Below are positions 1 through 64,000 of a DNA stretch of 64,000 nucleotides, one piece after another; position 1 is the first letter of the stretch, and each line of letters begins with the position of its first letter. The notes below the pieces were generated by a model. That model was not told the DNA's origin, ran no database searches, and saw nothing but the letters and a program-made list of their open reading frames with translations. Location: positions 168,995 through 232,994 of the forward strand of contig NZ_FNLC01000002.1 of NCBI RefSeq assembly GCF_900104065.1. Reading direction: 5' to 3'. Position numbers and translations under genes: made by a program. Origin of the DNA: Natronobacterium texcoconense. GTDB lineage: Archaea; Halobacteriota; Halobacteria; Halobacteriales; Natrialbaceae.

Positions 1-2
1 TG

Positions 3-299
3 GTCGGACTCAGTAGCGGGTCGCTGCCGCTTGCCTTCCTCGCCGTCGCTCTCGCACGCTACCTGTTCGTCGCCGGAATCTGGTGGCGAAAGCGACGAGG
101 GCGGCGCGTGCTCGAACTCCCGCCGAATCGGTTTCGACGTCCGCTCGGCGCACTGGCCATGCTCACGGTCGCGATTGCACTGCTTCCGGTCGTCGATCCG
201 TGGCTCTCCCGGATCGTCGCGCTCGTCGTTGTCCTGCCGTTCGTACTCAACTTCTGGTGGGACTGGCTCGCCGTAACCGGCCGCGTGAGTTCGCAGTAA
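3..299 (+). CDS. C-terminal part of a polytopic membrane protein (possible CDP-alcohol phosphatidyltransferase)
   Basis: The reading frame is open from the left edge of the window and stops with TAA at 297-299, so only the last ~98 residues are seen. They form about three hydrophobic helices separated by short Arg-rich loops (for example WWRKRRGRR), ending VTGRVSSQ. The helix pattern and the adjacent MDR dehydrogenase suggest the C-terminal half of a CDP-alcohol phosphatidyltransferase-type enzyme, but the CDP-binding signature would lie upstream of the window. That name is therefore inference from context. A shorter reading from an internal ATG at 159 would begin inside a helix and is unlikely. 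Confidence 0.6.
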   Translation, partial: VGLSSGSLPLAFLAVALARYLFVAGIWWRKRRGRRVLELPPNRFRRPLGALAMLTVAIALLPVVDPWLSRIVALVVVLPFVLNFWWDWLAVTGRVSSQ

Positions 300-384
300 C
301 CGGCCGGTATCAGAATCGGTAGTTCGGACAAACGACCAAGTGTTCGCTCGCCGAACGTACTCACATCGTGACCGCTCTCCTGCT

Positions 385-1395
385 ATGACCGCACGGACGC
401 TATACTTCACCGCGCCGCGAACTGTCGAGGTTCGGGAACGCGAGAGCCCCGACCCCGATTCCGACGAACTGCGCGTCCGAACGATCACGTCCGCGATCAG
501 CGCCGGTACCGAGTGTCTGATCTACCGCGGCGACGCGCCGACGGACCTCCCAGCGGACGAGGAACTCGAGGCGCTCGACGGCGACCTCTCCTTTCCGCTC
601 TCCTACGGCTACGCGGCCGTCGGCGAGGTGACAGCCGTCGGCTCGAGCGTCGATGACGACTGGCTCGGCCGGCAGGTGTTCGCGTACAACCAGCACGAGA
701 GTCAGTTCCTCGCCCGACCCGACGACGTTCTGCCGGTACCCAACGACGTCTCTCCCCGCGAGGCCGCGCTGTTCGCGAACCTCGAGACGGCCGTCACCTT
801 CCTGCTCGACGGCGAACCGTTGCTCGGCGAGCGAGTCGCCGTCCTCGGTCAGGGTGTCGTCGGGTTACTGACGACCGCGTTGCTCGCACAGACGCCGCTC
901 GAGTCCCTGATCACGTTCGATTCCTACGAACGACGCCGCGAGCGATCGGAAGCGTTCGGTGCCGATCGATCGCTCGATCCGAGCCGGGCGGTTCCGGACG
1001 CGTTCCGAGACGTCGCTGGTGACCGTGCCGACCTCACGTACGAACTCTCCGGCGACCCCGACGCGCTCGACGACGCGATCGCGACCACCGGGTTCGACGG
1101 CCGCGTGATCGTCGGCTCGTGGTACGGCACTCGACCCGCCACCGTCGAACTCGGCGGGCGATTCCACCGCGACCGACTCGAGATACGAAGCAGTCAGGTG
1201 AGCACGATCGATCCCCGCCTCTCCGGACGCTGGTCGCGAGAGCGTCGCCACGACCTCACCTGGAAATGGCTACAGCGACTCGACGTCGCGTCGCTTCTCA
1301 CCCACGAGTTCCCGCTCACAGAAGCCGACGACGCGTACGAACTACTCGAGGATCGCCCGTCGGAAGCGATCCAGGTACTGTTTACCTATGAGTGA
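385..1395 (+). CDS. MDR-family (zinc-type alcohol dehydrogenase-like) oxidoreductase without visible zinc ligands
   Basis: A 336-residue medium-chain dehydrogenase/reductase. The N-terminal GroES-like domain holds ISAGTECLIYRG, resembling the BchC/threonine-dehydrogenase branch. The NAD(P)-binding Rossmann domain has VAVLGQGVVGLL near residue 155. The usual catalytic GHE zinc motif and the four-Cys structural zinc loop are absent; the only cysteine is in GTEC. The start is the ATG at 385 because the 15 codons available upstream are Arg/His-rich and unlike the family. It lies 86 bp after a membrane enzyme gene and could act with it. The substrate is unknown. The reading as an MDR enzyme is firm; any specific function is not. 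Confidence 0.85.
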   Translation: MTARTLYFTAPRTVEVRERESPDPDSDELRVRTITSAISAGTECLIYRGDAPTDLPADEELEALDGDLSFPLSYGYAAVGEVTAVGSSVDDDWLGRQVFAYNQHESQFLARPDDVLPVPNDVSPREAALFANLETAVTFLLDGEPLLGERVAVLGQGVVGLLTTALLAQTPLESLITFDSYERRRERSEAFGADRSLDPSRAVPDAFRDVAGDRADLTYELSGDPDALDDAIATTGFDGRVIVGSWYGTRPATVELGGRFHRDRLEIRSSQVSTIDPRLSGRWSRERRHDLTWKWLQRLDVASLLTHEFPLTEADDAYELLEDRPSEAIQVLFTYE

Positions 1396-1474
1396 CTGGC
1401 GGCTCGAGTGCCGTCGCTGGCAACGACTGGTTGTTCCCCTGACTATTTTCTCACTGGAGCGCAATGCTGTCCGT

Positions 1475-1651
1475 ATGCTCCGCTCTGTTATCAGTCGCCT
1501 CCGGCAGTGGTGGTCCGTCGAGGACCCAGAAGAGCGCATCGAGGGCTCCGGCGAACCGATCGTCTCCCCGAAACATCGACGCGGACCCGAAGCACGGCAA
1601 GCGCTCGATCCCGAATCCCACCAGCGAAACGAGGACGATCCGGAGCCGTAA
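1475..1651 (+). CDS. Small acidic hypothetical protein
   Basis: A 58-residue frame beginning MLRSVISRLRQWW and ending in an acidic, Glu/Asp/Pro-rich tail. The composition (basic, amphipathic N-terminus, then acidic disordered tail) is typical of small haloarchaeal proteins. A longer reading from an ATG at 1388 overlaps the stop of the preceding dehydrogenase and adds an unusual Arg-rich segment; the AT-rich TATTTTC at 1444-1450 fits a promoter for the shorter form. I do not recognise a family. It is kept because the composition is coding-like, but it could be spurious. Confidence 0.45.
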   Translation: MLRSVISRLRQWWSVEDPEERIEGSGEPIVSPKHRRGPEARQALDPESHQRNEDDPEP

Positions 1652-1737
1652 CTCGCGGGCGAACGACAGCGTTCTGCAAACCGGTTCGGCCGACGACAAA
1701 CGCGAACAATTTTGTAAATTAAACAACATCATCGGGT

Positions 1738-2151
1738 ATGCGTCGCTCGCTTCGGTACGCACTCGCAACGATCGTCGCCGGTAGCATCACGTTCGGCGTC
1801 AGTCTCGTCCACGACTCGCCTCTCCTCCTCGTCGGAACGTTCGTTACCTACGCGATGACCGCCACACTCTGGCTCCGGTATCCAGCCCTCCTGCAACTGC
1901 GACCGGACCGACGTGACGGGTTCGACGCTGTCGGGGCAGTCATTGCAGGTGGAACGACGTTCGGGATCATGTCGTTCGCACAGAGCCTCGCCGACCCCAT
2001 CCATCTGGGCGCTGCCGTCATGGGACTAGGCCTCGTCTTTCTGGGCACGGGGTACGGTATCTTGCTCGTCGAAGCCGGCGACGTACCACTCGAGTCACTG
2101 GATGTACCTGCCTCGAACACGGACGGGAACGCCACTCGACGCAGCGAGTAA
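1738..2151 (+). CDS. Small integral membrane protein, unknown function
   Basis: A 137-residue protein with about four predicted transmembrane helices (residues ~8-28, 32-50, 64-85 and 90-112) and a polar C-terminal tail that would face one side of the membrane. The N-terminus MRRSLRY follows the positive-inside pattern. AT-rich sequence TTTTGTAAATTAAAC around 1710-1724 lies about 25 nt ahead of the ATG and is a good TATA element for a leaderless transcript. No catalytic motif is visible and I do not recognise the family. Confidence 0.75.
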   Translation: MRRSLRYALATIVAGSITFGVSLVHDSPLLLVGTFVTYAMTATLWLRYPALLQLRPDRRDGFDAVGAVIAGGTTFGIMSFAQSLADPIHLGAAVMGLGLVFLGTGYGILLVEAGDVPLESLDVPASNTDGNATRRSE

Positions 2152-2275
2152 CCCGCTCGACCCATCCACTCGGACGTCTTCGACCGAGTTCTGCTCGAAT
2201 GAATATCGAAGGAGACGACGACTCGCCGTGTAGCTGTCGCTCTCGAGGAAAAATACGAAGAAACGAGACCAGCGA

Positions 2276-2755
2276 TTACGCTTCGACGAGAACGTCGTCG
2301 AACTCGCCGTCGTCGACTTTCGCCTTGAACTCGCGGGCGTCCTCGCCTTCGATGGTGACGCCCATCGAGGCGCAGGTGCCGACGACTTCCTTCGCGGCGT
2401 TTTTCGTGTCGTAAGCCAGCAGGTCGGGCTTTTTCTGCTCGGCGATCTGCTGGACCTGTTCGATCGAGAGGTCAGCGACGAAGTCCTCCTGGGGTTCGCC
2501 GCTGCCGGTGTCGAAGCCGGCCTCGTCTTTGATCAGTTCGGCCGTCGGCGGGACGCCGACTTCGATCTCGAAGGAGCCGTCGTCCTCGTACTCGACGGTG
2601 ACGGGGACTTCGGTTCCGTCGAAGGCCTCGGTCTGATCGTTGATGTCCTGTACGACTGCCTGCACGTCGACGGGCGTCGGTCCGAGCTCGGGACCGAGCG
2701 GCGGGCCAGGGTTGGCCTGCCCACCCGGAACGAGCACTTCGATGGTTCCAGCCAT
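2276..2755 (-). CDS. rpl11: 50S ribosomal protein L11
   Basis: A 159-residue L11 protein of the GTPase-associated centre of the large subunit, binding 23S rRNA with the L10/P1 stalk. The N-terminal domain shows GQANPGPPLGPELGP, the family signature. The C-terminal rRNA-binding domain holds KNAAKEVVGTCASMGVTIEG. The start is ATG at 2755 (MAGTIEVLVPGG), the usual family start; a GTG three codons upstream is possible but adds nothing conserved. TTAAAACTC about 25 nt upstream suggests a leaderless transcript. The gene stands apart from the L1-L10-L12 genes in this window, and CutA is its upstream neighbour on the same strand. Confidence 0.98.
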   Translation of the reverse strand: MAGTIEVLVPGGQANPGPPLGPELGPTPVDVQAVVQDINDQTEAFDGTEVPVTVEYEDDGSFEIEVGVPPTAELIKDEAGFDTGSGEPQEDFVADLSIEQVQQIAEQKKPDLLAYDTKNAAKEVVGTCASMGVTIEGEDAREFKAKVDDGEFDDVLVEA

Positions 2756-2837
2756 ATCCGTCACAACCCGTGCGCGAGTTTTAAGGGTTGCTTTTTCGGG
2801 CAGTCACCGTCTGTGACCGACTGACGCACTCGCGGGT

Positions 2838-3146
2838 TCACTCCGGCGAGACGCTCTCCGTTCGCCACTCCGCGAACGACCCGAGGATTCCCGCCTCGTC
2901 GAACCGCTCGATACACGGAACGTCGTAGGGGTGGATCTCCTCGAGGCGCTCGACGAGGTCGTCGTAGGCGTCGTCGGTGGTCTTTGCCAGCAGTGCGATC
3001 TCCTCGTCGTGGTGTACCTCGCCGTCCCAGCGGTACGTCGACGTAATCGGGAACCGGTTGACACAGGCGGCGAGTCGCTCCTCGACCAGTCGTTCGGCGA
3101 TCGCATCGGCCTCGTCGGTCGGGGCCGTGATGTAGACGGTCGGCAT
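2838..3146 (-). CDS. cutA: CutA1-type divalent cation tolerance protein
   Basis: A 102-residue protein of the CutA1 family, small trimeric ferredoxin-fold proteins. Conserved features are VYITAPT at the N-terminus, ERLAACVNRFPITSTYRWDGEV in the centre, and HPYDVPCIERF near the C-terminus; Cys in AACVN and the PYDVPCI block are family hallmarks. The start is ATG at 3146; the 26 upstream codons of the longer frame are not conserved in the family. Its cellular role is not settled in the literature (metal binding or structural), so the name is a family name only. It is transcribed toward rpl11 with 82 bp between them. Confidence 0.95.
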   Translation of the reverse strand: MPTVYITAPTDEADAIAERLVEERLAACVNRFPITSTYRWDGEVHHDEEIALLAKTTDDAYDDLVERLEEIHPYDVPCIERFDEAGILGSFAEWRTESVSPE

Positions 3147-3250
3147 CGCCGTGGAGTAGTGCCGGCGGAGACAAAAAGTTCCGGACACGCGATCGATGCC
3201 GCCGAATTCGCGGACAGAAAACATTTGCAGGAATAGCGCCGACCGAGACC

Positions 3251-3715
3251 ATGAACCGCCGGGACGTACTCCGAGTGGCCGCCATCCCCGCCATCGTCGC
3301 AGTATCCGGGTGCAGTGAATACGTTCATCGAGCGAGAGGTGTCGATACGCCTGTCTCCCTGATCGTCGTGAATACCATCGACGAGCCGGTACGCGTCACA
3401 GTTCGGGTCGAACGCGACGGGACGACCGTGTTCGATGGAACGACAGAATTCGACGACGACGGGACTGTAGAACGGATCGAGGGCGACGATTTCAGAGCCG
3501 CCGAATTTTCCGAGGCTGGAACGTATACGCTTGCCGTCGAAGCGAACGGAGCGCAAGAACAGTCGTCGACCGACGTTTCCTGGCGCTATCTGACCGATTG
3601 CAATTACAACACGCTGGAGGTCCTCGTCCGCGAGGACGGAATCGACGCTGGTCTCATCCGGACGGACGCAGGCTGCTCGTTCCCCGATACCCTCGGCAAA
3701 GAGCGACGTCAGTAG
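3251..3715 (+). CDS. Twin-arginine lipoprotein, unknown function
   Basis: A 154-residue secreted lipoprotein. The N-terminus MNRRDVLRVAAIPAIVAVSGC has the twin arginines, a short hydrophobic segment and an SGC lipobox, so the mature protein would begin at Cys21 and be anchored outside the membrane. The mature part (from VSLIVVNTIDEPVRVTVRV) reads as an immunoglobulin-like beta sandwich, with two further cysteines that could pair. Such small TAT lipoproteins are common in haloarchaea and mostly uncharacterised. It is divergent from cutA and convergent with the HEWD gene. Confidence 0.8.
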   Translation: MNRRDVLRVAAIPAIVAVSGCSEYVHRARGVDTPVSLIVVNTIDEPVRVTVRVERDGTTVFDGTTEFDDDGTVERIEGDDFRAAEFSEAGTYTLAVEANGAQEQSSTDVSWRYLTDCNYNTLEVLVREDGIDAGLIRTDAGCSFPDTLGKERRQ

Positions 3716-3727
3716 AAAACCGACGGA

Positions 3728-3916
3728 TCAGGCGTCGTCGACGACCGGATTGAACGAGCCGTTGATGTCCCACTCGTGGAGGCAGTGGGGATTTCCGACC
3801 TGCCTCTCGCCGTCCTTGCGCTCGAGTTGCCACGCCTCGAGGTTCTCGTCCCATTGTTCGGCCCGATCGCAGCGTTCGCAGACGCGTGCGGTCGGCGTTC
3901 GTACCTGTGCAGTCAT
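3728..3916 (-). CDS. HEWD-type small haloarchaeal protein
   Basis: A 62-residue protein with CERCDRAEQW near the N-terminus and LHEWDINGSFNPV near the C-terminus. The HEWDING block is the mark of a haloarchaeal small-protein family that I remember as HEWD; the family name is from memory. One CxxC pair plus a further Cys and His (PHCLHEWD) could bind a zinc ion. The start at 3916 gives MTAQVRTPTARVCERC. Function unknown. It is convergent with the preceding lipoprotein gene, with only 12 bp between the stops. Confidence 0.85.
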   Translation of the reverse strand: MTAQVRTPTARVCERCDRAEQWDENLEAWQLERKDGERQVGNPHCLHEWDINGSFNPVVDDA

Positions 3917-4038
3917 TGCCGGATGTGTGCACTGGATCCATATAACGATACCTCCTCCCGAAATTCGTGATTTTCGCTGGTATAGGTGCTCGAAGCCGAA
4001 TTTCGTTATGGGACGAGACTCCAGCTTGGGGCGAACAG

Positions 4039-4058
4039 CGACGACTGTACAGTCGTCG
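4039..4058. repeat. Perfect 20-bp palindrome
   Basis: CGACGACTGTACAGTCGTCG reads the same on both strands. It lies about 120 bp upstream of the HEWD start codon and 200 bp beyond the pckA stop. It could be a dimeric regulator site or a hairpin terminator; no T-run follows it on either strand, which argues against a simple terminator. Confidence 0.7.
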
Positions 4059-4180
4059 TCGATATCGTTCGAAAAACCGGAGGTGAGCCGTCAGATCTGT
4101 CACCCGGACCGGGATTGGAAATCGCGACGTAACCGCGACCTGTCCCGCGATTGTACCCAGATCGTCCGGTCGACCGTTTC

Positions 4181-4261
4181 ATACGGTTTACTGTAGTCCC
4201 TTACCGCCGATCGCCGACCCCGTCCTGGCGATCGGCGGTAAATAGTTACAGCAATCCGTAT
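4181..4261. repeat. 81-bp nested inverted repeat, copy 1
   Basis: Outer arms 4181-4195 (ATACGGTTTACTGTA) and 4247-4261 are inverted repeats with two mismatches. Inner arms TTACCGCCGATCGCC and GGCGATCGGCGGTAA are perfectly complementary. The last base of the element is the last base of the pckA stop codon (TGA, read on the minus strand). A second copy of identical length, about 79 percent identical by eye, is at 41716-41796 and is also fused to the stop codon of a minus-strand gene. Confidence 0.85.
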
Positions 4262-5778
4262 CAGTAGACCGCGTCTTTGATCTCCTCGCGGAGGTCGTCG
4301 AACTCCTCGAGGTAGTCGCGACGCTCCGCGCGCAGTTCCGCGAGGGCTTCGTCGTAGTCGTCGACGTGGTCCGGGACGTAGTAATCGCCGATCTCGAGGC
4401 CGGGGACGGTTTTGGGGATCGTTAGCCCGGTCCGGTCGTCGTCGGTCCACTCGATGCGGCCGCGGGCGGTTTCGGTGAGGATCGTCACCGACTCCTCGAC
4501 GCCGACGTCGACGGCCTTCTCGCCGAGATAGCCCGTGTTGATCACGTAACAGTCGGCATCGAGCGACGAGACGAGGTCGTGGAAGACGTTCCCTTCTTCG
4601 CCCTCGGAGCCGACGATGAAGGGGTTGGTGCCGACGACGCGGATCGATTCGCCCGCGCGCGATGGATCTCCGGCGCTGGTCTCGATCGACTCACCGAGCA
4701 TGAACGCGACAGCGGCCTGCTCGTCGGTGAGTTTCGCGACCGGCGGCATCAGCGGGTTGCGCGTGATGAAAAAGACCTGGTCCATCCGCTCTAAGTCGAT
4801 ATCCTCGCCCGCGCTCTCGAGTTGTTCGCGCTGGATGATCGCCCGCGAGTTCGCGGTGTAGTGGTCGTCGTCGAAGTCGACGGTGCCGTCGTCGTCGACG
4901 GTGACGTTCTCCAGGATTGCAGACTCGTGGGTCGCGGCCTCGTAGAGTTCTGGCTGCTCGTCGGCGTCGAGGCCGATGGTCTTGATGAACAGTCCCTCAC
5001 CCTCGCTGCCGGCGACGGAGCCGTCGGGGAGGAGGCCACAGACGTCGTCCTGCAACATCGTGGCGTCTTCGGGGTCCTCGAGCCAGCAGCCGTGGGAGGT
5101 AAGCGTCGACTTCCCGGTGGCGGACAGTCCCATGAACACCTGCCCGACCGTGCGCAGGTCGCCGTCGTCGTCACGGACGCGGACGCGCTTGCTGCCCGCG
5201 TGAAGGCCGAGGCCACCCTGTTCTTTGATTCGGTACATGAACAGCCGGAGGAACGACTTCTTGGCCTCGCCGGTGTAGTCGCTTCCGAGGACGGCGGTGA
5301 ACCCTTCGTCGGGGAGGACGCGAATCTCGGTCTCGTCGTGGTCGGGCAACTGGACGGTGTAGAGATCCGGTTTGCGACCGTCCGTGGGCTCGAACAGGTT
5401 CGCCCAGGCGAGCGCGATCCGGGCGTGTTCCGCCGGGACGAACAGTCGGCAACAGAAGGTCGCGTCGGAATGACGGCCCATCAACCGGTCGACACAGACC
5501 AGTTCACGGTCGTCGTCGCCCGCTGCCGAGATTGCCTCGTCGACCAGGTCGTGATCGCGGGTATTGAACTCGTGATCGACGGCGTTTTTCGTCCGATCGG
5601 CGCTCCGCGACCGGAACTCGCTGACGTAGGAGGGTGAACCGAACTCGGTGGTCGTCTCTTCGTGTTCGGCGAGTTCGCGAAGTTCCTCGAGCGACGGGTT
5701 GTACCGGACGTGTGACGCAGTATCTGGGTCGGGAAGATCCCGGACGAGTGGACGTGGCTCCGTCCCGGTTTCGGACAT
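4261..5778 (-). CDS. pckA: Phosphoenolpyruvate carboxykinase (ATP)
   Basis: A 505-residue ATP-dependent PEP carboxykinase, which converts oxaloacetate and ATP to PEP and CO2 in the cytoplasm, the first step of gluconeogenesis. The P-loop FMGLSATGKSTL (Lys223) and the metal/oxaloacetate region MLQDDVCGLLPDGS are visible, together with the C-terminal TNPFIVGSEGEEGN block. The start is ATG at 5778 (MSETGTEPRP), preceded by a TATA box about 29 nt upstream; an ATG four codons earlier is less likely. The stop codon abuts an 81-bp repeat. Length fits the family. Expression during growth on organic acids or amino acids is expected from the pathway, not shown here. Confidence 0.95.
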   Translation of the reverse strand: MSETGTEPRPLVRDLPDPDTASHVRYNPSLEELRELAEHEETTTEFGSPSYVSEFRSRSADRTKNAVDHEFNTRDHDLVDEAISAAGDDDRELVCVDRLMGRHSDATFCCRLFVPAEHARIALAWANLFEPTDGRKPDLYTVQLPDHDETEIRVLPDEGFTAVLGSDYTGEAKKSFLRLFMYRIKEQGGLGLHAGSKRVRVRDDDGDLRTVGQVFMGLSATGKSTLTSHGCWLEDPEDATMLQDDVCGLLPDGSVAGSEGEGLFIKTIGLDADEQPELYEAATHESAILENVTVDDDGTVDFDDDHYTANSRAIIQREQLESAGEDIDLERMDQVFFITRNPLMPPVAKLTDEQAAVAFMLGESIETSAGDPSRAGESIRVVGTNPFIVGSEGEEGNVFHDLVSSLDADCYVINTGYLGEKAVDVGVEESVTILTETARGRIEWTDDDRTGLTIPKTVPGLEIGDYYVPDHVDDYDEALAELRAERRDYLEEFDDLREEIKDAVY

Positions 5779-5803
5779 ACACGTAAACACCCATCTTCCT
5801 GAT

Positions 5804-5811
5804 GTATAAAG
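5804..5811 (-). promoter_or_regulatory. TATA box of pckA
   Basis: On the minus strand the sequence reads CTTTATAC inside CGGCTTTATACATC. Its centre is about 29 nt from the ATG at 5778, which predicts a nearly leaderless transcript. Confidence 0.65.
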
Positions 5812-6125
5812 CCGGAGGATTTTGATCGGTGTATGTCACAACCTACCCCACGACTTACTCGCATATGGATTGTAATGCTTGTTTTAGGCCTCTAGTAGTC
5901 GTTTCTTTCTCTCGAATATAATGATCAGATCCAATATGCTTGTGGTCTTGTACTCATATAAGAATAATTTTTCTCGTGGCCGTCGCCACCCCCTTCGAAC
6001 GCGTTCGAAGGGGCCGGCCGTCGTAATTACTCATCGAACTCGACCGATGACCTCGAGTGGGGCCGATTTTCAGTTCTGGTATTCGGAGCCAAACTACCAA
6101 TAGGGGGGACTGTCTCTTCGAGCGC
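5812..6125. other. AT-rich intergenic region upstream of two divergent genes
   Basis: About 310 bp between the pckA promoter and the actin-like gene. The stretch 5880-5980 is much more AT-rich than its surroundings (for example CATATAAGAATAATTTTT at 5955-5972), and a perfect 24-bp palindrome follows at 5990-6013. No coding frame here has plausible composition. It probably holds the regulatory region of the downstream gene. Confidence 0.6.
5990..6013. repeat. Perfect 24-bp palindrome
   Basis: The left arm CCCCTTCGAACG (5990-6001) is followed directly by its exact complement CGTTCGAAGGGG (6002-6013). It sits 112 bp ahead of the actin-like gene, just after an AT-rich stretch. Possible roles are an operator for a dimeric regulator or a DNA/RNA hairpin. 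Confidence 0.8.
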
Positions 6126-9023
6126 ATGGTATACGGCCTCGATATTTCGCCGAGTGCGGTACGGTCAGCGGTCGACCGGTCCGGCATGCCGACGGTCGAG
6201 TCGGAACTTCCCGCGATCGTTCCGCTCGAGGAGTCGGCTGCGGACCTGCTTACTGCCGACCGAACGGACGGGACGTACGTGATCGGATCGGACGCACGGA
6301 CCGTCGACGACGACCCACGGGTCCCCTTCGAGCGCGGCGTCTTCGACGACACCGACGCGGCCGAGACCGTCCTCGAGACCGTCGTCGACCGGCTGCTCGA
6401 GGGAGGCGATTCCGACCGGGTCCGGTACGCGACGCCCGAACCGCTGGTCGCCGAGAACACCACGAGCGTCGACCACCGCGAGACCGTCGAGTCGGTCCTC
6501 ACCGGAAAAGGGTACGAGCCGACCCCGATCGGCAAGGGTTTTGCCGTCGTCTACGACCAGCTCGAGGAGAACAACTACACCGGCGTCGGGATCTGTCTCG
6601 AGCGCCAGAGTACGAGCCTCTCGCTTGCCTACTACGGTGTGCCCTCTCTTTCGTTTTCGATCGCACGCGGGAGCGCGTGGATCGTCGACCGCGTCGCGAC
6701 CGAGACTGGTCGCTCTCCGCCGGAGGTGCGCGAGGTCCTCGAGACGTTCGAACTCGATCCCGAGACGACGGGCGAACTCGAGGGAGCGATCGCGGACGCC
6801 TACGACGCACTCGTCGGCGAACTCGTCGACGTGCTCGAGCAGTACGCCGACGACGGCTCGCTCCAGGACGGTGTCGCCGTCCCGATCGCGATCGGGGGCG
6901 ACGGCGTGATCGAGGGTCTCGAGTATCTCGTCGGTGGCCGAATCGACGCTGCGGGACTCCCGCTGTCTATCCGTGGCGTTCGACTGGCCGACGAGCCGGG
7001 CGAAAGCGCCGTTCGCGGTGCGCTCGCGGCATCTCGAGACGACATCGACGCCGGCAGTAGCGCCTGGCCCGCCGAGACCGACGTCGACGCCGCCAGCCGG
7101 CCCGTCGAGACGAGCGGCTCCGCCGAGAGCGAGACGGAACGGGCCGTCAACGGGAACGGCGGTTCCGACGGTGAGACGGTTTCGTTCGACGACGCGACCG
7201 TGGTCAACGGCGGCAGTTCCGGCGGCCGAAACCGGGCCAACGACGCGCTCGACTCGCTGCTCGACCAGCTCTCGACTCACGAGCAGCGACTCGAGGAAGT
7301 CGACGAGGACGCCGACGCGATCCGTGACGACCTCGAGGAACTGGCGGACCGGACGGCCTCGAGCGAGCGGGTGGCGGAAGTCGACGAACGGCTGGTGTCG
7401 GTCGTCGACGACCTCGCCGCACTCGAGGAGGAGACGATCGCGGACGTGACCGCAGAGATCGAATCGCTGGAGGGCGATATCGAGTCGTTAGAGGGTGACT
7501 TCGACGGGCTGTCGGAGACCGTTTCGGATCTCGAGTCACTGGAGGGCGACGTCGAGTCGCTCGATACCGACCTCGAGGGGCTGTCGGAACGACTCGCGGA
7601 GGTCGCCGACGACGCGGAGACGCTTGAAGACGTCACCGAGGAACTCGAGGAATCCGTTTCCGAACACGGGGAACGGTTCGAGGACCACGACGAGCGGATC
7701 GACGAGGTATCCGAAGGACTCTCCGGCCTCTCGGAAACGCTCGAGGACGTCTCCGGCCGACTCGAGGGGGTCGTCTCGGACGCGGAGGCGCTCGAGAGTG
7801 ACGTCGCGGATCTCGAGGAGTCGCTTTCCGAGCACGACGAGCGACTCACACAGCAGGACGACCAGGTCGAGACGCTGTCTGACCAGCAGGCAGACTTCTC
7901 GGAGACCGTCGACGACGTCTCGGAGCAACTCGAATCGGTCGTCGACGACACTGACTCCCTCGAAAGCGACGTCACGGGCCTCGAACAGCAGTTCTCCGAC
8001 CTCGACGAACGAGTTGCGGAGCAGGACGGGTCGATCGACGACGTCTCGGATCGACTGGCAGACCTCGGGGAAACCGTCGACGAACTGGCCTCGCTCGAGG
8101 AGACTGTCGACGAACTCGCATCACTCGAAGCGACCGTCGACGAGGTATCGGAATCGATCGCCGACCTCGAGGCACTCGAAGGCACCGTCGAGTCGCACGA
8201 GGACGACCTCGCGGAACTATCGGAATCGATCTCGGAACTCGAATCGCTCGAGACCGATCTCGGGGACCTTTCGGAGACCGTCGACAAACTGGAAGGGGTC
8301 TCGGAGACCGTCGCTGAATTAACGGCACTCGAGGACGACCTCGAGGATCTCTCGGCGTCGGTCACCGACCTCGAGTCGTCGCTGACCGCCGACGTCGACG
8401 AGGTAACGGATCGACTCGAGTCGGTGGACGACGAGGTGGCGTCGCTCGGCGACGAGGTCGGAGACCTCGAGACGCAGGTCGCCGCGTTTGACGAGCGATT
8501 CGAGAGCCAGAGCACGAAGATCGACGGCGTCTCGGGTCGACTCTCGGAACTGTCGGAACGAACGGACGCCCTCGAGTCGTCGCTGGCGGCCGATATTGAC
8601 GACGTCTCGGAGCGCCTCGCGACGCTCGCAGACGAGACGGGAGCGGTAGAGAACGACGTCGAGGGACTCGAGGCACGCGTCTCGGAGTTCGACGGGCGAT
8701 TCGAGGATCAGGACGACCGGATCGAGGAACTGACGGATCGACTCGCGGATCTCTCGGCGGAGAGCGACGACGCTGATTCGCTCGAGACCGACCTCGAAGA
8801 ACTATCGGAGACCGTCGCTGCACTCGAGGCTGGCGACGACGATACGACGGCCAGTGACGACTCGAGTTCGAGTGGTGTCGCGGTCCCGACGCTCGCCGGC
8901 GGTGGCGGTGCGGGAGTCGTCTCGGGTGGCGCTGTCGCGCTCACCAGCGATCCGACGATCGGGGCGGGTGCGGCCGCTCTCGGCGTCGCACTCGTTCTCG
9001 TGGCAGTCTTCCTCGGCCGATAG
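6126..9023 (+). CDS. Actin-like ATPase domain fused to a long coiled coil and C-terminal membrane anchor
   Basis: A 965-residue protein. Residues ~1-310 look like an actin/FtsA/MreB-type fold: VYGLDISPSAVRSAV (phosphate-1 loop), YTGVGICLERQSTSLSLAYYG near 151-170 (phosphate-2 loop) and VPIAIGGDGVIEGL near 252-265 (adenosine loop). An acidic Gly/Ser linker follows (~320-375). From ~380 to ~905 the chain is an almost unbroken coiled coil rich in Leu-Glu-Ser and Val-Asp-Glu repeats, with no Cys or Pro. The end is a Gly-rich spacer and a hydrophobic helix finishing ALVLVAVFLGR, a tail anchor. ATG 6126 is chosen because GLDISPS should sit at the N-terminus. The architecture suggests a membrane-linked filament or scaffold; no function is known to me. 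The fold assignment is by motif, not by alignment. Confidence 0.8.
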   Translation: MVYGLDISPSAVRSAVDRSGMPTVESELPAIVPLEESAADLLTADRTDGTYVIGSDARTVDDDPRVPFERGVFDDTDAAETVLETVVDRLLEGGDSDRVRYATPEPLVAENTTSVDHRETVESVLTGKGYEPTPIGKGFAVVYDQLEENNYTGVGICLERQSTSLSLAYYGVPSLSFSIARGSAWIVDRVATETGRSPPEVREVLETFELDPETTGELEGAIADAYDALVGELVDVLEQYADDGSLQDGVAVPIAIGGDGVIEGLEYLVGGRIDAAGLPLSIRGVRLADEPGESAVRGALAASRDDIDAGSSAWPAETDVDAASRPVETSGSAESETERAVNGNGGSDGETVSFDDATVVNGGSSGGRNRANDALDSLLDQLSTHEQRLEEVDEDADAIRDDLEELADRTASSERVAEVDERLVSVVDDLAALEEETIADVTAEIESLEGDIESLEGDFDGLSETVSDLESLEGDVESLDTDLEGLSERLAEVADDAETLEDVTEELEESVSEHGERFEDHDERIDEVSEGLSGLSETLEDVSGRLEGVVSDAEALESDVADLEESLSEHDERLTQQDDQVETLSDQQADFSETVDDVSEQLESVVDDTDSLESDVTGLEQQFSDLDERVAEQDGSIDDVSDRLADLGETVDELASLEETVDELASLEATVDEVSESIADLEALEGTVESHEDDLAELSESISELESLETDLGDLSETVDKLEGVSETVAELTALEDDLEDLSASVTDLESSLTADVDEVTDRLESVDDEVASLGDEVGDLETQVAAFDERFESQSTKIDGVSGRLSELSERTDALESSLAADIDDVSERLATLADETGAVENDVEGLEARVSEFDGRFEDQDDRIEELTDRLADLSAESDDADSLETDLEELSETVAALEAGDDDTTASDDSSSSGVAVPTLAGGGGAGVVSGGAVALTSDPTIGAGAAALGVALVLVAVFLGR

Positions 9024-9105
9024 ACACGTGATCTCCGTTCGGTTTTGTGGGTGTCACGACACAGTCGGGCGAGATTGTTTGGGGTTCGATCACGTAGGAG
9101 GCAGT

Positions 9106-9495
9106 ATGACCGACTCCGATAGCGGTCGCGATCCCGAAACGATAGTCCGGGAGTACTACGATCTCGTCGATGCAGACGAGTACGGAGACCTCGTCGACCT
9201 GTTCACCGACGACGTCCGATACGAACGCCCCGGCCAGGGAACGATCGAAAGTCGGGGGGCACTGCGGACGTTTTACGAGGAGGAACGCCCGCTCGAGGAG
9301 GGGAGCCACGAGGTTCACGACGTCGTCGTCGACGAGGACAGCGAGGGACGCGTTACGGTCGCCGTTCGCGGTTCCTTCTCGGGCCGCCAGAACGAGGAAC
9401 CGGTCGAACTCGGCTTCGCTGACTTCCACGAACTGAACGACGCCGGAGACGCGATCGCTCGCCGCTACACGTTCACGGATCGCGACAAACTATGA
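9106..9495 (+). CDS. NTF2-like (SnoaL-type) protein
   Basis: A 129-residue protein of the NTF2-like cone fold: an N-terminal helix ETIVREYYDLVDADEYGDLVDLFTDDVRYERPG, then beta strands ending FADFHELNDAGDAIARRYTFTDR. Members are small ligand-binding domains or isomerase-like enzymes; substrate unknown. The start is ATG at 9106, preceded by GGAGG five bases upstream, a clear ribosome binding site, whereas most genes here look leaderless. The upstream extension of the frame overlaps the preceding gene and is not coding-like. Confidence 0.85.
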   Translation: MTDSDSGRDPETIVREYYDLVDADEYGDLVDLFTDDVRYERPGQGTIESRGALRTFYEEERPLEEGSHEVHDVVVDEDSEGRVTVAVRGSFSGRQNEEPVELGFADFHELNDAGDAIARRYTFTDRDKL

Positions 9496-9840
9496 CCTGA
9501 TTGAACGGGCTGGACGCTCGAGAACTTGCACTGTGTATAGAATCGTGTCAGGTTCACGTCCCTCTGTCTCGGTTTCCGCTGAGAGACGACTCGTATCGAG
9601 ACACCCGGTAACACTCACTGAGAGTTCCCACCAGCGGCGGCGAGCACCGTTCGGCGGTTCCGAACGTGAGACAGTACTCGGTACCAGCCTTTTCCCCTTC
9701 TTGAACGACGACATGGCTGCCTGCTCGAGTGCACGTCTCGATAGCTCGATTCTGCAGCCACTCGTCTGGACGGCCCACCGACGAAATACGGCCATTGAAC
9801 AGGGTCTTGGCCGTACAGAATGTCGAATATACGACAGCCG
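9496..9840. other. Intergenic region without a convincing gene
   Basis: A 345-bp stretch between the NTF2-like gene and the convergent OsmC gene. Short frames exist on both strands, the best being a Cys-containing 74-codon frame on the minus strand (9554-9778), but none has the acidic composition or start context of real genes in this window. No tRNA-like or repeat structure was seen. Confidence 0.5.
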
Positions 9841-10347
9841 CTACTCGAACGACCAGTCGGTCTCGACACCCGGCGGATTCTCGAGCGTCTGGTAGACGAC
9901 GCAGTAGCGTTCGGTGTACGTTTGGATTGCTGCCCGCGTCTCCTCGTCGATATCGCCGTCGATGTTGAACTCGAGGCGGACGTCCTCGAACCCGACTGGA
10001 ACGTCATCGTCGACGCCCATCGTCCCACGCAGGTCGAGGTCGCCGCTGGCTTCGACGGAGACCTCGACGTCGCTGCCGAAGTTCTCCGCGACGGCCTGTG
10101 CGGTCAACTGCGAACAGGCCGCGAGCGCACCGAGCAGGAGGTCGCCGGAACACGCGCCGCTTCCGGGACCGCCGGCGCCCTCGTGGAGTTCGGCCTCGTA
10201 GATCGCACGGCCGATGTCGACGTTACACGAACGGGCGTCGTCCTGCTCTTCTCCCGTCGCGGTGAGCGTTATCTGTGCGGCCTCGGGATTCGATTCGTAC
10301 TCGTCTTTGAGCGGCTTCTGCTCTTCGCGCAAGTCAGTGTCTCCCAT
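9841..10347 (-). CDS. OsmC/Ohr family protein
   Basis: A 168-residue OsmC-family protein. The two reactive cysteines of the family are visible: Cys78 in LGALAACSQLT and Cys149 in TERYCVVYQTLENPP. OsmC and Ohr proteins reduce organic hydroperoxides with this cysteine pair, acting in the cytoplasm. The start is ATG at 10347 (MGDTDLREEQKPLK); the longer frame adds a basic, non-conserved stretch. Cys66 in GSGACSGDLLLG is an additional residue seen in the archaeal subgroup. The exact substrate cannot be deduced. Confidence 0.9.
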   Translation of the reverse strand: MGDTDLREEQKPLKDEYESNPEAAQITLTATGEEQDDARSCNVDIGRAIYEAELHEGAGGPGSGACSGDLLLGALAACSQLTAQAVAENFGSDVEVSVEASGDLDLRGTMGVDDDVPVGFEDVRLEFNIDGDIDEETRAAIQTYTERYCVVYQTLENPPGVETDWSFE

Positions 10348-10430
10348 GGTGTCTGGGACGTGTCGCCTCGAGAAAAGAACCTCGGGTAGTGGCAGGTACC
10401 GAACGTATCTATGACGGAGCCGGCTTCCCG

Positions 10431-10958
10431 TCAACGCGGCTTTTCGACGGACAGTTCGATACTCGCAACCGACCGTTCGCCCGATCGTAGTTCGATCCGA
10501 ACCTCGTCCTGATCCGGATAGATCCAGCTTCGCAGCAGCTCTATCGTCGCCGCCGATCCCGACTCGAGTGTGGTCGCCGAGATCGGTACGTTCACATCCG
10601 GCTCTTCGTCGTCGAACTGGAGTGTCGCCCGATCGATCGTCAGCTCCTCGGAGACGCGGCTTTCGACCGTCACCTCGAACTGTTCGACGGCGAACTTGGT
10701 TCCCTCGGCCTCGAGTTCGAGCGCCACGTCGGTAATTTCGGCCCGATCGGTGACGTTCGCGGTGGTTTGCACGGTGGTGCCCTGTTTTCCGTCGTCGGAT
10801 GACGTACCCCGATTGCGTTCGATTACTCTATCGGGAACCTCCTCGAGGGAGAGTTCGACCCAGCGCATGTCGACGGTGTCGTACTGCCTGACCATGCCCG
10901 CTGGGGCGTTTTCTTCGTCCCAGCCGGAGTACCGTCGCTCGTGGTGGCGGTTCCCCAT
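10431..10958 (-). CDS. Conserved-looking haloarchaeal protein, unknown function
   Basis: A 175-residue acidic protein. After a polar N-terminus (MGNRHHERRYSGWDEE) it appears mostly beta, with alternating patterns such as VALELEAEGTKFAVEQFEVTVE and VRIELRSGERSVASIELSVE. There is no signal peptide, membrane segment or metal motif. An alternative start is the internal ATG at 10895 (MVRQYDTVDMRW). It lies upstream of the osmC-family gene on the same strand, 83 bp away, so they could be co-transcribed. I do not recognise the family. Confidence 0.7.
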   Translation of the reverse strand: MGNRHHERRYSGWDEENAPAGMVRQYDTVDMRWVELSLEEVPDRVIERNRGTSSDDGKQGTTVQTTANVTDRAEITDVALELEAEGTKFAVEQFEVTVESRVSEELTIDRATLQFDDEEPDVNVPISATTLESGSAATIELLRSWIYPDQDEVRIELRSGERSVASIELSVEKPR

Positions 10959-11057
10959 GCGTGAACCGTTCGACCAACCGACCAGTAAGTGTTGGGCTCG
11001 AATCGGATTCTCGAGGTAATCGGGCGCGATATGTTCCGGTAGGTCCCGGCAAGAACT

Positions 11058-11149
11058 GGTGGGGATGGGATTTGAACTACGCGAAGACGGTCCTGCTCGC
11101 TCACTTCGTTCGCTCCGCGGGCTGCGACTTCCCTAGTTCAAATCCCACC
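11058..11149. repeat. tRNA-derived inverted repeat (duplicate of the tRNA-Ser 3' end)
   Basis: GGTGGGGATGGGATTTGAAC at 11058-11077 is an exact copy of the first 20 bases of the acceptor/T-arm side of the neighbouring tRNA-Ser gene (11209-11228). At 11134-11149 a shortened inverted copy follows (TAGTTCAAATCCCACC), so the unit could fold as a hairpin. Partial tRNA duplications of this kind mark past integration at a tRNA gene or decay of a duplicated tRNA. Confidence 0.75.
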
Positions 11150-11207
11150 GTTTCGTTTTCCGCTCGAGAGACTCCTCACTCCGTTCGTCGTATTCTCTCG
11201 CGGAAAA

Positions 11208-11291
11208 CGGTGGGGATGGGATTTGAACCCATGAGGCTTGACAGCCACCTGCTCTCAAGGCAGGCGCGTTAGGCCGCTCTGCCACCCCACC
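11208..11291 (-). tRNA. tRNA-Ser (anticodon TGA)
   Basis: An 84-nt class II tRNA read on the minus strand. The acceptor arms GGTGGGG and CCCCACC pair, followed by discriminator G; CCA is not encoded. The anticodon stem CCTGC/GCAGG encloses the loop CTTGAGA, giving anticodon TGA (reads UCA). A long variable arm precedes the T-arm ATGGG-TTCAAAT-CCCAT, as expected for serine tRNAs. The 3' end is duplicated 131 bp further on (11058-11077). Confidence 0.97.
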
Positions 11292-11332
11292 TCACTTCCA
11301 CGTACCCCGTCCGCTCAAAAATGGTTATCGGT

Positions 11333-12091
11333 CTATCGCCGCTCGAGGTCGCCACCGTCTCCCACACACAACCCGATATCGTCGACGACTGCCGCGGTTG
11401 CAGTCGCTCCCAGGCGTCCGGCGACTCGTTGTGCCTCGAGCGTCGCTATCGTCGACGTGAGACCGGACGGCGTCGCAACGGTCGGAACGGCCGGCGCGAA
11501 TCCGAGGCCGAGTCCCGCGTCCCCGACTCGAGTGGCGAGCGTCGCGAGTTCGGGCGGTGTGTACGCGGCTTCGAAATCGATCGGTTCGGTGAACGCGGCC
11601 AGATACGTCCGCCCGTCCGAGGAGGGGCCGAGCACGACGTCGTGTCGCCGGAGCGCCATTGCCGCGCCGTCGACGTCCGACCGACCGACCGTCGGAGCCG
11701 TCGGCTCGAGGACGCCCACACTGTCGGGTCCCTCGCGCTCCAGCAGGTGCGTCACCGTGTTCCCGACCCGTGCAGACTTGCTCGAGCCGACCTGTCGTTC
11801 GAATCGGACGTCGTCGATAGCGGTGTCCGTTCCCTCGAGAGCATCGGCGACGAGGGAGCGAACCTCCGATTCGGCGTCACCGCCCTCGTCGGCGGCTTTC
11901 TCGGGCAGTGTCTCCTCGTCCCGATAGTTGACCAGCAGGTTGCCGCCGCTGTCGACGGCCGTCCGGACGACGTCGATGACGGCAGCCTCGTACAATCGGA
12001 CTGCCTCTGTCTCCGAAAGCAGCGTCGATTCGACGAGTTCCGACAGAACGAGTCCTTCCCGTGGTGGGTCGACCGGAACGACGACGATCAT
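11333..12091 (-). CDS. Nucleotidyltransferase-fold protein (DUF2064/CofC-like, tentative)
   Basis: A 252-residue protein starting MIVVVPVDPPREGLVLSEL, like the opening of CofC and TIGR04282-type GT-A fold proteins. The central part GNTVTHLLEREGPDSVGVLEPTAPTVGR and RRHDVVLGPSSDGRTYLAAF resembles the nucleotide-sugar region of DUF2064-type proteins (VLGPSSDGG-YLIG). The N-terminal Arg/Lys that normally binds the nucleotide is not obvious. It may be a nucleotidyl- or glycosyl-transferase or an inactive relative. It sits next to tRNA-Ser on the same strand with 41 bp between. Confidence 0.65.
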   Translation of the reverse strand: MIVVVPVDPPREGLVLSELVESTLLSETEAVRLYEAAVIDVVRTAVDSGGNLLVNYRDEETLPEKAADEGGDAESEVRSLVADALEGTDTAIDDVRFERQVGSSKSARVGNTVTHLLEREGPDSVGVLEPTAPTVGRSDVDGAAMALRRHDVVLGPSSDGRTYLAAFTEPIDFEAAYTPPELATLATRVGDAGLGLGFAPAVPTVATPSGLTSTIATLEAQRVAGRLGATATAAVVDDIGLCVGDGGDLERR

Positions 12092-12196
12092 ACGACTACT
12101 CCGCTACGACGATCCTTGAACGCGGCGTTTCCGTCGTTCGATAACTCGACCCAATATACCACATAAATTATAACTGCGGACCTCGTTGTCTCGGGT

Positions 12197-12421
12197 ATGA
12201 ACGACCGGACCGTCACCATCACCGGATTGCTCGGAACACTGGTCATTGCCGCTCTCGCCGTACTGGGCGTCTACGGCTTCGTCACGGGCTATCTGCTCGA
12301 GAGCCCCGGCGACCTCCTCGCCCCCTCACTCGGCGTGCTCGCAGTTACGATCGTCTTCGTCGGTGCGTTGATCGTCCTCGGCGCCCGATCGCGCCGGTGG
12401 AGACAGAACCCGTACTGGTAG
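12197..12421 (+). CDS. Small two-helix membrane protein
   Basis: A 74-residue protein with two hydrophobic helices (~10-32 and ~42-63) and a basic C-terminus ARSRRWRQNPYW, so both ends should face the cytoplasm. AT-rich sequence CATAAATTATAAC about 22-35 nt ahead of the ATG fits a TATA box and a leaderless transcript. Function unknown. The N-terminus MNDRTVTITGLLGTL is typical of haloarchaeal small membrane proteins. Confidence 0.75.
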   Translation: MNDRTVTITGLLGTLVIAALAVLGVYGFVTGYLLESPGDLLAPSLGVLAVTIVFVGALIVLGARSRRWRQNPYW

Positions 12422-12656
12422 GAACGATCGCGGTTTCGACCGGTGAACGGCGACCGAAAACGATCACCGATCTGCCGGGCCGCCGTCGCGATCGTTCTCT
12501 CGGAAACAGTCGGTGAAAAGCAGACTAATTCTATCGTGGTATCGAACGTCACCGTCCGTCTACGTTACAGTCAGCGCCCTGGCTTCCCGACGCTCGCTCG
12601 GTTCGACTCGAGTGAACCGGGACGGTAGACGGGATCAACCGCGACGTTCGCGTTCG

Positions 12657-13298
12657 TTACCGCTCGCGTCGCCCTTTCGTCTGGCGGTAATCCGACGCCA
12701 TCAGTTGGGCGAAGTGCTCGAGCCACGCCTGGGTCTGATCGTCGGTCTGCTCTCGAGGCTCGACCATGGGGACGAGCGCGAACCCGCGGCCCCGAATCGT
12801 CGTCGCGTGGGCCTCGGGGAGCGTGAGTTCGTCGACGGGCGTCGTCGTGTACTCGGTGCCGAGTTCCGCGAGCGCTCGCTCACCGACCGGAACGAGTACC
12901 TCGGGGTTTATCGACCTGATATCGGCGTTGAGATACGGTTCGCAGTTGCCGATCTCCTCGTCGGTCGGCCGCCGGTCGGGGTCGCGACACCGCGTGAGGT
13001 TCGTAAGATAGGCGTTCTCGAGTGCCGGACGGTCGTCCGGCGAGGTCGAATCACAGAGTGCGAGTCGCTCAAGGATGCGCCGGAGGCTCGTCCCGGAGTC
13101 GTCGTCTTCGTCGGTCAGGAACGGGACGCCGACCTCGTCGGCCTTCGCGGTCGGTCGCTCGCCGACGAACAGGAAGTCGGCGCCGACGTCGCCATAGCCG
13201 TGGACGACCTGGGTTCGCGTCTCACAGAGTGCCGGACAGTTCCGGCACTCCTCGTCCATTCCGTACGGGTTCGATCGGGTGCGCTGATTTGCGTCCAC
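12657..13298 (-). CDS. Uracil-DNA glycosylase superfamily protein (iron-sulfur type)
   Basis: A 213-residue protein of the family 4/5-type uracil-DNA glycosylases, which excise uracil from deaminated DNA. Visible are EECRNCPALCETR (Fe-S cysteines), ADFLFVGERP (motif A region), and TRCRDPDRRPTDEEIGNCEPYL (further cysteines), which together suit a 4Fe-4S cluster. The start is taken as GTG at 13298 (reading DANQRTRSNPYGMDEEC), which matches the usual haloarchaeal beginning as I remember it; an ATG ten codons upstream and one at codon 14 are alternatives. It follows the Mrp operon on the same strand with 45 bp between. Confidence 0.85.
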   Translation of the reverse strand: MDANQRTRSNPYGMDEECRNCPALCETRTQVVHGYGDVGADFLFVGERPTAKADEVGVPFLTDEDDDSGTSLRRILERLALCDSTSPDDRPALENAYLTNLTRCRDPDRRPTDEEIGNCEPYLNADIRSINPEVLVPVGERALAELGTEYTTTPVDELTLPEAHATTIRGRGFALVPMVEPREQTDDQTQAWLEHFAQLMASDYRQTKGRRER

Positions 13299-13343
13299 GT
13301 TGTGTCGACTCTCGCGTTCGGCGTTCAAAAGGGGTGTGGCTGC

Positions 13344-13607
13344 TTATCGACCGAGGCCGCCGCGTTCGTTGACTTCGAGGATGAACTTGACGTTGCGGAC
13401 GATCTCCTCGGGCGTCGTCTCCTCGTCCTCGTCGTAGAGGTCGCTGGTCCGGTAGAGAACGTTCGCGAGCTGTTTGCTCTCGCTGGTCTCGCCGCGGATC
13501 TCGTCGGCGGTCTCCCGGAGCAGTTCGACGCGTTCGGGATCCGGTTCGAACTCGGCCGATCCGTCGACTCCGTTCTCGGCGTCCGTCTCTGTGGATTCAC
13601 TCGTCAT
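13344..13607 (-). CDS. Small acidic helical protein downstream of mrp
   Basis: An 87-residue protein with an acidic N-terminus and two to three predicted helices (PERVELLRETADEIRGETSESKQLANVLYRTSDLYDE and PEEIVRNVKFILEVNERG). It starts two bases after the stop of the Mrp/NBP35 gene, so the two are almost certainly translated from one mRNA, which suggests a role linked to Fe-S assembly. No metal ligands are present. The family is unknown to me, though the operon arrangement looks deliberate. Confidence 0.8.
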   Translation of the reverse strand: MTSESTETDAENGVDGSAEFEPDPERVELLRETADEIRGETSESKQLANVLYRTSDLYDEDEETTPEEIVRNVKFILEVNERGGLGR

Positions 13608-13609
13608 GG

Positions 13610-14683
13610 TTATCGATCGAGCGACGCGGCTTCGCCCGCGCGCGTCTGTGAGATCCCTCGCCGGTGGACGATCCCGACGTTGTTCGCGACGTTTTCCGTG
13701 AGAGTCCGGAAGGCGTCGGCCACTTCGCCATCGGCGAGAACGGTCGGCTCCCCGCCGTCACCGCCCTCGCGAACCGCCGGATCGAGCGGAATCGATCCCA
13801 GGAACGGCATCTCGTGTTGGTCGGCGAACTCCTCGCCGCCACCGGAGTCGAAGATGTCGTGTTCGCTCCCGCAGTCGGGACAGGCGAACGTCGACATGTT
13901 CTCGGCGATTCCCAGGACGATCGTCTCGTGTTTGGCGAACATCTCGAGGCCCTTGCGGGCGTCGTCCAGGGCGACGTCCTGTGGCGTCGTGACGATTACC
14001 GCGCCCGTGACGGGCATCGTCTGGAGCATCGTCAACTGGGTGTCGCCGGTGCCCGGCGGGAGGTCGACGACGAGGTAGTCGAGGTGACCCCACTCGACGT
14101 CCTCCGTAAGCTGGGTGATCACCTTGTGGACCATCGGACCGCGCCAGATGACGGGGTCGTCCTCACCGGTGAGGAAGGCCATGCTCATCAGCTTCACACC
14201 GTACTTCTCGGGCGGGACGAGCGTCTCGTCCTCGGTCGCCATCGGCGGCTCGTCGGCGTCGACCATCCGCGGGACGTTCGGGCCGTAGACGTCGGCGTCG
14301 AACAGGCCGACGCGGGCACCCAGTTGCGAGAGGCCGGCCGCGAGGTTGACCGCGACGGTCGACTTGCCGACGCCACCTTTCCCGGAGGCGACGGCGATGA
14401 CGTTCTTGACGTTCGGGAGCACCTGTTCGTCGCCACCGACGTCGTCGCGATCCGGAATGCTCGCAGAGAGATCGGGCTCGAGTCCCTCCTCAATTAGCAA
14501 TTCCCGGATCTCGGCGGCGATGTCGGACTCCGCCGGCGAGTACGGTGCGCCGAGTGCGAGATCGATTTCGACCTCGTCGCCGTCGACAGTGACGTCGTTG
14601 ACGAGTCCGAGCGAAACGATGTCGTCCTCGAGTTTCGGATCGTCGACCGTCCGCAGACGGTCGAGAACCGCGTCTTCGTCCAT
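13610..14683 (-). CDS. mrp: Mrp/NBP35-type Fe-S cluster carrier ATPase
   Basis: A 357-residue P-loop ATPase of the Mrp/ApbC/NBP35 family, which carries and inserts Fe-S clusters into apo-proteins. Residues 1-90 form a MIP18/DUF59 domain (DDPKLEDDIVSLGLVNDV). The deviant Walker A is SGKGGVGKST at 100-109. YLVVDLPPGTGD is the switch/Walker B region, and the CPDCGS motif provides the bridging cluster cysteines. Domain order and length match archaeal and bacterial Mrp. The small helical gene downstream is two bases away. Confidence 0.95.
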   Translation of the reverse strand: MDEDAVLDRLRTVDDPKLEDDIVSLGLVNDVTVDGDEVEIDLALGAPYSPAESDIAAEIRELLIEEGLEPDLSASIPDRDDVGGDEQVLPNVKNVIAVASGKGGVGKSTVAVNLAAGLSQLGARVGLFDADVYGPNVPRMVDADEPPMATEDETLVPPEKYGVKLMSMAFLTGEDDPVIWRGPMVHKVITQLTEDVEWGHLDYLVVDLPPGTGDTQLTMLQTMPVTGAVIVTTPQDVALDDARKGLEMFAKHETIVLGIAENMSTFACPDCGSEHDIFDSGGGEEFADQHEMPFLGSIPLDPAVREGGDGGEPTVLADGEVADAFRTLTENVANNVGIVHRRGISQTRAGEAASLDR

Positions 14684-14755
14684 ATCGGAAGGTACGCCCG
14701 ACGGTCGAAAAGGGTTGTGTTCGCCGGGGTTCGGCGGGACAGCCGCGTGTGCGTT

Positions 14756-15487
14756 CTACTCCGCAAACTCGAGGTTGTCGAGGCCGTCCTGTGCGCGGGT
14801 AAACGCCACTTCGTCGCCACGGAGTCCGTTTACCAGTTCGCGTGTCGTCTCGACTAACCGTTCTGCCGTCCGCGGATCGACGTCGCCGTCGAGCATCCGG
14901 ATTCGTTTGACGTGCTCGCCGAGCGTCTCGAGTGCGCCGCGTTCGCTCGTCGTGAGGGCGGCGTCGCGTTCCTCGGCCCAGGTACGAACGTCTCGACGGT
15001 ACTCCTGGACGGCGTTCGCGTAGGCGAGTCCGCGGGCGGACTCCAGCGTCGGCGGCACCTCCTCGGTCGGCGGCCGCTCGCCGACGTCCGCGTCACGGAG
15101 CAGCGAGAGGAAGTACAGTTCCTGCCGGTCCTCGAGTTCGAGGTCGATCGCGCGGGCGACGACGTCGGCGACGTGGAGCAGTTCCGTGGCGGCGAGATAG
15201 GTGTCGTCGAGGTCGCGGAGGTCGCCGGCGTTGACGAACCCGCGACGGCGGACGTACTCGCGACAGCGGTCCCGCGCTCGCTCCGCGAGTTCGCCGGTCG
15301 AGACCTCGTCGATGTCGTTGCGGACGGGCGTGAGGTCGAACGACACCTGCAGGTCGGTGTGTTCGGTCCGTTCGTCGACGCCGACGCTGCGGAGGCTGCC
15401 ACAGCCCGGACAGTCGATACTCGCGGTCTCGTAGTACGACCAGCGGGTCCTACACTCCTTGCACTCGCGTTCGCCCCGGATCTTCAT
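14756..15487 (-). CDS. Zinc-ribbon protein, haloarchaeal, unknown function
   Basis: A 243-residue protein. Residues 1-35 form a zinc ribbon: ECKECRTRWSYYETASIDCPGCGSL, two CxxC pairs as in TFIIB or rubredoxin-like ribbons. The rest is almost wholly helical, with charged heptad-like stretches (ELAERARDRCREYVRRRG, RQELYFLSLLRDADVG). The start is ATG at 15487 (MKIRGERECKEC), because the upstream codons are not conserved-looking. I remember related haloarchaeal proteins only as a DUF family. It may bind nucleic acid or an RNA polymerase-associated partner; this is a guess from the ribbon. Confidence 0.75.
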   Translation of the reverse strand: MKIRGERECKECRTRWSYYETASIDCPGCGSLRSVGVDERTEHTDLQVSFDLTPVRNDIDEVSTGELAERARDRCREYVRRRGFVNAGDLRDLDDTYLAATELLHVADVVARAIDLELEDRQELYFLSLLRDADVGERPPTEEVPPTLESARGLAYANAVQEYRRDVRTWAEERDAALTTSERGALETLGEHVKRIRMLDGDVDPRTAERLVETTRELVNGLRGDEVAFTRAQDGLDNLEFAE

Positions 15488-15553
15488 AGACGAGGGTACG
15501 GGAACCAGCGCAAAAGACTCCACGGAACGACCGTCGACGTTGCGAGTACGACT

Positions 15554-16570
15554 TCACGTCGTCGGCTCACTCGCGAACAGGCCGGCAGCGGAGAGCCCAC
15601 CGATTCCGATCGTGAGCCAGTAGGTACAGGCCCGGTAGATGAGCGCGATCGTCAACGCGGCAGCCGGTTCGATTCCGGCGAGCGCCGTGAGTCCGGCGGT
15701 AACGATCGCCTCGACGCCACCGGTGCCGCCGGGTGCGGGGACCACGGAGCCGAGTTTCCCGAGTGCAACCACGAGCACGACGACTGGAATCGCGAGCTGG
15801 TAGCCAAGCGCCATCCCGCCGATATACACCGGTAACATTAGAAAGACCATCCCGAGGTGGGCCGAGACGACTGCGACGATCAGCACCGATTTGTCGGCGG
15901 CGATCGTCTCGATCGTCGTGTAGAATCCCTCGAGACGGGAGTGGACGGTGTCCGGAGCGAGCGGGTCGTCGAACCGATCCGTGAATCGACCGACGAAACC
16001 GCGGATCGTGCCGGTCACGGTGAGGACGACGCTGTAGACGATCCCAGGCCGGCGAACGACGACGAAGACGACCGACACGAGCACCAGGAAAAGGCCGGCG
16101 AACGCCACGAGCTGGTTGAACATTCCGCTCCCGAGCGTCCCGCCAGCTGCGATCATCCCGACCGCCAGGAAGCCGAACGTGTAATAGGGAACGTAGTTCA
16201 GCAGATCGGCCGAGAGGATGCTCGCGAGCCCGTCCTCGAACGCCATCTCGCCACCCTGCGAGACGAGATAGGCGACGAACGGCTCGCTTGCGAGCTGGCC
16301 GTACGGCGTAACGTACTTGACGAACATCGCCGTCAGGAAGACGGTCGCGATTCGCTGACGTGGCATCACGTCGTCGATCAACGAGATGAACTGCTGCCAC
16401 ACCACGCCTCGAAACGTCAGCGAGAGAACCCCGGAGAGTACACCGAGAGCGAGGACCTGTCTGTCGATCGTGGACACGGCCTCGAGAAACTGCCGGCCAC
16501 CGACGACGTGAACGAGGATGGCGAGCAAAGCGACGGCGACCGCGAATCCGAAGGCGATTCGTCCTTTCAC
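15554..16570 (-). CDS. LPG-synthase transmembrane-region family (UPF0104/AglD-like) protein
   Basis: A 338-residue membrane protein with about eight helices. The family signature SVVPAPGGTGGVEA lies in the C-terminal third, followed by YRACTYWLTIGIGGL, as in the lysylphosphatidylglycerol synthase TM-region/COG0392 family. Members act as flippases or accompany lipid and glycan transfer; the aglD C-terminal domain is an example. It has no attached soluble transferase domain. The start codon is GTG at 16570 (read as Met: MKGRIAFGF). The substrate is unknown. Confidence 0.9.
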   Translation of the reverse strand: MKGRIAFGFAVAVALLAILVHVVGGRQFLEAVSTIDRQVLALGVLSGVLSLTFRGVVWQQFISLIDDVMPRQRIATVFLTAMFVKYVTPYGQLASEPFVAYLVSQGGEMAFEDGLASILSADLLNYVPYYTFGFLAVGMIAAGGTLGSGMFNQLVAFAGLFLVLVSVVFVVVRRPGIVYSVVLTVTGTIRGFVGRFTDRFDDPLAPDTVHSRLEGFYTTIETIAADKSVLIVAVVSAHLGMVFLMLPVYIGGMALGYQLAIPVVVLVVALGKLGSVVPAPGGTGGVEAIVTAGLTALAGIEPAAALTIALIYRACTYWLTIGIGGLSAAGLFASEPTT

Positions 16571-16783
16571 GTACTGACAGTCGAACTGACCCTACAATTA
16601 TCTTGCCGACTTTCACTATCGACCGATCAACTTTCCTGCAGCATCAGTATCGCTGGTAGTCCTTCGAACCGAACGGTTAGTCGGAATTGACGGTCACAGC
16701 ACCCAGAACGCCGTTCAATAGGTCATTAACGTACGGCAGTTGCAGGCCACACCGAAACCAAGAGAAACGTTCTATCGAGGAAT

Positions 16784-17491
16784 ATGTCCCATCAAAGACT
16801 CAACCGTCGAAAGTTCGTCGCTGCCGCAGGTACCGCGAGTGCACTTGTTCTGGCTGGCTGTGCTGACGAGGATCCCGAAGACGACCCCGTGGACGACGAG
16901 GAAGATCCGGTCGACGACGAGGAAGATCCGGCGGACGACGAGGAAGATCCAGCGGATGACGAGGAAGAAGAGGAAGAAGAGGAAGAAGAGGAAGACGAGG
17001 ACGAAACCTACACCCTGACCGTTACCGTCGAAGACGGAGAGGGTGAACCTGCCGAAGGTGCTGCAGTCGGCATCCAGCCGGCCGACGAAGACGAGGACGA
17101 CCCTGCAGCCGATGAAGACGACGAGATGGACGAAGACGAGGACGAGGACGAGGATGACCCCGGGGCGGACGAAGACGACGAGATGGACGAAGACGAAGAC
17201 GAGGATGAAGACGACCCCGCAGCCGACGAAGACGAACCGGACTTCCCGATGGAAGACGAGACGGACGAAGACGGAGAGGTCGAGTTCGAGGACCTCCCAG
17301 ACGACGATTACACGGTCCGAGCCGAACACGAGGGCGAAGAGGCCGAGGACGAAGTCACGATCGACGGCGCCGACGAAGAGCTCACGCTCACGCTCGGCGA
17401 GGAACCCGAAGACGACGAAGAAGACGACGAGATGGACGACGAAGACAACGGAATGGACGACGAGGACGAAGAGGACGACGACGGGGCCTAA
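16784..17491 (+). CDS. Extremely acidic twin-arginine lipoprotein with expanded Asp/Glu repeats
   Basis: A 235-residue secreted lipoprotein: RRKFVAAAGTASALVLAGC gives a TAT signal and lipobox at Cys26. The mature protein is well over half Asp plus Glu. A beta-sandwich resembling a carboxypeptidase-regulatory-like domain can be read in two halves: YTLTVTVEDGEGEPAEGAAV and, after ~60 acidic residues, DEDGEVEFEDLPDDDYTVRAEHEG. The inserted part is a 19-residue unit (57 bp) in two near-perfect copies plus a third partial one; the N-terminal linker holds four 7-residue EDPVDDE units. It probably forms a hydrated, cation-binding surface layer. The acidic tail follows at the C-terminus too. Confidence 0.85.
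   Translation: MSHQRLNRRKFVAAAGTASALVLAGCADEDPEDDPVDDEEDPVDDEEDPADDEEDPADDEEEEEEEEEEEDEDETYTLTVTVEDGEGEPAEGAAVGIQPADEDEDDPAADEDDEMDEDEDEDEDDPGADEDDEMDEDEDEDEDDPAADEDEPDFPMEDETDEDGEVEFEDLPDDDYTVRAEHEGEEAEDEVTIDGADEELTLTLGEEPEDDEEDDEMDDEDNGMDDEDEEDDDGA
16880..16962 (+). repeat. 21-bp tandem repeat coding for EDPVDDE
   Basis: About four copies of a 21-bp unit (GAGGAAGATCCGGTCGACGA, changing to GCGGAC in later copies) encode the acidic linker after the lipobox of the 16784-17491 lipoprotein. Such near-identical units are prone to slippage, so copy number is likely to vary among strains. Confidence 0.75.
17096..17209 (+). repeat. 57-bp tandem repeat (19-residue acidic unit)
   Basis: Two adjacent 57-bp units (17096-17152, 17153-17209) encode DDPAADEDDEMDEDEDEDE and DDPGADEDDEMDEDEDEDE; a partial third copy follows. 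They lie within what appears to be a loop of the lipoprotein's beta-sandwich domain. Confidence 0.8.
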
Positions 17492-17610
17492 TCCGCCCAC
17501 CTCCGTTTCGTAGTCACGAGCGATTGACACACCCTTTTTCGAGTCGACCGTCGACGACGTAGCTGTCGGCGTGTGACCACATTTTTGCCGCTTGCCACCT
17601 AGCTACGAGT

Positions 17611-17757
17611 ATGCGTGACGAAGAAGAAATCCGCGAGCAGTACGAGTTCCTCGAGGAACAACTCGAGAGCGACGAGATGAATCACGACGGCGTCGAACGA
17701 ATGTTCACCTACTACAAGCGCGCGATCGGCTGGGTGCTCGAGGAAGAACATATCTGA
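17611..17757 (+). CDS. Small acidic helical protein (48 residues)
   Basis: A complete frame from ATG at 17611 to TGA at 17755-17757. The product begins MRDEEEIREQYEFLEEQLE and ends RAIGWVLEEEHI, one or two amphipathic helices with strong heptad character. The GC-rich third positions and the acidic composition are those of a real haloarchaeal gene. ATTTTTGCC at 17581-17589 lies 25 nt upstream as a possible TATA element. Function unknown; I believe similar short proteins occur widely in haloarchaea. Confidence 0.7.
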   Translation: MRDEEEIREQYEFLEEQLESDEMNHDGVERMFTYYKRAIGWVLEEEHI

Positions 17758-18172
17758 ATCCGGAACCGACACGGATCGAGACCAGTCCCGTTACATTTAA
17801 GTAGACCCAGCGAAATCTTTCAGGTGACGCTTCGCTTGGAGGGCCGAAGCGTCAGCGGGGACCAATTCAGGGCGGCAAGCAATCGCGTGACATTTTTGGT
17901 CACGCGATCTGCTTTCCTGTTTCCTACGAAACCGATCACACGTAGCGTTGCCTGAATCGACGTCGACTCGATCAATCGTCAAATCGCTCTACTGCGTCGA
18001 CCCGATTCCGGAATATAAATATACAGAAACGTATCTCGCGTACCCTAAACATGAACACCTCGTTATGTGTGTGGCCACTACGATCCGTCATGGCCGTTAT
18101 CATTCCGATGGATCCAGTACGGCCCGCTGTTGATGGCGATATTCGGCCTCCAGTAGAGCTGTCCCGATAGCC
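17758..18172. other. Non-coding, hairpin-rich stretch (possible mobile-element remnant)
   Basis: About 415 bp with lower GC than its flanks and no plausible gene. It contains two strong hairpins: TGACGCTTCG/CGAAGCGTCA at 17825-17854 (10-nt loop) and ATCGCGTGAC/GTCACGCGAT at 17882-17908 (7-nt loop). An AT-rich patch (GGAATATAAATATACAG) lies near 18010-18026. Subterminal hairpins are a feature of IS200/IS605-type ends, so this may be a decayed element, but no transposase or TnpB fragment is visible. Confidence 0.45.
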
Positions 18173-18183
18173 TTATTAAAATT
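18173..18183 (+). promoter_or_regulatory. Probable TATA box of the PadR gene
   Basis: TTATTAAAATT is centred about 35 nt before the ATG at 18213, giving a transcript start within or next to the inverted repeat at 18191-18207. Confidence 0.5.
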
Positions 18184-18190
18184 CGACAGT

Positions 18191-18207
18191 AAGTACGAGT
18201 GGTACTT
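18191..18207. promoter_or_regulatory. Inverted repeat, possible PadR operator
   Basis: AAGTAC-GAGTG-GTACTT is a perfect 6-bp inverted repeat with a 5-bp spacer. It lies between the TATA-like element and the ATG of the PadR gene, where a bound dimer would block transcription. Autoregulation is inferred from position only. Confidence 0.5.
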
Positions 18208-18212
18208 TCCCA

Positions 18213-18488
18213 ATGTACGACCTGACAGGATTCCAGCGTGACCTCCTCTACGTCATCGCTGGCGAGGAGGAACCCCATGGACTGGCGATCAAAGAAGAGC
18301 TAGAGGAGTACTACGAGAAGGAGATTCACCACGGCCGTCTGTACCCGAACCTCGATACCCTCGTCGACAAAGGACTCGTCGAGAAGGGACGCCGCGACCG
18401 ACGAACGAACTTCTACACCCTCACTCGACGTGGCCAGCGCGAACTCGAGGCACGTCGCGAGTGGGAGTCGCAGTACGTCGAACTGTAG
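18213..18488 (+). CDS. PadR-family winged-helix transcriptional regulator
   Basis: A 91-residue PadR-type protein: LTGFQRDLLYVIAGEEEPHGLAIKEELEEYY is the winged-helix N-terminus, HHGRLYPNLDTLVDKGLVEKG the recognition helix and start of the wing, and YTLTRRGQRELEARREW the wing and dimer helix. PadR proteins are usually dimeric repressors sensing small ligands. This is the short (s1-type) form common in haloarchaea. An inverted repeat lies directly upstream. The next gene downstream (MgtC/DUF4010) is 298 bp away, so the target is not obvious. Confidence 0.9.
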   Translation: MYDLTGFQRDLLYVIAGEEEPHGLAIKEELEEYYEKEIHHGRLYPNLDTLVDKGLVEKGRRDRRTNFYTLTRRGQRELEARREWESQYVEL

Positions 18489-18786
18489 TGTCACCCTGAC
18501 GTAATCGTCGGGTTTCACACGTCGAACCGGTGTGGTTTGCGGTCACCCCTTTCTCTCGGCGTGTCTGGCTCCTGCGGTATCGACCGGAGGCCGTTTGACG
18601 TCGTGTCGACCGTTCCTGTATCCTCGCTCGTGTTCGTAGTGTCGGTCGTCACAGTCGTCCGACCGACCGCGTCCTGCCGTCGCCACGACTGCGGCGACAG
18701 ACACCAAACTCGGGCCGTGAACTGTCCGTTCTCCGTGTGTCGAATCCAGCACGGCGCTTATGTGCGATCACGGTGAATAGTCGGCA

Positions 18787-20082
18787 GTGAACGAGGTCGC
18801 GCTGCAGATCGTCGACGCCCCCCTCGAGGAGACGGTCGTCCGGATCGCACTCGCGGGCGCGCTCGGGATGTTTCTCGGCCTCGAGCGCGAGTGGTCCCAG
18901 AAGTCCGCCGGGATCCGAACCTTTTCGCTCATCAGTCTGCTCGCAGCAGTTTTCACGATCCTCGTCCTCGAGACGGCGGTCGGCGAGAGTCTGTTGATAC
19001 TGGGTGGATTGCTCGTAATCGTCCAGGGTGTGTTACTGGCCGTCCAGGGACTGCTGAGCGACGACGAGTCGACCGGCCTCTCGTTGACGACGTCGGTCTC
19101 GATGCTCGTCGCTTACGGCGTCGGCGCGCTCGTCGCGGCGGGATTCATCATCGAGGGCGTGACCGTCGCCGTCCTCTCGTCACTGTTGCTCGTCCTCAAG
19201 CGTGAACTCCACGAGTTCGCGTGGGGGCTCTCCCGCCAGGAGATGCGTTCGACGACCGAGTTCGCCATCCTCGCGTTCGTCGTCTATCCCCTGTTGCCAC
19301 CCAACTACGACCTCGAGATCGGGACGGTCACGCTCGAACTCGAGCCACAGGTCATCTGGCTCATGGTCGTCGCCGTCGCCGGGATCGGGATCGTCAACTA
19401 CGCGATCGTCTCGACCTACGGCGGCCGAGGGATCGCTGTCACTGGATTTTTCGGTGGTCTCGCGTCCTCGACGGCCGTCGTCGGTACGATGCTCGACCAC
19501 GTCAACCAGCGCCCGGAGGCATCGTCGTACGCTGTCGCAGCGATCTTGCTCGCGAACGCTGCGATGGCCGCCCGGAACCTCGCGATCGCCGTCGGGTTCA
19601 CTATCGGCGGTGGTACGGCGCTTCTCGTCGAGGCGATCATCCCGCTCGGAGCAGTCATCCTGCTCGCGTTCGCCATCGCAGGGGTCACCGCCGACTGGAG
19701 CGAATCCGGCCCGATGGAACTCGAGAGTCCGTTCTCGATGAAAAACGCGTTAGCGTTCGGTGCGGTCTTCCTGGTCGTACTCGTGTTCGGATCTCTTTCC
19801 GAGGAGTGGTTCGGGGCGCTCGGCTTCTACGCGACCGCCGTCGCGAGCGGCTTCGTCTCGAGTGCGGGCGCGACTACGTCCGCGGTCGTCCTCTACCGAG
19901 GCGGCCAACTGGGGGCGGCCGAGGCGACGCTTGGCATCCTGCTGGCGACGGTCTCGAGTATCGTCGTCAAGGCGTTGCTGACGACGGCATCGACGAATCA
20001 CGTCTTCCGGAACCAGGTTGCGGCCTACAGTGCTGCATTGTTACTCGGTGGTGCAATAGCATCTGTGATTCTGGTTATCTAA
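18787..20082 (+). CDS. MgtC/SapB-DUF4010 fusion membrane protein
   Basis: A 431-residue membrane protein with about twelve helices. The N-terminal third is an MgtC/SapB domain (RIALAGALGMFLGLEREWSQKSAGIRTFSLISLLAA), and the C-terminal two thirds match the DUF4010 pattern (GFFGGLASSTAVVGTMLDHV, ASGFVSSAGATTSAVVLYRGG). Both domains are known together in archaea and bacteria. MgtC proteins relate to magnesium limitation or ATPase control; transport by this fusion is not established. The start codon is GTG at 18787. A ~298-bp region without a gene precedes it. Confidence 0.9.
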   Translation: MNEVALQIVDAPLEETVVRIALAGALGMFLGLEREWSQKSAGIRTFSLISLLAAVFTILVLETAVGESLLILGGLLVIVQGVLLAVQGLLSDDESTGLSLTTSVSMLVAYGVGALVAAGFIIEGVTVAVLSSLLLVLKRELHEFAWGLSRQEMRSTTEFAILAFVVYPLLPPNYDLEIGTVTLELEPQVIWLMVVAVAGIGIVNYAIVSTYGGRGIAVTGFFGGLASSTAVVGTMLDHVNQRPEASSYAVAAILLANAAMAARNLAIAVGFTIGGGTALLVEAIIPLGAVILLAFAIAGVTADWSESGPMELESPFSMKNALAFGAVFLVVLVFGSLSEEWFGALGFYATAVASGFVSSAGATTSAVVLYRGGQLGAAEATLGILLATVSSIVVKALLTTASTNHVFRNQVAAYSAALLLGGAIASVILVI

Positions 20083-20129
20083 CCGAACTAATCTCGAATT
20101 CTTTTAATCCCCCGAGGTGAAGTGTGCGT

Positions 20130-21473
20130 ATGGACAGAGAGACGATCGAGCCGACCGTCGAGACGGTACCGGACGAGCGAGCGAAACAGTGGGCCGAGTA
20201 TCACCACCAGTTCGCCGCACCGAGTACGTACGTCTACGAGTTCGTCTGGGACACGAGCGCCGAGGCAGTCGGCCCGTTCTGTACCGACGTCGATGGAAAC
20301 GTCCTGCTGGATTTCACCAGTCACGTCGCCGCCGCCCCGCTGGGATACAACAACCCTGCTCTCCGCAAGAAACTCGAGGAGTTCGACCTGGTCGATCCGC
20401 TCAAGATCGCCGGTCAGGACTTCTACGTTAGCGCCGGCGGGTCACCTTCCGATCCCGACCTCCCGGGGCCGAGTCAGTTGATGGAGCGACTGGTCGACGC
20501 GACCGACCACTACGACATGGATCGCGTCTTCCTCTCGAACTCCGGTGCCGAGGCCGTCGAGAACGCGATCAAGATCTGTTACGCCTCGGGCGGACACCGC
20601 GGATTCACTACCGAAGGCGCGTTCCACGGGCGCACGCTCGGTGCGCTCTCACTCAACCGGTCGAAGAGCGTCCACCGGAAAGGGTTCCCGGAAGTTCCCG
20701 GCATCGTCAGCGTTCCCTACCCCTCGACCCAGGAGGCCTACGAACGCCGCTGGCTGACCGACGGCCCCGGCGGGAACGTCGTCGCCGACAAACTCCACCC
20801 CGATCAGGGTGTGATCGACCCCGAGGAAGTCGCGTACCTGATCTTAGAGCCGATCCAGGGCGAGGGTGGCTACCGACCTGCCCACCCCGAGTTCGCACGC
20901 GACCTCGAGGAACTGCGCGCGGAGTACGACCTGCACGTGATCGCCGACGAGATCCAGTCCGGACTCGGCCGGACCGGTGAGATGTGGGCGGTCGACCATC
21001 TCGATCTCACGCCGGACGTCATCTCCGCAGGAAAAGGCCTTCGCGTGGGCGCGACGATTTCCCGGTCGGACGTCTTCCCCGAGGAAAAAGGCCGGCTCTC
21101 CTCGACGTGGGGCGCAGGCGACCTCATCGCCTCGATGCAGGGTGCGCTTACGGTCGACGTCATCCACGAGCAGAACCTGCTCGAAAACGCCCGTACTCGA
21201 GGTGAACAACTGCGCAGCCGGCTCGAGGACGCCGTCGAGGACCGGTCGGAACTCGTCGACGTTCGCGGCCGCGGACTCATGCTCGCCGTCGAGTTCGACA
21301 CCAAAGATCGGCGCGAGGCGGTCGTCGAAGCCGCGTTCGAGCGCGGACTGCTCACGCTGGGCTGTGGGCACAAGACGCTGCGCCTGCTGCCACCGCTCGA
21401 CGTCACCGAACGCGAGATCGATCTCGCGCTCGAAGTGCTGCTCGAGGCGATCGACGACGTGACGTCGGCGTAG
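20130..21473 (+). CDS. Class III PLP-dependent aminotransferase (GABA/ornithine aminotransferase type)
   Basis: A 447-residue fold-type I aminotransferase. SNSGAEAVENAIK binds the cofactor phosphate, VIADEIQSGLGRTG is the Asp motif that contacts the PLP ring nitrogen, and Lys302 in ISAGKGLRVGA is the Schiff-base lysine. The family transfers amino groups from omega-amino acids (4-aminobutyrate, ornithine, acetylornithine and others); the donor here cannot be told. The start is ATG at 20130 (MDRETIEPTVETVP); a GTG two codons earlier is possible. CTTTTAATC about 25 nt upstream suggests a leaderless transcript. Confidence 0.9.
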   Translation: MDRETIEPTVETVPDERAKQWAEYHHQFAAPSTYVYEFVWDTSAEAVGPFCTDVDGNVLLDFTSHVAAAPLGYNNPALRKKLEEFDLVDPLKIAGQDFYVSAGGSPSDPDLPGPSQLMERLVDATDHYDMDRVFLSNSGAEAVENAIKICYASGGHRGFTTEGAFHGRTLGALSLNRSKSVHRKGFPEVPGIVSVPYPSTQEAYERRWLTDGPGGNVVADKLHPDQGVIDPEEVAYLILEPIQGEGGYRPAHPEFARDLEELRAEYDLHVIADEIQSGLGRTGEMWAVDHLDLTPDVISAGKGLRVGATISRSDVFPEEKGRLSSTWGAGDLIASMQGALTVDVIHEQNLLENARTRGEQLRSRLEDAVEDRSELVDVRGRGLMLAVEFDTKDRREAVVEAAFERGLLTLGCGHKTLRLLPPLDVTEREIDLALEVLLEAIDDVTSA

Positions 21474-21827
21474 TCGCGACCGACTACGAGGGATTGCGGT
21501 CGCCTGCGCGAAAACTGCTGTTTTTCGAGACGGATTGGGAACGCACTCCTGTGGCACATCGAGCAGATGTGTGAACGGTTATCCTCCATTTGATGGGCCA
21601 GTAAAATGAAATAGCGTGCATTAGATACTGGTTCCATGGTCTCCGGCGTGGCGTTGCCCGCCTTCGTTTCCGACGCAGGTACCCGTCGATCCGATTCGCC
21701 AGTTCCCGATCCGGCAGTCGGGACGGAAGTCGGCCTGAGAACCAGGCGAAGGGGAATCGCCACGGCTAATCGCGACGTGCGACTCCGGTATTCTATCTGA
21801 GTCGTCTCCCGGAGCAATCACACAATC
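21474..21827. other. Intergenic region upstream of hemAT
   Basis: A 354-bp stretch with no plausible gene on either strand. TATTCTATC near 21791-21799 lies roughly 32 nt before the hemAT start and may be its TATA element. No repeat or RNA-like structure stood out. Confidence 0.5.
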
Positions 21828-23348
21828 ATGACGAAATCGAATACGACCTTCCTGACGGACGAGAAGCGACGAGAAATCGACGGCAGCGAGCTCCTCGACG
21901 ACCTCGAGATCGACGACGACGAGATCGGGTTCCGGAAACGACTCGCCCAGTTCGACGAAGCGGATGCGAACCGGCTGGCCGAGATGGAACCGATCTTCGA
22001 CGACCTCGAGGACGACGCGGTCGAGTCGTTCTACGACCACCTGCAGTCTCATCCGGAGACGAACGCTATCTTCGATCGCTCCTCGCGGTCGATAGACGAA
22101 CTCGAGGGACTCCAGGCACAGTACCTGCGTGGACTGGGGCGTGGAACGTACGATCGATCGTACTTCGAGAGTCGAGCCCGGATCGGGAAAGTCCACGAGT
22201 TGATCGACCTCGAGCCGAAGATCTACCTCGGATCGTACGCGCTGTACTACGAACACATCCTGGACGGGATCGCGTCGTCGGCCGTCGAACGCGCTCTCGA
22301 TCGACACGACGGTGAGGACACCGAAGATACCGAAGTCAGCCGGGAGACGCTCGAGACCGAACTCGAGGCGGTTTCGGCCGAGATCGAAGAACGAACGCTC
22401 TCGGTGCTGAAACTGCTACTACTGGATCAGCAGGTCGCGATCGACACCTACATTCGATCCTACAGCGAGATCGAGGAGGAGATCGAACGTCAGCAACGCG
22501 TCGCCGACGAGGTCGAGCAGTCGGTCGAGCAGCTAGAGTCGAACAGCTCTGCCGTCGAGGAGAGCACCGAGGAGATAACCGACATCACGAACGAGCAGGT
22601 CGATGCCATCGAGGAAGTGGCACGGGAGGTGTCGGATCTCTCGGCGACGGTCGAAGAGATCGCGGCGAGTGCCGAAGAGGTCAACGCGACCAGCGAGGAA
22701 GCCGAAGAAATTTCGGAGACGGCCGCCGAAGCCGCCGAAGACGCGATCGAAGAGATCGAAGACGTCGAGGCGGCGACGACCGAGGTCTCGGACGACATCG
22801 ACCAGTTGCGAGACAGCGTCGACGAAATCGACGAACTCGTCGCGGTCATCGACGACATCGCCACGCAGACGAACCTGCTGGCGTTGAACGCTGCCATCGA
22901 AGCCGCCAACGCCGGGAGTTCGGGCGACGGGTTCGCGGTCGTCGCGAACGAGGTCAAGTCGCTGGCCGAAGACTCCCAGGAACAGGCGGAGTCGATCAAG
23001 AAGACGATCGATCGCATCCAGGAGAACACGACGGAAACCACCGAGAGCATCGAAGTCGCCAACGATCGAGTCTCGCGGGCCGTCGACGAGGTCCACCGGA
23101 CGGTCGACGGACTCGGGCGAATCACCGACGCCGTCGGCGAAGTCTCGAGCGGAATCGAGACCGTCGCGGACGCGACAGACGATCAGGCGGCGAGTACGGA
23201 GGAGGTTGCGAGTATGATCGACCGGATCGCCGACGACGCCCGTGATATCGCCGACGAGATGGAAGACGTCGCGAGCGCGATCAGCGAGCAGAGCGACCGA
23301 ACCGAAGAGATCGAGTCGTCGGTCGCTCGCCTGACCGACGACAAGTAA
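21828..23348 (+). CDS. hemAT: HemAT-type globin-coupled aerotaxis transducer
   Basis: A 506-residue soluble chemotaxis transducer. Residues ~30-195 form a protoglobin-like sensor whose proximal haem ligand is probably His123 in SRARIGKVHELIDLEPKIYLGSY. The remainder is an MCP signalling coiled coil; the hairpin tip DIATQTNLLALNAAIEAANAG and GFAVVANEVKSLAEDS contact CheA/CheW. There is no transmembrane helix, as in other HemAT proteins. It would sense O2 in the cytoplasm and steer the archaellum through CheA. The length and order fit the family. A small gene follows 60 bp downstream. Confidence 0.95.
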   Translation: MTKSNTTFLTDEKRREIDGSELLDDLEIDDDEIGFRKRLAQFDEADANRLAEMEPIFDDLEDDAVESFYDHLQSHPETNAIFDRSSRSIDELEGLQAQYLRGLGRGTYDRSYFESRARIGKVHELIDLEPKIYLGSYALYYEHILDGIASSAVERALDRHDGEDTEDTEVSRETLETELEAVSAEIEERTLSVLKLLLLDQQVAIDTYIRSYSEIEEEIERQQRVADEVEQSVEQLESNSSAVEESTEEITDITNEQVDAIEEVAREVSDLSATVEEIAASAEEVNATSEEAEEISETAAEAAEDAIEEIEDVEAATTEVSDDIDQLRDSVDEIDELVAVIDDIATQTNLLALNAAIEAANAGSSGDGFAVVANEVKSLAEDSQEQAESIKKTIDRIQENTTETTESIEVANDRVSRAVDEVHRTVDGLGRITDAVGEVSSGIETVADATDDQAASTEEVASMIDRIADDARDIADEMEDVASAISEQSDRTEEIESSVARLTDDK

Positions 23349-23408
23349 CGGACGGTCGTCGTACGAAAGCCCGGTTCTCTTTTCGCTGGTCGACCAACTC
23401 GAGCCACG

Positions 23409-23750
23409 ATGATCGGAGCCTACACCGTCGGCAAGAAAGCGGTCACGTTCGGCTACAAGCGCTACGGCATTCCGGGAGCGGTCGCCTCGGGCGGCGTCGC
23501 ACTGGCGGGATACGTCGCCGTCCGACGGGCGCTGCGTTCGCGGACCGACGCGGACGACGCTACGCTCGAGTCGGCGATCGATGCTGATTCGATCACGTCG
23601 GCGGTTCGAAACGAGGGGCTCGAGGCGGTGACGAACACGGAGACGCTCGGCGATGCGATCGACGAGGACGAACTGGGGTCGGCGGTCGACGTCGAAGACC
23701 TCGGTTCGTCGATCGAAGACGCGGACGAGTTGTCGGAGTCCGAGGAGTAG
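23409..23750 (+). CDS. Small protein with N-terminal membrane helix and acidic tail
   Basis: A 113-residue protein. Residues ~20-40 (RYGIPGAVASGGVALAGYVAVRR) form one hydrophobic helix; the C-terminal 70 residues are acidic with a repeating pattern (LESAIDADSITSAV, LGDAIDEDELGSAVDVEDLG). It follows hemAT by 60 bp and could be co-transcribed. It ends back-to-back with purD: the two TAG stops meet in the palindrome GAGTAGCTACTC. No recognised domain. Confidence 0.7.
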   Translation: MIGAYTVGKKAVTFGYKRYGIPGAVASGGVALAGYVAVRRALRSRTDADDATLESAIDADSITSAVRNEGLEAVTNTETLGDAIDEDELGSAVDVEDLGSSIEDADELSESEE

Positions 23751-25043
23751 CTACTCGCCGCGAAGGTCGTTCACGTGGTCGATTCGCTGCTGGACGAGGT
23801 CGGGTTTCCCGATGTCGTGGCGGACGTGCAGCCCCTCGTCGCCGGCGACTGCGAGCGCGTCCTCGGCAATTTCCTCGGCGTCGGTGATCGAGTCTGCGAC
23901 GCCGACAACGGCGAACGCACGCGAGGTCGTCGTGTAGATGCCGTCGTCGCGTTCGTCCACACTGGCGTAGTAGAGCAGTGCATCCCCTGCACTCTCCTCG
24001 TCGACTTTCACTTTCGCGCCCGCGTCGGGATCCGTCGGATACCCCTCGGGGACGGCGTACTTGCAGACCGTCGCCTGGTCTGCGAACTCGAGTTCCGGGA
24101 TTGGTTCGCCGTCTCGAGCGGCGGTGAGCACGTCGAGAAAGTCCGTCTCGAGGACGGGCAGGGTGTTCATCGCCTCGGGATCGCCAAAGCGGGCGTTGAA
24201 CTCGACGACTTTCGGACCGTCGGCGGTGAGCATGAACTGGCCGTAGAGGATTCCTCGATAGTCCTCGAGGGCGTCGACGGTCGCCTCGATGATCGAGACG
24301 GCCTCCTCGTAGTCGTCTTCGGTCATGAATGGAAGCGCGGTCGTCGCGTCGGAGTAGCTCCCCATCCCGCCGGTGTTCGGTCCCTCGTCGCCCTCGTAGG
24401 CGCGCTTGTGGTCCTGGACCGCGGGTGCGGTCTCGAAGGTGTCGTTGGCGACGAACGCCTGAATCGTGAACTCCTCGCCGATCAGCCGTTCCTCGAGGAC
24501 GATCCGGTCGTAGTCGGACTCGCGGATGTACTCTTTGCCCTCCTCGGCGGTGACCTGGTCGCCGATGACCTTGACGCCCTTGCCGCCCGTGAGTCCGGCG
24601 GGCTTGATCGCCAGGTCGCCGTCGTACTCGTCGATGAACTCACACGCGGCGTCCATGTCGTCGAACGTCTCGAAGTCGGGACAGCCCGGCACGTCGTTCT
24701 TCTCCATGAACCGCCGCTGGAAGGCCTTGTCCGTCTCGATGCGGGCGTCTTCCTCCTTCGGGCCGAAGGCGTAGACGCCGGCGTCTTCGAGTTCGTCGGC
24801 GACGCCCGCCTCGAGCGGCGCTTCGGGGCCGATGACGGCGATGTCGGCGCTGATCTCTTCAGCGTACTCGAGGACTGCCTTGGGGTTGGTCGTCTCGAGC
24901 GTCTCGAACCCTTCGGCGATCCGGGCGATGCCGGGGTTGCGGTTGCCAGCGCAGGCGTAGAGGTCGGCGTCACTGTCCTCCAGTGCGCGTGCGATGGCGT
25001 GTTCGCGGCCACCGCCACCGATCAGGAGCACCGTCTCTGTCAT
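23751..25043 (-). CDS. purD: Phosphoribosylamine-glycine ligase
   Basis: A 430-residue GAR synthetase (ATP-grasp), which joins glycine to 5-phosphoribosylamine in de novo purine synthesis. The N-terminus TVLLIGGGGREHAIARAL binds the phosphoribosylamine; KPAGLTGGKGVKV and GPNTGGMGSYSDA are ATP-grasp and substrate loops; VVEFNARFGDPEAMNTLPVLE carries the metal ligands. The length is standard. Single gene, convergent with the small protein gene at 23409 with no base between the stop codons. Confidence 0.97.
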   Translation of the reverse strand: MTETVLLIGGGGREHAIARALEDSDADLYACAGNRNPGIARIAEGFETLETTNPKAVLEYAEEISADIAVIGPEAPLEAGVADELEDAGVYAFGPKEEDARIETDKAFQRRFMEKNDVPGCPDFETFDDMDAACEFIDEYDGDLAIKPAGLTGGKGVKVIGDQVTAEEGKEYIRESDYDRIVLEERLIGEEFTIQAFVANDTFETAPAVQDHKRAYEGDEGPNTGGMGSYSDATTALPFMTEDDYEEAVSIIEATVDALEDYRGILYGQFMLTADGPKVVEFNARFGDPEAMNTLPVLETDFLDVLTAARDGEPIPELEFADQATVCKYAVPEGYPTDPDAGAKVKVDEESAGDALLYYASVDERDDGIYTTTSRAFAVVGVADSITDAEEIAEDALAVAGDEGLHVRHDIGKPDLVQQRIDHVNDLRGE

Positions 25044-25144
25044 GGTCGATAGCGGGACGCACGTTGGTGTAAAGGTTATCCTTTATCGAGAGTGTGTTGT
25101 ACACGAACGTGGCTAAGTTCTGTGGGGTCGAGTCAACGAAACGA

Positions 25145-25154
25145 CTATACAAAA
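25145..25154 (+). promoter_or_regulatory. TATA box of the 25175 lipoprotein gene
   Basis: CTATACAAAA is centred about 26 nt before the ATG at 25175, giving a leaderless transcript. Confidence 0.6.
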
Positions 25155-25174
25155 CGCGGGTAACTGTTGTCGAT

Positions 25175-25999
25175 ATGAACCGCCGCCCGTTCCTCCAGAC
25201 GATCGCAACCGGCGGAGCCCTCCTTTCTGCTGGCTGCGTCGAATCGATCCCGTTCACGACGACGCGACTCGAGTCGGAGGACGTGTTCGAGGAGTACTGG
25301 TACGAGGAGACGGAACTGGTCGTCCAGTTCCGCGAAGACGTCGACGTCGAACGCGCAGTCCTGACCGACCTGGGGACCGACGAGGAGTACGAGACGACCG
25401 AACAGCCCGGCCCGACCGTTCGATTTCCGGTCGTGTTCCCGGAACGGCGGGAGACGTACCTCTCACAATCGTTGCGGGTCACAGCCGAAACGCCCGACGG
25501 AGAGGGTCGACTGGGGGTTGGAGGACCAGTCCACGCGTATGTAGACACGCTCGAACCCCTTCCGGACGGTCGGGCCCGCCTCGAGATCGAGAGTCAAACC
25601 GACGCGCCGTTGCTCGTCGGGTTCGTCGGTGTCTACGGCGACGTGCCGAACCCGACGGCCGACCCACAGAGTGATTCGTTCGATCCGTCGACGTTCGAGG
25701 CAGAGCCGGGGGTCGTCGGCGTCGGAGCGAACCGACCGCTGTCACCGTCCCGGACCGATCTCGTCGTTCCGCCGGGAGAGACGCGGGCCTTCGAGACGAC
25801 CTACGCACCCTTCGCGTTCTCGGATAGCACGGCCTCGAGCGCCTGTGACGGCGAGGAACGTCGGGGGAAGGTCGCGGTCGTCCACGGCTCCGGCGGGAGC
25901 GCGGCATACGACTTCACGTACCGCCTCGAGGGGGAATCGGCGGCGCTCGAGGACGGACTCGAGGCCAGCGTGTGCGACGAAATCCAAGGCGGGCGGTGA
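25175..25999 (+). CDS. Secreted lipoprotein, unknown function
   Basis: A 274-residue lipoprotein. The N-terminus has two arginines (NRRPFLQTIATGG) and a lipobox SAGC, so export probably uses the Tat route and the mature protein is lipid-anchored at Cys24. The mature part is beta-rich and contains WYEETELVVQF and a Pro-rich segment (VPNPTADPQSD). Two cysteines near the C-terminus (SSACDGEE and SVCDEI) could form a disulfide. The start is ATG at 25175; the longer frame upstream lacks the signal at its N-terminus. No known domain. Confidence 0.8.
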   Translation: MNRRPFLQTIATGGALLSAGCVESIPFTTTRLESEDVFEEYWYEETELVVQFREDVDVERAVLTDLGTDEEYETTEQPGPTVRFPVVFPERRETYLSQSLRVTAETPDGEGRLGVGGPVHAYVDTLEPLPDGRARLEIESQTDAPLLVGFVGVYGDVPNPTADPQSDSFDPSTFEAEPGVVGVGANRPLSPSRTDLVVPPGETRAFETTYAPFAFSDSTASSACDGEERRGKVAVVHGSGGSAAYDFTYRLEGESAALEDGLEASVCDEIQGGR

Positions 26000-26075
26000 T
26001 CGGACTGCGATCGCGGGTCTCCCACGACTCGCTTGACCGGTCGTTTCAAGGGACCTGCGTCTGTACCGGATCGGT

Positions 26076-28109
26076 ATGTCCCCTGACACCCCTCCACAGA
26101 CGAGGCGCGAGAACACCAGCTACGAGCGACACGGCGATATCGTGGAGGATCCGTACCGCTGGCTCGAGAAGGGCGGCGAGGACGTCGACGAGTTCGTCGA
26201 CCGACAGAACGAGTACGCCGACGCCTACCTCGAGTCGCTCGAGGTTCGAGAACGGCTCCACCCGCAGTTCGAATCGCTCGCCCGAACGACCGATTACGGC
26301 TCGATCACGCCCGCGCTGACCGGCTACTTCCAGGAGGTCGAAACCGCCGACGACGACCAGCACGTCCTCTCCTTCCGCGAATCGCTCGAGGACGACCGCG
26401 AGGCGCTCGTCGATCCCAACGAGTTCAGCGAGGACGCCACGAAGTCGATGGGCTGGTGGACCGTCTCACCGGAGGGCGAGCGACTCGCCTACGGCGTCGA
26501 CGAGGGCGGCGACGAACTGTACGACGTGACCGTCGTCGAAGTTCCGTCGGGCGACGTCCTCGAGGAGCTACCCGCCCTCGGCCGCGCGAACGCCGGGATG
26601 TTCGCGTGGACACCGGACGGCTTCTACTACGGCCGTACCGGTCTCGAGGGCGAGGCCCAACTCGAGACGGAGATTTGCTATCACGAGCACGGTGACGACA
26701 TCAACGAGGACGCGCTGGTGTACGAAGTCGACGATCCGGCGACGTGGCCGATGCTCACGACAGACCGTGACGGCAAGCACCTGCTGGTCGCGCTCGTGGC
26801 GGGCTGGGAGCGAAGCGACCTCTACTACGCCGATGTCGGCGAGACCGAACTGACGCCGGTGATCGCCGACGCCGAACACTTCTACATGCCGCTGATCCAC
26901 GGCGACACGGCGTACGTCCGAACCGATCTCGATGCCCCATACTATCGCTTCCTCGAGATCGACCTCTCCGGAGACGTCGGCGAAGTCGAACCTGCCGACC
27001 TGCCCGAGGTCGTCCCGGAACGCGAGGGGATCGTGAAGGGGGCGACGATCGCCGACGATCGTCTGCTCGTCCAGTACGAACGCGCGGCCGTCTCCGAACT
27101 CGAAGTGTTCGACCTCGACGGCGATCACCTGCGATCGATCGAGTTACCGGGAATGGGAACGGTAACCGGATTGAACGGCAACCCTGACACGCCCGAGGCC
27201 TTCTTCGGGTACCAGTCGTTCGACCACCCGCCGGCGGTGTTTCGATACGATCTCGAGTCGGACGCCTCCGAAGAACTGGATCGTCCCGATATCTCCCTCG
27301 GGTTCGATCTAACTGTCGACCAAGTCCGCTACGAGTCGGCCGACGGCACCGAGATTCCGATGTTCGTCGTCCACCGTGCCGACCTCGAGCGCGACGGCGA
27401 CAACCCCGCGTTGCTGTACGGCTACGGTGGCTTCGAGAACAGCGAGACGCCGGAATTCCAGAAATTCGGTCGCGAGTTCCTCCGCTCGGGGGGCGTCTAC
27501 GCGAAGGCGAACCTCCGTGGCGGTGGCGAGTTCGGCAAAGAGTGGCACGAGGCTGCCCGCGGTCCGGACAAACAGAACACGTTCGACGATATGATCGCCG
27601 CCGCGGAGTACCTGATCGACGAGGGGTACACCTCGAGTGAACGGCTGGCGATCTGGGGTCGCTCGAACGGCGGGCTAACGGTCGGCGCGGTGATGACGCA
27701 ACGACCCGACCTGCTGGCTGCGGTCTGCTGTCACGTCCCGCTGCTCGACATGCTCCGGTTCCACACGTTCCTTCTCGGGGCGTCCTGGACGAGTGAGTAC
27801 GGCTCCCCCGACGATCTCGAGGCCTACGAGTGGATTCGAGAGTATTCGCCATACCACAACGTCTCGGAGCGCGAGTATCCCGCCGTCTTCTTCGAGACCG
27901 CCGAGGACGACACGCGGGTCCACCCGGTTCACGCCTGGAAGATGGCCGCCCGCATGCAGGCGGTCGCCGACGGTGGTCCGTTCCTCTGCAAGACGAATCG
28001 CGACACCGGCCACGGCACCGGCAAACCGACGTGGATGATCGTCGAGGAGCAACTCGACACCTGGTCGTTCCTCTTCGACCAGCTCGCGGTCGAGTACGTC
28101 CGACCGTAG
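26076..28109 (+). CDS. Prolyl oligopeptidase family serine peptidase (S9A-like)
   Basis: A 677-residue S9 peptidase. The N-terminal beta-propeller region is followed by an alpha/beta hydrolase domain. The catalytic triad is Ser530 in WGRSNGGLTVG, Asp611 or Asp612 in FETAEDDTRVHPVHAWKM, and His646 in DTGHGTGKPTW. LLYGYGGFENSETPEF is the oxyanion/S9A signature. It should cleave short peptides after proline (or a similar residue) in the cytoplasm, since no signal peptide is present. The start at 26076 gives SPDTPPQTRRENTSYERHG, with DPYRWLE, a family block, soon after. Confidence 0.95.
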   Translation: MSPDTPPQTRRENTSYERHGDIVEDPYRWLEKGGEDVDEFVDRQNEYADAYLESLEVRERLHPQFESLARTTDYGSITPALTGYFQEVETADDDQHVLSFRESLEDDREALVDPNEFSEDATKSMGWWTVSPEGERLAYGVDEGGDELYDVTVVEVPSGDVLEELPALGRANAGMFAWTPDGFYYGRTGLEGEAQLETEICYHEHGDDINEDALVYEVDDPATWPMLTTDRDGKHLLVALVAGWERSDLYYADVGETELTPVIADAEHFYMPLIHGDTAYVRTDLDAPYYRFLEIDLSGDVGEVEPADLPEVVPEREGIVKGATIADDRLLVQYERAAVSELEVFDLDGDHLRSIELPGMGTVTGLNGNPDTPEAFFGYQSFDHPPAVFRYDLESDASEELDRPDISLGFDLTVDQVRYESADGTEIPMFVVHRADLERDGDNPALLYGYGGFENSETPEFQKFGREFLRSGGVYAKANLRGGGEFGKEWHEAARGPDKQNTFDDMIAAAEYLIDEGYTSSERLAIWGRSNGGLTVGAVMTQRPDLLAAVCCHVPLLDMLRFHTFLLGASWTSEYGSPDDLEAYEWIREYSPYHNVSEREYPAVFFETAEDDTRVHPVHAWKMAARMQAVADGGPFLCKTNRDTGHGTGKPTWMIVEEQLDTWSFLFDQLAVEYVRP

Positions 28110-28155
28110 TTCGTTCCGGAACTGCTAAAGAACGAGCCGACGAATGGGCGTGACG

Positions 28156-29184
28156 ATGCGACAGTACCTCGAGTTAGTCGACAGCGCACTCTCCGGGGGC
28201 ACCTACAAGCCCAACCGGACCGGCGTCGATACGATCTCGTCGTTCAGCGAACACTACGAGGTAGACCTCCAGGAGGGGTATCCGCTCCTGACGACGAAGC
28301 AGATGGACGGCTACCGCTGGAACTCCATGCTCCACGAGGTCTGCTGGTATCTCTCGGGCGAGGAGCACATCCGGGACCTCCGCGAGGAGACGAAGATCTG
28401 GGACGCGTGGGCCGACGAGGAGGGGCGTCTCGACACCGCCTACGGCCGGTTCTGGCGACGATACCCCGTTCCCGATCAGGAAGCGCAACTCGAGGGCGAG
28501 TCCTGGCCGGACGACGCCCACCGGTGGGTCACCGTCGAGGAGGGCAACGACGGTGGGACGCGACGCACGTTCGACCAGCTACAATACGTGGTCGACACGC
28601 TCTCGGATTCGCCGAACTCGCGACGACTGGTCGTCAACGCCTGGCATCCCGCGAACGCCGCGGTGTCGACGCTGCCGCCCTGTCACTACAGCTTCGTCTT
28701 CAACGTTCAGGGCGACCGGCTGAACTGCCACCTCACGCAGCGGTCGGGTGACATCGCCCTCGGGGTGCCGTTCAATATCGCTGCGTACGCGCTCCTGACG
28801 AAGGTCGTCGCCCAGCAGACCGGCTTCGAACCGGGCACGTTCGCCCACACGGTCGTCGACGCCCACGTCTACTGCGGCCGCGGCGACCGCGGCGAGTGGT
28901 ACGCCGACAACCTCGAGGCCCTGCAGTCTCGACTGGCCGACGTCGAGGACCGCGGGGAGTACCTCTCGATCAAGGAGTGGCTCGAGTCCGAAGCCCCCGC
29001 CGAGGCCGAGGGCGACGAACGGCTGGACCACGTTCCCGGCCTGCTCGAGCAGCTCTCGCGGGAACCGCTCGAGCGCCCGACGCTCGAGGTCGCCGACGCC
29101 TCGATCGACGACCTGACCTACGAGGACGTCTCGTTGCAGCAGTACGAGTCCCACGACGGGATTCAGTTCTCGGTGGCCGAATGA
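28156..29184 (+). CDS. thyA: Thymidylate synthase
   Basis: A 342-residue ThyA, which methylates dUMP to dTMP using methylene-tetrahydrofolate. PNRTGVDT (dUMP phosphate Arg), LHEVCWYLSG, and the nucleophile Cys176 in TLPPCHYSFVFNVQGDRL are present; HLTQRSGDIALGVPFNIA and DAHVYC complete the site. An acidic insertion around residues 107-138 lengthens it relative to E. coli ThyA. The start could be ATG 28156 (MRQYLELVDSAL) or ATG 28144. The stop overlaps the folA start (ATGA), so dTMP formation and dihydrofolate recycling are translationally coupled. Confidence 0.97.
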   Translation: MRQYLELVDSALSGGTYKPNRTGVDTISSFSEHYEVDLQEGYPLLTTKQMDGYRWNSMLHEVCWYLSGEEHIRDLREETKIWDAWADEEGRLDTAYGRFWRRYPVPDQEAQLEGESWPDDAHRWVTVEEGNDGGTRRTFDQLQYVVDTLSDSPNSRRLVVNAWHPANAAVSTLPPCHYSFVFNVQGDRLNCHLTQRSGDIALGVPFNIAAYALLTKVVAQQTGFEPGTFAHTVVDAHVYCGRGDRGEWYADNLEALQSRLADVEDRGEYLSIKEWLESEAPAEAEGDERLDHVPGLLEQLSREPLERPTLEVADASIDDLTYEDVSLQQYESHDGIQFSVAE

Positions 29185-29708
29185 CTGCGGCGTCGCTCGA
29201 GACCGACCTCGAACTCGTCGGGATCGCAGCGGTCGCCGACAACGGCGTCATCGGTGTCGACGGCGAGATGCCCTGGCACCTCCCCGAGGACCTGCAGCAC
29301 TTCAAGGAGACGACGATGGATCATCCCGTCATCATGGGGCGAGTGACCTACGAGGGAATTCTCGAGGCGCTCGGCGAACCCCTTCCCGGTCGGACGACGA
29401 TCGTGTTGACGAGCCAAGACCTCGAGACGCCGGAAAACGCCGTCGTCGCGAACGATCTCGGGGAGACCCTCGAGAAAGCCGAAACTGCTGCAGTCGAACG
29501 ACACGGCACGAATCGCGCGTTCGTCGCGGGCGGCGGAACGGTCTACGAGGCGTTTCTCCCGACGCTCGATCGACTGATTCTCACCGAAGTCCACGACGAA
29601 CCGGACGGGGACACCACCTTCCCCGAGTGGGATCGAGACGCGTTCCAGGAAGTCGACCGCGACGAGCGCGACGGGTTCGCGTTCGTCGAGTACGTTCGCC
29701 GCGACTGA
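29181..29708 (+). CDS. folA: Dihydrofolate reductase
   Basis: A 175-residue DHFR, reducing the dihydrofolate made by thymidylate synthase back to tetrahydrofolate with NADPH. Conserved features are IAAVADNGVIGVDGEMPWHLPEDLQHFKETT (substrate loop), VIMGRVTYE, and VAGGGTVYEAFLPTLDRLILTEV. The ATG at 29181 overlaps the thyA stop by four bases. An N-terminal extension of about ten residues precedes the usual start. Confidence 0.97.
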   Translation: MTAASLETDLELVGIAAVADNGVIGVDGEMPWHLPEDLQHFKETTMDHPVIMGRVTYEGILEALGEPLPGRTTIVLTSQDLETPENAVVANDLGETLEKAETAAVERHGTNRAFVAGGGTVYEAFLPTLDRLILTEVHDEPDGDTTFPEWDRDAFQEVDRDERDGFAFVEYVRRD

Positions 29709-29967
29709 TCGAAACCGACTCGGTCGCCGCCAATACGGACCGCTGTAAGTCATCGCCGGAGCGACCGAGAGGGGGTCGTACCGGGAACGGTACAGTACTC
29801 CGTCTGCTTTTCCTTCACACGGTTCGTTCTCGAGCCCTGACCGGGCCTCTCTCGCTCTCCTCCACCCCTCATATAAAACCGTGTATTTCCCGCCAAATAT
29901 TGGGTTGTTATAGTCTCTACTAACGATTCTCGAGGGTTTGAAATACCTTGCCTACCCAGAACGGGGT

Positions 29968-32733
29968 ATGGCAACTGATGAGTTCTCGGAGGCGATCCGG
30001 GAGTTCGAACACGACGGCGAGACGTACAAGATGGCCGACCTCACGGTTCTCGAGGAGGAAGGGCTCTGTGACCTCGAGAAACTGCCCGTGAGCATCCGGG
30101 TTCTGCTCGAGTCGGTGCTCCGAAACGCGGCGACAGAGGGCGAGACTGTCGACGCGGACGCGGTCCGCGCTGCGGCGTCCTGGGAACCGGACGTTCCGGA
30201 CGCCGAAGTACCGTTTACGGTGTCGCGGGTCGTCCTGCAGGACCTGACCGGCGTCCCTGCGGTCGTCGACCTCGCGGCGCTTCGCTCCGCGGCCGACCGC
30301 AAGGGCGTCGACCCGACGGTCGTCGAACCCGAAGTCCCCTGTGACCTCGTGATCGACCACAGCGTGCAGGTCGACCACTTCGGCAGCGCGGACGCCTACG
30401 AGAAGAACGTCGAGATCGAGTACGAACGCAACGAAGAGCGATACCGCGCGATCAAGTGGGCACAGCAGGCGTTCGACGAGTTCAACGTCGTCCCACCGGG
30501 AACGGGAATCGTCCACCAGGTCAACCTGGAACACCTCGGACGGGTCGTCCACGAACGCGAGGAGGGCGGCGACCAGTGGCTCTACCCCGACACGCTCGTC
30601 GGCACGGACAGCCACACTCCGATGATCGGCGGCATCGGCGTCGTCGGCTGGGGTGTCGGTGGTATCGAGGCCGAGGCCGCGTTGCTCGGCCAGCCGATCA
30701 ACATGTCGCTGCCGGAAGTCGTCGGCGTCCGTCTGACGGGCGAACTCCCCGAGGGGGCGACAGCGACGGACCTCGTGCTCCACATCACTGAGAAACTCCG
30801 CGAAGTCGGCGTCGTCGACAAGTTCGTCGAGTTCTTCGGCCCCGGCGTCTCCCAGCTTTCGGTTGCGGACCGTGCGACCATCTCGAACATGGCCCCCGAA
30901 CAGGGGTCGACGATCAGCATGTTCCCCGTCGACGAGAAGACCCTCGAGTACCTCGAGTTGACGGGTCGCGACGAGGACCACGTCGAACTCGTCCGCGAGT
31001 ATCTCGAGGCACAGGGGCTGTTCGGCGAGCAGGACCCCGAGTTCACCGAGGTCGTCGAGTTCGACCTCGGCGACGTCGAGCCGAGCCTCGCCGGTCACAA
31101 GAAGCCTCACTCGCGCATCCCGATGGGCGACCTGGACGAACACTTCCCCGCGTTGCTCCAGGAGGAGGGCGTCCTCGGTGCCGGCGGTGAGCCCGCAATC
31201 GGTGACGGCGGTGCCGCAGCCGACGACTCGAGCGCCGCCGGACCCGGGCTCGCTCTCGACGAGAAAGTTCCCGTCGAACTCGAGGACGGTACGGAGATCG
31301 AAATCGGTCACGGCGACGTCCTCGTCAGTGCGATCACGTCCTGTACGAACACCTCGAATCCGTCCGTGATGGTCGCCGCCGGCCTGCTCGCACGCAACGC
31401 TGCCGAGGCCGGCCTCGAGGTGCCCGACTACGTCAAGACCAGCCTCGCACCCGGAAGCCGGGTCGTCACGGAGTACTTAGAGCGTGCGGACCTGCTCGAG
31501 GATCTGGAGGAACTGGGCTATCACGTCGTCGGCTACGGCTGTACGACCTGTATCGGGAACGCCGGCCCGCTACCGGACCCGGTCGAGGAAGCCATCGACG
31601 AACACGACCTCTGGACGACGAGCGTCCTCTCCGGAAACCGTAACTTCGAGGCGCGTATCCACCCGAAGATCAAGGCCAACTACCTCGCCAGCCCGCCGCT
31701 GGTCGTCGCCTACGGTCTCGCCGGCAAGATGGACATCGACCTCGAAGAGGAGCCGATCGGTACGAACGCCGAGGGCGAGGAGGTCTACCTCGAGGACGTC
31801 TGGCCCGATCCGGAGGAAGTCCGCGAGACGATCCACGACAGCGTCTCGCCCGATATGTTCGAGGAGAAGTACGCCTCGGTCTACGAGGGTGACGACCGCT
31901 GGGAAGCCCTCGACGCGCCCGAAGGCGAAGTCTACGACTGGGATCCCGAGTCGACCTACATCCGCGAGCCGCCGTTCTTCCAGGACTTCCCGCTCGAGGA
32001 GCCCGGCGTCGACAACGTCTCCGACGCCCGTAGCCTGCTCATGCTCGGCGACACCGTCACGACCGACCACATCAGTCCCGCTGGACCGTTCGGCGAGGAT
32101 CTGCCCGCCGGCCAGTGGCTCAAAGAGCGCGGCGTCGAACCCTACGAGTTCAACACCTACGGCTCGCGACGCGGGAACCACGAGGTCATGATGCGGGGTA
32201 CCTTCGCCAACGTCCGTATCGAGAACCAGCTACTCGACGGGAAGGAAGGTGGGTACACTATCCACCACCCGACCGACGAGGAGACGACCGTCTTCGAGGC
32301 CTCCGAACGCTACCGCGACGAGGACACGCCGCTGGTCGTCATGGCCGGCGAGGAACTGGGCACCGGCTCGAGCCGCGACTGGGCTGCGAAAGGAACCGAC
32401 CTGCTCGGTATCCGCGCGACCATCGGCAAGAGCTACGAGCGCATCTACCGCGACAACCTCATCGGTATGGGCGTCCTGCCCCTGCAGTTCGAAGACGGCG
32501 AGGGCTGGGAGGAACTCGGCCTCGACGGATCCGAGTACTTCCAGATCGACGGACTCGAGGACGGCCTCGAACCAAACGCCGAACTCGAGGTCACTGCCGA
32601 ATCCGACGACGGCGAAGTGACCGAGTTTACGGTGACGGCACAGGTCGATACGCCGATGGCCGTCGAGTACGTCGAAAACGGCGGCGTGCTTCACCTCGTG
32701 CTCCGGCGCCTGCTCGAGGAAGAACTGAACTGA
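29968..32733 (+). CDS. acnA: Aconitate hydratase
   Basis: A 921-residue aconitase of the AcnA/IRP type, isomerising citrate and isocitrate in the TCA cycle. The 4Fe-4S ligands are Cys459 in ITSCTNTSNPS and Cys525/Cys528 in YGCTTCIGN. GTDSHTPMIGGIGVVGWGVGG and GAGPGTGSSRDWAAKG-like blocks (here EELGTGSSRDWAAKGTDLLG) form the active site, and the C-terminal swivel domain carries the TTDHISPAG motif. The start is ATG at 29968 (MATDEFSEAIREFE). It stands alone, with an AT-rich promoter region upstream, and is convergent with the histidine kinase gene. Confidence 0.97.
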   Translation: MATDEFSEAIREFEHDGETYKMADLTVLEEEGLCDLEKLPVSIRVLLESVLRNAATEGETVDADAVRAAASWEPDVPDAEVPFTVSRVVLQDLTGVPAVVDLAALRSAADRKGVDPTVVEPEVPCDLVIDHSVQVDHFGSADAYEKNVEIEYERNEERYRAIKWAQQAFDEFNVVPPGTGIVHQVNLEHLGRVVHEREEGGDQWLYPDTLVGTDSHTPMIGGIGVVGWGVGGIEAEAALLGQPINMSLPEVVGVRLTGELPEGATATDLVLHITEKLREVGVVDKFVEFFGPGVSQLSVADRATISNMAPEQGSTISMFPVDEKTLEYLELTGRDEDHVELVREYLEAQGLFGEQDPEFTEVVEFDLGDVEPSLAGHKKPHSRIPMGDLDEHFPALLQEEGVLGAGGEPAIGDGGAAADDSSAAGPGLALDEKVPVELEDGTEIEIGHGDVLVSAITSCTNTSNPSVMVAAGLLARNAAEAGLEVPDYVKTSLAPGSRVVTEYLERADLLEDLEELGYHVVGYGCTTCIGNAGPLPDPVEEAIDEHDLWTTSVLSGNRNFEARIHPKIKANYLASPPLVVAYGLAGKMDIDLEEEPIGTNAEGEEVYLEDVWPDPEEVRETIHDSVSPDMFEEKYASVYEGDDRWEALDAPEGEVYDWDPESTYIREPPFFQDFPLEEPGVDNVSDARSLLMLGDTVTTDHISPAGPFGEDLPAGQWLKERGVEPYEFNTYGSRRGNHEVMMRGTFANVRIENQLLDGKEGGYTIHHPTDEETTVFEASERYRDEDTPLVVMAGEELGTGSSRDWAAKGTDLLGIRATIGKSYERIYRDNLIGMGVLPLQFEDGEGWEELGLDGSEYFQIDGLEDGLEPNAELEVTAESDDGEVTEFTVTAQVDTPMAVEYVENGGVLHLVLRRLLEEELN

Positions 32734-32742
32734 ACAGACCGC

Positions 32743-34776
32743 TCACGGTACGGGGAGACTGAACGACACCGCCGTTCCCTCGTCGAGTTCGGACTCGAGC
32801 CAGATGTCCCCGCCGTGGCGCTCGACGATCCGTTCACAGAGTGCGAGTCCGATCCCGGTCCCGGTACCCGCGTCGCGGTCGTGGGCGCGCTCGAACACCT
32901 CGAACACGCTGTCCTGGTATTCGGGATCGATGCCGATCCCGTCGTCTTCGACGGTGACGATCCAGTCGGATCCGTTCCGTCGCGCGGAGACGCGGACGGT
33001 CGGTGGTTCGTCACCGCTGTAGGCGATCGCGTTCTCGAGCAAATTCTGGAACACCTGCCGTAACTGCCGGTCGTCGCCCTGGACTCGCGGAAGCGGTTCG
33101 GCCGTGATTGTCGCGTCGTTCGCCGCAATCGTCAGCTGGAGGTCCTCCCGGGCGTCCTCGAAGACTGTCTCGAGGTCGACCGCCTCGAGCGGATCGGCGT
33201 TCGTCTCGACTCGAGAGTATTTGAGCAGGCCGTCGATCATCGATCGCATTCGGTCGGCACCGTCGACGGCGAACTCGAGGAACTCCAGCCCCTCCTCGTC
33301 GAGGTCGTCGGCGTGGCGACGTTCGACGAGCTGGAGATACGACGAGACCATCCGAAGGGGCTCCTGGAGGTCGTGGGAGGCTGCGTAGGCGAACTGCTCG
33401 AGGCGTTCGTTGGACTCCTCGAGGTCGGCGACCAGTCCCTCGAGTTCGGACCGGTACTGCTGGCGCTCGATGGCTTCCGCGAGGACGTTGGCGACGCTCT
33501 GGACGAACGAGACGTCCTCCTCGCTTATCTCTCGGCGCTCGGTATCGTGGGTTCCCAGGATACCCCACGGCTCGTCGAACGGGCCGATGACGGTACTGAT
33601 GCCGCTTCGAACGTCGTGACTCGTCAGGAGTTCCGGACCGCCGAATCGCGTCTCCGTCCCGAGGTCTTCGACGACGATCGGGTGATCGTGCTCCAGGGTG
33701 TACGCGGCCTGAGAGTCGTCTTCGAGCGCGGACACCCTCGCTTCACCGACGATGCCGTCTCTCCAGCCGACGCCCTGTCGCAAGAGCAGTTCGTCGTCCG
33801 CCTCCAGCAGGTCGAGCACTTTGCAGTACTCGTAGTCGAGCACGTCGGCCACCTCCCTGGTTGCTTCCTCCATGAGTTCGTCGACGTCATCGGTCTCGAG
33901 CGCGAGCTGTCCGAGATCGGCGACGGCTTCCTGCTGACGTGCCCGCTTCGCCAGTTCCTGCTCGCGCAGCTTTCGCTCGGTGACGTCCTGGGACATCGCC
34001 AGGATGGAGGAGACGTCACCGTCGTCGTCGGTCAGCGGATGGACGTGAAACTCGAACGTTCGACCCTGGACCGTCAGTTCGAACGAGGTCGGTTCGCCCT
34101 CGAGCGTCGCTCGGTAGTTCGACTCGATCCTCTCCAGGACCTCTCCGGAGTAGACGTCCTGAATCCGTTCGCCGCGGAGGTCGTCGGCACTGAACTCGAC
34201 CTTTTCGAACCCTCGTCCCGCGACGAGCGTGTGTCGAAGCTCCTCGTCCAGGAGCGCAACTGCCCCGTTCGGGAAGTTCTCCGCGAGGGTTCGGTACCGT
34301 CGCTCCGACTCCTCGAGTTCCCGCTTCGTCCGGTGTAGCTCCCGGTTCCGTTCTTCGACTGCCAGCGTTCGCGTCTTGGCTCGAGCGTCGTGGATTCCCA
34401 CGGCGAACCCGCCGACGCTGCTGATTGCCGTGAGTATCGGCGGTGACGTTCCTGGACTGGAAATACCGCCTTCCGGCTGGAGGTGGTAGGTGACGAGCAA
34501 GGCCGCCATGGCTCCGAATCCGGCGAGCGTCCAGCCGGCGACGTCGGGGTAGAAGTTCGAATCGACGTCAGAACGGGACAGTCGATAGCTGCCGTAGAGG
34601 AGTGTGGCTCCGGGTACCACGATCATGCTCGTGATCAGCGTGACGTTGAGCAGCGAGTAGCCGGCCTCGAGCCAGATCCAGCCTCGAATTATAGCGAGAC
34701 CGATGTACAACCCACCGAGTGTTCCGATGACTCGCGTCGGTCCGAGTTGTGAAAGAAATCGTCTCCAGTACTCCAC
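32743..34776 (-). CDS. Membrane sensor histidine kinase with PAS and GAF domains
   Basis: A 677-residue kinase. The N-terminus has about four membrane helices (~13-105). A PAS domain follows (ESERRYRTLAENFPNGAVALLDEEL, ~155-280), then a GAF domain (~290-440), the HisKA dimerisation helix with phospho-acceptor His468 in AYAASHDLQEPLRMV, and the HATPase domain (NLLENAIAYSG, VEDDGIGIDP, GTGTGIGLALCERIV). No response regulator gene is adjacent. The type is the classic haloarchaeal hybrid-free PAS/GAF kinase; the signal is unknown. It is convergent with acnA (9 bp between the stops). Confidence 0.92.
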   Translation of the reverse strand: MEYWRRFLSQLGPTRVIGTLGGLYIGLAIIRGWIWLEAGYSLLNVTLITSMIVVPGATLLYGSYRLSRSDVDSNFYPDVAGWTLAGFGAMAALLVTYHLQPEGGISSPGTSPPILTAISSVGGFAVGIHDARAKTRTLAVEERNRELHRTKRELEESERRYRTLAENFPNGAVALLDEELRHTLVAGRGFEKVEFSADDLRGERIQDVYSGEVLERIESNYRATLEGEPTSFELTVQGRTFEFHVHPLTDDDGDVSSILAMSQDVTERKLREQELAKRARQQEAVADLGQLALETDDVDELMEEATREVADVLDYEYCKVLDLLEADDELLLRQGVGWRDGIVGEARVSALEDDSQAAYTLEHDHPIVVEDLGTETRFGGPELLTSHDVRSGISTVIGPFDEPWGILGTHDTERREISEEDVSFVQSVANVLAEAIERQQYRSELEGLVADLEESNERLEQFAYAASHDLQEPLRMVSSYLQLVERRHADDLDEEGLEFLEFAVDGADRMRSMIDGLLKYSRVETNADPLEAVDLETVFEDAREDLQLTIAANDATITAEPLPRVQGDDRQLRQVFQNLLENAIAYSGDEPPTVRVSARRNGSDWIVTVEDDGIGIDPEYQDSVFEVFERAHDRDAGTGTGIGLALCERIVERHGGDIWLESELDEGTAVSFSLPVP

Positions 34777-34935
34777 TATCTGATCTATGGAGGGACCGTG
34801 GTTTATGGATATTTCGCTGGCTGCTGCCCCGGTTCGGTAACGGCACGTATTTGACGGGAGGAAAGCCTACGAACCACTACGATCTGCCGTACCTGGACGC
34901 GTTCTCCACCGTCCGTGGCTCGGAGCGAACACTCT

Positions 34936-35433
34936 ATGTCACTCGTTCCCCTGCTCGTCGACGTCAGCTCGACTATAGAGGAGGCCACTGGCTTCCTCCA
35001 GTACCTGCTGGTGTTCGTCTTCGCGGCGATTCCGGTGATCGAGATTCTCGTCGTGATTCCGATCGCGATTGGGCTGGGACTCGACCCCGTCCTCACGGGT
35101 GCCGTCGCGTTCGCGGGCAACGTCCTCTCGGTGTACGCGCTCGTCGTCTTCTATCGGCGGGTCGCGAACTGGCTCCAGCGTCGACGGGACGACGAGTCGG
35201 AGCCGAGCGATCGGTACGCTCGAGCGCGCCGGCTCTGGGATCGGTACGGGTTGCCGGGACTCGCGCTCGGCGGGCCAGTGCTGGCCGGCGTCCACGTCGC
35301 CGCGCTGGTCGCGTTGCTCGCGGGAAGCCGGAGCCGTACTGTGGCTGCCTGGATGACGACGGGTATCTTCGTGTGGACGATCGTCCTGGTTGCCGCGTCC
35401 GCGTACGGCGTCTCCGTTCTCGGGATCGCATAA
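34936..35433 (+). CDS. Small multidrug-export-type membrane protein (COG2426)
   Basis: A 165-residue protein with about four helices. The N-terminal pattern YLLVFVFAAIPVIEILVVIPIAIGLGLDP is the signature of the COG2426/Sm_multidrug_ex family (AAIPxxExxxxIPxAI), followed by a cytoplasmic Arg-rich loop and GGPVLAGVHVAAL. The family name implies drug export, but the transport role is poorly shown for these proteins. The start is ATG at 34936; a GTG seven codons earlier is in frame but adds a charged segment. Confidence 0.85.
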   Translation: MSLVPLLVDVSSTIEEATGFLQYLLVFVFAAIPVIEILVVIPIAIGLGLDPVLTGAVAFAGNVLSVYALVVFYRRVANWLQRRRDDESEPSDRYARARRLWDRYGLPGLALGGPVLAGVHVAALVALLAGSRSRTVAAWMTTGIFVWTIVLVAASAYGVSVLGIA

Positions 35434-35464
35434 CGGCGATTCGCCGACTTAGTAACTTACAACG

Positions 35465-35474
35465 ACTTTTTATT
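35465..35474 (+). promoter_or_regulatory. TATA box of the DUF255 gene
   Basis: CTTTTTATTA is centred about 27 nt before the ATG at 35496; the transcript would be leaderless. Confidence 0.65.
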
Positions 35475-35495
35475 ATCGCCGGCCGTAGTCGGCGC

Positions 35496-37715
35496 ATGGA
35501 ACAGCCGACCCAGCGCAACCGCCTCGACGAAGAGGAGAGCCCCTACCTACGCCAGCACGCGGACAACCCCGTCAACTGGCAGCCCTGGGACGAGCAGGCC
35601 CTCGAGACGGCCCGCGAACGCGACGTCCCGATCTTCCTCTCGATCGGCTACTCGGCGTGTCACTGGTGTCACGTCATGGAAGCGGAGAGTTTCGCCGACG
35701 AGGAGGTCGCCGAGGTCCTGAACGAGCAGTTCGTTCCGATCAAGGTCGACCGCGAGGAGCGCCCCGACGTCGACAGCATCTACATGACTGTCTGTAACCT
35801 CGTCACCGGACGCGGCGGCTGGCCGCTTTCGGCGTGGCTCACCCCCGAGGGGAAGCCGTTCTACGTCGGGACGTACTTCCCGAAGGAGGCGAAGCGAGGA
35901 CAGCCGGGTTTCCTCGACGTCCTCGAGAACATCACGAACTCGTGGGAGAACGACCGCGAGGAGGTCGAGAACCGCGCCGACCAGTGGACCGAGGCGGCCA
36001 GAGACCAGCTCGAGGAGACCCCCGGCGCATCCTCGCCGGAAGCGGCCGATCCGCCCTCGAGCGACCTGCTCGAGCGAACTGCGGACGCCGTCCTCCGGAG
36101 CGCGGACCGTCAGTACGGCGGCTTTGGCTCCGACGGGCCGAAGTTTCCCCAGCCCTCGCGACTTCAGGTGCTCGCTCGCGCGTACGACCGGACGGGCCAC
36201 GAGGAGTACCGCCAGGTGCTCGAGGAGACGCTGGACGCGATGGCCGCGGGCGGGCTCTACGACCACGTCGGCGGCGGCTTCCACCGCTACTGCGTCGACC
36301 GGGACTGGACGGTGCCCCACTTCGAGAAGATGCTGTACGACAACGCCGAAATTCCGCGGGCGTTCCTGACGGGTTACCAGCTAACCGGCGAGGATCGGTA
36401 CGCGGAAGTCGTCCACGAGACGCTCGCGTTCGTCGACCGAGAACTCACCCACGAGGATGGCGGCTTCTTCAGCACGCTCGACGCCCAGAGCGAAGACCCC
36501 GACACCGGTGAGCGCGAGGAGGGCGCGTTCTACGTCTGGACGCCCGCGGAGGTCCGCGACGTCCTCGAGGACGAGACTGACGCTGACCTCTTCTGTGCCC
36601 GCTACGATATCACGGAGTCGGGCAACTTCGAGGGGACGAACCAGCCAAATCGTGTGCGATCGATCTCCGACCTCGCGGGGGAGTTCGACCGCTCGGAGAG
36701 CGAAATCCAGCAGCGACTCGAGGACGCCCGAAAGCAGTTGTTCGAGGCCCGTGAGGAACGGCCTCGCCCCCGCCGCGACGAGAAGGTGCTCGCGGGCTGG
36801 AACGGACTGATGATCACAACCTGTGCCGAGGCTGCGCTGACCCTCGGCGAGGACGAGTACGCGGACATGGCCGTCGACGCCCTCGAATTCGTCCGCGAAC
36901 GGCTCTGGGACGACGAGGAAGGACGGCTCTCGCGGCGGTACAAAGACCAGGATGTCGCCATCGAAGGCTACCTCGAGGACTACGCCTTCCTCGCTCGCGG
37001 CGCGCTGGGCTGTTACGAGGCGACCGGCGAGGTCGACCACCTCGCGTTCGCGCTCGATCTCGTTCGCACCATCGAGGAGGAGTTTTGGGACGCCGGCCGC
37101 GGGACGCTGTACTTCACGCCCGAGAGCGGCGAATCGCTCGTGACCCGACCGCAGGAACTGGGCGACCAGTCGACGCCCTCGTCGGCGGGCGTCGCCGTCG
37201 AGGTGTTGCTCGCGCTCGAGGAGTTTGCGGACAGCGAGGGCTCGAAGAGCCCTCGTGGAGACGGCGAAGCCGTCGACTACGAGGAAATCGCCGCAACAGT
37301 TCTTTCGACCCACGCCAACCGACTCGAGGCGAACACGCTCCAGCACGCGACGCTGTGTCTCGCCGCCGACCGCCTCGAGTCCGGCGCACTCGAGGTAACG
37401 GTCGCCGCGGACGAACTCCCAGACGAGTGGCGCGAGGCGTTCGCGTCGCGGTACTTCCCGGACCGACTGTTCGCGCGTCGACCGCCGACGGAAGCGGGAC
37501 TTGAGACGTGGCTCGATCGGCTCGAACTCGAGGATGCACCGCCGATCTGGGCCAGCCGCAAGGCTAGAGACGGCGAGGCGACGCTGTACGTCTGTCGCGA
37601 CCGGACGTGTTCGCCGCCGACCCACGACGTCGACGACGCCCTCGAGTGGCTCGAGGGGAACGGAACGATCGAACGGGAGCGGGAGGAAAGCGACGGTTCC
37701 GAGAGTCCGTTCTGA
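35496..37715 (+). CDS. DUF255 thioredoxin-domain protein (YyaL/SPATA20 type)
   Basis: A 739-residue protein. The N-terminal 160 residues are a thioredoxin-like domain with a CHWC motif (Cys55, Cys58) in SIGYSACHWCHVMEAESF, then PIKVDREERPDVDSIYM. The rest is an (alpha/alpha)6-barrel similar to N-acylglucosamine epimerases (GGLYDHVGGGFHRYCVD, VPHFEKMLYDN). This domain pair is known from bacteria to human SPATA20 but has no established activity. ATG 35496 gives the family N-terminus (NRLDEEESPYLRQHADNPVNW). It converges on a thioredoxin gene whose stop is one base away. Confidence 0.93.
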   Translation: MEQPTQRNRLDEEESPYLRQHADNPVNWQPWDEQALETARERDVPIFLSIGYSACHWCHVMEAESFADEEVAEVLNEQFVPIKVDREERPDVDSIYMTVCNLVTGRGGWPLSAWLTPEGKPFYVGTYFPKEAKRGQPGFLDVLENITNSWENDREEVENRADQWTEAARDQLEETPGASSPEAADPPSSDLLERTADAVLRSADRQYGGFGSDGPKFPQPSRLQVLARAYDRTGHEEYRQVLEETLDAMAAGGLYDHVGGGFHRYCVDRDWTVPHFEKMLYDNAEIPRAFLTGYQLTGEDRYAEVVHETLAFVDRELTHEDGGFFSTLDAQSEDPDTGEREEGAFYVWTPAEVRDVLEDETDADLFCARYDITESGNFEGTNQPNRVRSISDLAGEFDRSESEIQQRLEDARKQLFEAREERPRPRRDEKVLAGWNGLMITTCAEAALTLGEDEYADMAVDALEFVRERLWDDEEGRLSRRYKDQDVAIEGYLEDYAFLARGALGCYEATGEVDHLAFALDLVRTIEEEFWDAGRGTLYFTPESGESLVTRPQELGDQSTPSSAGVAVEVLLALEEFADSEGSKSPRGDGEAVDYEEIAATVLSTHANRLEANTLQHATLCLAADRLESGALEVTVAADELPDEWREAFASRYFPDRLFARRPPTEAGLETWLDRLELEDAPPIWASRKARDGEATLYVCRDRTCSPPTHDVDDALEWLEGNGTIEREREESDGSESPF

Positions 37716-37716
37716 G

Positions 37717-38088
37717 TTACAGTTCCTCGTCGATCCGTTCGGCCAGCCAGATCGCCGGCGGCAGATCCTCTTCCTCGACGAATCGCGTCACTTCCTCGCC
37801 GTCGTCGGTCTCGACGACGACGGTCGGGATGTACTCGATGCCGTACTCGTCGACGCCGGGGCCCTGTTTGTCCTGGTCGACCGCGATTTCCTCGATCCGA
37901 TCGTCGGGGACCTCGGCCGCCTCGAGTGCCGCGCCCAGGTCGGGGAGTAGCTTTCGGCAGTCCTTGCACCAGTCGCCACCCCAGACGGTGTAGACGAGGT
38001 CGTCGTTGTGCGCTTCGAGGACGTCGACGGCGTCCTCGTAGGAGGCGGCATCCCACGTCGGGTTCGGGTTCAGCGTCTCGAGACTCAT
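37717..38088 (-). CDS. Thioredoxin-family protein
   Basis: A 123-residue thioredoxin-like protein with the active site Trp-Cys41-Lys-Asp-Cys44 (GGDWCKDCRKLLPDL) and the cis-proline region EYIPTVVVETDDGEE. The CKDC motif differs from the CGPC of classical thioredoxin, so redox potential and partners may differ. The final residues are acidic. It is convergent with the DUF255 thioredoxin-domain gene (1 bp between the stops), which may be chance or a shared thiol-redox setting. Confidence 0.9.
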   Translation of the reverse strand: MSLETLNPNPTWDAASYEDAVDVLEAHNDDLVYTVWGGDWCKDCRKLLPDLGAALEAAEVPDDRIEEIAVDQDKQGPGVDEYGIEYIPTVVVETDDGEEVTRFVEEEDLPPAIWLAERIDEEL

Positions 38089-38298
38089 ACGGATCGGTTA
38101 TGGGCCCGACGGCTTAACGACGGTGTTTCTGGCAGGAATCTCGCCGATCTCGGACCGTCGTGGTCGCTCCTGTGGATATCGGTACTCTGGTGAAAAGATT
38201 AATGCATTTACGAAAACTAGTAACAACTTGCCCTCTGTGTCAGAGGCGCGTAGTATTCGCCGGTGGGGTGGCGTTCGACTTTTTCGGGTTACGACGGG

Positions 38299-38628
38299 CT
38301 ACTCGAACGTCTGGAACTCGACGGTCCGTCCTTCGGGATCTGACGCGAAGAACTGATAGATATCGTACGTTTCGTTGAACCGTGGCTCCTCGTCGGCCAG
38401 TTCCGACAGTTCCGCGTACGCCTCGTCGACGCCGTCCCTGTCGTCGAAGACGAACGTCACGATTCCCTCGGTATCGGCGGGTTCGCGTTCACAGAACCCG
38501 AACCGGAACGAACCCGTCTCGAGAATGGTACAGTCGGGTTGCTCGAGCCAGACGCTAGCGCCGAGTTCTCGGTAGAAATCGACGACCTCGTCGTGTCGTT
38601 CGGTCCCGAAAAAGACGATTCCGTCCAT
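38299..38628 (-). CDS. VOC (glyoxalase/dioxygenase) superfamily protein
   Basis: A 109-residue single-module VOC protein: IVFFGTERHDEVVDFYRELGASVWLEQPDCTILETGSFRFGFCE covers the first beta-alpha-beta-beta-beta unit, and VDEAYAELSELADEE...FFASDPEGRTVEFQTF the second, where the terminal Glu is a usual metal ligand. The absence of a clear N-terminal His ligand leaves metal binding open. Function unknown. AT-rich sequence lies upstream of the divergent dehydrogenase gene. Confidence 0.85.
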   Translation of the reverse strand: MDGIVFFGTERHDEVVDFYRELGASVWLEQPDCTILETGSFRFGFCEREPADTEGIVTFVFDDRDGVDEAYAELSELADEEPRFNETYDIYQFFASDPEGRTVEFQTFE

Positions 38629-38756
38629 GTGTACCGATAAGCGGATATGGTGAAATAGTTACCGTTCTGCCACGAGGTGCTTCCATGTGTGCAACCAGAG
38701 TGGCACTCTTCGTCCGAAGCCGGTAGAATTTTTGCGGTAAACGAAAACTCTATAGT

Positions 38757-39818
38757 ATGGTATTCGGCCCGATGGTCGACGGCGGTCACGAACAGGTAAC
38801 GTACGTCTCGGATCCTGAGACGGGACTCCGCGCAATCGTCGCGATCCACGACACGACGCTCGGCCCGAGTCTCGGCGGGACACGATTCCTGGACTACGAT
38901 ACCGAAGCGGACGCTCTCGAGGACGTGACTCGGCTCTCGAAGGCGATGACGTACAAGGCTGCTGCGGCCGACCTCCCGCTGGGTGGTGGGAAGGCAGTTA
39001 TCCTGGGCAACCCCGACGACCTCAAGACCGACGCCTTGCTCGAGGCGTACGGACGAGCGGTCGACAACCTGGGTGGGCGCTACATCACCTCGGTCGACGT
39101 CAACACTGGCGTCGAAGACATAGAAGTCGTCAAACAGGAAACAGAGTACGCGGTCGGGACGGGCGACGGACTCGGTGATCCGTCACCGATCACGGCCCAC
39201 GGCGTCTTCCACGGCATTCAGACGAGCGCCGAACACGTCTACGGAACGGACTCGGTGGAGGGTCTCGAGGTCGTGATTCAGGGACTGGGCAAGGTCGGCC
39301 AGGCACTCGCGGAGGAACTGTCCTCGGCCGGGGCCGACGTCACCGTCTCGGACATCGACGAAGCGCACGTCGCGGCGTTCGCCGACGAACACGACGTCGA
39401 CACCGTCGCTCCCGGGGACGTCTACGAGCAGTCCTGTGACGTCTTCGCACCGTGTGCGGTCGGCGGCGTCGTCAACGACGACACGATCCCGCAACTCGAG
39501 TGTGACATCGTCGCGGGTGCGGCGAACAACATCCTCGCCGAGCGACGACACGCCGAGGTGCTTCGCGAGCAGGGAATTCTCTATGCACCGGACTACGTCA
39601 TCAACGCCGGCGGGCTGATCACGGTCGCCAAGGAGTACCTGGGTGGCACCCGCGAGGAAGCCTACGAGGAGGCCGCCGCGATCGGCGATCGACTCGGCGA
39701 GATGATCGAGAACGCCGAACGACAGGAGACGACGGTCCTCACCGCGGCGGAGGAGTACGCCGAGAACCGCATCGAACGGGCGGACTCGGGCCAGGAGCCG
39801 GCGGTTCCGGCGGAGTAA
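38757..39818 (+). CDS. Leucine/valine-type amino acid dehydrogenase
   Basis: A 353-residue member of the Glu/Leu/Phe/Val dehydrogenase family, oxidatively deaminating branched-chain amino acids with NAD+. The catalytic block TYKAAAADLPLGGGKAVI contains both lysines, TSVDVNTGVEDIEVVK follows, and the Rossmann fold shows VVIQGLGKVGQALAEELS. Length (~350) matches leucine dehydrogenase rather than glutamate dehydrogenase (~420-450). The specific amino acid cannot be assigned from sequence alone. The cysteine synthase gene follows on the same strand, 71 bp away. Confidence 0.92.
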   Translation: MVFGPMVDGGHEQVTYVSDPETGLRAIVAIHDTTLGPSLGGTRFLDYDTEADALEDVTRLSKAMTYKAAAADLPLGGGKAVILGNPDDLKTDALLEAYGRAVDNLGGRYITSVDVNTGVEDIEVVKQETEYAVGTGDGLGDPSPITAHGVFHGIQTSAEHVYGTDSVEGLEVVIQGLGKVGQALAEELSSAGADVTVSDIDEAHVAAFADEHDVDTVAPGDVYEQSCDVFAPCAVGGVVNDDTIPQLECDIVAGAANNILAERRHAEVLREQGILYAPDYVINAGGLITVAKEYLGGTREEAYEEAAAIGDRLGEMIENAERQETTVLTAAEEYAENRIERADSGQEPAVPAE

Positions 39819-39889
39819 CCCCCTTCGTCACCGGCACGTACTGCCGACGTCCAGCACGGGTTTAGGGCTCGACTCCTTACGCGGTAGCA

Positions 39890-40870
39890 ATGAAGGGAAG
39901 CATCCTGGACACGATCGGGTCGCCGCTGGTCCAGGTCGACTCGCCCGAGGGTGCGACGGTCGCTGCGAAGATCGAATCGTTCAACCCCGGCGGATCGGCG
40001 AAGGACAGGCCCGCACTCGAGATGATCCGAACGGCGGAACGGGAGGGGGCAATCGAGCCTGGCGACTGGCTCGTCGAACCGACCAGTGGCAATACGGGTA
40101 TCGGACTCGCGCTCGTCTGTGCCGCACGCGACTACGACCTGACGCTCGTCATGCCGGCCGACAAGTCCGCGGAGCGCCAGCAGGTGATGGCGGCCTACGG
40201 TGCCGATCTCGAACTCGTCGACGGCAACATGGAGACCGCCCGCGCGAGAGCCGACGAACTCGTCGAGGAGGGTGCGACCCAGCTCGGCCAGTTCGAGAAC
40301 CCGGCGAATCCGAGGTCTCATTATCGGACGACCGGCGAGGAGATTATCGAACAGGTCGGCGACCGCGAGATCGACGCCTTCGTCGCTGGCGTCGGCACCG
40401 GCGGCACGATCTCCGGGACCGGCCAGCGACTCCGCGAGGAGTTTCCCGACCTCGAGATCGTTGCGGTCGAACCCGCTCGCAACGCCGTCCTCTCGACGGG
40501 CGAACCCGGTGACGACGGCTTCCAGGGGATGGGGCCCGGCTTCGTCAGCGACAACCTCGACCGCGAACTCGTCGACCGCGTCGAGACCGCCAGACTCGAG
40601 GACGCCGAAGACGAGTGTCGTCGGCTCGCGCGTGAAGAGGGAATACTGGTCGGCCAGTCCAGCGGCGCGACGAGTCTCGTCGCACAGCGGATCGCACGCG
40701 AGATTGCCGAACCCGATATCGAGTGTCCCGAGGTTCCGGACGCGTTCGACGCGACACAGCCGGCATCACCCGAGACGGACGGCGGACAGGCGGTCGAGGA
40801 CTGTCCGCTCGTCGTTACCCTCTTCCCGGACAGCGGCGAACGCTATCTCTCGACCGGTTTGTTCGACTGA
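39890..40870 (+). CDS. cysK: Cysteine synthase/cystathionine beta-synthase family protein
   Basis: A 326-residue fold-type II PLP enzyme. Lys38 in NPGGSAKDRPAL forms the Schiff base, EPTSGNTGIGLALV binds the substrate carboxylate, and GVGTGGTISGTGQ binds the cofactor phosphate. The likely reaction is O-acetylserine (or O-phosphoserine) plus sulfide to cysteine. The archaeal serine donor is uncertain. A ~25-residue acidic insertion near 275-300 (CPEVPDAFDATQPASPETDGG) is unusual relative to bacterial CysK and lies before the final TLFPDSGERYLST block. Confidence 0.92.
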   Translation: MKGSILDTIGSPLVQVDSPEGATVAAKIESFNPGGSAKDRPALEMIRTAEREGAIEPGDWLVEPTSGNTGIGLALVCAARDYDLTLVMPADKSAERQQVMAAYGADLELVDGNMETARARADELVEEGATQLGQFENPANPRSHYRTTGEEIIEQVGDREIDAFVAGVGTGGTISGTGQRLREEFPDLEIVAVEPARNAVLSTGEPGDDGFQGMGPGFVSDNLDRELVDRVETARLEDAEDECRRLAREEGILVGQSSGATSLVAQRIAREIAEPDIECPEVPDAFDATQPASPETDGGQAVEDCPLVVTLFPDSGERYLSTGLFD

Positions 40871-41035
40871 TTCGGTCTTCTGTACCGATTTCCGGTACAC
40901 GGCAGGTCGCGGTTGCTCTGTCGATGACTTGCAGTAGTCTACACGAAGCGATACCGGCGACCTGTCATCCCGCCCGGAAAAAGGCTGTTTCAGCTAGGGC
41001 AACGACCTTTATCCTCTCCGGCGTATGATCGAGTA

Positions 41036-41704
41036 ATGACACGGCGATTCGGATCGACGCGGTCCAGGCGGACGTTTCTGGCTGGCAGCACCGGCTTTCT
41101 CGCGCTCTGTGCTGGCTGTCTCGACGACGGGTTCGACGACGCGTCCGACCCGGGAACGGGCGGAAACGACAGCGACGACCAGAACGGAGACAGTGAAACT
41201 GACGGCGGCGACGGCGAAACCGACGCTTCCGGGGACGCCGACGAACTCGTCGACGACACGTATCCGTACCAGCATCCCGACGTTCCGGACAGCCCCGGAG
41301 CGACGCTGTTGCTCGAGGCAGACGACGCCGACGAGTGGCTCGAGGACAGGTGGGAACACGGAGAGCCCGGCGACGAGGTCACCGCGTTCGTCGACGAGAC
41401 GTCGTTCGAGGACTCGCTACTCGTCGCACTCGAGGGCGAGGGCTCGAGTCTCTGTTACGAAATGCACCTCGAGGACGCCGATCTGGACGGCGAGACGCTC
41501 GCTCTCGAGGCTTCGGTGAGAGACGAATCGGCCGACGACGAGTCGTGTGCGATGCAGATGACGGCGGTCGGCCTGCTCGTTCGAGCGACGTTCGACTCGG
41601 ACGCGGAGCGGCCGACCGAACTCTCGGTCGAAATCGTCGACGACGATGGTGATAGACACGAGATGCGGATCGGCGTCGACTCAGCGACGGATACCGACGA
41701 GTAA
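41036..41704 (+). CDS. Twin-arginine lipoprotein, acidic, unknown function
   Basis: A 222-residue lipoprotein: STRSRRTFLAGSTGFLALCAGC is a TAT signal with an AGC lipobox at Cys28. An Asp/Gly/Glu linker (~30-75) is followed by a compact domain with two cysteines (SLCYEMHLED, ESCAMQMTAVGLLVR) that could pair. CTTTATCC about 25 nt before the ATG is a likely TATA element. The gene converges on the minus-strand 41796 gene, and an 81-bp repeat lies between the two stops. I do not recognise the domain. Confidence 0.8.
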   Translation: MTRRFGSTRSRRTFLAGSTGFLALCAGCLDDGFDDASDPGTGGNDSDDQNGDSETDGGDGETDASGDADELVDDTYPYQHPDVPDSPGATLLLEADDADEWLEDRWEHGEPGDEVTAFVDETSFEDSLLVALEGEGSSLCYEMHLEDADLDGETLALEASVRDESADDESCAMQMTAVGLLVRATFDSDAERPTELSVEIVDDDGDRHEMRIGVDSATDTDE

Positions 41705-41715
41705 CGGAGCAACTC

Positions 41716-41796
41716 ATACGGTCTGCTGTAGTCAATTACCGCTGATCGCCAGAACGGGATCGACGATCGGTGGTAAATAGTTACAGCAAACCGTAT
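41716..41796. repeat. 81-bp nested inverted repeat, copy 2
   Basis: Outer arms 41716-41730 (ATACGGTCTGCTGTA) and 41782-41796 differ at one position as an inverted repeat. Inner arms TTACCGCTGATCGCC and GACGATCGGTGGTAA still pair if two G-T wobbles and one mismatch are allowed. Length equals copy 1 (4181-4261). The last base is part of the stop codon of the minus-strand gene at 41796-42332. Confidence 0.85.
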
Positions 41797-42332
41797 CAGG
41801 GTGAGTACTCGGCTTCCGTGAGCCGAACGACGAGCGTCCGTTCGACGTCCCTGAGATCGTAGGCCGGAAGTTCACCGTCCGTTCGGCGCACGTACAGCGG
41901 TTCGACGAGTCGCTCGGTCGTCTCGGGAGACCGATCGTCGTCTTCGGCGTCGGAGTCGTCCTCACTCGAGGACTTCGCTATCGCCGATCCCCGTTCGACG
42001 CTCTCGAGGCCGTACACTTTGCAGAACTCGCCGGTGTCCTCGGGTTCGACGTCTCCGTTCCGGAGTGCGGTCGCGAGCGATCGTGAGAGCCACTCCTCGT
42101 CGCTGATGCTTGGCTCCTGGACGAACGCCGCGTCGACGAACCGGGTCAGGTACCACTGGAGGTCGTTCAGCAGGGCGACGGCGGCGCCGATGCTGACTGT
42201 TCGGACGGCAATCGAGTTGTCGAACGGCCGCCGAAGGTCGTACGTCGCGAGTGCCTCACGCGAGGTTTCCCGGGAGAGGAGTTCGTACGAGAGGTCGACG
42301 TCGTCGTTCCCGATGAGACAGACGCGAGTCAC
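41796..42332 (-). CDS. Conserved haloarchaeal protein (possibly DUF5804)
   Basis: A 178-residue acidic protein starting with GTG at 42332 (read MTRVCLIGNDDVDLSYELLSRE). EALATYDLRRPFDNSIAVRTVSIGAAVALLNDLQWYLTRFV and DEEWLSRSLATALRNGD look like conserved blocks; I recall a haloarchaeal DUF family of this form but the number is from memory. A Ser/Asp-rich linker (SSSEDDSDAEDDDRS) precedes a C-terminal strand region. Function unknown. The stop codon abuts the 81-bp repeat. Confidence 0.8.
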   Translation of the reverse strand: MTRVCLIGNDDVDLSYELLSRETSREALATYDLRRPFDNSIAVRTVSIGAAVALLNDLQWYLTRFVDAAFVQEPSISDEEWLSRSLATALRNGDVEPEDTGEFCKVYGLESVERGSAIAKSSSEDDSDAEDDDRSPETTERLVEPLYVRRTDGELPAYDLRDVERTLVVRLTEAEYSP

Positions 42333-42462
42333 TATCTTGTGGTCGGTGCGTGTCTGTAATGTGGGTTTCGTCTCGGTGCTGGCCCGCGTCGACGTCGATC
42401 GGTCGAGTCGTCGACTCCGTTCACGTAAACGAGACTGTCACGATAGCATAAAAATTCCCTAT

Positions 42463-42849
42463 GTGAACCCGATCGGCGATAGTGTCGGCAGGTCTTCGTT
42501 CGATCGTGAGGATGTGCGCGAACGCGAGTGCGGAGCAAACCCGTACCGGTGGGACGGGGTGTCCGGAGTGATCGCGGACGCACCCGTAGACACTGTCCTG
42601 GCAGGGTCGGACGGCCGCTACTATACCGGCTGGCAAGTAAACCGACGGTTTCGAACCGGCGACTGGACGCACTGCCTGCGACAGCGAAACCCGGACCGAC
42701 GACTGGTCGAAACGGCGACCGGAGCGTTGTTGCTGTTACAGCCGGTCGACCCGGACCGGCTTCCAGGCTGGGTCGAGATCCGAGTACTCGGCGAGACGGC
42801 TCGCGTCGTCGACACTCGTCGAACTGCGTCGGTTTCGACGCGACGCTGA
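42463..42849 (+). CDS. Possible small protein, unknown
   Basis: A 128-codon frame from GTG at 42463 to TGA at 42847-42849. The C-terminal half (YYTGWQVNRRFRTGDWTH, GALLLLQPVDPDRLPGWVEIRVLGE) has a protein-like pattern, but the N-terminal part is Arg-rich and there is no good promoter. It could be a short real gene, an eroded one, or spurious. The only reason to keep it is that the region would otherwise be ~600 bp without a gene. Confidence 0.35.
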   Translation: MNPIGDSVGRSSFDREDVRERECGANPYRWDGVSGVIADAPVDTVLAGSDGRYYTGWQVNRRFRTGDWTHCLRQRNPDRRLVETATGALLLLQPVDPDRLPGWVEIRVLGETARVVDTRRTASVSTRR

Positions 42850-42949
42850 GGAGTCCGGACGCGAGGCTGGCTCAACCACCGAGATGAGACAGTACGACCG
42901 GCGTCTGTTCCGGCCTCGAGCGAAAAGGGAGACGAATCCTCGACCGGAG

Positions 42950-43303
42950 TTACTCGTCGTCGGACTCGTCGTCTTCACCGCGGGCGAAACTGGCCTGTCC
43001 AGCCGCCTCGTTGTCGATCTCGGCCGCGTTTGGCCCTTCGATGAGTTCCTCGAAGTCGTCGACTTCGTCGTACTGATCGCGGTACACCAGGGCTGCTTTC
43101 CCTCTCGAGGTGATCTCGTAGAGCCCGGACCGTTCGGCCGGTCCGATCTTGTCGACGAGACCGTAGTCCTCGAGGACTGGCAGTCTGGTGTTGATGTTCT
43201 TTCGACTCTTGCCCGTGTGGGCTGCGAGGTTCGTTGCGACGTTTCGTCCCTTGTCCTCGAGCGCCTCGAGGATCAAGAAGTCAGTTGGTTGACGTAGCTT
43301 CAC
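42950..43303 (-). CDS. Winged-helix transcriptional regulator (PhiH1 repressor-like)
   Basis: A 117-residue winged-helix protein: FLILEALEDKGRNVATNLAAHTGKSRKNINTRLPVLEDYGLVDKIG contains the helix-turn-helix, and RSGLYEITSRGKAALVYRDQYDEV the wing and following helix. The pattern resembles the phage PhiH1 repressor-like family of haloarchaeal regulators. The acidic C-terminus (GEDDESDDE) is typical. The start is GTG at 43303; an in-frame TGA lies just upstream. It is divergent from the candidate RNA at 43428, and the shared ~120-bp region is AT-rich. Confidence 0.88.
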   Translation of the reverse strand: MKLRQPTDFLILEALEDKGRNVATNLAAHTGKSRKNINTRLPVLEDYGLVDKIGPAERSGLYEITSRGKAALVYRDQYDEVDDFEELIEGPNAAEIDNEAAGQASFARGEDDESDDE

Positions 43304-43325
43304 TCTCGTTCACTCTCGTATGAGG

Positions 43326-43333
43326 GTATATTT
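43326..43333 (-). promoter_or_regulatory. TATA box of the winged-helix regulator gene
   Basis: AAATATAC (minus strand) is centred about 27 nt from the GTG at 43303. The segment between it and the start codon holds a tandem duplication of ACGAGAGTGA, directly at the expected transcript start. Confidence 0.6.
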
Positions 43334-43391
43334 CCAGTGGTAACTAATACTTTCGGCCTATCTGCAGTAATTCGGAAAGGAAATCTCCGTA

Positions 43392-43405
43392 GGAAATAAT
43401 AAGTA
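43392..43405 (+). promoter_or_regulatory. Probable TATA box for a plus-strand RNA
   Basis: GGAAATAATAAGTA is the most AT-rich site in the area, about 28-30 nt before the G-rich start of the hairpin at 43428. Confidence 0.55.
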
Positions 43406-43427
43406 GCTTCGTATGGTGGTTTCCAAT

Positions 43428-43538
43428 GGGTATGGCCGGGAGGAGCGTTCGGAGGTCCCCCGTCTCCTACGCCATCCTCGTCCGGTCCATACCCGGTGGC
43501 GATCCCCCAATCCCCTTCCGCCCCACCCACCCGTTTTT
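43428..43538 (+). ncRNA. Candidate structured non-coding RNA with T-run terminator
   Basis: The segment 43428-43494 folds as a long hairpin: GGGTATGG (43428-43435) pairs with CCATACCC (43487-43494), then CGG/CCG, GAGGA/TCCTC, GCGT/ACGC and GGAG/CTCC, about 24 base pairs in order with small bulges. A pyrimidine-rich tail and a run of five T (43534-43538) follow, suggesting termination before the convergent otsB stop at 43543. A TATA-like box is correctly spaced upstream. No credible protein frame on the plus strand spans it. Function unknown; family not recognised. Confidence 0.55.
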
Positions 43539-43542
43539 CCGA

Positions 43543-44433
43543 CTATCGTCTCGAGGGTCCGACAGTGATCGATTCGACCGCCGGTTCCGTCTCCGATCGG
43601 ACCAGTTCGACGCCGGTCGTCCCGAGCCACTCCAGGAACGTCGCGACCTCGTCCGGCGAACTGACCCGGCACGAACCCGCCGACGGCTCGTCGCCGCCGA
43701 CGCGGATGCCGATTCCCTCGGGTTCGACGGCTCGAAACGCGGACTCGTCGGTGACGTCGTCGCCGATATAGAACGGCAGCGTCCCCGGCGGTAGCTCCGC
43801 GGCGATCAACTCGACCGCGTTGCCCTTCCCCCAGGGGATCGACGGCTCGATTTCGAGGATGCGCTTTCCCGTCGACACCTCGAGTGCGTCACCAGCGAGG
43901 CGGTCGACGACGGCTCGCGTCCGGGCGGCGACGACGGAACGAGCGGCGGCCGGGACGGACCTGACGTGGACCGTTCCGGTCAGCCGTTTGTTCTCGATTC
44001 GATAGTTCGGGATCGGTTCGAGAACGGTCTCGAGCGTTTCACAGACGGTATCGATCCGTCGTGCGCGTTTTCGGGCGACCGGATGGACGCCGATCGATCC
44101 CTCGCGGGCCAGCTCGAGTCCGTGGTTGCCGGCGTAAATCGACGGGCCGTCGATCCGTTCGCGGACGTCCCCGAGTGCCCTGCCGCTGACGATTGCCGTC
44201 GTGACGCCGGTCTCGTCTGCGAGCGTCGCGACGGCGGCTTCGGTTTCGGGAGTCGGCACCGCTTCGTCCGGCGTCTCGACGATCGGCGCGAGCGTTCCGT
44301 CGAAGTCCAGACAGACCAGAAGCTCCCTGGCACGGCCGAGGGCGTTCCGGATCTCGGGCAACCGTTCGTCGATCGGTGGCGGAACCGACTCGGTCTCGGA
44401 CACGTCGGCAGCTGACTCGTTTCCGGTCGACAT
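43543..44433 (-). CDS. otsB: Trehalose-6-phosphate phosphatase
   Basis: A 296-residue HAD-superfamily phosphatase that dephosphorylates trehalose-6-phosphate to trehalose, a compatible solute. HAD motif I is LLVCLDFDGTLAPIVETP; IVSGRAL and YAGNHGLELAR follow; motif IV is IPWGKGNAV...YIGDDVTDESAFRAV. The N-terminal ~35 residues are a variable acidic extension. The start at 44433 lies one base after the stop of otsA, so the two form an operon; the order OtsA-OtsB matches the reaction order. Confidence 0.95.
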   Translation of the reverse strand: MSTGNESAADVSETESVPPPIDERLPEIRNALGRARELLVCLDFDGTLAPIVETPDEAVPTPETEAAVATLADETGVTTAIVSGRALGDVRERIDGPSIYAGNHGLELAREGSIGVHPVARKRARRIDTVCETLETVLEPIPNYRIENKRLTGTVHVRSVPAAARSVVAARTRAVVDRLAGDALEVSTGKRILEIEPSIPWGKGNAVELIAAELPPGTLPFYIGDDVTDESAFRAVEPEGIGIRVGGDEPSAGSCRVSSPDEVATFLEWLGTTGVELVRSETEPAVESITVGPSRR

Positions 44434-44434
44434 C

Positions 44435-46054
44435 TTACACTGGTGGTGTCCGTTCGGAGGGGTCGAAGTCCGTCCGCTGTGATTCCGAGCCGGTGTGAAT
44501 ACGTCGAATCCAGTCGAACTGGGTCGTCATCCATCGATCCAGGTCGGCGTCGAAGACGCGGTCCCGAAGCACGTCCATCCGGTGTCGCCGCTCGTGAGCG
44601 GGCATCGCGAGCGCGTGGCCGATCCGTTCGGCGAAGTCGTCCACGTCGGTCGGATCGATCGTCACCGCGTGCGAACCCAGCAGTTCGTGGGCACCGACCC
44701 GGTCGCTCAACAACAGGGTATCTCCCGTGTCGTCGACGCTGGCGGCCACGTACTCCTGTGTCACGAGATTCATGCCGTCGACCAGCGGGCTCACGATCAT
44801 CAGATCGGCGTGGCGATAGAGACTACAGAGCTCGGCTTCCTCGAGGTAGTCCTCGGTGTAGACGATCGGTTGCCAGTCGTCGGTTCCGAACCGGCGGTTG
44901 ATCCGTTCGACCTCGCTGCGGACCAGTTCGCCGTGGTGCTGGTAGGCCGGAATCTCGGTCCGCGAGGGGGTCGCCTTCTGGACGAACGTAAAGTCGCCGC
45001 GCCAGTCGGGGTACCGTTCGAAGAACCGCTCGAGTGCAGTCAGCCGCTCCGGAATCCCCTTCGTGTAATCGAGTCGATCGACGCCGAGACCGATCGTCCC
45101 GTCGTCGGGGATGCCGTACTCCGAACACAGGTTCGCGAACGTCTCGGCGTCGGTCGAACGAGCGGTCCGGGCGTGGCTCTCGGCGTCGACGCCCATCGGG
45201 GTCGCGACGACCCGGGTCGTTTCGCCACCGTACCGGACGATTCGTCGGTTCCTGTCGACGGTGGCGGCCGGTAGATATCGGGCGACGCAGTCGAGAAACC
45301 GGTCGACGTACCGATCGACGTGGAACCCGAGCAAGTCGTTTCCGAGCAGCCCCTCGAGGATTCGTCCCCCTACAGGGCAGTGCTGGAACGTCGAGACCGT
45401 CGGCCAGGGGATATGCCAGAACTGTGCGACGGTCGCCCCCGTGGGGATCGACTCCCGGATCATCCGTGGGGCGAGTGCGAAGTGATAGTCCTGCAGCCAG
45501 ACGACGGTGTCGTCGTTCGCGTGATCGGCGACCGCCTTCGCGAACCGTTCGTTGACCGTCCGATACCACTCGAAGTCGTTCGTTCGATCCTCGATCAGGT
45601 CCGGAAAGCCGTGACAGAGCGGCCAGAGAACCCGGTTGCTGAACCCGTAGTAGTAGGAATCGACGGCTTCCTCACTGAGGTCGATCCGCCGGAGGGTGTA
45701 TGCCTCCTCGTCCGGCGGAACGTCGACGCAGTTGTCCTCGTCTACGACGTCGAAATCGGCGTCACCGTCGCCCCAGGCGATCCAGGTGCCGTCGGTTTGC
45801 TGGACGACGGGATCGAGTCCGGCCGTCAGCCCACCGGCCGGTTCGTCGACGGTGATCGACCGATCCGACGCGTTTTCGGCCGCATTCGTTCCGCCTCCGT
45901 CCTCGTACTCGTGACGGTACGGCTGCCGATTCGAGACGACGATCAGTGGGCCGGGACAGCTCGGATCGTCCTCGGTTTGCTTCCTTCGATTGTGCTCGTC
46001 CGCACGTACTGACTCCCGATCTGTCGACGACGACTGCTCGTCGTGGAATGGCAT
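44435..46054 (-). CDS. otsA: Trehalose-6-phosphate synthase
   Basis: A 539-residue GT-B glycosyltransferase (GT20) that joins glucose from UDP-glucose to glucose-6-phosphate. LIVVSNRQPYRHE and GGLTAGLDP are the N-terminal donor loops, VVWLQDYHFALAPRM and FWHIPWPT the acceptor part, and GVDRLDYTKGIPERLTA the Arg/Lys phosphate-binding motif; VSPLVDGMNLVTQEY ends the domain. The start is ATG at 46054 (MPFHDEQSSST); five codons of upstream extension are possible. About 40 acidic, disordered residues precede the domain. A candidate operator lies ~80-100 bp upstream. Confidence 0.95.
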   Translation of the reverse strand: MPFHDEQSSSTDRESVRADEHNRRKQTEDDPSCPGPLIVVSNRQPYRHEYEDGGGTNAAENASDRSITVDEPAGGLTAGLDPVVQQTDGTWIAWGDGDADFDVVDEDNCVDVPPDEEAYTLRRIDLSEEAVDSYYYGFSNRVLWPLCHGFPDLIEDRTNDFEWYRTVNERFAKAVADHANDDTVVWLQDYHFALAPRMIRESIPTGATVAQFWHIPWPTVSTFQHCPVGGRILEGLLGNDLLGFHVDRYVDRFLDCVARYLPAATVDRNRRIVRYGGETTRVVATPMGVDAESHARTARSTDAETFANLCSEYGIPDDGTIGLGVDRLDYTKGIPERLTALERFFERYPDWRGDFTFVQKATPSRTEIPAYQHHGELVRSEVERINRRFGTDDWQPIVYTEDYLEEAELCSLYRHADLMIVSPLVDGMNLVTQEYVAASVDDTGDTLLLSDRVGAHELLGSHAVTIDPTDVDDFAERIGHALAMPAHERRHRMDVLRDRVFDADLDRWMTTQFDWIRRIHTGSESQRTDFDPSERTPPV

Positions 46055-46132
46055 TCGCTGGAATATCACAGCGCCGCCACGGGTTGATTCGTGGCCTGCA
46101 CCAGCAGGGGGCCCAATACTCCTCCCATATCG

Positions 46133-46156
46133 TCCGAATACTCCGAAGTGTTCGGA
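46133..46156. promoter_or_regulatory. Inverted repeat upstream of otsA, possible operator
   Basis: TCCGAATAC (46133-46141) and GTGTTCGGA (46148-46156) match as an inverted repeat at eight of nine positions, separated by TCCGAA, itself a third half-site. It lies about 80 bp before the otsA start. A regulator responding to osmotic or nutrient state could bind here; this is inference from symmetry and position. Confidence 0.45.
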
Positions 46157-46231
46157 TAATTGTCGGGTGGAGGGTGGGGGATCGAGGAAAACAGTGGAGT
46201 GACAGTCGTCAGTACGAGACGAAAAACCCCG

Positions 46232-46405
46232 TCAGTAGTAGTACAGTTCGAGTTCGTGGCCGCAGTTCCGGCAGTTCGCTTGCTTTCCCTGGAGTCGATT
46301 CGAGTCGTCACCACCGATTCCGGGGCCCGGCGGGACGGTGGCGTCGACGGTTGCACCACAGTTCGGACAGCCGACGTGCATCGCCGAGCGATTCGAACGA
46401 GACAT
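46232..46405 (-). CDS. Small zinc-ribbon protein (57 residues)
   Basis: A complete frame from ATG at 46405 to TGA at 46234-46232. It encodes two CxxC pairs, VGCPNCGATV and ANCRNCGHELELYYY, separated by about 32 residues with a Pro/Gly-rich loop: a single zinc ribbon that could bind one zinc ion. The composition (no Lys-rich or Leu-rich distortion, ends in three Tyr) and good third-position GC support a real gene. Function unknown; candidates are RNA-polymerase or ribosome-associated small ribbons. Confidence 0.75.
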   Translation of the reverse strand: MSRSNRSAMHVGCPNCGATVDATVPPGPGIGGDDSNRLQGKQANCRNCGHELELYYY

Positions 46406-46613
46406 GCGTTCGAGGTAGACGACACCCGCCGATAGTTATACCAGCCGTAATAGCTCGGTTTCGGCCCGTTTCCGATCGTTCGGAGACGTACGGAGTAATT
46501 TCTCCGCGGAACACCCCTGATAGCGTTCCGGTCGAACCGGTAACAGCGACGTACTATTCGCGTTCGGGAAGTATACCAACGAACCTTTGATCGCTCCGTT
46601 CTAGAGGTCGCGT

Positions 46614-47423
46614 ATGGAACGACGGACGTATCTTCGGTCGCTCGGCGCGGCGAGCGTGGCGGGGGTCACCGGGCTCGCCGGCTGTCTCGACGATTCCCTG
46701 GGGGCCGTCGGACTCGGGGACGACGGCGAACGGGAACTACCGGAGAGTGACTGGGGAGACGGGGAGACGGTGCTCGACCCACCGGAACAGACCCGCGGTT
46801 CCCCCTCACATCCGATCCACGGCGAGGAATTCCCGCCGTTTTCGGTCCCGGACCCGATCGCCGGCGAACTCGTCTCGCGCGACGATTTCGTCGGTGAACG
46901 CACGTTTCTGATGACGTATCTCTTCACCCACTGTCCGGACGGTGCCTGTCCCGCCCTGATGACGATCTTCCAGCGGATCCAGGCCGACGCCGCCGAACAG
47001 GGGTACGACGACGATCTCGCCCTGCTCGCGCTGACGTTCGACCCCGAACGCGACACCGCCGAGGTTCTCGAGGAGTACGCCGGCCAGCAGGGAGTCGACC
47101 ACGAGGCCGACAACTGGCACTTCCTGCGGCCCGAAAGCTACGAGGAAGGGAAGGACCTGCTCCACGACGAGTTCGGCATGCGAATCAACCGAATCGAGGA
47201 AGAGGACCTCGAGGAACACGAGGATCACGGCGACCACGATCACGACGGCTACAGCTTCAGCCACATCAACCTCATGTTGCTCGCCAACGAGGACGGCGTC
47301 GTCGAACGCTCGTATCCGCAGGCGCTCAACCCGGAACTCGGTGGGGGCGCCGAGGCGATCCTCGAGGACACCAGAGCGGTCGTAGCAGGGCAGAACGACC
47401 ACCTCGACATCGATAACGAATAA
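46614..47423 (+). CDS. SCO1/SenC-family lipoprotein
   Basis: A 269-residue thioredoxin-fold lipoprotein. The signal RRTYLRSLGAASVAGVTGLAGC has twin arginines and a lipobox (Cys24). The redox/copper motif is FTHCPDGACPALM with Cys107 and Cys112, one residue longer than the CxxxC of typical SCO proteins; the histidine of the family would be in SFSHINLMLLANEDG. A His/Asp-rich loop (EEHEDHGDHDHDG) near 200-212 may bind metals. SCO proteins deliver copper to cytochrome oxidase CuA or act as thiol reductases. The TlpA-like gene follows 2 bp after the stop. Confidence 0.88.
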   Translation: MERRTYLRSLGAASVAGVTGLAGCLDDSLGAVGLGDDGERELPESDWGDGETVLDPPEQTRGSPSHPIHGEEFPPFSVPDPIAGELVSRDDFVGERTFLMTYLFTHCPDGACPALMTIFQRIQADAAEQGYDDDLALLALTFDPERDTAEVLEEYAGQQGVDHEADNWHFLRPESYEEGKDLLHDEFGMRINRIEEEDLEEHEDHGDHDHDGYSFSHINLMLLANEDGVVERSYPQALNPELGGGAEAILEDTRAVVAGQNDHLDIDNE

Positions 47424-47425
47424 CT

Positions 47426-47983
47426 ATGCGCCGCAGAGATGTCCTGGCTGGCGTGGGTAGTGCAGGTGTACTCGCCGGAGCCGGTGCCGTCGCAGTGTAC
47501 GGACTCTCGACCGACGATAACTGCGTCGACGACGGCGAACAGTACGATCCCGTCGAACTCGAGACCGTCGACGTGCAGGGTAGCGACGCCGGGGAGGTGA
47601 CCGTGCCGGCAGCCGATCGCCCGACGTTCATCGATTTCTTCGGGACGTGGTGTCCGCCCTGCAAGGAACAGATGCCGGAACTCGCCGAGGCTCACGACCG
47701 GATCGGCGACGAAGTCATGTTCATCTCGGTTACCAGCGAATCCGTCGGCGAGAACGGAGCGATCACGGAGGAAGAACTTGCCGACTGGTGGGACGAACAC
47801 GGCGGCAACTGGACCGTCGGTCTGGATCCGACGGCCGAACTGAGCTACCGCGTCAGTCGTTATCCGACCGCCGTGGCGCTCGACGACTCGGGCGTGGTCC
47901 AGTGGTCCGACAGCGGCACCAAAACAGCCGACGAAATCGTCGCCGGCATCGAGTGTGCTCTCGAGAGTAGCGGAGGAGAGTAA
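47426..47983 (+). CDS. TlpA-like extracytoplasmic thioredoxin
   Basis: A 185-residue thioredoxin-fold protein. An RRRDVLAGVGSAG start suggests Tat export, with a hydrophobic helix to ~25 and no lipobox, so it is probably a membrane-tethered or secreted protein. The active site is TWCPPCKEQMPEL (Cys76, Cys79), of the TlpA/ResA type, which reduces apocytochrome c or SCO disulfides. Its stop overlaps the start of ccdA by one base, so SCO, TlpA and CcdA form one operon in order. Confidence 0.92.
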   Translation: MRRRDVLAGVGSAGVLAGAGAVAVYGLSTDDNCVDDGEQYDPVELETVDVQGSDAGEVTVPAADRPTFIDFFGTWCPPCKEQMPELAEAHDRIGDEVMFISVTSESVGENGAITEEELADWWDEHGGNWTVGLDPTAELSYRVSRYPTAVALDDSGVVQWSDSGTKTADEIVAGIECALESSGGE

Positions 47984-48657
47984 TGTTCGACGCAGCGATC
48001 TTCTCGACGCTCGGACTTGCACTGCTTGCCGGCATCGGGACGTTCTTTTCCCCGTGTGCGTACCCGCTGTTGCCGGGATACGTCGGCTTCTACGTGAGCC
48101 AGACCGAGAACGAGGAGGCATCGCTCGGTGGTGCTCTCAGCCGCGGGCTGGTCGCTGGCGTCGGCGTCTTCGTGACGCTTGCCGTCGTCCTCGGTGTGGC
48201 CTATCAGGTCAGCTACGACACGCTGTCGAACATCGTCTATTTCGAGCTGATCGTCGGCGGGATTTTGCTGCTTTTCGGTGTCCTGATCCTCGTCGATCGC
48301 GCGCCGTCGCTGTCGATCGCTCTCCCACAGCGTCGTTCGAGCGTCCTCGGATTCGGGATCTTCGGCGCGGGCTACGCGCTTGCGGCGGCCGGCTGTGCCC
48401 TGGCGTTTCTCACGCCGGTCGTCGCCAGCGCGCTCGCACTGCCGCCGCTCGAGGCGATGCTCGTCCTCGGTACGTACGTCGGTACCGTCGTCGTGTTGAT
48501 GGTCGCGTTGACGGTCGCTACGGGAATGGGACTGATCGCGAGTGCCGGCCGGCTCGCGGGCTACAGCGAGCGGATCAGGCAGGTCGCGGGCGCAGTCATG
48601 ATCGTCGCCGGACTCGGCCAGCTCTATCTCGCCATCTTCATTCTGGACGTGATCTGA
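47983..48657 (+). CDS. ccdA: CcdA-type thiol-disulfide transmembrane electron carrier
   Basis: A 224-residue membrane protein with about six helices. Two conserved cysteines, Cys25 in GTFFSPCAYPLLPGYVGFY and Cys138 in ALAAAGCALAFLTPVVA, are those that in the CcdA/DsbD family shuttle electrons across the membrane. It would take electrons from a cytoplasmic thioredoxin and pass them to the TlpA-like protein encoded just before it. Its ATG overlaps the TlpA stop (TAATG). A cytoplasmic Arg loop separates the helices. Confidence 0.94.
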   Translation: MFDAAIFSTLGLALLAGIGTFFSPCAYPLLPGYVGFYVSQTENEEASLGGALSRGLVAGVGVFVTLAVVLGVAYQVSYDTLSNIVYFELIVGGILLLFGVLILVDRAPSLSIALPQRRSSVLGFGIFGAGYALAAAGCALAFLTPVVASALALPPLEAMLVLGTYVGTVVVLMVALTVATGMGLIASAGRLAGYSERIRQVAGAVMIVAGLGQLYLAIFILDVI

Positions 48658-48738
48658 CCCCGCCGATTTCCTGGCTGAAGTACCCCCGGCAAGGGCAGGT
48701 CCGGAGCGTATTCCGTCGACCGTCGAAGGGGAGACGAG

Positions 48739-49161
48739 ATGTATCAGGACCTGCTGCTCGCGACGGACGGGAGCGACGGGGCTCGTCGGGCGACCAGACA
48801 CGCGATCGAACTCGCGGCCGACCTCGATGCGACCCTCCACGTGGTTTCGGTCGCCGAAGAGGGCCCCCACAGCACCGACCGGCGGGACGAGATGCGTGCC
48901 GACAGGGACAGTGAGGCCGCCGAAGCCGTCGAGGAAGCCCAGAAAGCGGCGTCCGAGTCTGGTCTCGAGACGACGACGACCGTCCGCCACGGCGTTCCAC
49001 AGGAGGAGATCATCGCCGTCGCCGAGCAAGAGGGGATGGATGCCATCGTCGTCGGAACGGCTGGCCAGTCGGGGATCGACAAACTGCTCCTCGGTAGCGT
49101 CGCGGAGGAGATCGTTCGGAACGCTCCCATCCCCGTCGTGACGGTCCGCGAACGGGACTGA
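48739..49161 (+). CDS. UspA-family universal stress protein
   Basis: A 140-residue UspA domain, with the ATP-binding pattern VVGTAGQSGIDKLLLGSVAEEIVRNAPIPVVTVR (G-x2-G-x9-G-S). The N-terminal strand is MYQDLLLATDGSDGARRAT. An acidic alpha-helical insert (~45-72) is common in haloarchaeal members. These proteins bind ATP or AMP and are induced by stress, with no assigned enzymatic function. GGGGAG lies about 5 nt before the start, a likely ribosome-binding site. The gene is 81 bp after ccdA on the same strand. Confidence 0.92.
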   Translation: MYQDLLLATDGSDGARRATRHAIELAADLDATLHVVSVAEEGPHSTDRRDEMRADRDSEAAEAVEEAQKAASESGLETTTTVRHGVPQEEIIAVAEQEGMDAIVVGTAGQSGIDKLLLGSVAEEIVRNAPIPVVTVRERD

Positions 49162-49294
49162 GCACGTCCTCGTAATTCGATCGTACTCGAGATAGGCGTG
49201 TGATAGTTAACCGGACCGATCGGCTACCACCGACTATCGTGGCAGTTCGTCCGAGTTATTTCGTCGAAAACCGCGACGGGGAAGGAGGCCACCA

Positions 49295-52200
49295 ATGAGC
49301 AACGGGATCGTGACGACCGTCGGCGACGTGGTTCGAGTGCTCGTCGTCGGGGAGTCCACGCGAATGGAGTCTGCCGCCGACGCGCTCGCGGCCGGCCTCG
49401 AGTCCGCCTCGTTGCTCCGTGCACGAACTGCCGCAGATGCGGGCCAGCGACTGGCCAACGAAGACATCCACTGCGTTCTCTGTGAGTTCCGGCCGGAGGA
49501 GGACCGATCCCCGCTCGAGACGCTCGCCGCCACCGTCGACGACCGCCCGATTCTCGCCGTCACCGACGACGAAACCGCGGCACGTGCGCTCGAGGCCGGC
49601 GCGACCGACGTCGTCGCACCCGGAACGAACGAGACAGTCCTCGTGACCCGCGTCAGGAACGCGGCCGACTGCTACCGGCGTACCGAACGGACGGACGACC
49701 ACCGACACCGCGCGCTCGTAGAGAGTATCGACGCACCGATCTGGCTCCTCGAGGCCGACGGAACGATCGCGGACGCGAGTCCAGCCGTCGAATCGCGGCT
49801 GGGGTACACGTCGGGGGAACTCGAGCGAACGAAGTTCGAGCGGCTCGTCCACCCGGACGATCGGCCGGCCGTTCGCGAGACGCTGCGAACGGTCGCGACG
49901 CAGTCGTTCGGCGCGACCGAGGGGACAACCGTCCGTCTCGGCGACGCCGACGAGAGGTGGCAGGTCGTCGAACTGACCTGCGTCAACCGGCTCGAGGAGC
50001 CGCCGCTCGAGGGAATCGTCGCGACGGCGACTGCACTCGCACCGGCGACGGCAGCCGCGGAGAACCTGCAGGCGGCGATCGATCGCCTCGAGCGACCGCT
50101 GTTCACGGTGGGGCCGGACTGGGAACTCCAGTGGTCGAACGCGGCAGCGGACCGGCTGTTCGTGGACGCACCAGCGACTGGAACTGTCGTCTGGACTCTC
50201 CTTCCGGAACGCGTCCGAGAGACGTTCCTCGAGCACCTGCGTGAGGCGAGGGCGACGGGGGAGGTCGTCCGGTTCGAGATAGCTGGAGACGTCGCGAACC
50301 GCGAGGGAACGCCGCTCGCGCTGGCGGCCTATCCCGACGGTGACGGCGTTACAGTGCTCGCCCGAGAGCGCGACGCGATGCCGTCGAGCGAGGAGCGCGA
50401 CCGTCTCGACCTGCTCGAGTCGACGGTCGACGCACTCGAGGACGGAATCGCCATCGTCGACGACTCCTCGATCGAGTTCGCCAACGCGACACTCGTCAGG
50501 ATGGCCGGCCGGAACGCGCTCGTCGGTCGCGAGGTCGACGACCTGTTCGACGACGACCTCGCGACGACGGTTCTCGAGCGAGCCGAGTCGTCGATCGTCC
50601 GCTGGATGGAACCGGTCCAGGGACGGTTCGTCGCGGGAGACGCGTCGATCGACGTCGACGTCTACGTGAGCCCGCTGCGAAACGAACCCGATCGGACGCT
50701 CTGTCTCGTCAGGGACCGACGCCGGTCGGCCGCCGGCGCGCTGTCGACGGTCCACCGGACGGTCGCTGCCCTCCAGCGTGCCGAAGCTGCCGCCGACGTC
50801 CGCCGGGCCGTCGTCGACGCCGTTCACGCCCGGACCGACGCCGACCTCGCCGTCTGGTACCTCGTCGACGACGACCGCTTGCGACCCGCTGCGGTCGCGA
50901 CCGACGACGCGAGCCCGACACTCGAGCCGCCACCGGTCGAACGCGACTCCAGCCAGATCCCGCTCGAGGACGGGATCGCGGTCGCCGACGGGTCGACGCT
51001 CGAGCCGTTTCTCGAACGGGCCGGGATCACTGCCGAACGCGTTCTCACCACACCGGTCGGTTCGGACGGGATCGTGCTGGCGACGAGTACGGAGCCGATG
51101 GCTTTCGAATCGCTCGAGCGCGACCGCGACCGCGAGTCGCTGACGACGATCGTCGACGCGGCGTCGATCGCGCTCGAGCGAATCGCCGGTCGGACACGCG
51201 TCCGGCGCTGTGAACAGGAACGGTCGCGACTCGAGACGGCACTGGACGACGCCAAAAGCGTCCGGGCGGTCGAACGCCGACTGCTCGAGGCGGAGACGCG
51301 CGAGGACGTCGAACGGCGGCTGTGTGAGGGAATCGTCTCCCTGGCAGAGACCATCGAACTGGCCTGGGTCGGTCGGGTCGACGCCGAGTCGGTCACACCG
51401 AGGACGTGGGCCGGACGGGACGATGACGTTCTCGAGGGACTCTCCGTCCCCGTCGATCCGGATGCCGACGAGCCGACGGGGAAAGCGGCGGCACGTCGTG
51501 AGCCGATCCGCGTCGACGACCTGGAACGGAGCCGGGCCGCTGTCGACGACTCGAGGGCGGACGAACGCCGAGTCGCCGAGGCAGGGTTTCGCTCGCTCCT
51601 GAGCGTACCGATCGAACGCGACCGCAACGGGATCCGATACGGGACGCTCACGGCGTACGCGGATCGTCCGTCGGCGTTCGACGAGCACCGTCAGGCTCTC
51701 TTCGAACACCTCGCGGCGGTCGCCGCCCACGCAATCGGCGCACTCGAGCGCAAGCGGGCGTTGCTTTCCGACGGCGTCGTCGAACTCGAGGTCGTCCTCC
51801 GGGACGAGTCGGAGCCGCTCTCGGCCTTCGTCCGGCAACTGGGCCAGCAGGTCGAAGTCCGGGCAGTCGTTCCGCGTTCGTCGGGCGGATCGACGCTGTA
51901 CTGTACCCGCTCCGAGAGCGACGGCGAGCCGACCGCGATGCAGACGGTCGCCGAATCGGTCGCCGGGATCGAATCGATCCGATCGGCCGACGACGGCGTC
52001 GACGACTCGCCGATCGAACTCGTGTTTTCGGCGTCGACTGTCGCGGAAACCGTCGCAACCCACGGCGGAGTAGTCCGATCGATGACGCCCGACGACGACC
52101 GCGTCCGGCTCGTGATCGACCTCTCGAGTACCGTCGACGTGCGCGCGTTCGTCGAGACGCTCGAGCGCGCGTACTCGGGAGTCGAACTCGTCGCCCGCCG

Positions 52201-52453
52201 GGAACGACGCCGGACCGCCCGCCCCGCCCGGCCGTTCGACGCCGAACTCCGCGACAGACTTTCCGAACGGCAGCTCCGAACGCTCGAGAGCGCCTACTAC
52301 GGCGGCTTCTTCGAGTGGCCTCGAGAGAGCACGGGCGAAGAGGTCGCCGATTCGCTCGGCGTCTCCCAGCCGACGTTCAGCCGTCACCTCCGGCTGGCCC
52401 AGGGGAAACTGTTCGAACTGTTGTTCGAGGACCGGTCCGCCACCCTCGAGTAA
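49295..52453 (+). CDS. Bat/HTH-10-family multidomain regulator with pseudo-receiver
   Basis: A 1052-residue transcription regulator of the bacterio-opsin activator type. Residues ~10-120 look like a receiver domain (VRVLVVGESTRMESAADAL...IHCVLCEFRPEED) whose acidic pocket and phospho-Asp are replaced (VVGES, CEF), so it should not be phosphorylated. Several PAS domains follow (ALVESIDAPIWLLEADGTIADASPAVE near 140), then two GAF modules (~505-630, ~650-800), the Bat-type domain, and the C-terminal HTH-10 (LSERQLRTLESAYYGGFFEWP ... VSQPTFSRHLRLAQ). Such proteins respond to oxygen, light or redox. It follows UspA and the SCO-TlpA-CcdA operon. A minus-strand frame across the whole gene is an artefact. 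Confidence 0.9.
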   Translation: MSNGIVTTVGDVVRVLVVGESTRMESAADALAAGLESASLLRARTAADAGQRLANEDIHCVLCEFRPEEDRSPLETLAATVDDRPILAVTDDETAARALEAGATDVVAPGTNETVLVTRVRNAADCYRRTERTDDHRHRALVESIDAPIWLLEADGTIADASPAVESRLGYTSGELERTKFERLVHPDDRPAVRETLRTVATQSFGATEGTTVRLGDADERWQVVELTCVNRLEEPPLEGIVATATALAPATAAAENLQAAIDRLERPLFTVGPDWELQWSNAAADRLFVDAPATGTVVWTLLPERVRETFLEHLREARATGEVVRFEIAGDVANREGTPLALAAYPDGDGVTVLARERDAMPSSEERDRLDLLESTVDALEDGIAIVDDSSIEFANATLVRMAGRNALVGREVDDLFDDDLATTVLERAESSIVRWMEPVQGRFVAGDASIDVDVYVSPLRNEPDRTLCLVRDRRRSAAGALSTVHRTVAALQRAEAAADVRRAVVDAVHARTDADLAVWYLVDDDRLRPAAVATDDASPTLEPPPVERDSSQIPLEDGIAVADGSTLEPFLERAGITAERVLTTPVGSDGIVLATSTEPMAFESLERDRDRESLTTIVDAASIALERIAGRTRVRRCEQERSRLETALDDAKSVRAVERRLLEAETREDVERRLCEGIVSLAETIELAWVGRVDAESVTPRTWAGRDDDVLEGLSVPVDPDADEPTGKAAARREPIRVDDLERSRAAVDDSRADERRVAEAGFRSLLSVPIERDRNGIRYGTLTAYADRPSAFDEHRQALFEHLAAVAAHAIGALERKRALLSDGVVELEVVLRDESEPLSAFVRQLGQQVEVRAVVPRSSGGSTLYCTRSESDGEPTAMQTVAESVAGIESIRSADDGVDDSPIELVFSASTVAETVATHGGVVRSMTPDDDRVRLVIDLSSTVDVRAFVETLERAYSGVELVARRERRRTARPARPFDAELRDRLSERQLRTLESAYYGGFFEWPRESTGEEVADSLGVSQPTFSRHLRLAQGKLFELLFEDRSATLE

Positions 52454-52691
52454 CGAGTTGGCTAGTCGAAACTTACTGCGAGGGGTTGCCGTCGAATCGG
52501 CGATTTCGATCAGGTAACAGCCTCTTTCTTGTGCTGACAAACTGGTTCGATAATACGACGATGAATAGATATTGATGTCGAATATTCTATTAGTTCCGTG
52601 TATAGCGTCTACGACCATACGTCCGGCGTCGAATCGTCTATTCAATGAGCGCGTTCCCGGTAACGAGCGATTACAGCTGTCGTCCAGACGG

Positions 52692-53444
52692 ATGGCGGAT
52701 GATCTCGTGAGTATCGATATCGCCGACGTCGAGACCGATGCCGGTGCGGAGGGCACACCGGAGCACGAACGCGAACGGACTCCCGTCCGCTCCCGCGCCG
52801 ACGGTGGTGTCGTCGCCCAGCTTCGTCTCGACCACCCGGATCTCTTCTTGCGATCGACGATCCGCCGAGCGCCCGACGTCTCCATCGAACCCGAACACTG
52901 GACCGCCGTCGACGATCGAACCCTCGTCTTCCTCACGGTCCACGGCGACGCGTTCGACGAATTCGAGACGGCCCTCGAGATCGATCCGACCGTCGCCGAC
53001 CCCGTGTTGCTCGATCGATACCCCGACCGACGGGTCTATCGCGTCGAACGCGCGGCCGAAACGATCACGTTTACCGACCGACTCGCCTCGATCGGCGCAC
53101 ACGTCCTCGAGTTCTCGAGCTGTCCGAACGGCGACGGCTGGCAGATCCAGTTGCGGTTTCCGAGCCGGGACGACCTGATCGAGTTCAACGCCTACTGTGA
53201 CGAGCGTGGGGTGTCGGTGACTGTCGACCACCTGCGCGTCTCCGACGACGGCGACGACGGCGTCGTCGCGCTGACCGAAAAACAGCAGGACCTGCTCACG
53301 ACCGCCTACGAGGAGGGATACTTCGACGTGCCACGCGGCATCTCCCAGGACGAACTGGCGACGCGACTCGGCATCTCGAAGTCAGCCGTCTCCCAGCGGC
53401 TCCGGCGGGCGGTCGGAGAACTGTGCGGAGCAACGCTGTCCTGA
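52692..53444 (+). CDS. Bat/HTH-10-family transcription regulator (short form)
   Basis: A 250-residue regulator. The C-terminal HTH-10 domain is VVALTEKQQDLLTTAYEEGYFDVPRGISQDELATRLGISKSAVSQRLRRA. The N-terminal ~190 residues form a beta-rich sensing domain like that of other short haloarchaeal HTH-10 proteins, without receiver, PAS or GAF domains. The start is ATG at 52692 (MADDLVSIDIADV); the longer frame upstream is Arg-rich and sits in an AT-rich promoter region. It follows the large Bat-like gene by ~240 bp; they may act on shared targets. Confidence 0.88.
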   Translation: MADDLVSIDIADVETDAGAEGTPEHERERTPVRSRADGGVVAQLRLDHPDLFLRSTIRRAPDVSIEPEHWTAVDDRTLVFLTVHGDAFDEFETALEIDPTVADPVLLDRYPDRRVYRVERAAETITFTDRLASIGAHVLEFSSCPNGDGWQIQLRFPSRDDLIEFNAYCDERGVSVTVDHLRVSDDGDDGVVALTEKQQDLLTTAYEEGYFDVPRGISQDELATRLGISKSAVSQRLRRAVGELCGATLS

Positions 53445-53481
53445 AACAGTAGTAAACGTCGAAAAACGCAGTAAAGCGCCG

Positions 53482-53670
53482 TTACTCTTCGTCTTCGTCG
53501 TCGTCTTTCATCGTCCCGAGTTGCGAGACGAGTTCGTCGGTCGAGACGTCCGACTCGAAAGACATCTCGCCATCGTGGTCGTTCTCGTGGACGTTGACGG
53601 CCTCGACGTTCTCGTCGTCGTCGGCCGACTGCTGCTGTTGTTCGGATTCGTCGTAGCTACCAAAACCCAT
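53482..53670 (-). CDS. Small acidic haloarchaeal protein (DUF5786-like)
   Basis: A 62-residue acidic protein, starting MGFGSYDESEQQQQSADDDE and ending KDDDEDEE. The MGFGSYDESEQ opening is, from memory, that of a widespread haloarchaeal DUF family. It appears disordered, with no metal ligands. The start is ATG at 53670; the upstream Arg-rich extension is not conserved-looking. It lies downstream of the antiporter promoter and is convergent with the short HTH-10 gene. Confidence 0.75.
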   Translation of the reverse strand: MGFGSYDESEQQQQSADDDENVEAVNVHENDHDGEMSFESDVSTDELVSQLGTMKDDDEDEE

Positions 53671-53745
53671 ACGCCTACGACGGGAAGGCCGTTCAAAGGT
53701 GTGGCGGTTCGGTACTGCTCCGTCTCCCGTTCTCACGATCCCGAA

Positions 53746-55806
53746 TCACTTGAATCGAAGATACTGTCGATCGTATTCCGGTTCGCCCTGACGCGGGTGG
53801 ACCGTGATGAACGACGCCGGCGGGAGTTCGGCCAGCCGGCCGGGTAACTCGTCGAGTTCGGGATGCCAGCCGACGTCGCCCCGGCGAGGGGAGATCGTCA
53901 CGATGAGGTCGTCGTCGCTCGCTTCCGACTCGAGTGCCGGCAGGAGCCGTCCCCAGTCGTCGACGGCTTCGAACTCGGCCGTCGCGTCCTCCTCGACGCG
54001 TCCGAACGCTGCCTCGAACCGATCGGGATCGTCCGCGACGACGAGGACGGTCAGTTCTGCGCCCAGGCTCGCCGCGAGCCGTTTGACGAGGTGAACTCCC
54101 TCGTAGAACCCCTCGTGGGAGTCCGCACCGACGGGAACCACGACGAAGATCCGGCGAGTCGTGTTGATCGGATGCCCCAGCCGGGAGACGAGCACGGGCA
54201 ACTGGCTGCGCTGGAGTACCTGATCGATGATGCTCCCGAAGACGCGGTGCCGGAAACTCGCCGTCGCATCCCACCCCAGCAGGATCAGATTCGCCTGGAC
54301 CTCGACGCTTCCCCGAACGATTCCCGAGGCGACGTTGTGATTGACCCGCGTCTCGGTCTCGATCGGGACCTCGGCGGCGCTTCCCGTCGCTGCCAGCTCC
54401 TCGAGGTCGGCTCTGGCCTCGGCGATCCGCCGGTCGGTGGCTCCCTCCTCGGGCTGGACGACTCGCATCACGTTGACCGGCTCCGACCCCCCTTCGCCCT
54501 TGATGACGAACGCCAGTTCGAGCAGCCGCTGTTGAAGATCGGCGTACCGCGACAGCGGCAACAGGATAGTCGGATCCCCGACGCTGCGACCTTCTTCCCC
54601 GGGGCTGCGCTCGAGCGCAAGCCGGTTCGCGCCGCGTTCGGTGAGCCAGGGACTCACCAGTGCGGTCACCAGCAACATCACGACGACGGCGTTGAGCACA
54701 TCGAGACCGAACAGGCCGGCGTCGAAGCCGACGAGCGTGATCGCCAGCGCAGCGGCGGCCTGGCCGATCGAGAGCCCGAAGATGACGTCGCGTTCGTTGC
54801 GCGTGTAGTTCTGGAACTCGGCGACGAGCCAGGCGGCGACGGCTTTCGTGACGAGCATCGTGGCGATAACGAAGCCGGCGACCTGCAGCGTTCGGGGGCC
54901 GTCGAAGATCACGCTCGGGTCGACGAGCATCCCGACGTGCAACAGGAAGAAGGGGATGAAGAAGGCGTTGCCGACGAACTCGATGCGGTTCATCAGCGTT
55001 CCGCCCTCGGAGATCAGCCTGTTCACCGCGATTCCGGCGATGAACGCGCCGAGGATCGGCGAGAGTTCGAGCAGTTCGGCGAGACTCGCAGTCGCGAAGA
55101 TGGCGACCATCACGAACAGGAACTCGAAGTAACTCTCCTCGCTGAACGTCTGGAAGAACCACCGCGAGATCGGCGGGACGACGAACCATGCCGTCGCAAA
55201 GAGGACGACGAGCGCGAGCGCGATTTCGGCGAACAGCCAGATCGACAGCCCCGTTCCGACGGCACCGATGACGACCGCGAGCACGACCAGCGCGCTCGTA
55301 TCGGTAAAGAGGATGCCCCCGAAGACGGCTGTGACGGCGGGATTTTTCGTCACGCCGTACTGGTTGACGACGGGATACGCGAGCAAGGTGTGAGAGGCAA
55401 ACACCGCCGCGAGCAGGAGTGACGCCCAGACGTCCAGTCCCAGCACCACGTAGGTCCCTATCGTGCCGACGATAAACGGGAGGTAGAAACTCGTCAGCCC
55501 GAATATCGCCGCGTCCTCCGGTGCCTCCCTGAACCCCTGGAGATCGAGCTCGAGGCCGACGGTAAACAGCAGGTAGATCAGCCCGACTTCCCCGAGCAGA
55601 ACGATCGCATCCGAGTGGTCGACGAGCTCGAGCGCGCCGGGGCCGATCACCGCGCCGAAGACGACGATGCCGACGATCCCCGGTTGTCCGAGTCGTTTGG
55701 CGAGCAGGGGACCGACGAGAAAGACGGCCATCGCGACCGCAAAGACCAGCACCGGCTGCTCGAGCGGCACCGCGGGCGCGTCGACGAAGAGTGGCACTGG
55801 GATCAT
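53746..55806 (-). CDS. Cation:proton antiporter (Kef/CPA2 type) with C-terminal Usp-like domains
   Basis: A 686-residue protein. Residues ~1-400 carry about twelve helices of the Na+/H+ exchanger fold (YLLFTVGLELDLQGFREAP, GGILFTDTSALVVLAV with the ion-binding Asp, LSPILGAFIAGIAVNR). The cytoplasmic part from ~410 has two UspA-like domains (DPTILLPLSRYADLQQRLLELAF; RRIFVVVPVGADSHEGFYEG). The pattern VGNAFFIPFFLLHVGMLVD matches the CPA2 core. It should exchange Na+ or K+ for H+ across the membrane, possibly gated by nucleotide binding to the Usp domains. The start is 55806 (MIPVPLFVDAP). Confidence 0.93.
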   Translation of the reverse strand: MIPVPLFVDAPAVPLEQPVLVFAVAMAVFLVGPLLAKRLGQPGIVGIVVFGAVIGPGALELVDHSDAIVLLGEVGLIYLLFTVGLELDLQGFREAPEDAAIFGLTSFYLPFIVGTIGTYVVLGLDVWASLLLAAVFASHTLLAYPVVNQYGVTKNPAVTAVFGGILFTDTSALVVLAVVIGAVGTGLSIWLFAEIALALVVLFATAWFVVPPISRWFFQTFSEESYFEFLFVMVAIFATASLAELLELSPILGAFIAGIAVNRLISEGGTLMNRIEFVGNAFFIPFFLLHVGMLVDPSVIFDGPRTLQVAGFVIATMLVTKAVAAWLVAEFQNYTRNERDVIFGLSIGQAAAALAITLVGFDAGLFGLDVLNAVVVMLLVTALVSPWLTERGANRLALERSPGEEGRSVGDPTILLPLSRYADLQQRLLELAFVIKGEGGSEPVNVMRVVQPEEGATDRRIAEARADLEELAATGSAAEVPIETETRVNHNVASGIVRGSVEVQANLILLGWDATASFRHRVFGSIIDQVLQRSQLPVLVSRLGHPINTTRRIFVVVPVGADSHEGFYEGVHLVKRLAASLGAELTVLVVADDPDRFEAAFGRVEEDATAEFEAVDDWGRLLPALESEASDDDLIVTISPRRGDVGWHPELDELPGRLAELPPASFITVHPRQGEPEYDRQYLRFK

Positions 55807-56285
55807 CGCTCGTGCTCTCGCTCACCGCCACGAAAATCGTCCCGTCCGCACATCGAGAACGCCGTGGTCGTTGTTCTACCGTCGTAACCCGACACCGAAT
55901 AATAATGCGTGGCCTTTGGACAGTTGTCACGTCGAGACGCTCGAGTACGTTGTTGTTATCGTGTGCGTCATCGACAGCGATCGGCCGGCAACCGTCCGTC
56001 CGAGCGGTTACGGCGTGGAGATGCCGGCTTCCGTCCGTTCAGTGGCTGTACTCTCCGATTGAACTCCTGTTCGCTTGACATAACGCCCCGATCCGACGGG
56101 TGAACGTCAAACTGTGCCGGATTCCTGGAAATAGTCGAACATTCGTGTAACAGATTGCCAATATTCCGTACGTGTTACCTACTGTACTCGGTGTAGTCGC
56201 GAACTATCTCGAACGAATTACCCCGACGCTACCGCTCCCGGTAGCCTATCTATAGTAATGGGTTCGGCTGGCCACTGATCCGATC
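55807..56285. other. Intergenic region containing the glmS promoter
   Basis: About 480 bp with short plus-strand frames rich in Arg and Ser, none coding-like. CTATCTATAGTAA at 56246-56258 is a good TATA box; the start of transcription would be near 56278-56284. The rest contains no tRNA, repeat or other recognisable element. Confidence 0.55.
56246..56258 (+). promoter_or_regulatory. TATA box of the glmS transcript
   Basis: CTATCTATAGTAA lies about 32 nt before the ATG of the 41-codon leader frame (56286) and about 165 nt before the glmS start, so the mRNA carries a leader of about 130-140 nt. Confidence 0.55.
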
Positions 56286-56411
56286 ATGTCCAGGTACTGC
56301 TTTGCCGCTCGAGGAGCCCTCGCGGGCGGGAACTCCTTCGGGGAACAGTCGACGATCGACAGCGCCGACTCGCGTGAGAGGGACGGACCGACTGCCGTCG
56401 GAGGTGGGTGA
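56286..56411 (+). CDS. Possible 41-residue leader peptide of glmS
   Basis: A short frame from ATG at 56286 to TGA at 56409-56411, five bases before the glmS ATG. It begins MSRYCFAARGALAGG. Its last codons contain GGAGGTG (56400-56406), a strong match to the 16S anti-Shine-Dalgarno end, so translation of the frame would cover or free the glmS ribosome-binding site. The frame could also be chance: it is short and has no clear composition bias. Confidence 0.4.
   Translation: MSRYCFAARGALAGGNSFGEQSTIDSADSRERDGPTAVGGG
56400..56406 (+). promoter_or_regulatory. Ribosome binding site of glmS
   Basis: GGAGGTG precedes ATG 56417 with a 10-nt spacer. It supports choosing 56417 rather than the in-frame GTG at 56408 as the start, as does the need for an N-terminal Cys after Met removal. 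Confidence 0.7.
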
Positions 56412-56416
56412 TTCGA

Positions 56417-58231
56417 ATGTGTGGCATCATCGGACACGTCGGCGACGGTGACGCACTCGAGACGCTACTGACTGGCCTCGAGAACCTCGAGTACAGGGGG
56501 TACGACTCGGCCGGCGTTGCTGTCCAGAACGGCTCGGGAATCGCCGTTCAGAAGCGCTCGGGCAAGGTCGAGGAACTCAAAGACGCCGTGACGGAGACGA
56601 GTCTCGAGGGCGATGTCGGGATCGGTCACACGCGCTGGAGCACCCACGGGCCGCCGACCGACGAGAACGCTCACCCCCACACCGACGGGACGAAAGACGT
56701 CGCCGTCGTCCACAACGGGATCATCGAAAACTACGCCGAACTCAAGTCCTGGCTTCGCGAACGGGGCCACGAGTTCACCAGCGACACCGACACCGAGGTC
56801 ATCCCCCACCTGATCCAGTACTACCTCGACGAGGGGATGGAAAACGAAGCCGCGTTCCGCCGGGCGATCGACGAACTCGAGGGGAGTTACGCCGTCGCAG
56901 CGATGCTCTCGGGCGAACACGTCCTCTACGCCGCCCGGAAGGGGTCGCCGCTCGTCGTCGGCATCGAAGACGACGAGTTCTTCCTCGCAAGCGACGTCCC
57001 TGCCTTCCTCGAGTACACCGACAGCGTCGTCTACCTCGAGGACGGCGACGTGGTCGTCGTCGACGAGGAGGGAATCGAGTTCACCGACCTCGCGGGCGAG
57101 CCGATCAGCCGCGAACCGGAGACCGTCGACTGGGATCCCGAACAGGCCGGCAAGGGCGAGTACGAGCACTTCATGCTCAAAGAGATCTACGAGCAGCCGA
57201 CCTCGCTGGCCCAGGCGATCGAGGGACGGGTCGATCCCAATGCGGGCCAGGTGAGTCTCGAGGACTTCGAGCCGGGAACGTTCGAGGACGTCGACAGCGT
57301 CCAGCTGGTCGCCTGTGGGACGTCGTACCATGCGGCGCTGTACGGCTCGCTCGCGCTGAACCAGGCTGGCGTTCAGGCGACGGCGCTGCTGGCGAACGAG
57401 TACAGCGTGACGGCACCCCCGGTCACGGAGGATACGCTCGTCATTGCGGTCTCCCAGAGCGGCGAGACGGCGGACACGCTGAACGCGCTCCGGCAGGCTG
57501 CCGACGAAGGTGCGGAGACGCTCACCGTGACGAACGTCGTCGGCTCGACGGCGGCTCGCGTCGCCGACGACGCACTCTTCATCCGTGCCGGGCCCGAGAT
57601 CGGTGTCGCCGCGACCAAGACCTTCTCCTCACAGGCGGTCATGCTGACGCTTTTGGCCCAGCGGATCGCCGACGACGTGCGCGGCGAGCCACCCGCCGAT
57701 CTCGAGTCACTGTTGCCCGCGCTGGCCGACATGCCCGAGGAAATCGACACACTCCTCGAAGAATCGGCGGCCGACGCGATCGCTCGGGAGTACATCGACA
57801 GCCAGTCGTTTTTCTTCATCGGCCGCGGTCTCGGCTTCCCGGTCGCGCTCGAGGGTGCCCTGAAGTTCAAGGAGATCACCTACGAGCACGCCGAAGGGTT
57901 CGCATCGGGCGAACTCAAACACGGCCCGCTCGCGCTCGTGACGCCCGAGACGCCGGTGTTCGCGATCTTTACCGGCGAGGAAGACGAGAAGACGCTGAAA
58001 AACGCTGAAGAGGCCCAGACTCGAGGCGCGCCGGTGATCGCAGTCTGTCCCGACGGTCACCGGGCGGTCGAGGTCGCCGACGACCACCTCGCGATTCCGG
58101 ACACCGACTCGGACCTGGCTGGACTCCACGCGAACGTGCAACTCCAGCTGGTCTCGTACTACGCCGCGGATCTGCTCGGGCGGCCGATCGACAAGCCACG
58201 GAACCTCGCCAAGAGCGTCACGGTGGAGTAA
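56417..58231 (+). CDS. glmS: Glutamine-fructose-6-phosphate aminotransferase
   Basis: A 604-residue GlmS, which makes glucosamine-6-phosphate from fructose-6-phosphate and glutamine. The Ntn amidotransferase domain begins MCGIIGHVGDGDALETLL, the Cys being the nucleophile after Met removal; HTRWSTHGPPTDENAHPH follows. Two SIS domains hold VACGTSYHAALYGSLALN and SQSGETADTLNALRQ. The C-terminus ...DKPRNLAKSVTVE is that of the synthase. The glmU-type and glmM genes follow on the opposite strand within 4 kb, so UDP-GlcNAc synthesis is locally clustered but not co-transcribed. Confidence 0.97.
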   Translation: MCGIIGHVGDGDALETLLTGLENLEYRGYDSAGVAVQNGSGIAVQKRSGKVEELKDAVTETSLEGDVGIGHTRWSTHGPPTDENAHPHTDGTKDVAVVHNGIIENYAELKSWLRERGHEFTSDTDTEVIPHLIQYYLDEGMENEAAFRRAIDELEGSYAVAAMLSGEHVLYAARKGSPLVVGIEDDEFFLASDVPAFLEYTDSVVYLEDGDVVVVDEEGIEFTDLAGEPISREPETVDWDPEQAGKGEYEHFMLKEIYEQPTSLAQAIEGRVDPNAGQVSLEDFEPGTFEDVDSVQLVACGTSYHAALYGSLALNQAGVQATALLANEYSVTAPPVTEDTLVIAVSQSGETADTLNALRQAADEGAETLTVTNVVGSTAARVADDALFIRAGPEIGVAATKTFSSQAVMLTLLAQRIADDVRGEPPADLESLLPALADMPEEIDTLLEESAADAIAREYIDSQSFFFIGRGLGFPVALEGALKFKEITYEHAEGFASGELKHGPLALVTPETPVFAIFTGEEDEKTLKNAEEAQTRGAPVIAVCPDGHRAVEVADDHLAIPDTDSDLAGLHANVQLQLVSYYAADLLGRPIDKPRNLAKSVTVE

Positions 58232-58288
58232 CTCGTCGACACCGTCGCCGGAGATACGTATCGAAAGACAGGAAGTCAGAGGCACCGA

Positions 58289-58453
58289 GTGCGAGTCCTC
58301 GAAGCCGAGGGACGCGACACCACCCCCGTAGCCCACGTCCGCACAGCCTCGATCGAACATCGCTCACACTCGGCAACGCTGGAATCGACGCTGGAGGAGT
58401 GCGGTGATCGTGAAACGGTGTGGTACCGATCGTCACTCCTCCGCGTGAAGTAA
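58289..58453 (+). CDS. Small protein or gene remnant downstream of glmS
   Basis: A 54-codon frame starting with GTG (VRVLEAEGRDTTPVAHV) and ending SSLLRVK before TAA at 58451-58453. Third-position GC is about 70 percent, which fits a coding origin. The same frame stays open back to the glmS stop at 58231 without another start codon, and the extra upstream codons also read protein-like, so this may be the tail of a once larger gene. No family recognised. Confidence 0.4.
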   Translation: MRVLEAEGRDTTPVAHVRTASIEHRSHSATLESTLEECGDRETVWYRSSLLRVK

Positions 58454-58498
58454 CTACACCATTACTTATTAATTATACACTTGATGAATCCGGGACGG

Positions 58499-59680
58499 CT
58501 ATCGATCTCGTTCGACGACTTCCCCAGGGGCCGTCGTCGCCTCCGTTCCGAGTTTCAAACCGGGCGTCAGACTCGAGTTGATCCCCGTTTTGACCCTGTC
58601 ACCGACGACGACGCCGAACTTGCGTCGCCCGGTCGAAATCCGCTCACCTTTCACCGTGAATTTCACGTCCCCGTCGTCGTGTCGGAGGTTCGCCACCGTC
58701 GTTCCCGCCCCGAAGTTGACGTCCTGTCCGAGAACGCTGTCGCCGACGTACGAGAGGTGATTGACCGACGTTCCAGCCGAGAGGACGCTGTTTTTGATCT
58801 CGACTCCGTTGCCGACCGAGACGTCTTCACCGATCAGCGTCGCACCCCTGACGTAGGCGTTCGGCCCGACGGTCGCACCCGAACGGATTAGGACCGGTCC
58901 CTCGATCACGACGCCCGGCTTCACCGTCGCACCCGGTTCGACGACGACGTCACCCTCGAGGTGGGCCGAATCGCTCACGTCGCCCTCGATTCGCCGGTCG
59001 AGGTCGCCGAGTTTCCACTCGTTTGCCTCGAGCAACTCCCAGGGCCGGCCGACGTCCATCCACCGATCGAGCGTCACCGGCGTCACGGCGAACTCTTCGA
59101 TGACGCGTGCGAGAACGTCCGTGATCTCGTGTTCGCCACGCTCGCTCGCGGGCACCTCGAGCCAGTCGGCTGCCTTCTCGGGGAAGGCGTACGCACCGGC
59201 GTTGGCGAGGTTGGTCGGTGGATTCGCGGGTTTCTCGACGATACCCGATACCGTCCCGTCGTCGGTGCTGAGCACGCCGTAGTTGCTCGGTTCGTCGACC
59301 TCGACGGCACAGACGGCCGGCCGTCGTTCGAAGAGCCGTTCGATAGCGTCCGGATCATACAGGTTGTCGCCGTTGAGGACGGCGAAGGGACCCTCGAGGT
59401 GTTCTCGAGCCGCGTTGACCGCGTCGGCAGTGCCGTTCTGTTCGGTCTGGACGGCGTAGGAGACGGGGACGCCGCGCCGTTCGGAGCCGAAGAAGCTCTC
59501 GACTTCGTCGGCCTCGTAGCCGACGACCAGGACGATTTCGTCCGCGCCCGCGTCTATCGCCGCGTCGACGGCATGAGCGGCGAGCGGCCGATCCGCAACC
59601 GGTAGCATCGGTTTCGGAACTGCGTCGGAGAGCGGTCGAATACGTGTCCCTTTGCCCGCCGCGAGAACGACTGCTTTCAT
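58499..59680 (-). CDS. glmU: Bifunctional sugar-1-phosphate nucleotidylyltransferase/acetyltransferase
   Basis: A 393-residue GlmU-like enzyme. The N-terminal domain shows the signature LAAGKGTRIRPLSDAVPKPMLPVADRP and VLNGDNLYDPDAIERLFE, then VEKPANPPTNLANAGAYAFP. From residue ~220 a left-handed beta helix with hexapeptide repeats (VVVEPGATVKPGVVIEGPVLI, GATLIGEDVSVGNGVEIKNS) forms the acetyltransferase, ending GRRKFGVVVGDRVKTGINSSLTPG. Archaeal enzymes of this type make UDP-GlcNAc from GlcN-1-P in two steps; others use glucose- or Man-1-P, so the exact sugar is not certain. The glmS and glmM neighbours favour GlcNAc. Confidence 0.88.
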   Translation of the reverse strand: MKAVVLAAGKGTRIRPLSDAVPKPMLPVADRPLAAHAVDAAIDAGADEIVLVVGYEADEVESFFGSERRGVPVSYAVQTEQNGTADAVNAAREHLEGPFAVLNGDNLYDPDAIERLFERRPAVCAVEVDEPSNYGVLSTDDGTVSGIVEKPANPPTNLANAGAYAFPEKAADWLEVPASERGEHEITDVLARVIEEFAVTPVTLDRWMDVGRPWELLEANEWKLGDLDRRIEGDVSDSAHLEGDVVVEPGATVKPGVVIEGPVLIRSGATVGPNAYVRGATLIGEDVSVGNGVEIKNSVLSAGTSVNHLSYVGDSVLGQDVNFGAGTTVANLRHDDGDVKFTVKGERISTGRRKFGVVVGDRVKTGINSSLTPGLKLGTEATTAPGEVVERDR

Positions 59681-59705
59681 GCTGCGGGCTACAGCCAGTT
59701 CGGGG

Positions 59706-59715
59706 ATAATTATAC
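59706..59715 (-). promoter_or_regulatory. TATA box of the glmU-type gene
   Basis: GTATAATTAT (minus strand) is centred about 31 nt before the ATG at 59680. Confidence 0.6.
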
Positions 59716-60004
59716 AGCAGCTACTTGTTTCTCCGTTCGTTCGTCCCGACGTCGTCTCGTTTTCATCCGTTGCGATACGTCACCGTCGACCCCGTTTTCC
59801 GCTCCCTGCTTCCCACCAGCTCGTCCGTCGCTCTCGAGTCGCCAGTTTCAGGGGTGAATCCGGCCCGTAAAGAAGTTATTACTGGTTGGAAATAAGGAAT
59901 TTCTGACTCGAGAGCCGGTCAGGAGGCCGATATCTGAACTGGTCGAATCGGTCACTAACACCGGAGAAATCCGAGACTAACGAGATCGAATCGAGTTATG
60001 CACT

Positions 60005-60015
60005 CTATAGTAAAT
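60005..60015 (+). promoter_or_regulatory. TATA box of the 60041 zinc-ribbon gene
   Basis: CTATAGTAAAT is centred about 32 nt before the ATG at 60041; leaderless transcript expected. Confidence 0.6.
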
Positions 60016-60040
60016 ACCCTTCTGTGGCAACGGGTTGGTG

Positions 60041-60250
60041 ATGTCGACGGAACCATCCGATGCGAAGTGGACGCCGATGACGACTCGAGAGCACACGAGC
60101 GCCCCCCGATGTGTCAACTGTGGGAACCAGGTCACCCCTCAGTTCGCCAAGGTGTTCGGTGACAACCGCGACGTCGTTCACGCGTGTCCGGACTGTGCGA
60201 CGTATCGAGAGATGAAAACGTCCGATTTCATACCGAAAGAAGCCAGATAA
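60041..60250 (+). CDS. Small zinc-ribbon protein
   Basis: A 69-residue protein. The core RCVNCGNQVTPQFAKVFGDNRDVVHACPDCATYREM holds two CxxC pairs 30 residues apart, a typical zinc ribbon of haloarchaeal small proteins (I recall a DUF7563-type name, from memory). The start is ATG at 60041, supported by the TATA box; an internal ATG at codon 13 (MTTREHTSAP) is an alternative. Function unknown. It lies between the glmU-type and glmM genes on the other strand. Confidence 0.85.
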   Translation: MSTEPSDAKWTPMTTREHTSAPRCVNCGNQVTPQFAKVFGDNRDVVHACPDCATYREMKTSDFIPKEAR

Positions 60251-60297
60251 CCGACGAGCGCTCGTACAGTACGGCGGGCCGTTCGCTCGACCGAGTT

Positions 60298-61644
60298 TCA
60301 CGTCGGGGCCGAGGTCTCTTCGATCGCGCGGTCGACGGTCTCGTTTGCTTCCTCGAATATCCGGTCTGCATCCCCCTCGGACCGGGCCTCTGCCGTAATC
60401 CGGACGAGCGGTTCGGTCCCGCTCGCACGGATCAGGAACCACCCCGCTTCCGTTTCGACGCGAACGCCGTCCAGCGTGTCGACCTCGTCGTATCGCTCTT
60501 GCACTCGCGTTCGAACGGCGGCGACGGCACCCCGTTTGTCTGCGACCTCGAGTGACGTTCGCCGGATCGGATACCGATCGATTTCCGCGACGAGTTCCGA
60601 GAGCGGACCGCGGTTCGCGACCAGTTCGACGAGTTTGGCGGCGGCGAGCGGTCCGTCGGGACACCGGCTCTCTGCGGGCCAGATCCAGGCACCGCTTGGC
60701 TCGCCGCCGAAGACGACGTCGTCCTCGGTCGTTCGTTCCGCGACGTAGACGTCGCCGACACGGGTCCGGGTCACCGACGCACCTGCCTCCGTGAGCGCGT
60801 CGTCGACGGCGAGGCTCGTGTCGACGGGCGCGGCGACTCGAGGCTCTGGTTCGTCGCATCCTTCGACCGCGGCTCGAGCGAACAGGGCGAGCAGCGCGTC
60901 TTTCGGGACGAACGTCCCGGTCTCGTCGACGGCCATCGTCCGGTCGGCGTCGCCGTCGTGAGCGATTCCCAGTTCGGCGTCGGTGTTCGCGACGAACGTC
61001 GCGAGCGTCTCGAGGGTGTCCGCGTTGGGTTCGCTCGGTCGGCCGGGGAACGAGCCGTCCGGCTGGCCGTTGAGTGTTCGAACGTGACAGCCCAGTTCAT
61101 CCAGGACGTCGGGCGTAATTCCGCCGGCACCGTTCCCGAGGTCGACGACGACGGAAGGCGTCCGATCGAGCGAGACAGCCTCGACGATCTGTTCGGCGTG
61201 AGCCTCCCTGACGTCGTTCCGTCGGCGTCGCGTCCCGAGTTCGTCCCATCGGACGGTGTCGTACTCCGCCTCGCGAATCCGACGCTCGATTGCCTCGCGC
61301 CGGTCGGGGCCGAAGGCCTTCCCCGACGGTGTCCAGAGTTTGATCCCGTTGTCCGTCGCCGGGTTGTGCGAGGCCGTAACCACGATTCCCGCGTCGGCCT
61401 CGAGGGGAGCGATCGACTGGGCGATCGTCGGCGTCGACTCGAGGCCGACGTCGATGACGTCGGTACCACACTCCCGGAGCCCCGCGGCGACGGCGTCGAC
61501 GAGCATCGTGCCGCTCTCCCGAACGTCGCGCCCGAGGACGACGGTGTCGAACCCCTCGGAGGCGACCGCACGCCCGACCTCGAGTGCGAGTTCCGCCGTC
61601 ACGTCCTCGCCGACAGTTCCGCGAATACCGCTCGTTCCGAACAT
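60298..61644 (-). CDS. glmM: Phosphoglucosamine mutase-type phosphohexomutase
   Basis: A 448-residue phosphohexomutase interconverting glucosamine-6-P and glucosamine-1-P (or related sugars). The start is ATG at 61644, giving the family N-terminus MFGTSGIRGTVGEDVT. The phosphoserine loop is VVTASHNPATDNG (Ser92), the metal loop DGDADRTMAV, the sugar loop FGGEPSGAWI, and the phosphate loop RASGTEPLVRI near the C-terminus. The ~95 codons upstream of this ATG in the same frame are not coding-like. Together with GlmS and the GlmU-type enzyme it completes the pathway to UDP-GlcNAc. Confidence 0.94.
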   Translation of the reverse strand: MFGTSGIRGTVGEDVTAELALEVGRAVASEGFDTVVLGRDVRESGTMLVDAVAAGLRECGTDVIDVGLESTPTIAQSIAPLEADAGIVVTASHNPATDNGIKLWTPSGKAFGPDRREAIERRIREAEYDTVRWDELGTRRRRNDVREAHAEQIVEAVSLDRTPSVVVDLGNGAGGITPDVLDELGCHVRTLNGQPDGSFPGRPSEPNADTLETLATFVANTDAELGIAHDGDADRTMAVDETGTFVPKDALLALFARAAVEGCDEPEPRVAAPVDTSLAVDDALTEAGASVTRTRVGDVYVAERTTEDDVVFGGEPSGAWIWPAESRCPDGPLAAAKLVELVANRGPLSELVAEIDRYPIRRTSLEVADKRGAVAAVRTRVQERYDEVDTLDGVRVETEAGWFLIRASGTEPLVRITAEARSEGDADRIFEEANETVDRAIEETSAPT

Positions 61645-61863
61645 ACCAGTCGGTGATGACACCAGTCGCCTTACTATGCGGTGACTACCGACTGAACTAT
61701 CGGAACCGTCCGTTCCTGGCCGCCGAAGCAAGCAAACACGGGCGATCACGCCTACCACTAGCGACGACGATGCAGCCAGTTCACTGGACGTTAGTTCGAC
61801 CCTATATTTCTGAACTGTCTGTGCCGTATATACGAGTCGCCGGCGTACGACCGATAGCTCCCC

Positions 61864-62145
61864 ATGAGTGCCACCGACTCCGACGTCGACGTCGAGGAAG
61901 GAAACCACGAACGACCGTCTCACGCCTCTCACGACTCCATTTCCGAACTGCCGCCCAGTGCGAAACTCGTCTACAAAGTCCTCGAGTACGAGGATCCACT
62001 GACTCAGGAGCAGATCGCCGCCGAATCACGGCTCTGTTCTCGCACCGTCCGCTACGCGCTCGACAAACTCGAGGGGGCAGAACTGGTCGATAGCCGGGTC
62101 TGTCTCGAGGACGCCCGCCAGTCGAAGTACTGGATTCCCGAGTGA
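61864..62145 (+). CDS. Winged-helix transcriptional regulator (MarR/TrmB-like)
   Basis: A 93-residue protein. After an acidic His-rich N-terminal tail, the winged helix reads LPPSAKLVYKVLEYEDPLTQEQIAAESRLCSRTVRYALDKLEGAELVDSRVCLEDARQSKYWI. This short haloarchaeal form is a common DNA-binding regulator. Sites TATATTTC and CCGTATATACG lie in the ~200-bp region before the ATG, shared with the divergent glmM gene, which it may control. Convergent with the FemAB-like gene (4 bp between the stops). Confidence 0.85.
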   Translation: MSATDSDVDVEEGNHERPSHASHDSISELPPSAKLVYKVLEYEDPLTQEQIAAESRLCSRTVRYALDKLEGAELVDSRVCLEDARQSKYWIPE

Positions 62146-62149
62146 GATT

Positions 62150-63160
62150 TTATCGTAGTTTTCGGTACCGGTCGACGAGGACGTCGAGGCCAAACGCACC
62201 CGACGTGATCGTGTAGTTAGTCTCGAGTCGCGGGTTGAACTTCGCCTTGTAGCGGTTGATGCTCGGCACGCCCGCGCCGACGAGGTCGTATCGCTCGAGT
62301 CCGTCCTCGAGTCCGTCCCGCATCACGTGCCAGTCGAGCAGGTCGTTGATCGCCAGATCGACGTCCGTGTCCGGTTTGACGCCACCCTGCCACCGGTATC
62401 TGGTAGTATCGGACTCGACGACCAGGATGCCGCCGACGAACTCGCCGTCGACGCGACAGACGTACGGCCGGATCGACCCGTCTGGTAGCGTCGCGTGGGC
62501 CGCCTGCGCGAAGTCGGGACTCAGGTGAAACGGCTGGCCCTGGCTCTCGTAGCGGCGTGCGACCTGCTCGACGATCCGAGCGACGTCGTCGTTACCGCCT
62601 TCCTCGACGACGTACTCGTCCTCGTCGGCGTTGCGGATGTTGTTCCGTGCATCGCTGCTGAACCGCTTTGCCAGTTCCTCCTTGGACCCCTCGAGATCGA
62701 CGACGTACGTGTAGCCCGGTTCGACGGCATACCCGTTCCAGACGAACGGCCTGACGTCCTCGAATTCGGCGGCCACGATCTTGGTGTAGTGGGGCGAGAT
62801 TTCGCGTTCGATCCACTCGATCGATCCCTCGAGGAATCGTTTGATCCGGCGGTCCGCCTTGCGTTGTTTGAGTTTGTCGACGTTCAGCGTCGCGGGCCCG
62901 AGGTAACACGACCACGACCGTGGCGCTGGAGAGAACGCACCGCTGATCGGCCCCCGCTCGTAGGAGAAAATCGGAAAGAGGCCGACGGCTTCCTGGCCCT
63001 TGAACCCCGCTATCAGGTGTGGCGTCGTTCCCGTGTCCTCGGCCTGTAGCCGCAACGCTTCCGCCCGGAAGAACGGGTTCGTTCCGTCCGATCGCTCGAC
63101 GTAGCGGTTCCACTCGTCGGCGTCGGTCCAGGGGTCGAGCGTCGTGACTTCGATACTCAT
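62150..63160 (-). CDS. GNAT/FemAB-like acyltransferase
   Basis: A 336-residue protein with two GNAT-like halves as in the FemAB family: NRYVERSDGTNPFFRAEALRLQAEDTGTTPHLIAGFKGQEAVGLFPIF in the first half and ARRYESQGQPFHLSPDFAQAAHATLPDG...GGILVVESDTTRYRWQGG in the second. Haloarchaea lack peptidoglycan, so the acceptor is likely a lipid-linked sugar or a surface glycan rather than a peptide bridge; this is inference. The start codon ATG at 63160 overlaps the stop of the upstream gene (ATGA), a translationally coupled pair. The Arg-rich extension of the frame beyond 63160 is an artefact. Confidence 0.88.
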   Translation of the reverse strand: MSIEVTTLDPWTDADEWNRYVERSDGTNPFFRAEALRLQAEDTGTTPHLIAGFKGQEAVGLFPIFSYERGPISGAFSPAPRSWSCYLGPATLNVDKLKQRKADRRIKRFLEGSIEWIEREISPHYTKIVAAEFEDVRPFVWNGYAVEPGYTYVVDLEGSKEELAKRFSSDARNNIRNADEDEYVVEEGGNDDVARIVEQVARRYESQGQPFHLSPDFAQAAHATLPDGSIRPYVCRVDGEFVGGILVVESDTTRYRWQGGVKPDTDVDLAINDLLDWHVMRDGLEDGLERYDLVGAGVPSINRYKAKFNPRLETNYTITSGAFGLDVLVDRYRKLR

Positions 63161-64000
63161 AGGTATCCGAGGTCGGAGAGTCGGTCCTCGACCATCGCCT
63201 CTTCCGTCGCCGTGGGTGCCTCGGGCTCGTAGGCCGGATACTCGGCTTCCGTACCTGCCTCGACGATCGGTAACGGCTCCCCGTCCATCGCGGCGTCGAT
63301 CGGGACGTCGAACAGCGCACAGATCGTTGGTGCGACGTCGAAGATAGTCGGGTTCGCATCCTCGAGTGCGTTCTCTTCGAACGCAGGCCCCGACGCCGCC
63401 ACGATCCCGGTCCGCTTGTGGTTCCACGGTTCCATCGGCTCGCCGAACTGCTCTTTGCCGAGGTCGGCGACGACGGCGTTGTCGAACGCAGCCGGCACCG
63501 TTACGACGTCGGGTGCCTTCTCGACGTGTGGCCCCTCGAAGTACGTCTCGCGCGGTTCGACCGCCTCGAACATCGGCTCGCCGTCGGGCGTCCGAACGCG
63601 TTCCAGTTTCTCGATCACCTCCTCGCGGACCACCTCGTACTCGGACTCGGGTACCTGGCCGTTCGGCTCGCGCCCCTCGAGGTTGATCCGGACGCCGAGT
63701 TCGCTCTTCGAGCGCATGTAGACCCGTGATTCGGGGAAGTCGACCTGTTCGCTCGCCGCTCGGATCAGGTCGTTCGGGACGCGACTGCCGATCGGTTCCT
63801 TGAGGCCGACGCGATCGAGTGCGGTCGCAACGCGCTGTGTCGTGACGCCGAACCGCGCCGCGACGTTCATCGCCTTCTCCGCGATACTTTCCTCGTGGTC
63901 GCCGGCGTCCTCTCCCTCGAGGAGGTCGTTCTCCCAACTCTTCGACCAGGTGGGCATGCCGCCACCGTTCTTGTGACTCGTCAGGTAGCCGCCCTCGCGA
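63157..64000 (-). CDS. Alkaline phosphatase/phosphodiesterase-family protein, C-terminal part
   Basis: The frame is open at the right edge of the window; its stop is TGA at 63159-63157. The ~280 residues visible contain GGYLTSHKNGGG and MPTWSKSWENDLLEG, and further on FDVAPTICALFDVPIDAAMDGEPLPIV, the C-terminal signature of alkaline-phosphatase-superfamily phosphodiesterases and phosphoglycerate-mutase-like enzymes. The catalytic Thr/Ser and metal ligands of the N-terminal half are outside the window. It overlaps the FemAB-like gene by four bases, so the two probably work on the same molecule, perhaps a surface or lipid-linked glycan. Confidence 0.8.
   Translation of the reverse strand, partial: REGGYLTSHKNGGGMPTWSKSWENDLLEGEDAGDHEESIAEKAMNVAARFGVTTQRVATALDRVGLKEPIGSRVPNDLIRAASEQVDFPESRVYMRSKSELGVRINLEGREPNGQVPESEYEVVREEVIEKLERVRTPDGEPMFEAVEPRETYFEGPHVEKAPDVVTVPAAFDNAVVADLGKEQFGEPMEPWNHKRTGIVAASGPAFEENALEDANPTIFDVAPTICALFDVPIDAAMDGEPLPIVEAGTEAEYPAYEPEAPTATEEAMVEDRLSDLGYL

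Follow-up and report, generated by a model that had tools for sequence, protein, structure and literature searches.

A volactin-family actin fold on a long coiled coil with a hydrophobic tail: a candidate membrane tether for haloarchaeal volactin filaments

What might a protein do that carries an actin-like head, a very long coiled coil, and a hydrophobic C terminus on a single chain? This question is raised by one gene of the window, i.e., the whole 64,000-nucleotide stretch of DNA analyzed here. The features of this gene are compiled in Table 1. The ATG at 6126 is the correct start, since relatives share the conserved N terminus M-x-x-G-L-D-I-G.

Table 1. Features of the fused gene and its product (window coordinates)
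Feature	Position	Strand	Basis or remark
Whole gene: volactin-headed, coiled-coil protein with predicted membrane tether	6126..9023	+	965 aa; ATG 6126, TGA 9021-9023
Head, residues 1-305, actin fold	6126..7040	+	Pfam PF25216 Volactin, AF2, VIA-align
Phosphate-1 loop, residues 4-11 (GLDISPSA)	6135..6158	+	Asp6 kept; usual Gly8 is Ser in the window
Lys137 at the catalytic-Glu position	6534..6536	+	Aligned with stand-alone volactin E152, second Glu of MreB 'EEP'
Phosphate-2 loop, residues 157-164 (CLERQSTS)	6594..6617	+	SFGAGMTN in stand-alone volactin; two glycines gone
Adenosine-loop Gly257-Gly258	6894..6899	+	Gly258 invariant
Linker, acidic, Gly/Ser-rich, residues 306-372 (ends approximate)	7041..7241	+	Sequence; pLDDT <50 from residue 311
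Heptad coiled coil, residues ~373-904	7242..8837	+	Period 3.51, power 7.4
First hydrophobic Gly-rich segment, residues 917-939 (GVAVPTLAGGGGAGVVSGGAVAL)	8874..8942	+	Most conserved tail block
Second hydrophobic segment/predicted membrane helix, residues 945-964	8958..9017	+	AF2, hydropathy; ends 1 residue before the C terminus

The head can be assigned to a family and a fold. Residues 1 to 302 match the Pfam family PF25216 (Volactin) with an E value of 7.9e-97 and 325 bits (cut-off, 35), covering positions 1 to 320 of the 321 in the model. The AF2 model of residues 1 to 320, computed with 31 relatives, has a pLDDT of 88.3 and a pTM of 0.88, and VIA-align superimposed it on MamK (Z score of 25.6), BeeR (25.0), and MreB (24.7 to 25.0), with the actin fold extending across the whole head. 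Foldseek was in agreement, and PilM and FtsA were also among the structural matches. In sequence searches of the PDB, neither the single head nor a profile built from 32 fused heads gave matches beyond chance; the fold is therefore documented by prediction and structure comparison. These data bear out the original prediction of an actin fold in residues 1 to 320, and the three nucleotide-pocket loops lie where it had placed them, namely, at G4-A11 (phosphate 1), G153-G171 (phosphate 2), and I254-G260 (adenosine). It had also set the protein outside the described archaeal actin systems. This does not hold for the head, which belongs to the volactin family, but it does for the architecture: we found no description of a fused volactin-coil-anchor form in the open-licence literature on volactin and salactin, and an account elsewhere is possible. 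Judged by its sequence, the head is a diverged volactin paralogue and not a separate kind of actin relative, and it shares about 31 to 33% identity with the stand-alone volactin of the same genome. The fused protein does not have the form of stand-alone volactin (VolA, HVO_2015, of Haloferax volcanii), which matches the same Pfam family but consists of about 345 amino acids with a short acidic tail and no further domains; in its 965 residues the fused protein adds a coil and a membrane anchor, lacks the catalytic Glu, and diverges far faster.

A coiled coil of about 520 residues had been claimed for the middle region, and we arrived at a similar figure (about 530 residues; with a rise of 0.15 nm per residue, a fully helical rod would span about 80 nm). 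Its hydrophobic periodicity far exceeds that of 50 shuffled sequences (mean power, 1.0; maximum, 1.8), and AF2 modeled the C-terminal part of the coil as one 52-residue helix. Matches of the coil in Pfam and NCBIfam, including tropomyosin, SMC, Rad50, crescentin, arcadin-4, and many others, were rejected as low-complexity coiled-coil artefacts; they were scattered over unrelated families, and the large NCBIfam equivalogs were far under the cut-off. Among the fused relatives, identity amounts to 43 to 78% in the head, 39 to 76% in the last 50 residues, and 28 to 49% in the middle, and the total length of complete relatives varies from 575 to 1,313 amino acids (median, 1,035). Since both ends are conserved whereas the middle diverges and total length varies, the middle appears to be a spacer between two working ends.

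The C-terminal end has the pattern of a tail-anchored protein, with a hydrophobic segment at the extreme C terminus and no N-terminal signal. The original prediction, a Gly-rich spacer followed by a single membrane helix, was right as to the membrane segment; the supposed spacer is itself hydrophobic and highly conserved, and the single helix was not confirmed. The best-conserved block of the tail, A-G-G-G-G-A-G-V-V-A-G-G, is uncharged and is followed by a short turn and the last hydrophobic segment. The mean hydropathy of the first segment ranges from 1.2 to 2.1 across relatives, and that of the second is 2.57. In the AF2 model of the tail, the first segment contains a short helix of low confidence (model residues 74 to 84), and the final helix of 22 residues (model residues 88 to 109) is predicted confidently, with a pLDDT of 85 to 91. 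Two distant relatives (L124 and L108) have two tail segments that are each plainly hydrophobic. The tail is thus better read as a Gly-rich hydrophobic membrane hairpin than as a spacer plus one helix; a single membrane pass is possible.

To what extent this architecture is shared was surveyed in 391 genomes of the class. The original prediction had called for its taxonomic range, and the protein proved not to be unique to the window genome: of the 101 genomes in the window's family, 75 contain the fused form, in open frames of 649 to 1,564 codons, as do five genomes from two other families. Named carriers include Halobiforma, Natrinema, Natrialba, Natronorubrum, Haloterrigena, Halovivax, Halopiger, and Natronococcus. 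Additional fusions suspected from long open frames in four genomes of another family (G291, G224, G038, and G103) turned out to be ordinary stand-alone volactins of 347 to 349 amino acids. The survey was extended to 393 genomes from the rest of the phylum; the matches listed there all had stand-alone length, and no long form was among them. Every carrier, in the family or elsewhere, also has a stand-alone volactin, but this co-occurrence is confounded by phylogeny and is weak evidence of binding to volactin because volactin is near-universal in the family, with or without the fused gene. In the window genome, the stand-alone volactin (match at G000:C6:63201-64163; gene at L002:1369-2421) is unlinked to the fused gene. 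In a tree of 50 heads, the stand-alone volactins lie on one side of a branch with an SH-aLRT support of 100 and the window head lies outside; the fused heads of the window's family group separately, and the five from other families have no settled place. A single origin of the fusion is possible from this tree. As to the stand-alone gene itself, three genomes of one genus in another family (G211, G269, and G106) each contain two full-length stand-alone volactins on different contigs. A volactin gene is in two pieces at G106:C4:12424-13352 and at G364:C54:57721-67544, perhaps through insertions or frameshifts; the pieces in G364 are about 9 kb apart, and no intact stand-alone volactin was seen in that genome.

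The two kinds of heads evolve at very different rates. When both were compared in the same 24 genomes (276 pairs), median identity was 96.9% for stand-alone volactin and 58.2% for the fused heads, which were lower in every pair. The dN/dS ratios of the head in close pairs are about 0.13 to 0.5 (0.24 for the window against L064), indicating that the fused head is not decaying. It is maintained under purifying selection and is far less constrained than volactin.

The residues of the nucleotide pocket bear on whether the head is nucleotide dependent, as originally predicted. In a profile alignment with E. coli MreB, E152 of stand-alone volactin falls on the second Glu of 'EEP', and Glu at that MreB position has a catalytic role (PMC9597168). 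This Glu is present in all 32 stand-alone volactins and in none of the 79 fused heads, where it is replaced by Lys (26), Arg (23), Thr (19), Gln (4), Ser (4), Pro (2), or Ala (1). Four relatives (L091, L092, L130, and L131) thus carry Gln, the residue that actin itself uses at the catalytic position. All sampled stand-alone volactins share SFGAGMTN as their phosphate-2 loop; the window head has CLERQSTS in its place. Other pocket residues were kept, namely, the phosphate-1 Asp (76/79 fused, 32/32 stand-alone), the adenosine-loop Gly258 (79/79 and 32/32, respectively), Thr163 (76/79 fused), and, outside the window, mostly Gly8 of phosphate 1 (65/79 fused). The window head does not match the MreB hydrolysis motif E...T-X-[D/E], having K137...S162-T163-S164 instead, and stand-alone volactin, with M-T-N, likewise deviates in the T-X-[D/E] part of this motif. 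Since volactin itself departs from the motif, activity can be judged only imperfectly from lost residues; stand-alone volactin is nevertheless dynamic in vivo (PMC10869688). With Asp6 and Gly258 retained, the pocket may bind nucleotide, but ATP hydrolysis by the fused head appears unlikely from its residues. A nucleotide-driven head is doubtful because the catalytic Glu is absent in all fused relatives and the phosphate-2 glycines are lost in the window.

We tentatively favor the reading that the fused protein is a non-hydrolyzing, membrane-tethered volactin paralogue that would bind and anchor volactin filaments, which we consider plausible but short of probable. Computed in its support are the fold, family, coil, hydrophobic tail, lost catalytic residue, conservation, purifying selection, and co-occurrence reported above. 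The mechanism would be as follows. (i) The C-terminal Gly-rich hydrophobic hairpin would fix the protein in the cell membrane. (ii) The coil, probably dimeric or bundled, would extend into the cytoplasm. (iii) The head at its far end, with its catalytic Glu lost and its phosphate-2 loop altered, would no longer cycle ATP. (iv) It would dock on ordinary volactin filaments of the same cell by capping or lateral binding. (v) The docked filaments would thereby be anchored to the membrane, and the coil would determine how far away they lie. That a whole family of such paralogues serves as long tethers, which cap or grip volactin filaments and fix the distance of the filament end from the membrane, is a proposal that we make with considerable reserve. 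The protein would not be a general anchor, since 26 of the 101 family genomes lack it and only five carriers were found in other sampled families. In Hfx. volcanii, volactin filaments are described as spanning the cytoplasm and contacting the membrane with their tips alone, and factors that bind volactin as yet unknown (PMC10869688). The fused paralogue is a direct candidate for such a factor in an entire haloarchaeal family and may supply the link that is missing between the membrane and the actin filaments of archaea.

There is a precedent, by analogy, for a role as membrane anchor. In Spiroplasma, MreB3 has low ATPase activity and is devoid of the E...T-X-[D/E] motif; it is proposed to serve as the membrane anchor of other MreBs (PMC9597168). 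Both are actin-fold paralogues with a defective hydrolysis motif, but MreB3 belongs to the MreB family, uses an amphipathic helix as its anchor, and has no long coiled coil, so that the likeness is one of function and not of kinship. If the favored reading is true, the fused protein would be an archaeal parallel to MreB3, i.e., an actin that traded its ATPase for an anchoring role, and an actin subunit made into anchor and ruler on one chain. In magnetotactic bacteria, MamK or Mad28 and coiled-coil Mad proteins jointly position structures (PMC12748827); MamK has the fold closest to the head, but there the actin-like and coiled-coil parts are on separate polypeptides, and neither MamK nor Mad28 has a membrane segment. 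The haloarchaeal actin homologue salactin of Halobacterium salinarum is of another actin family, closest to MamK, and coiled coils are not mentioned in its description (PMC10746226); salactin works in DNA partitioning (PMC10869688).

Three alternatives were weighed against anchoring of volactin. In the first, which we regard as rather unlikely, the head acts as an adaptor of the FtsA/PilM/GspL type that binds a peptide of a non-volactin partner in the division, surface, or nucleoid machinery; this partner would be tied to the membrane by the rod. GspL/EpsL of type II secretion is likewise a single chain in which an actin-like domain in the cytoplasm is joined to one membrane helix, but it belongs to another system, has no long coiled coil, and carries a periplasmic domain after the helix. 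The structural matches to PilM and FtsA and the rapid divergence of the head, as expected from co-evolution with a variable partner, would fit an adaptor; by sequence, however, the head is nearest to volactin and not to FtsA or PilM, and its nearest folds are MamK, BeeR, and MreB. Nor did a search for a conserved gene around the 79 fused loci identify a partner: chiefly a PEP carboxykinase gene recurs, located upstream and divergently transcribed in about 41 of them. In the second alternative, volactin would play no part: the heads would polymerize with one another and form a static layer held about 80 nm below the membrane. The intact fold with Asp6 and Gly258 would permit this, and Spiroplasma MreB3 polymerizes despite its defective motif (PMC9597168). 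We consider it unlikely, since the heads diverge fast, unlike a subunit that contacts itself in a filament, and an obligate coiled-coil tether on every subunit would be expected to impede a regular filament. An active, switchable membrane-tethered actin that still binds ATP and hydrolyzes it slowly, as originally proposed, would be compatible with the retained Asp, Gly, and Thr163 and with the dynamic filaments of stand-alone volactin but is very improbable given the loss of the catalytic Glu in 79/79 fused heads and of the phosphate-2 glycines in the window.

Two further observations concern the surroundings of the fused and stand-alone genes. The gap that separates the fused gene from the divergent PEP carboxykinase gene contains a perfect 24-bp palindrome, CCCCTTCGAACGCGTTCGAAGGGG, at window positions 5990 to 6013. 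By chance, the window should contain none, and a search of the other fused loci did not recover the core of this palindrome. Directly upstream of the stand-alone volactin of the window genome and on the same strand is a gene (L002:369-1271; G000:C6) for a DUF7139 protein, a family of which no mention was found in the open-licence literature. It was not found next to volactin at L178 to L181, four loci from a further family, whereas it lies just upstream on the same strand in all 30 loci of the window's family examined and in one from another family (L182). The protein has about 300 amino acids, several hydrophobic segments, and a charged C-terminal half, and it is a candidate membrane partner of volactin.
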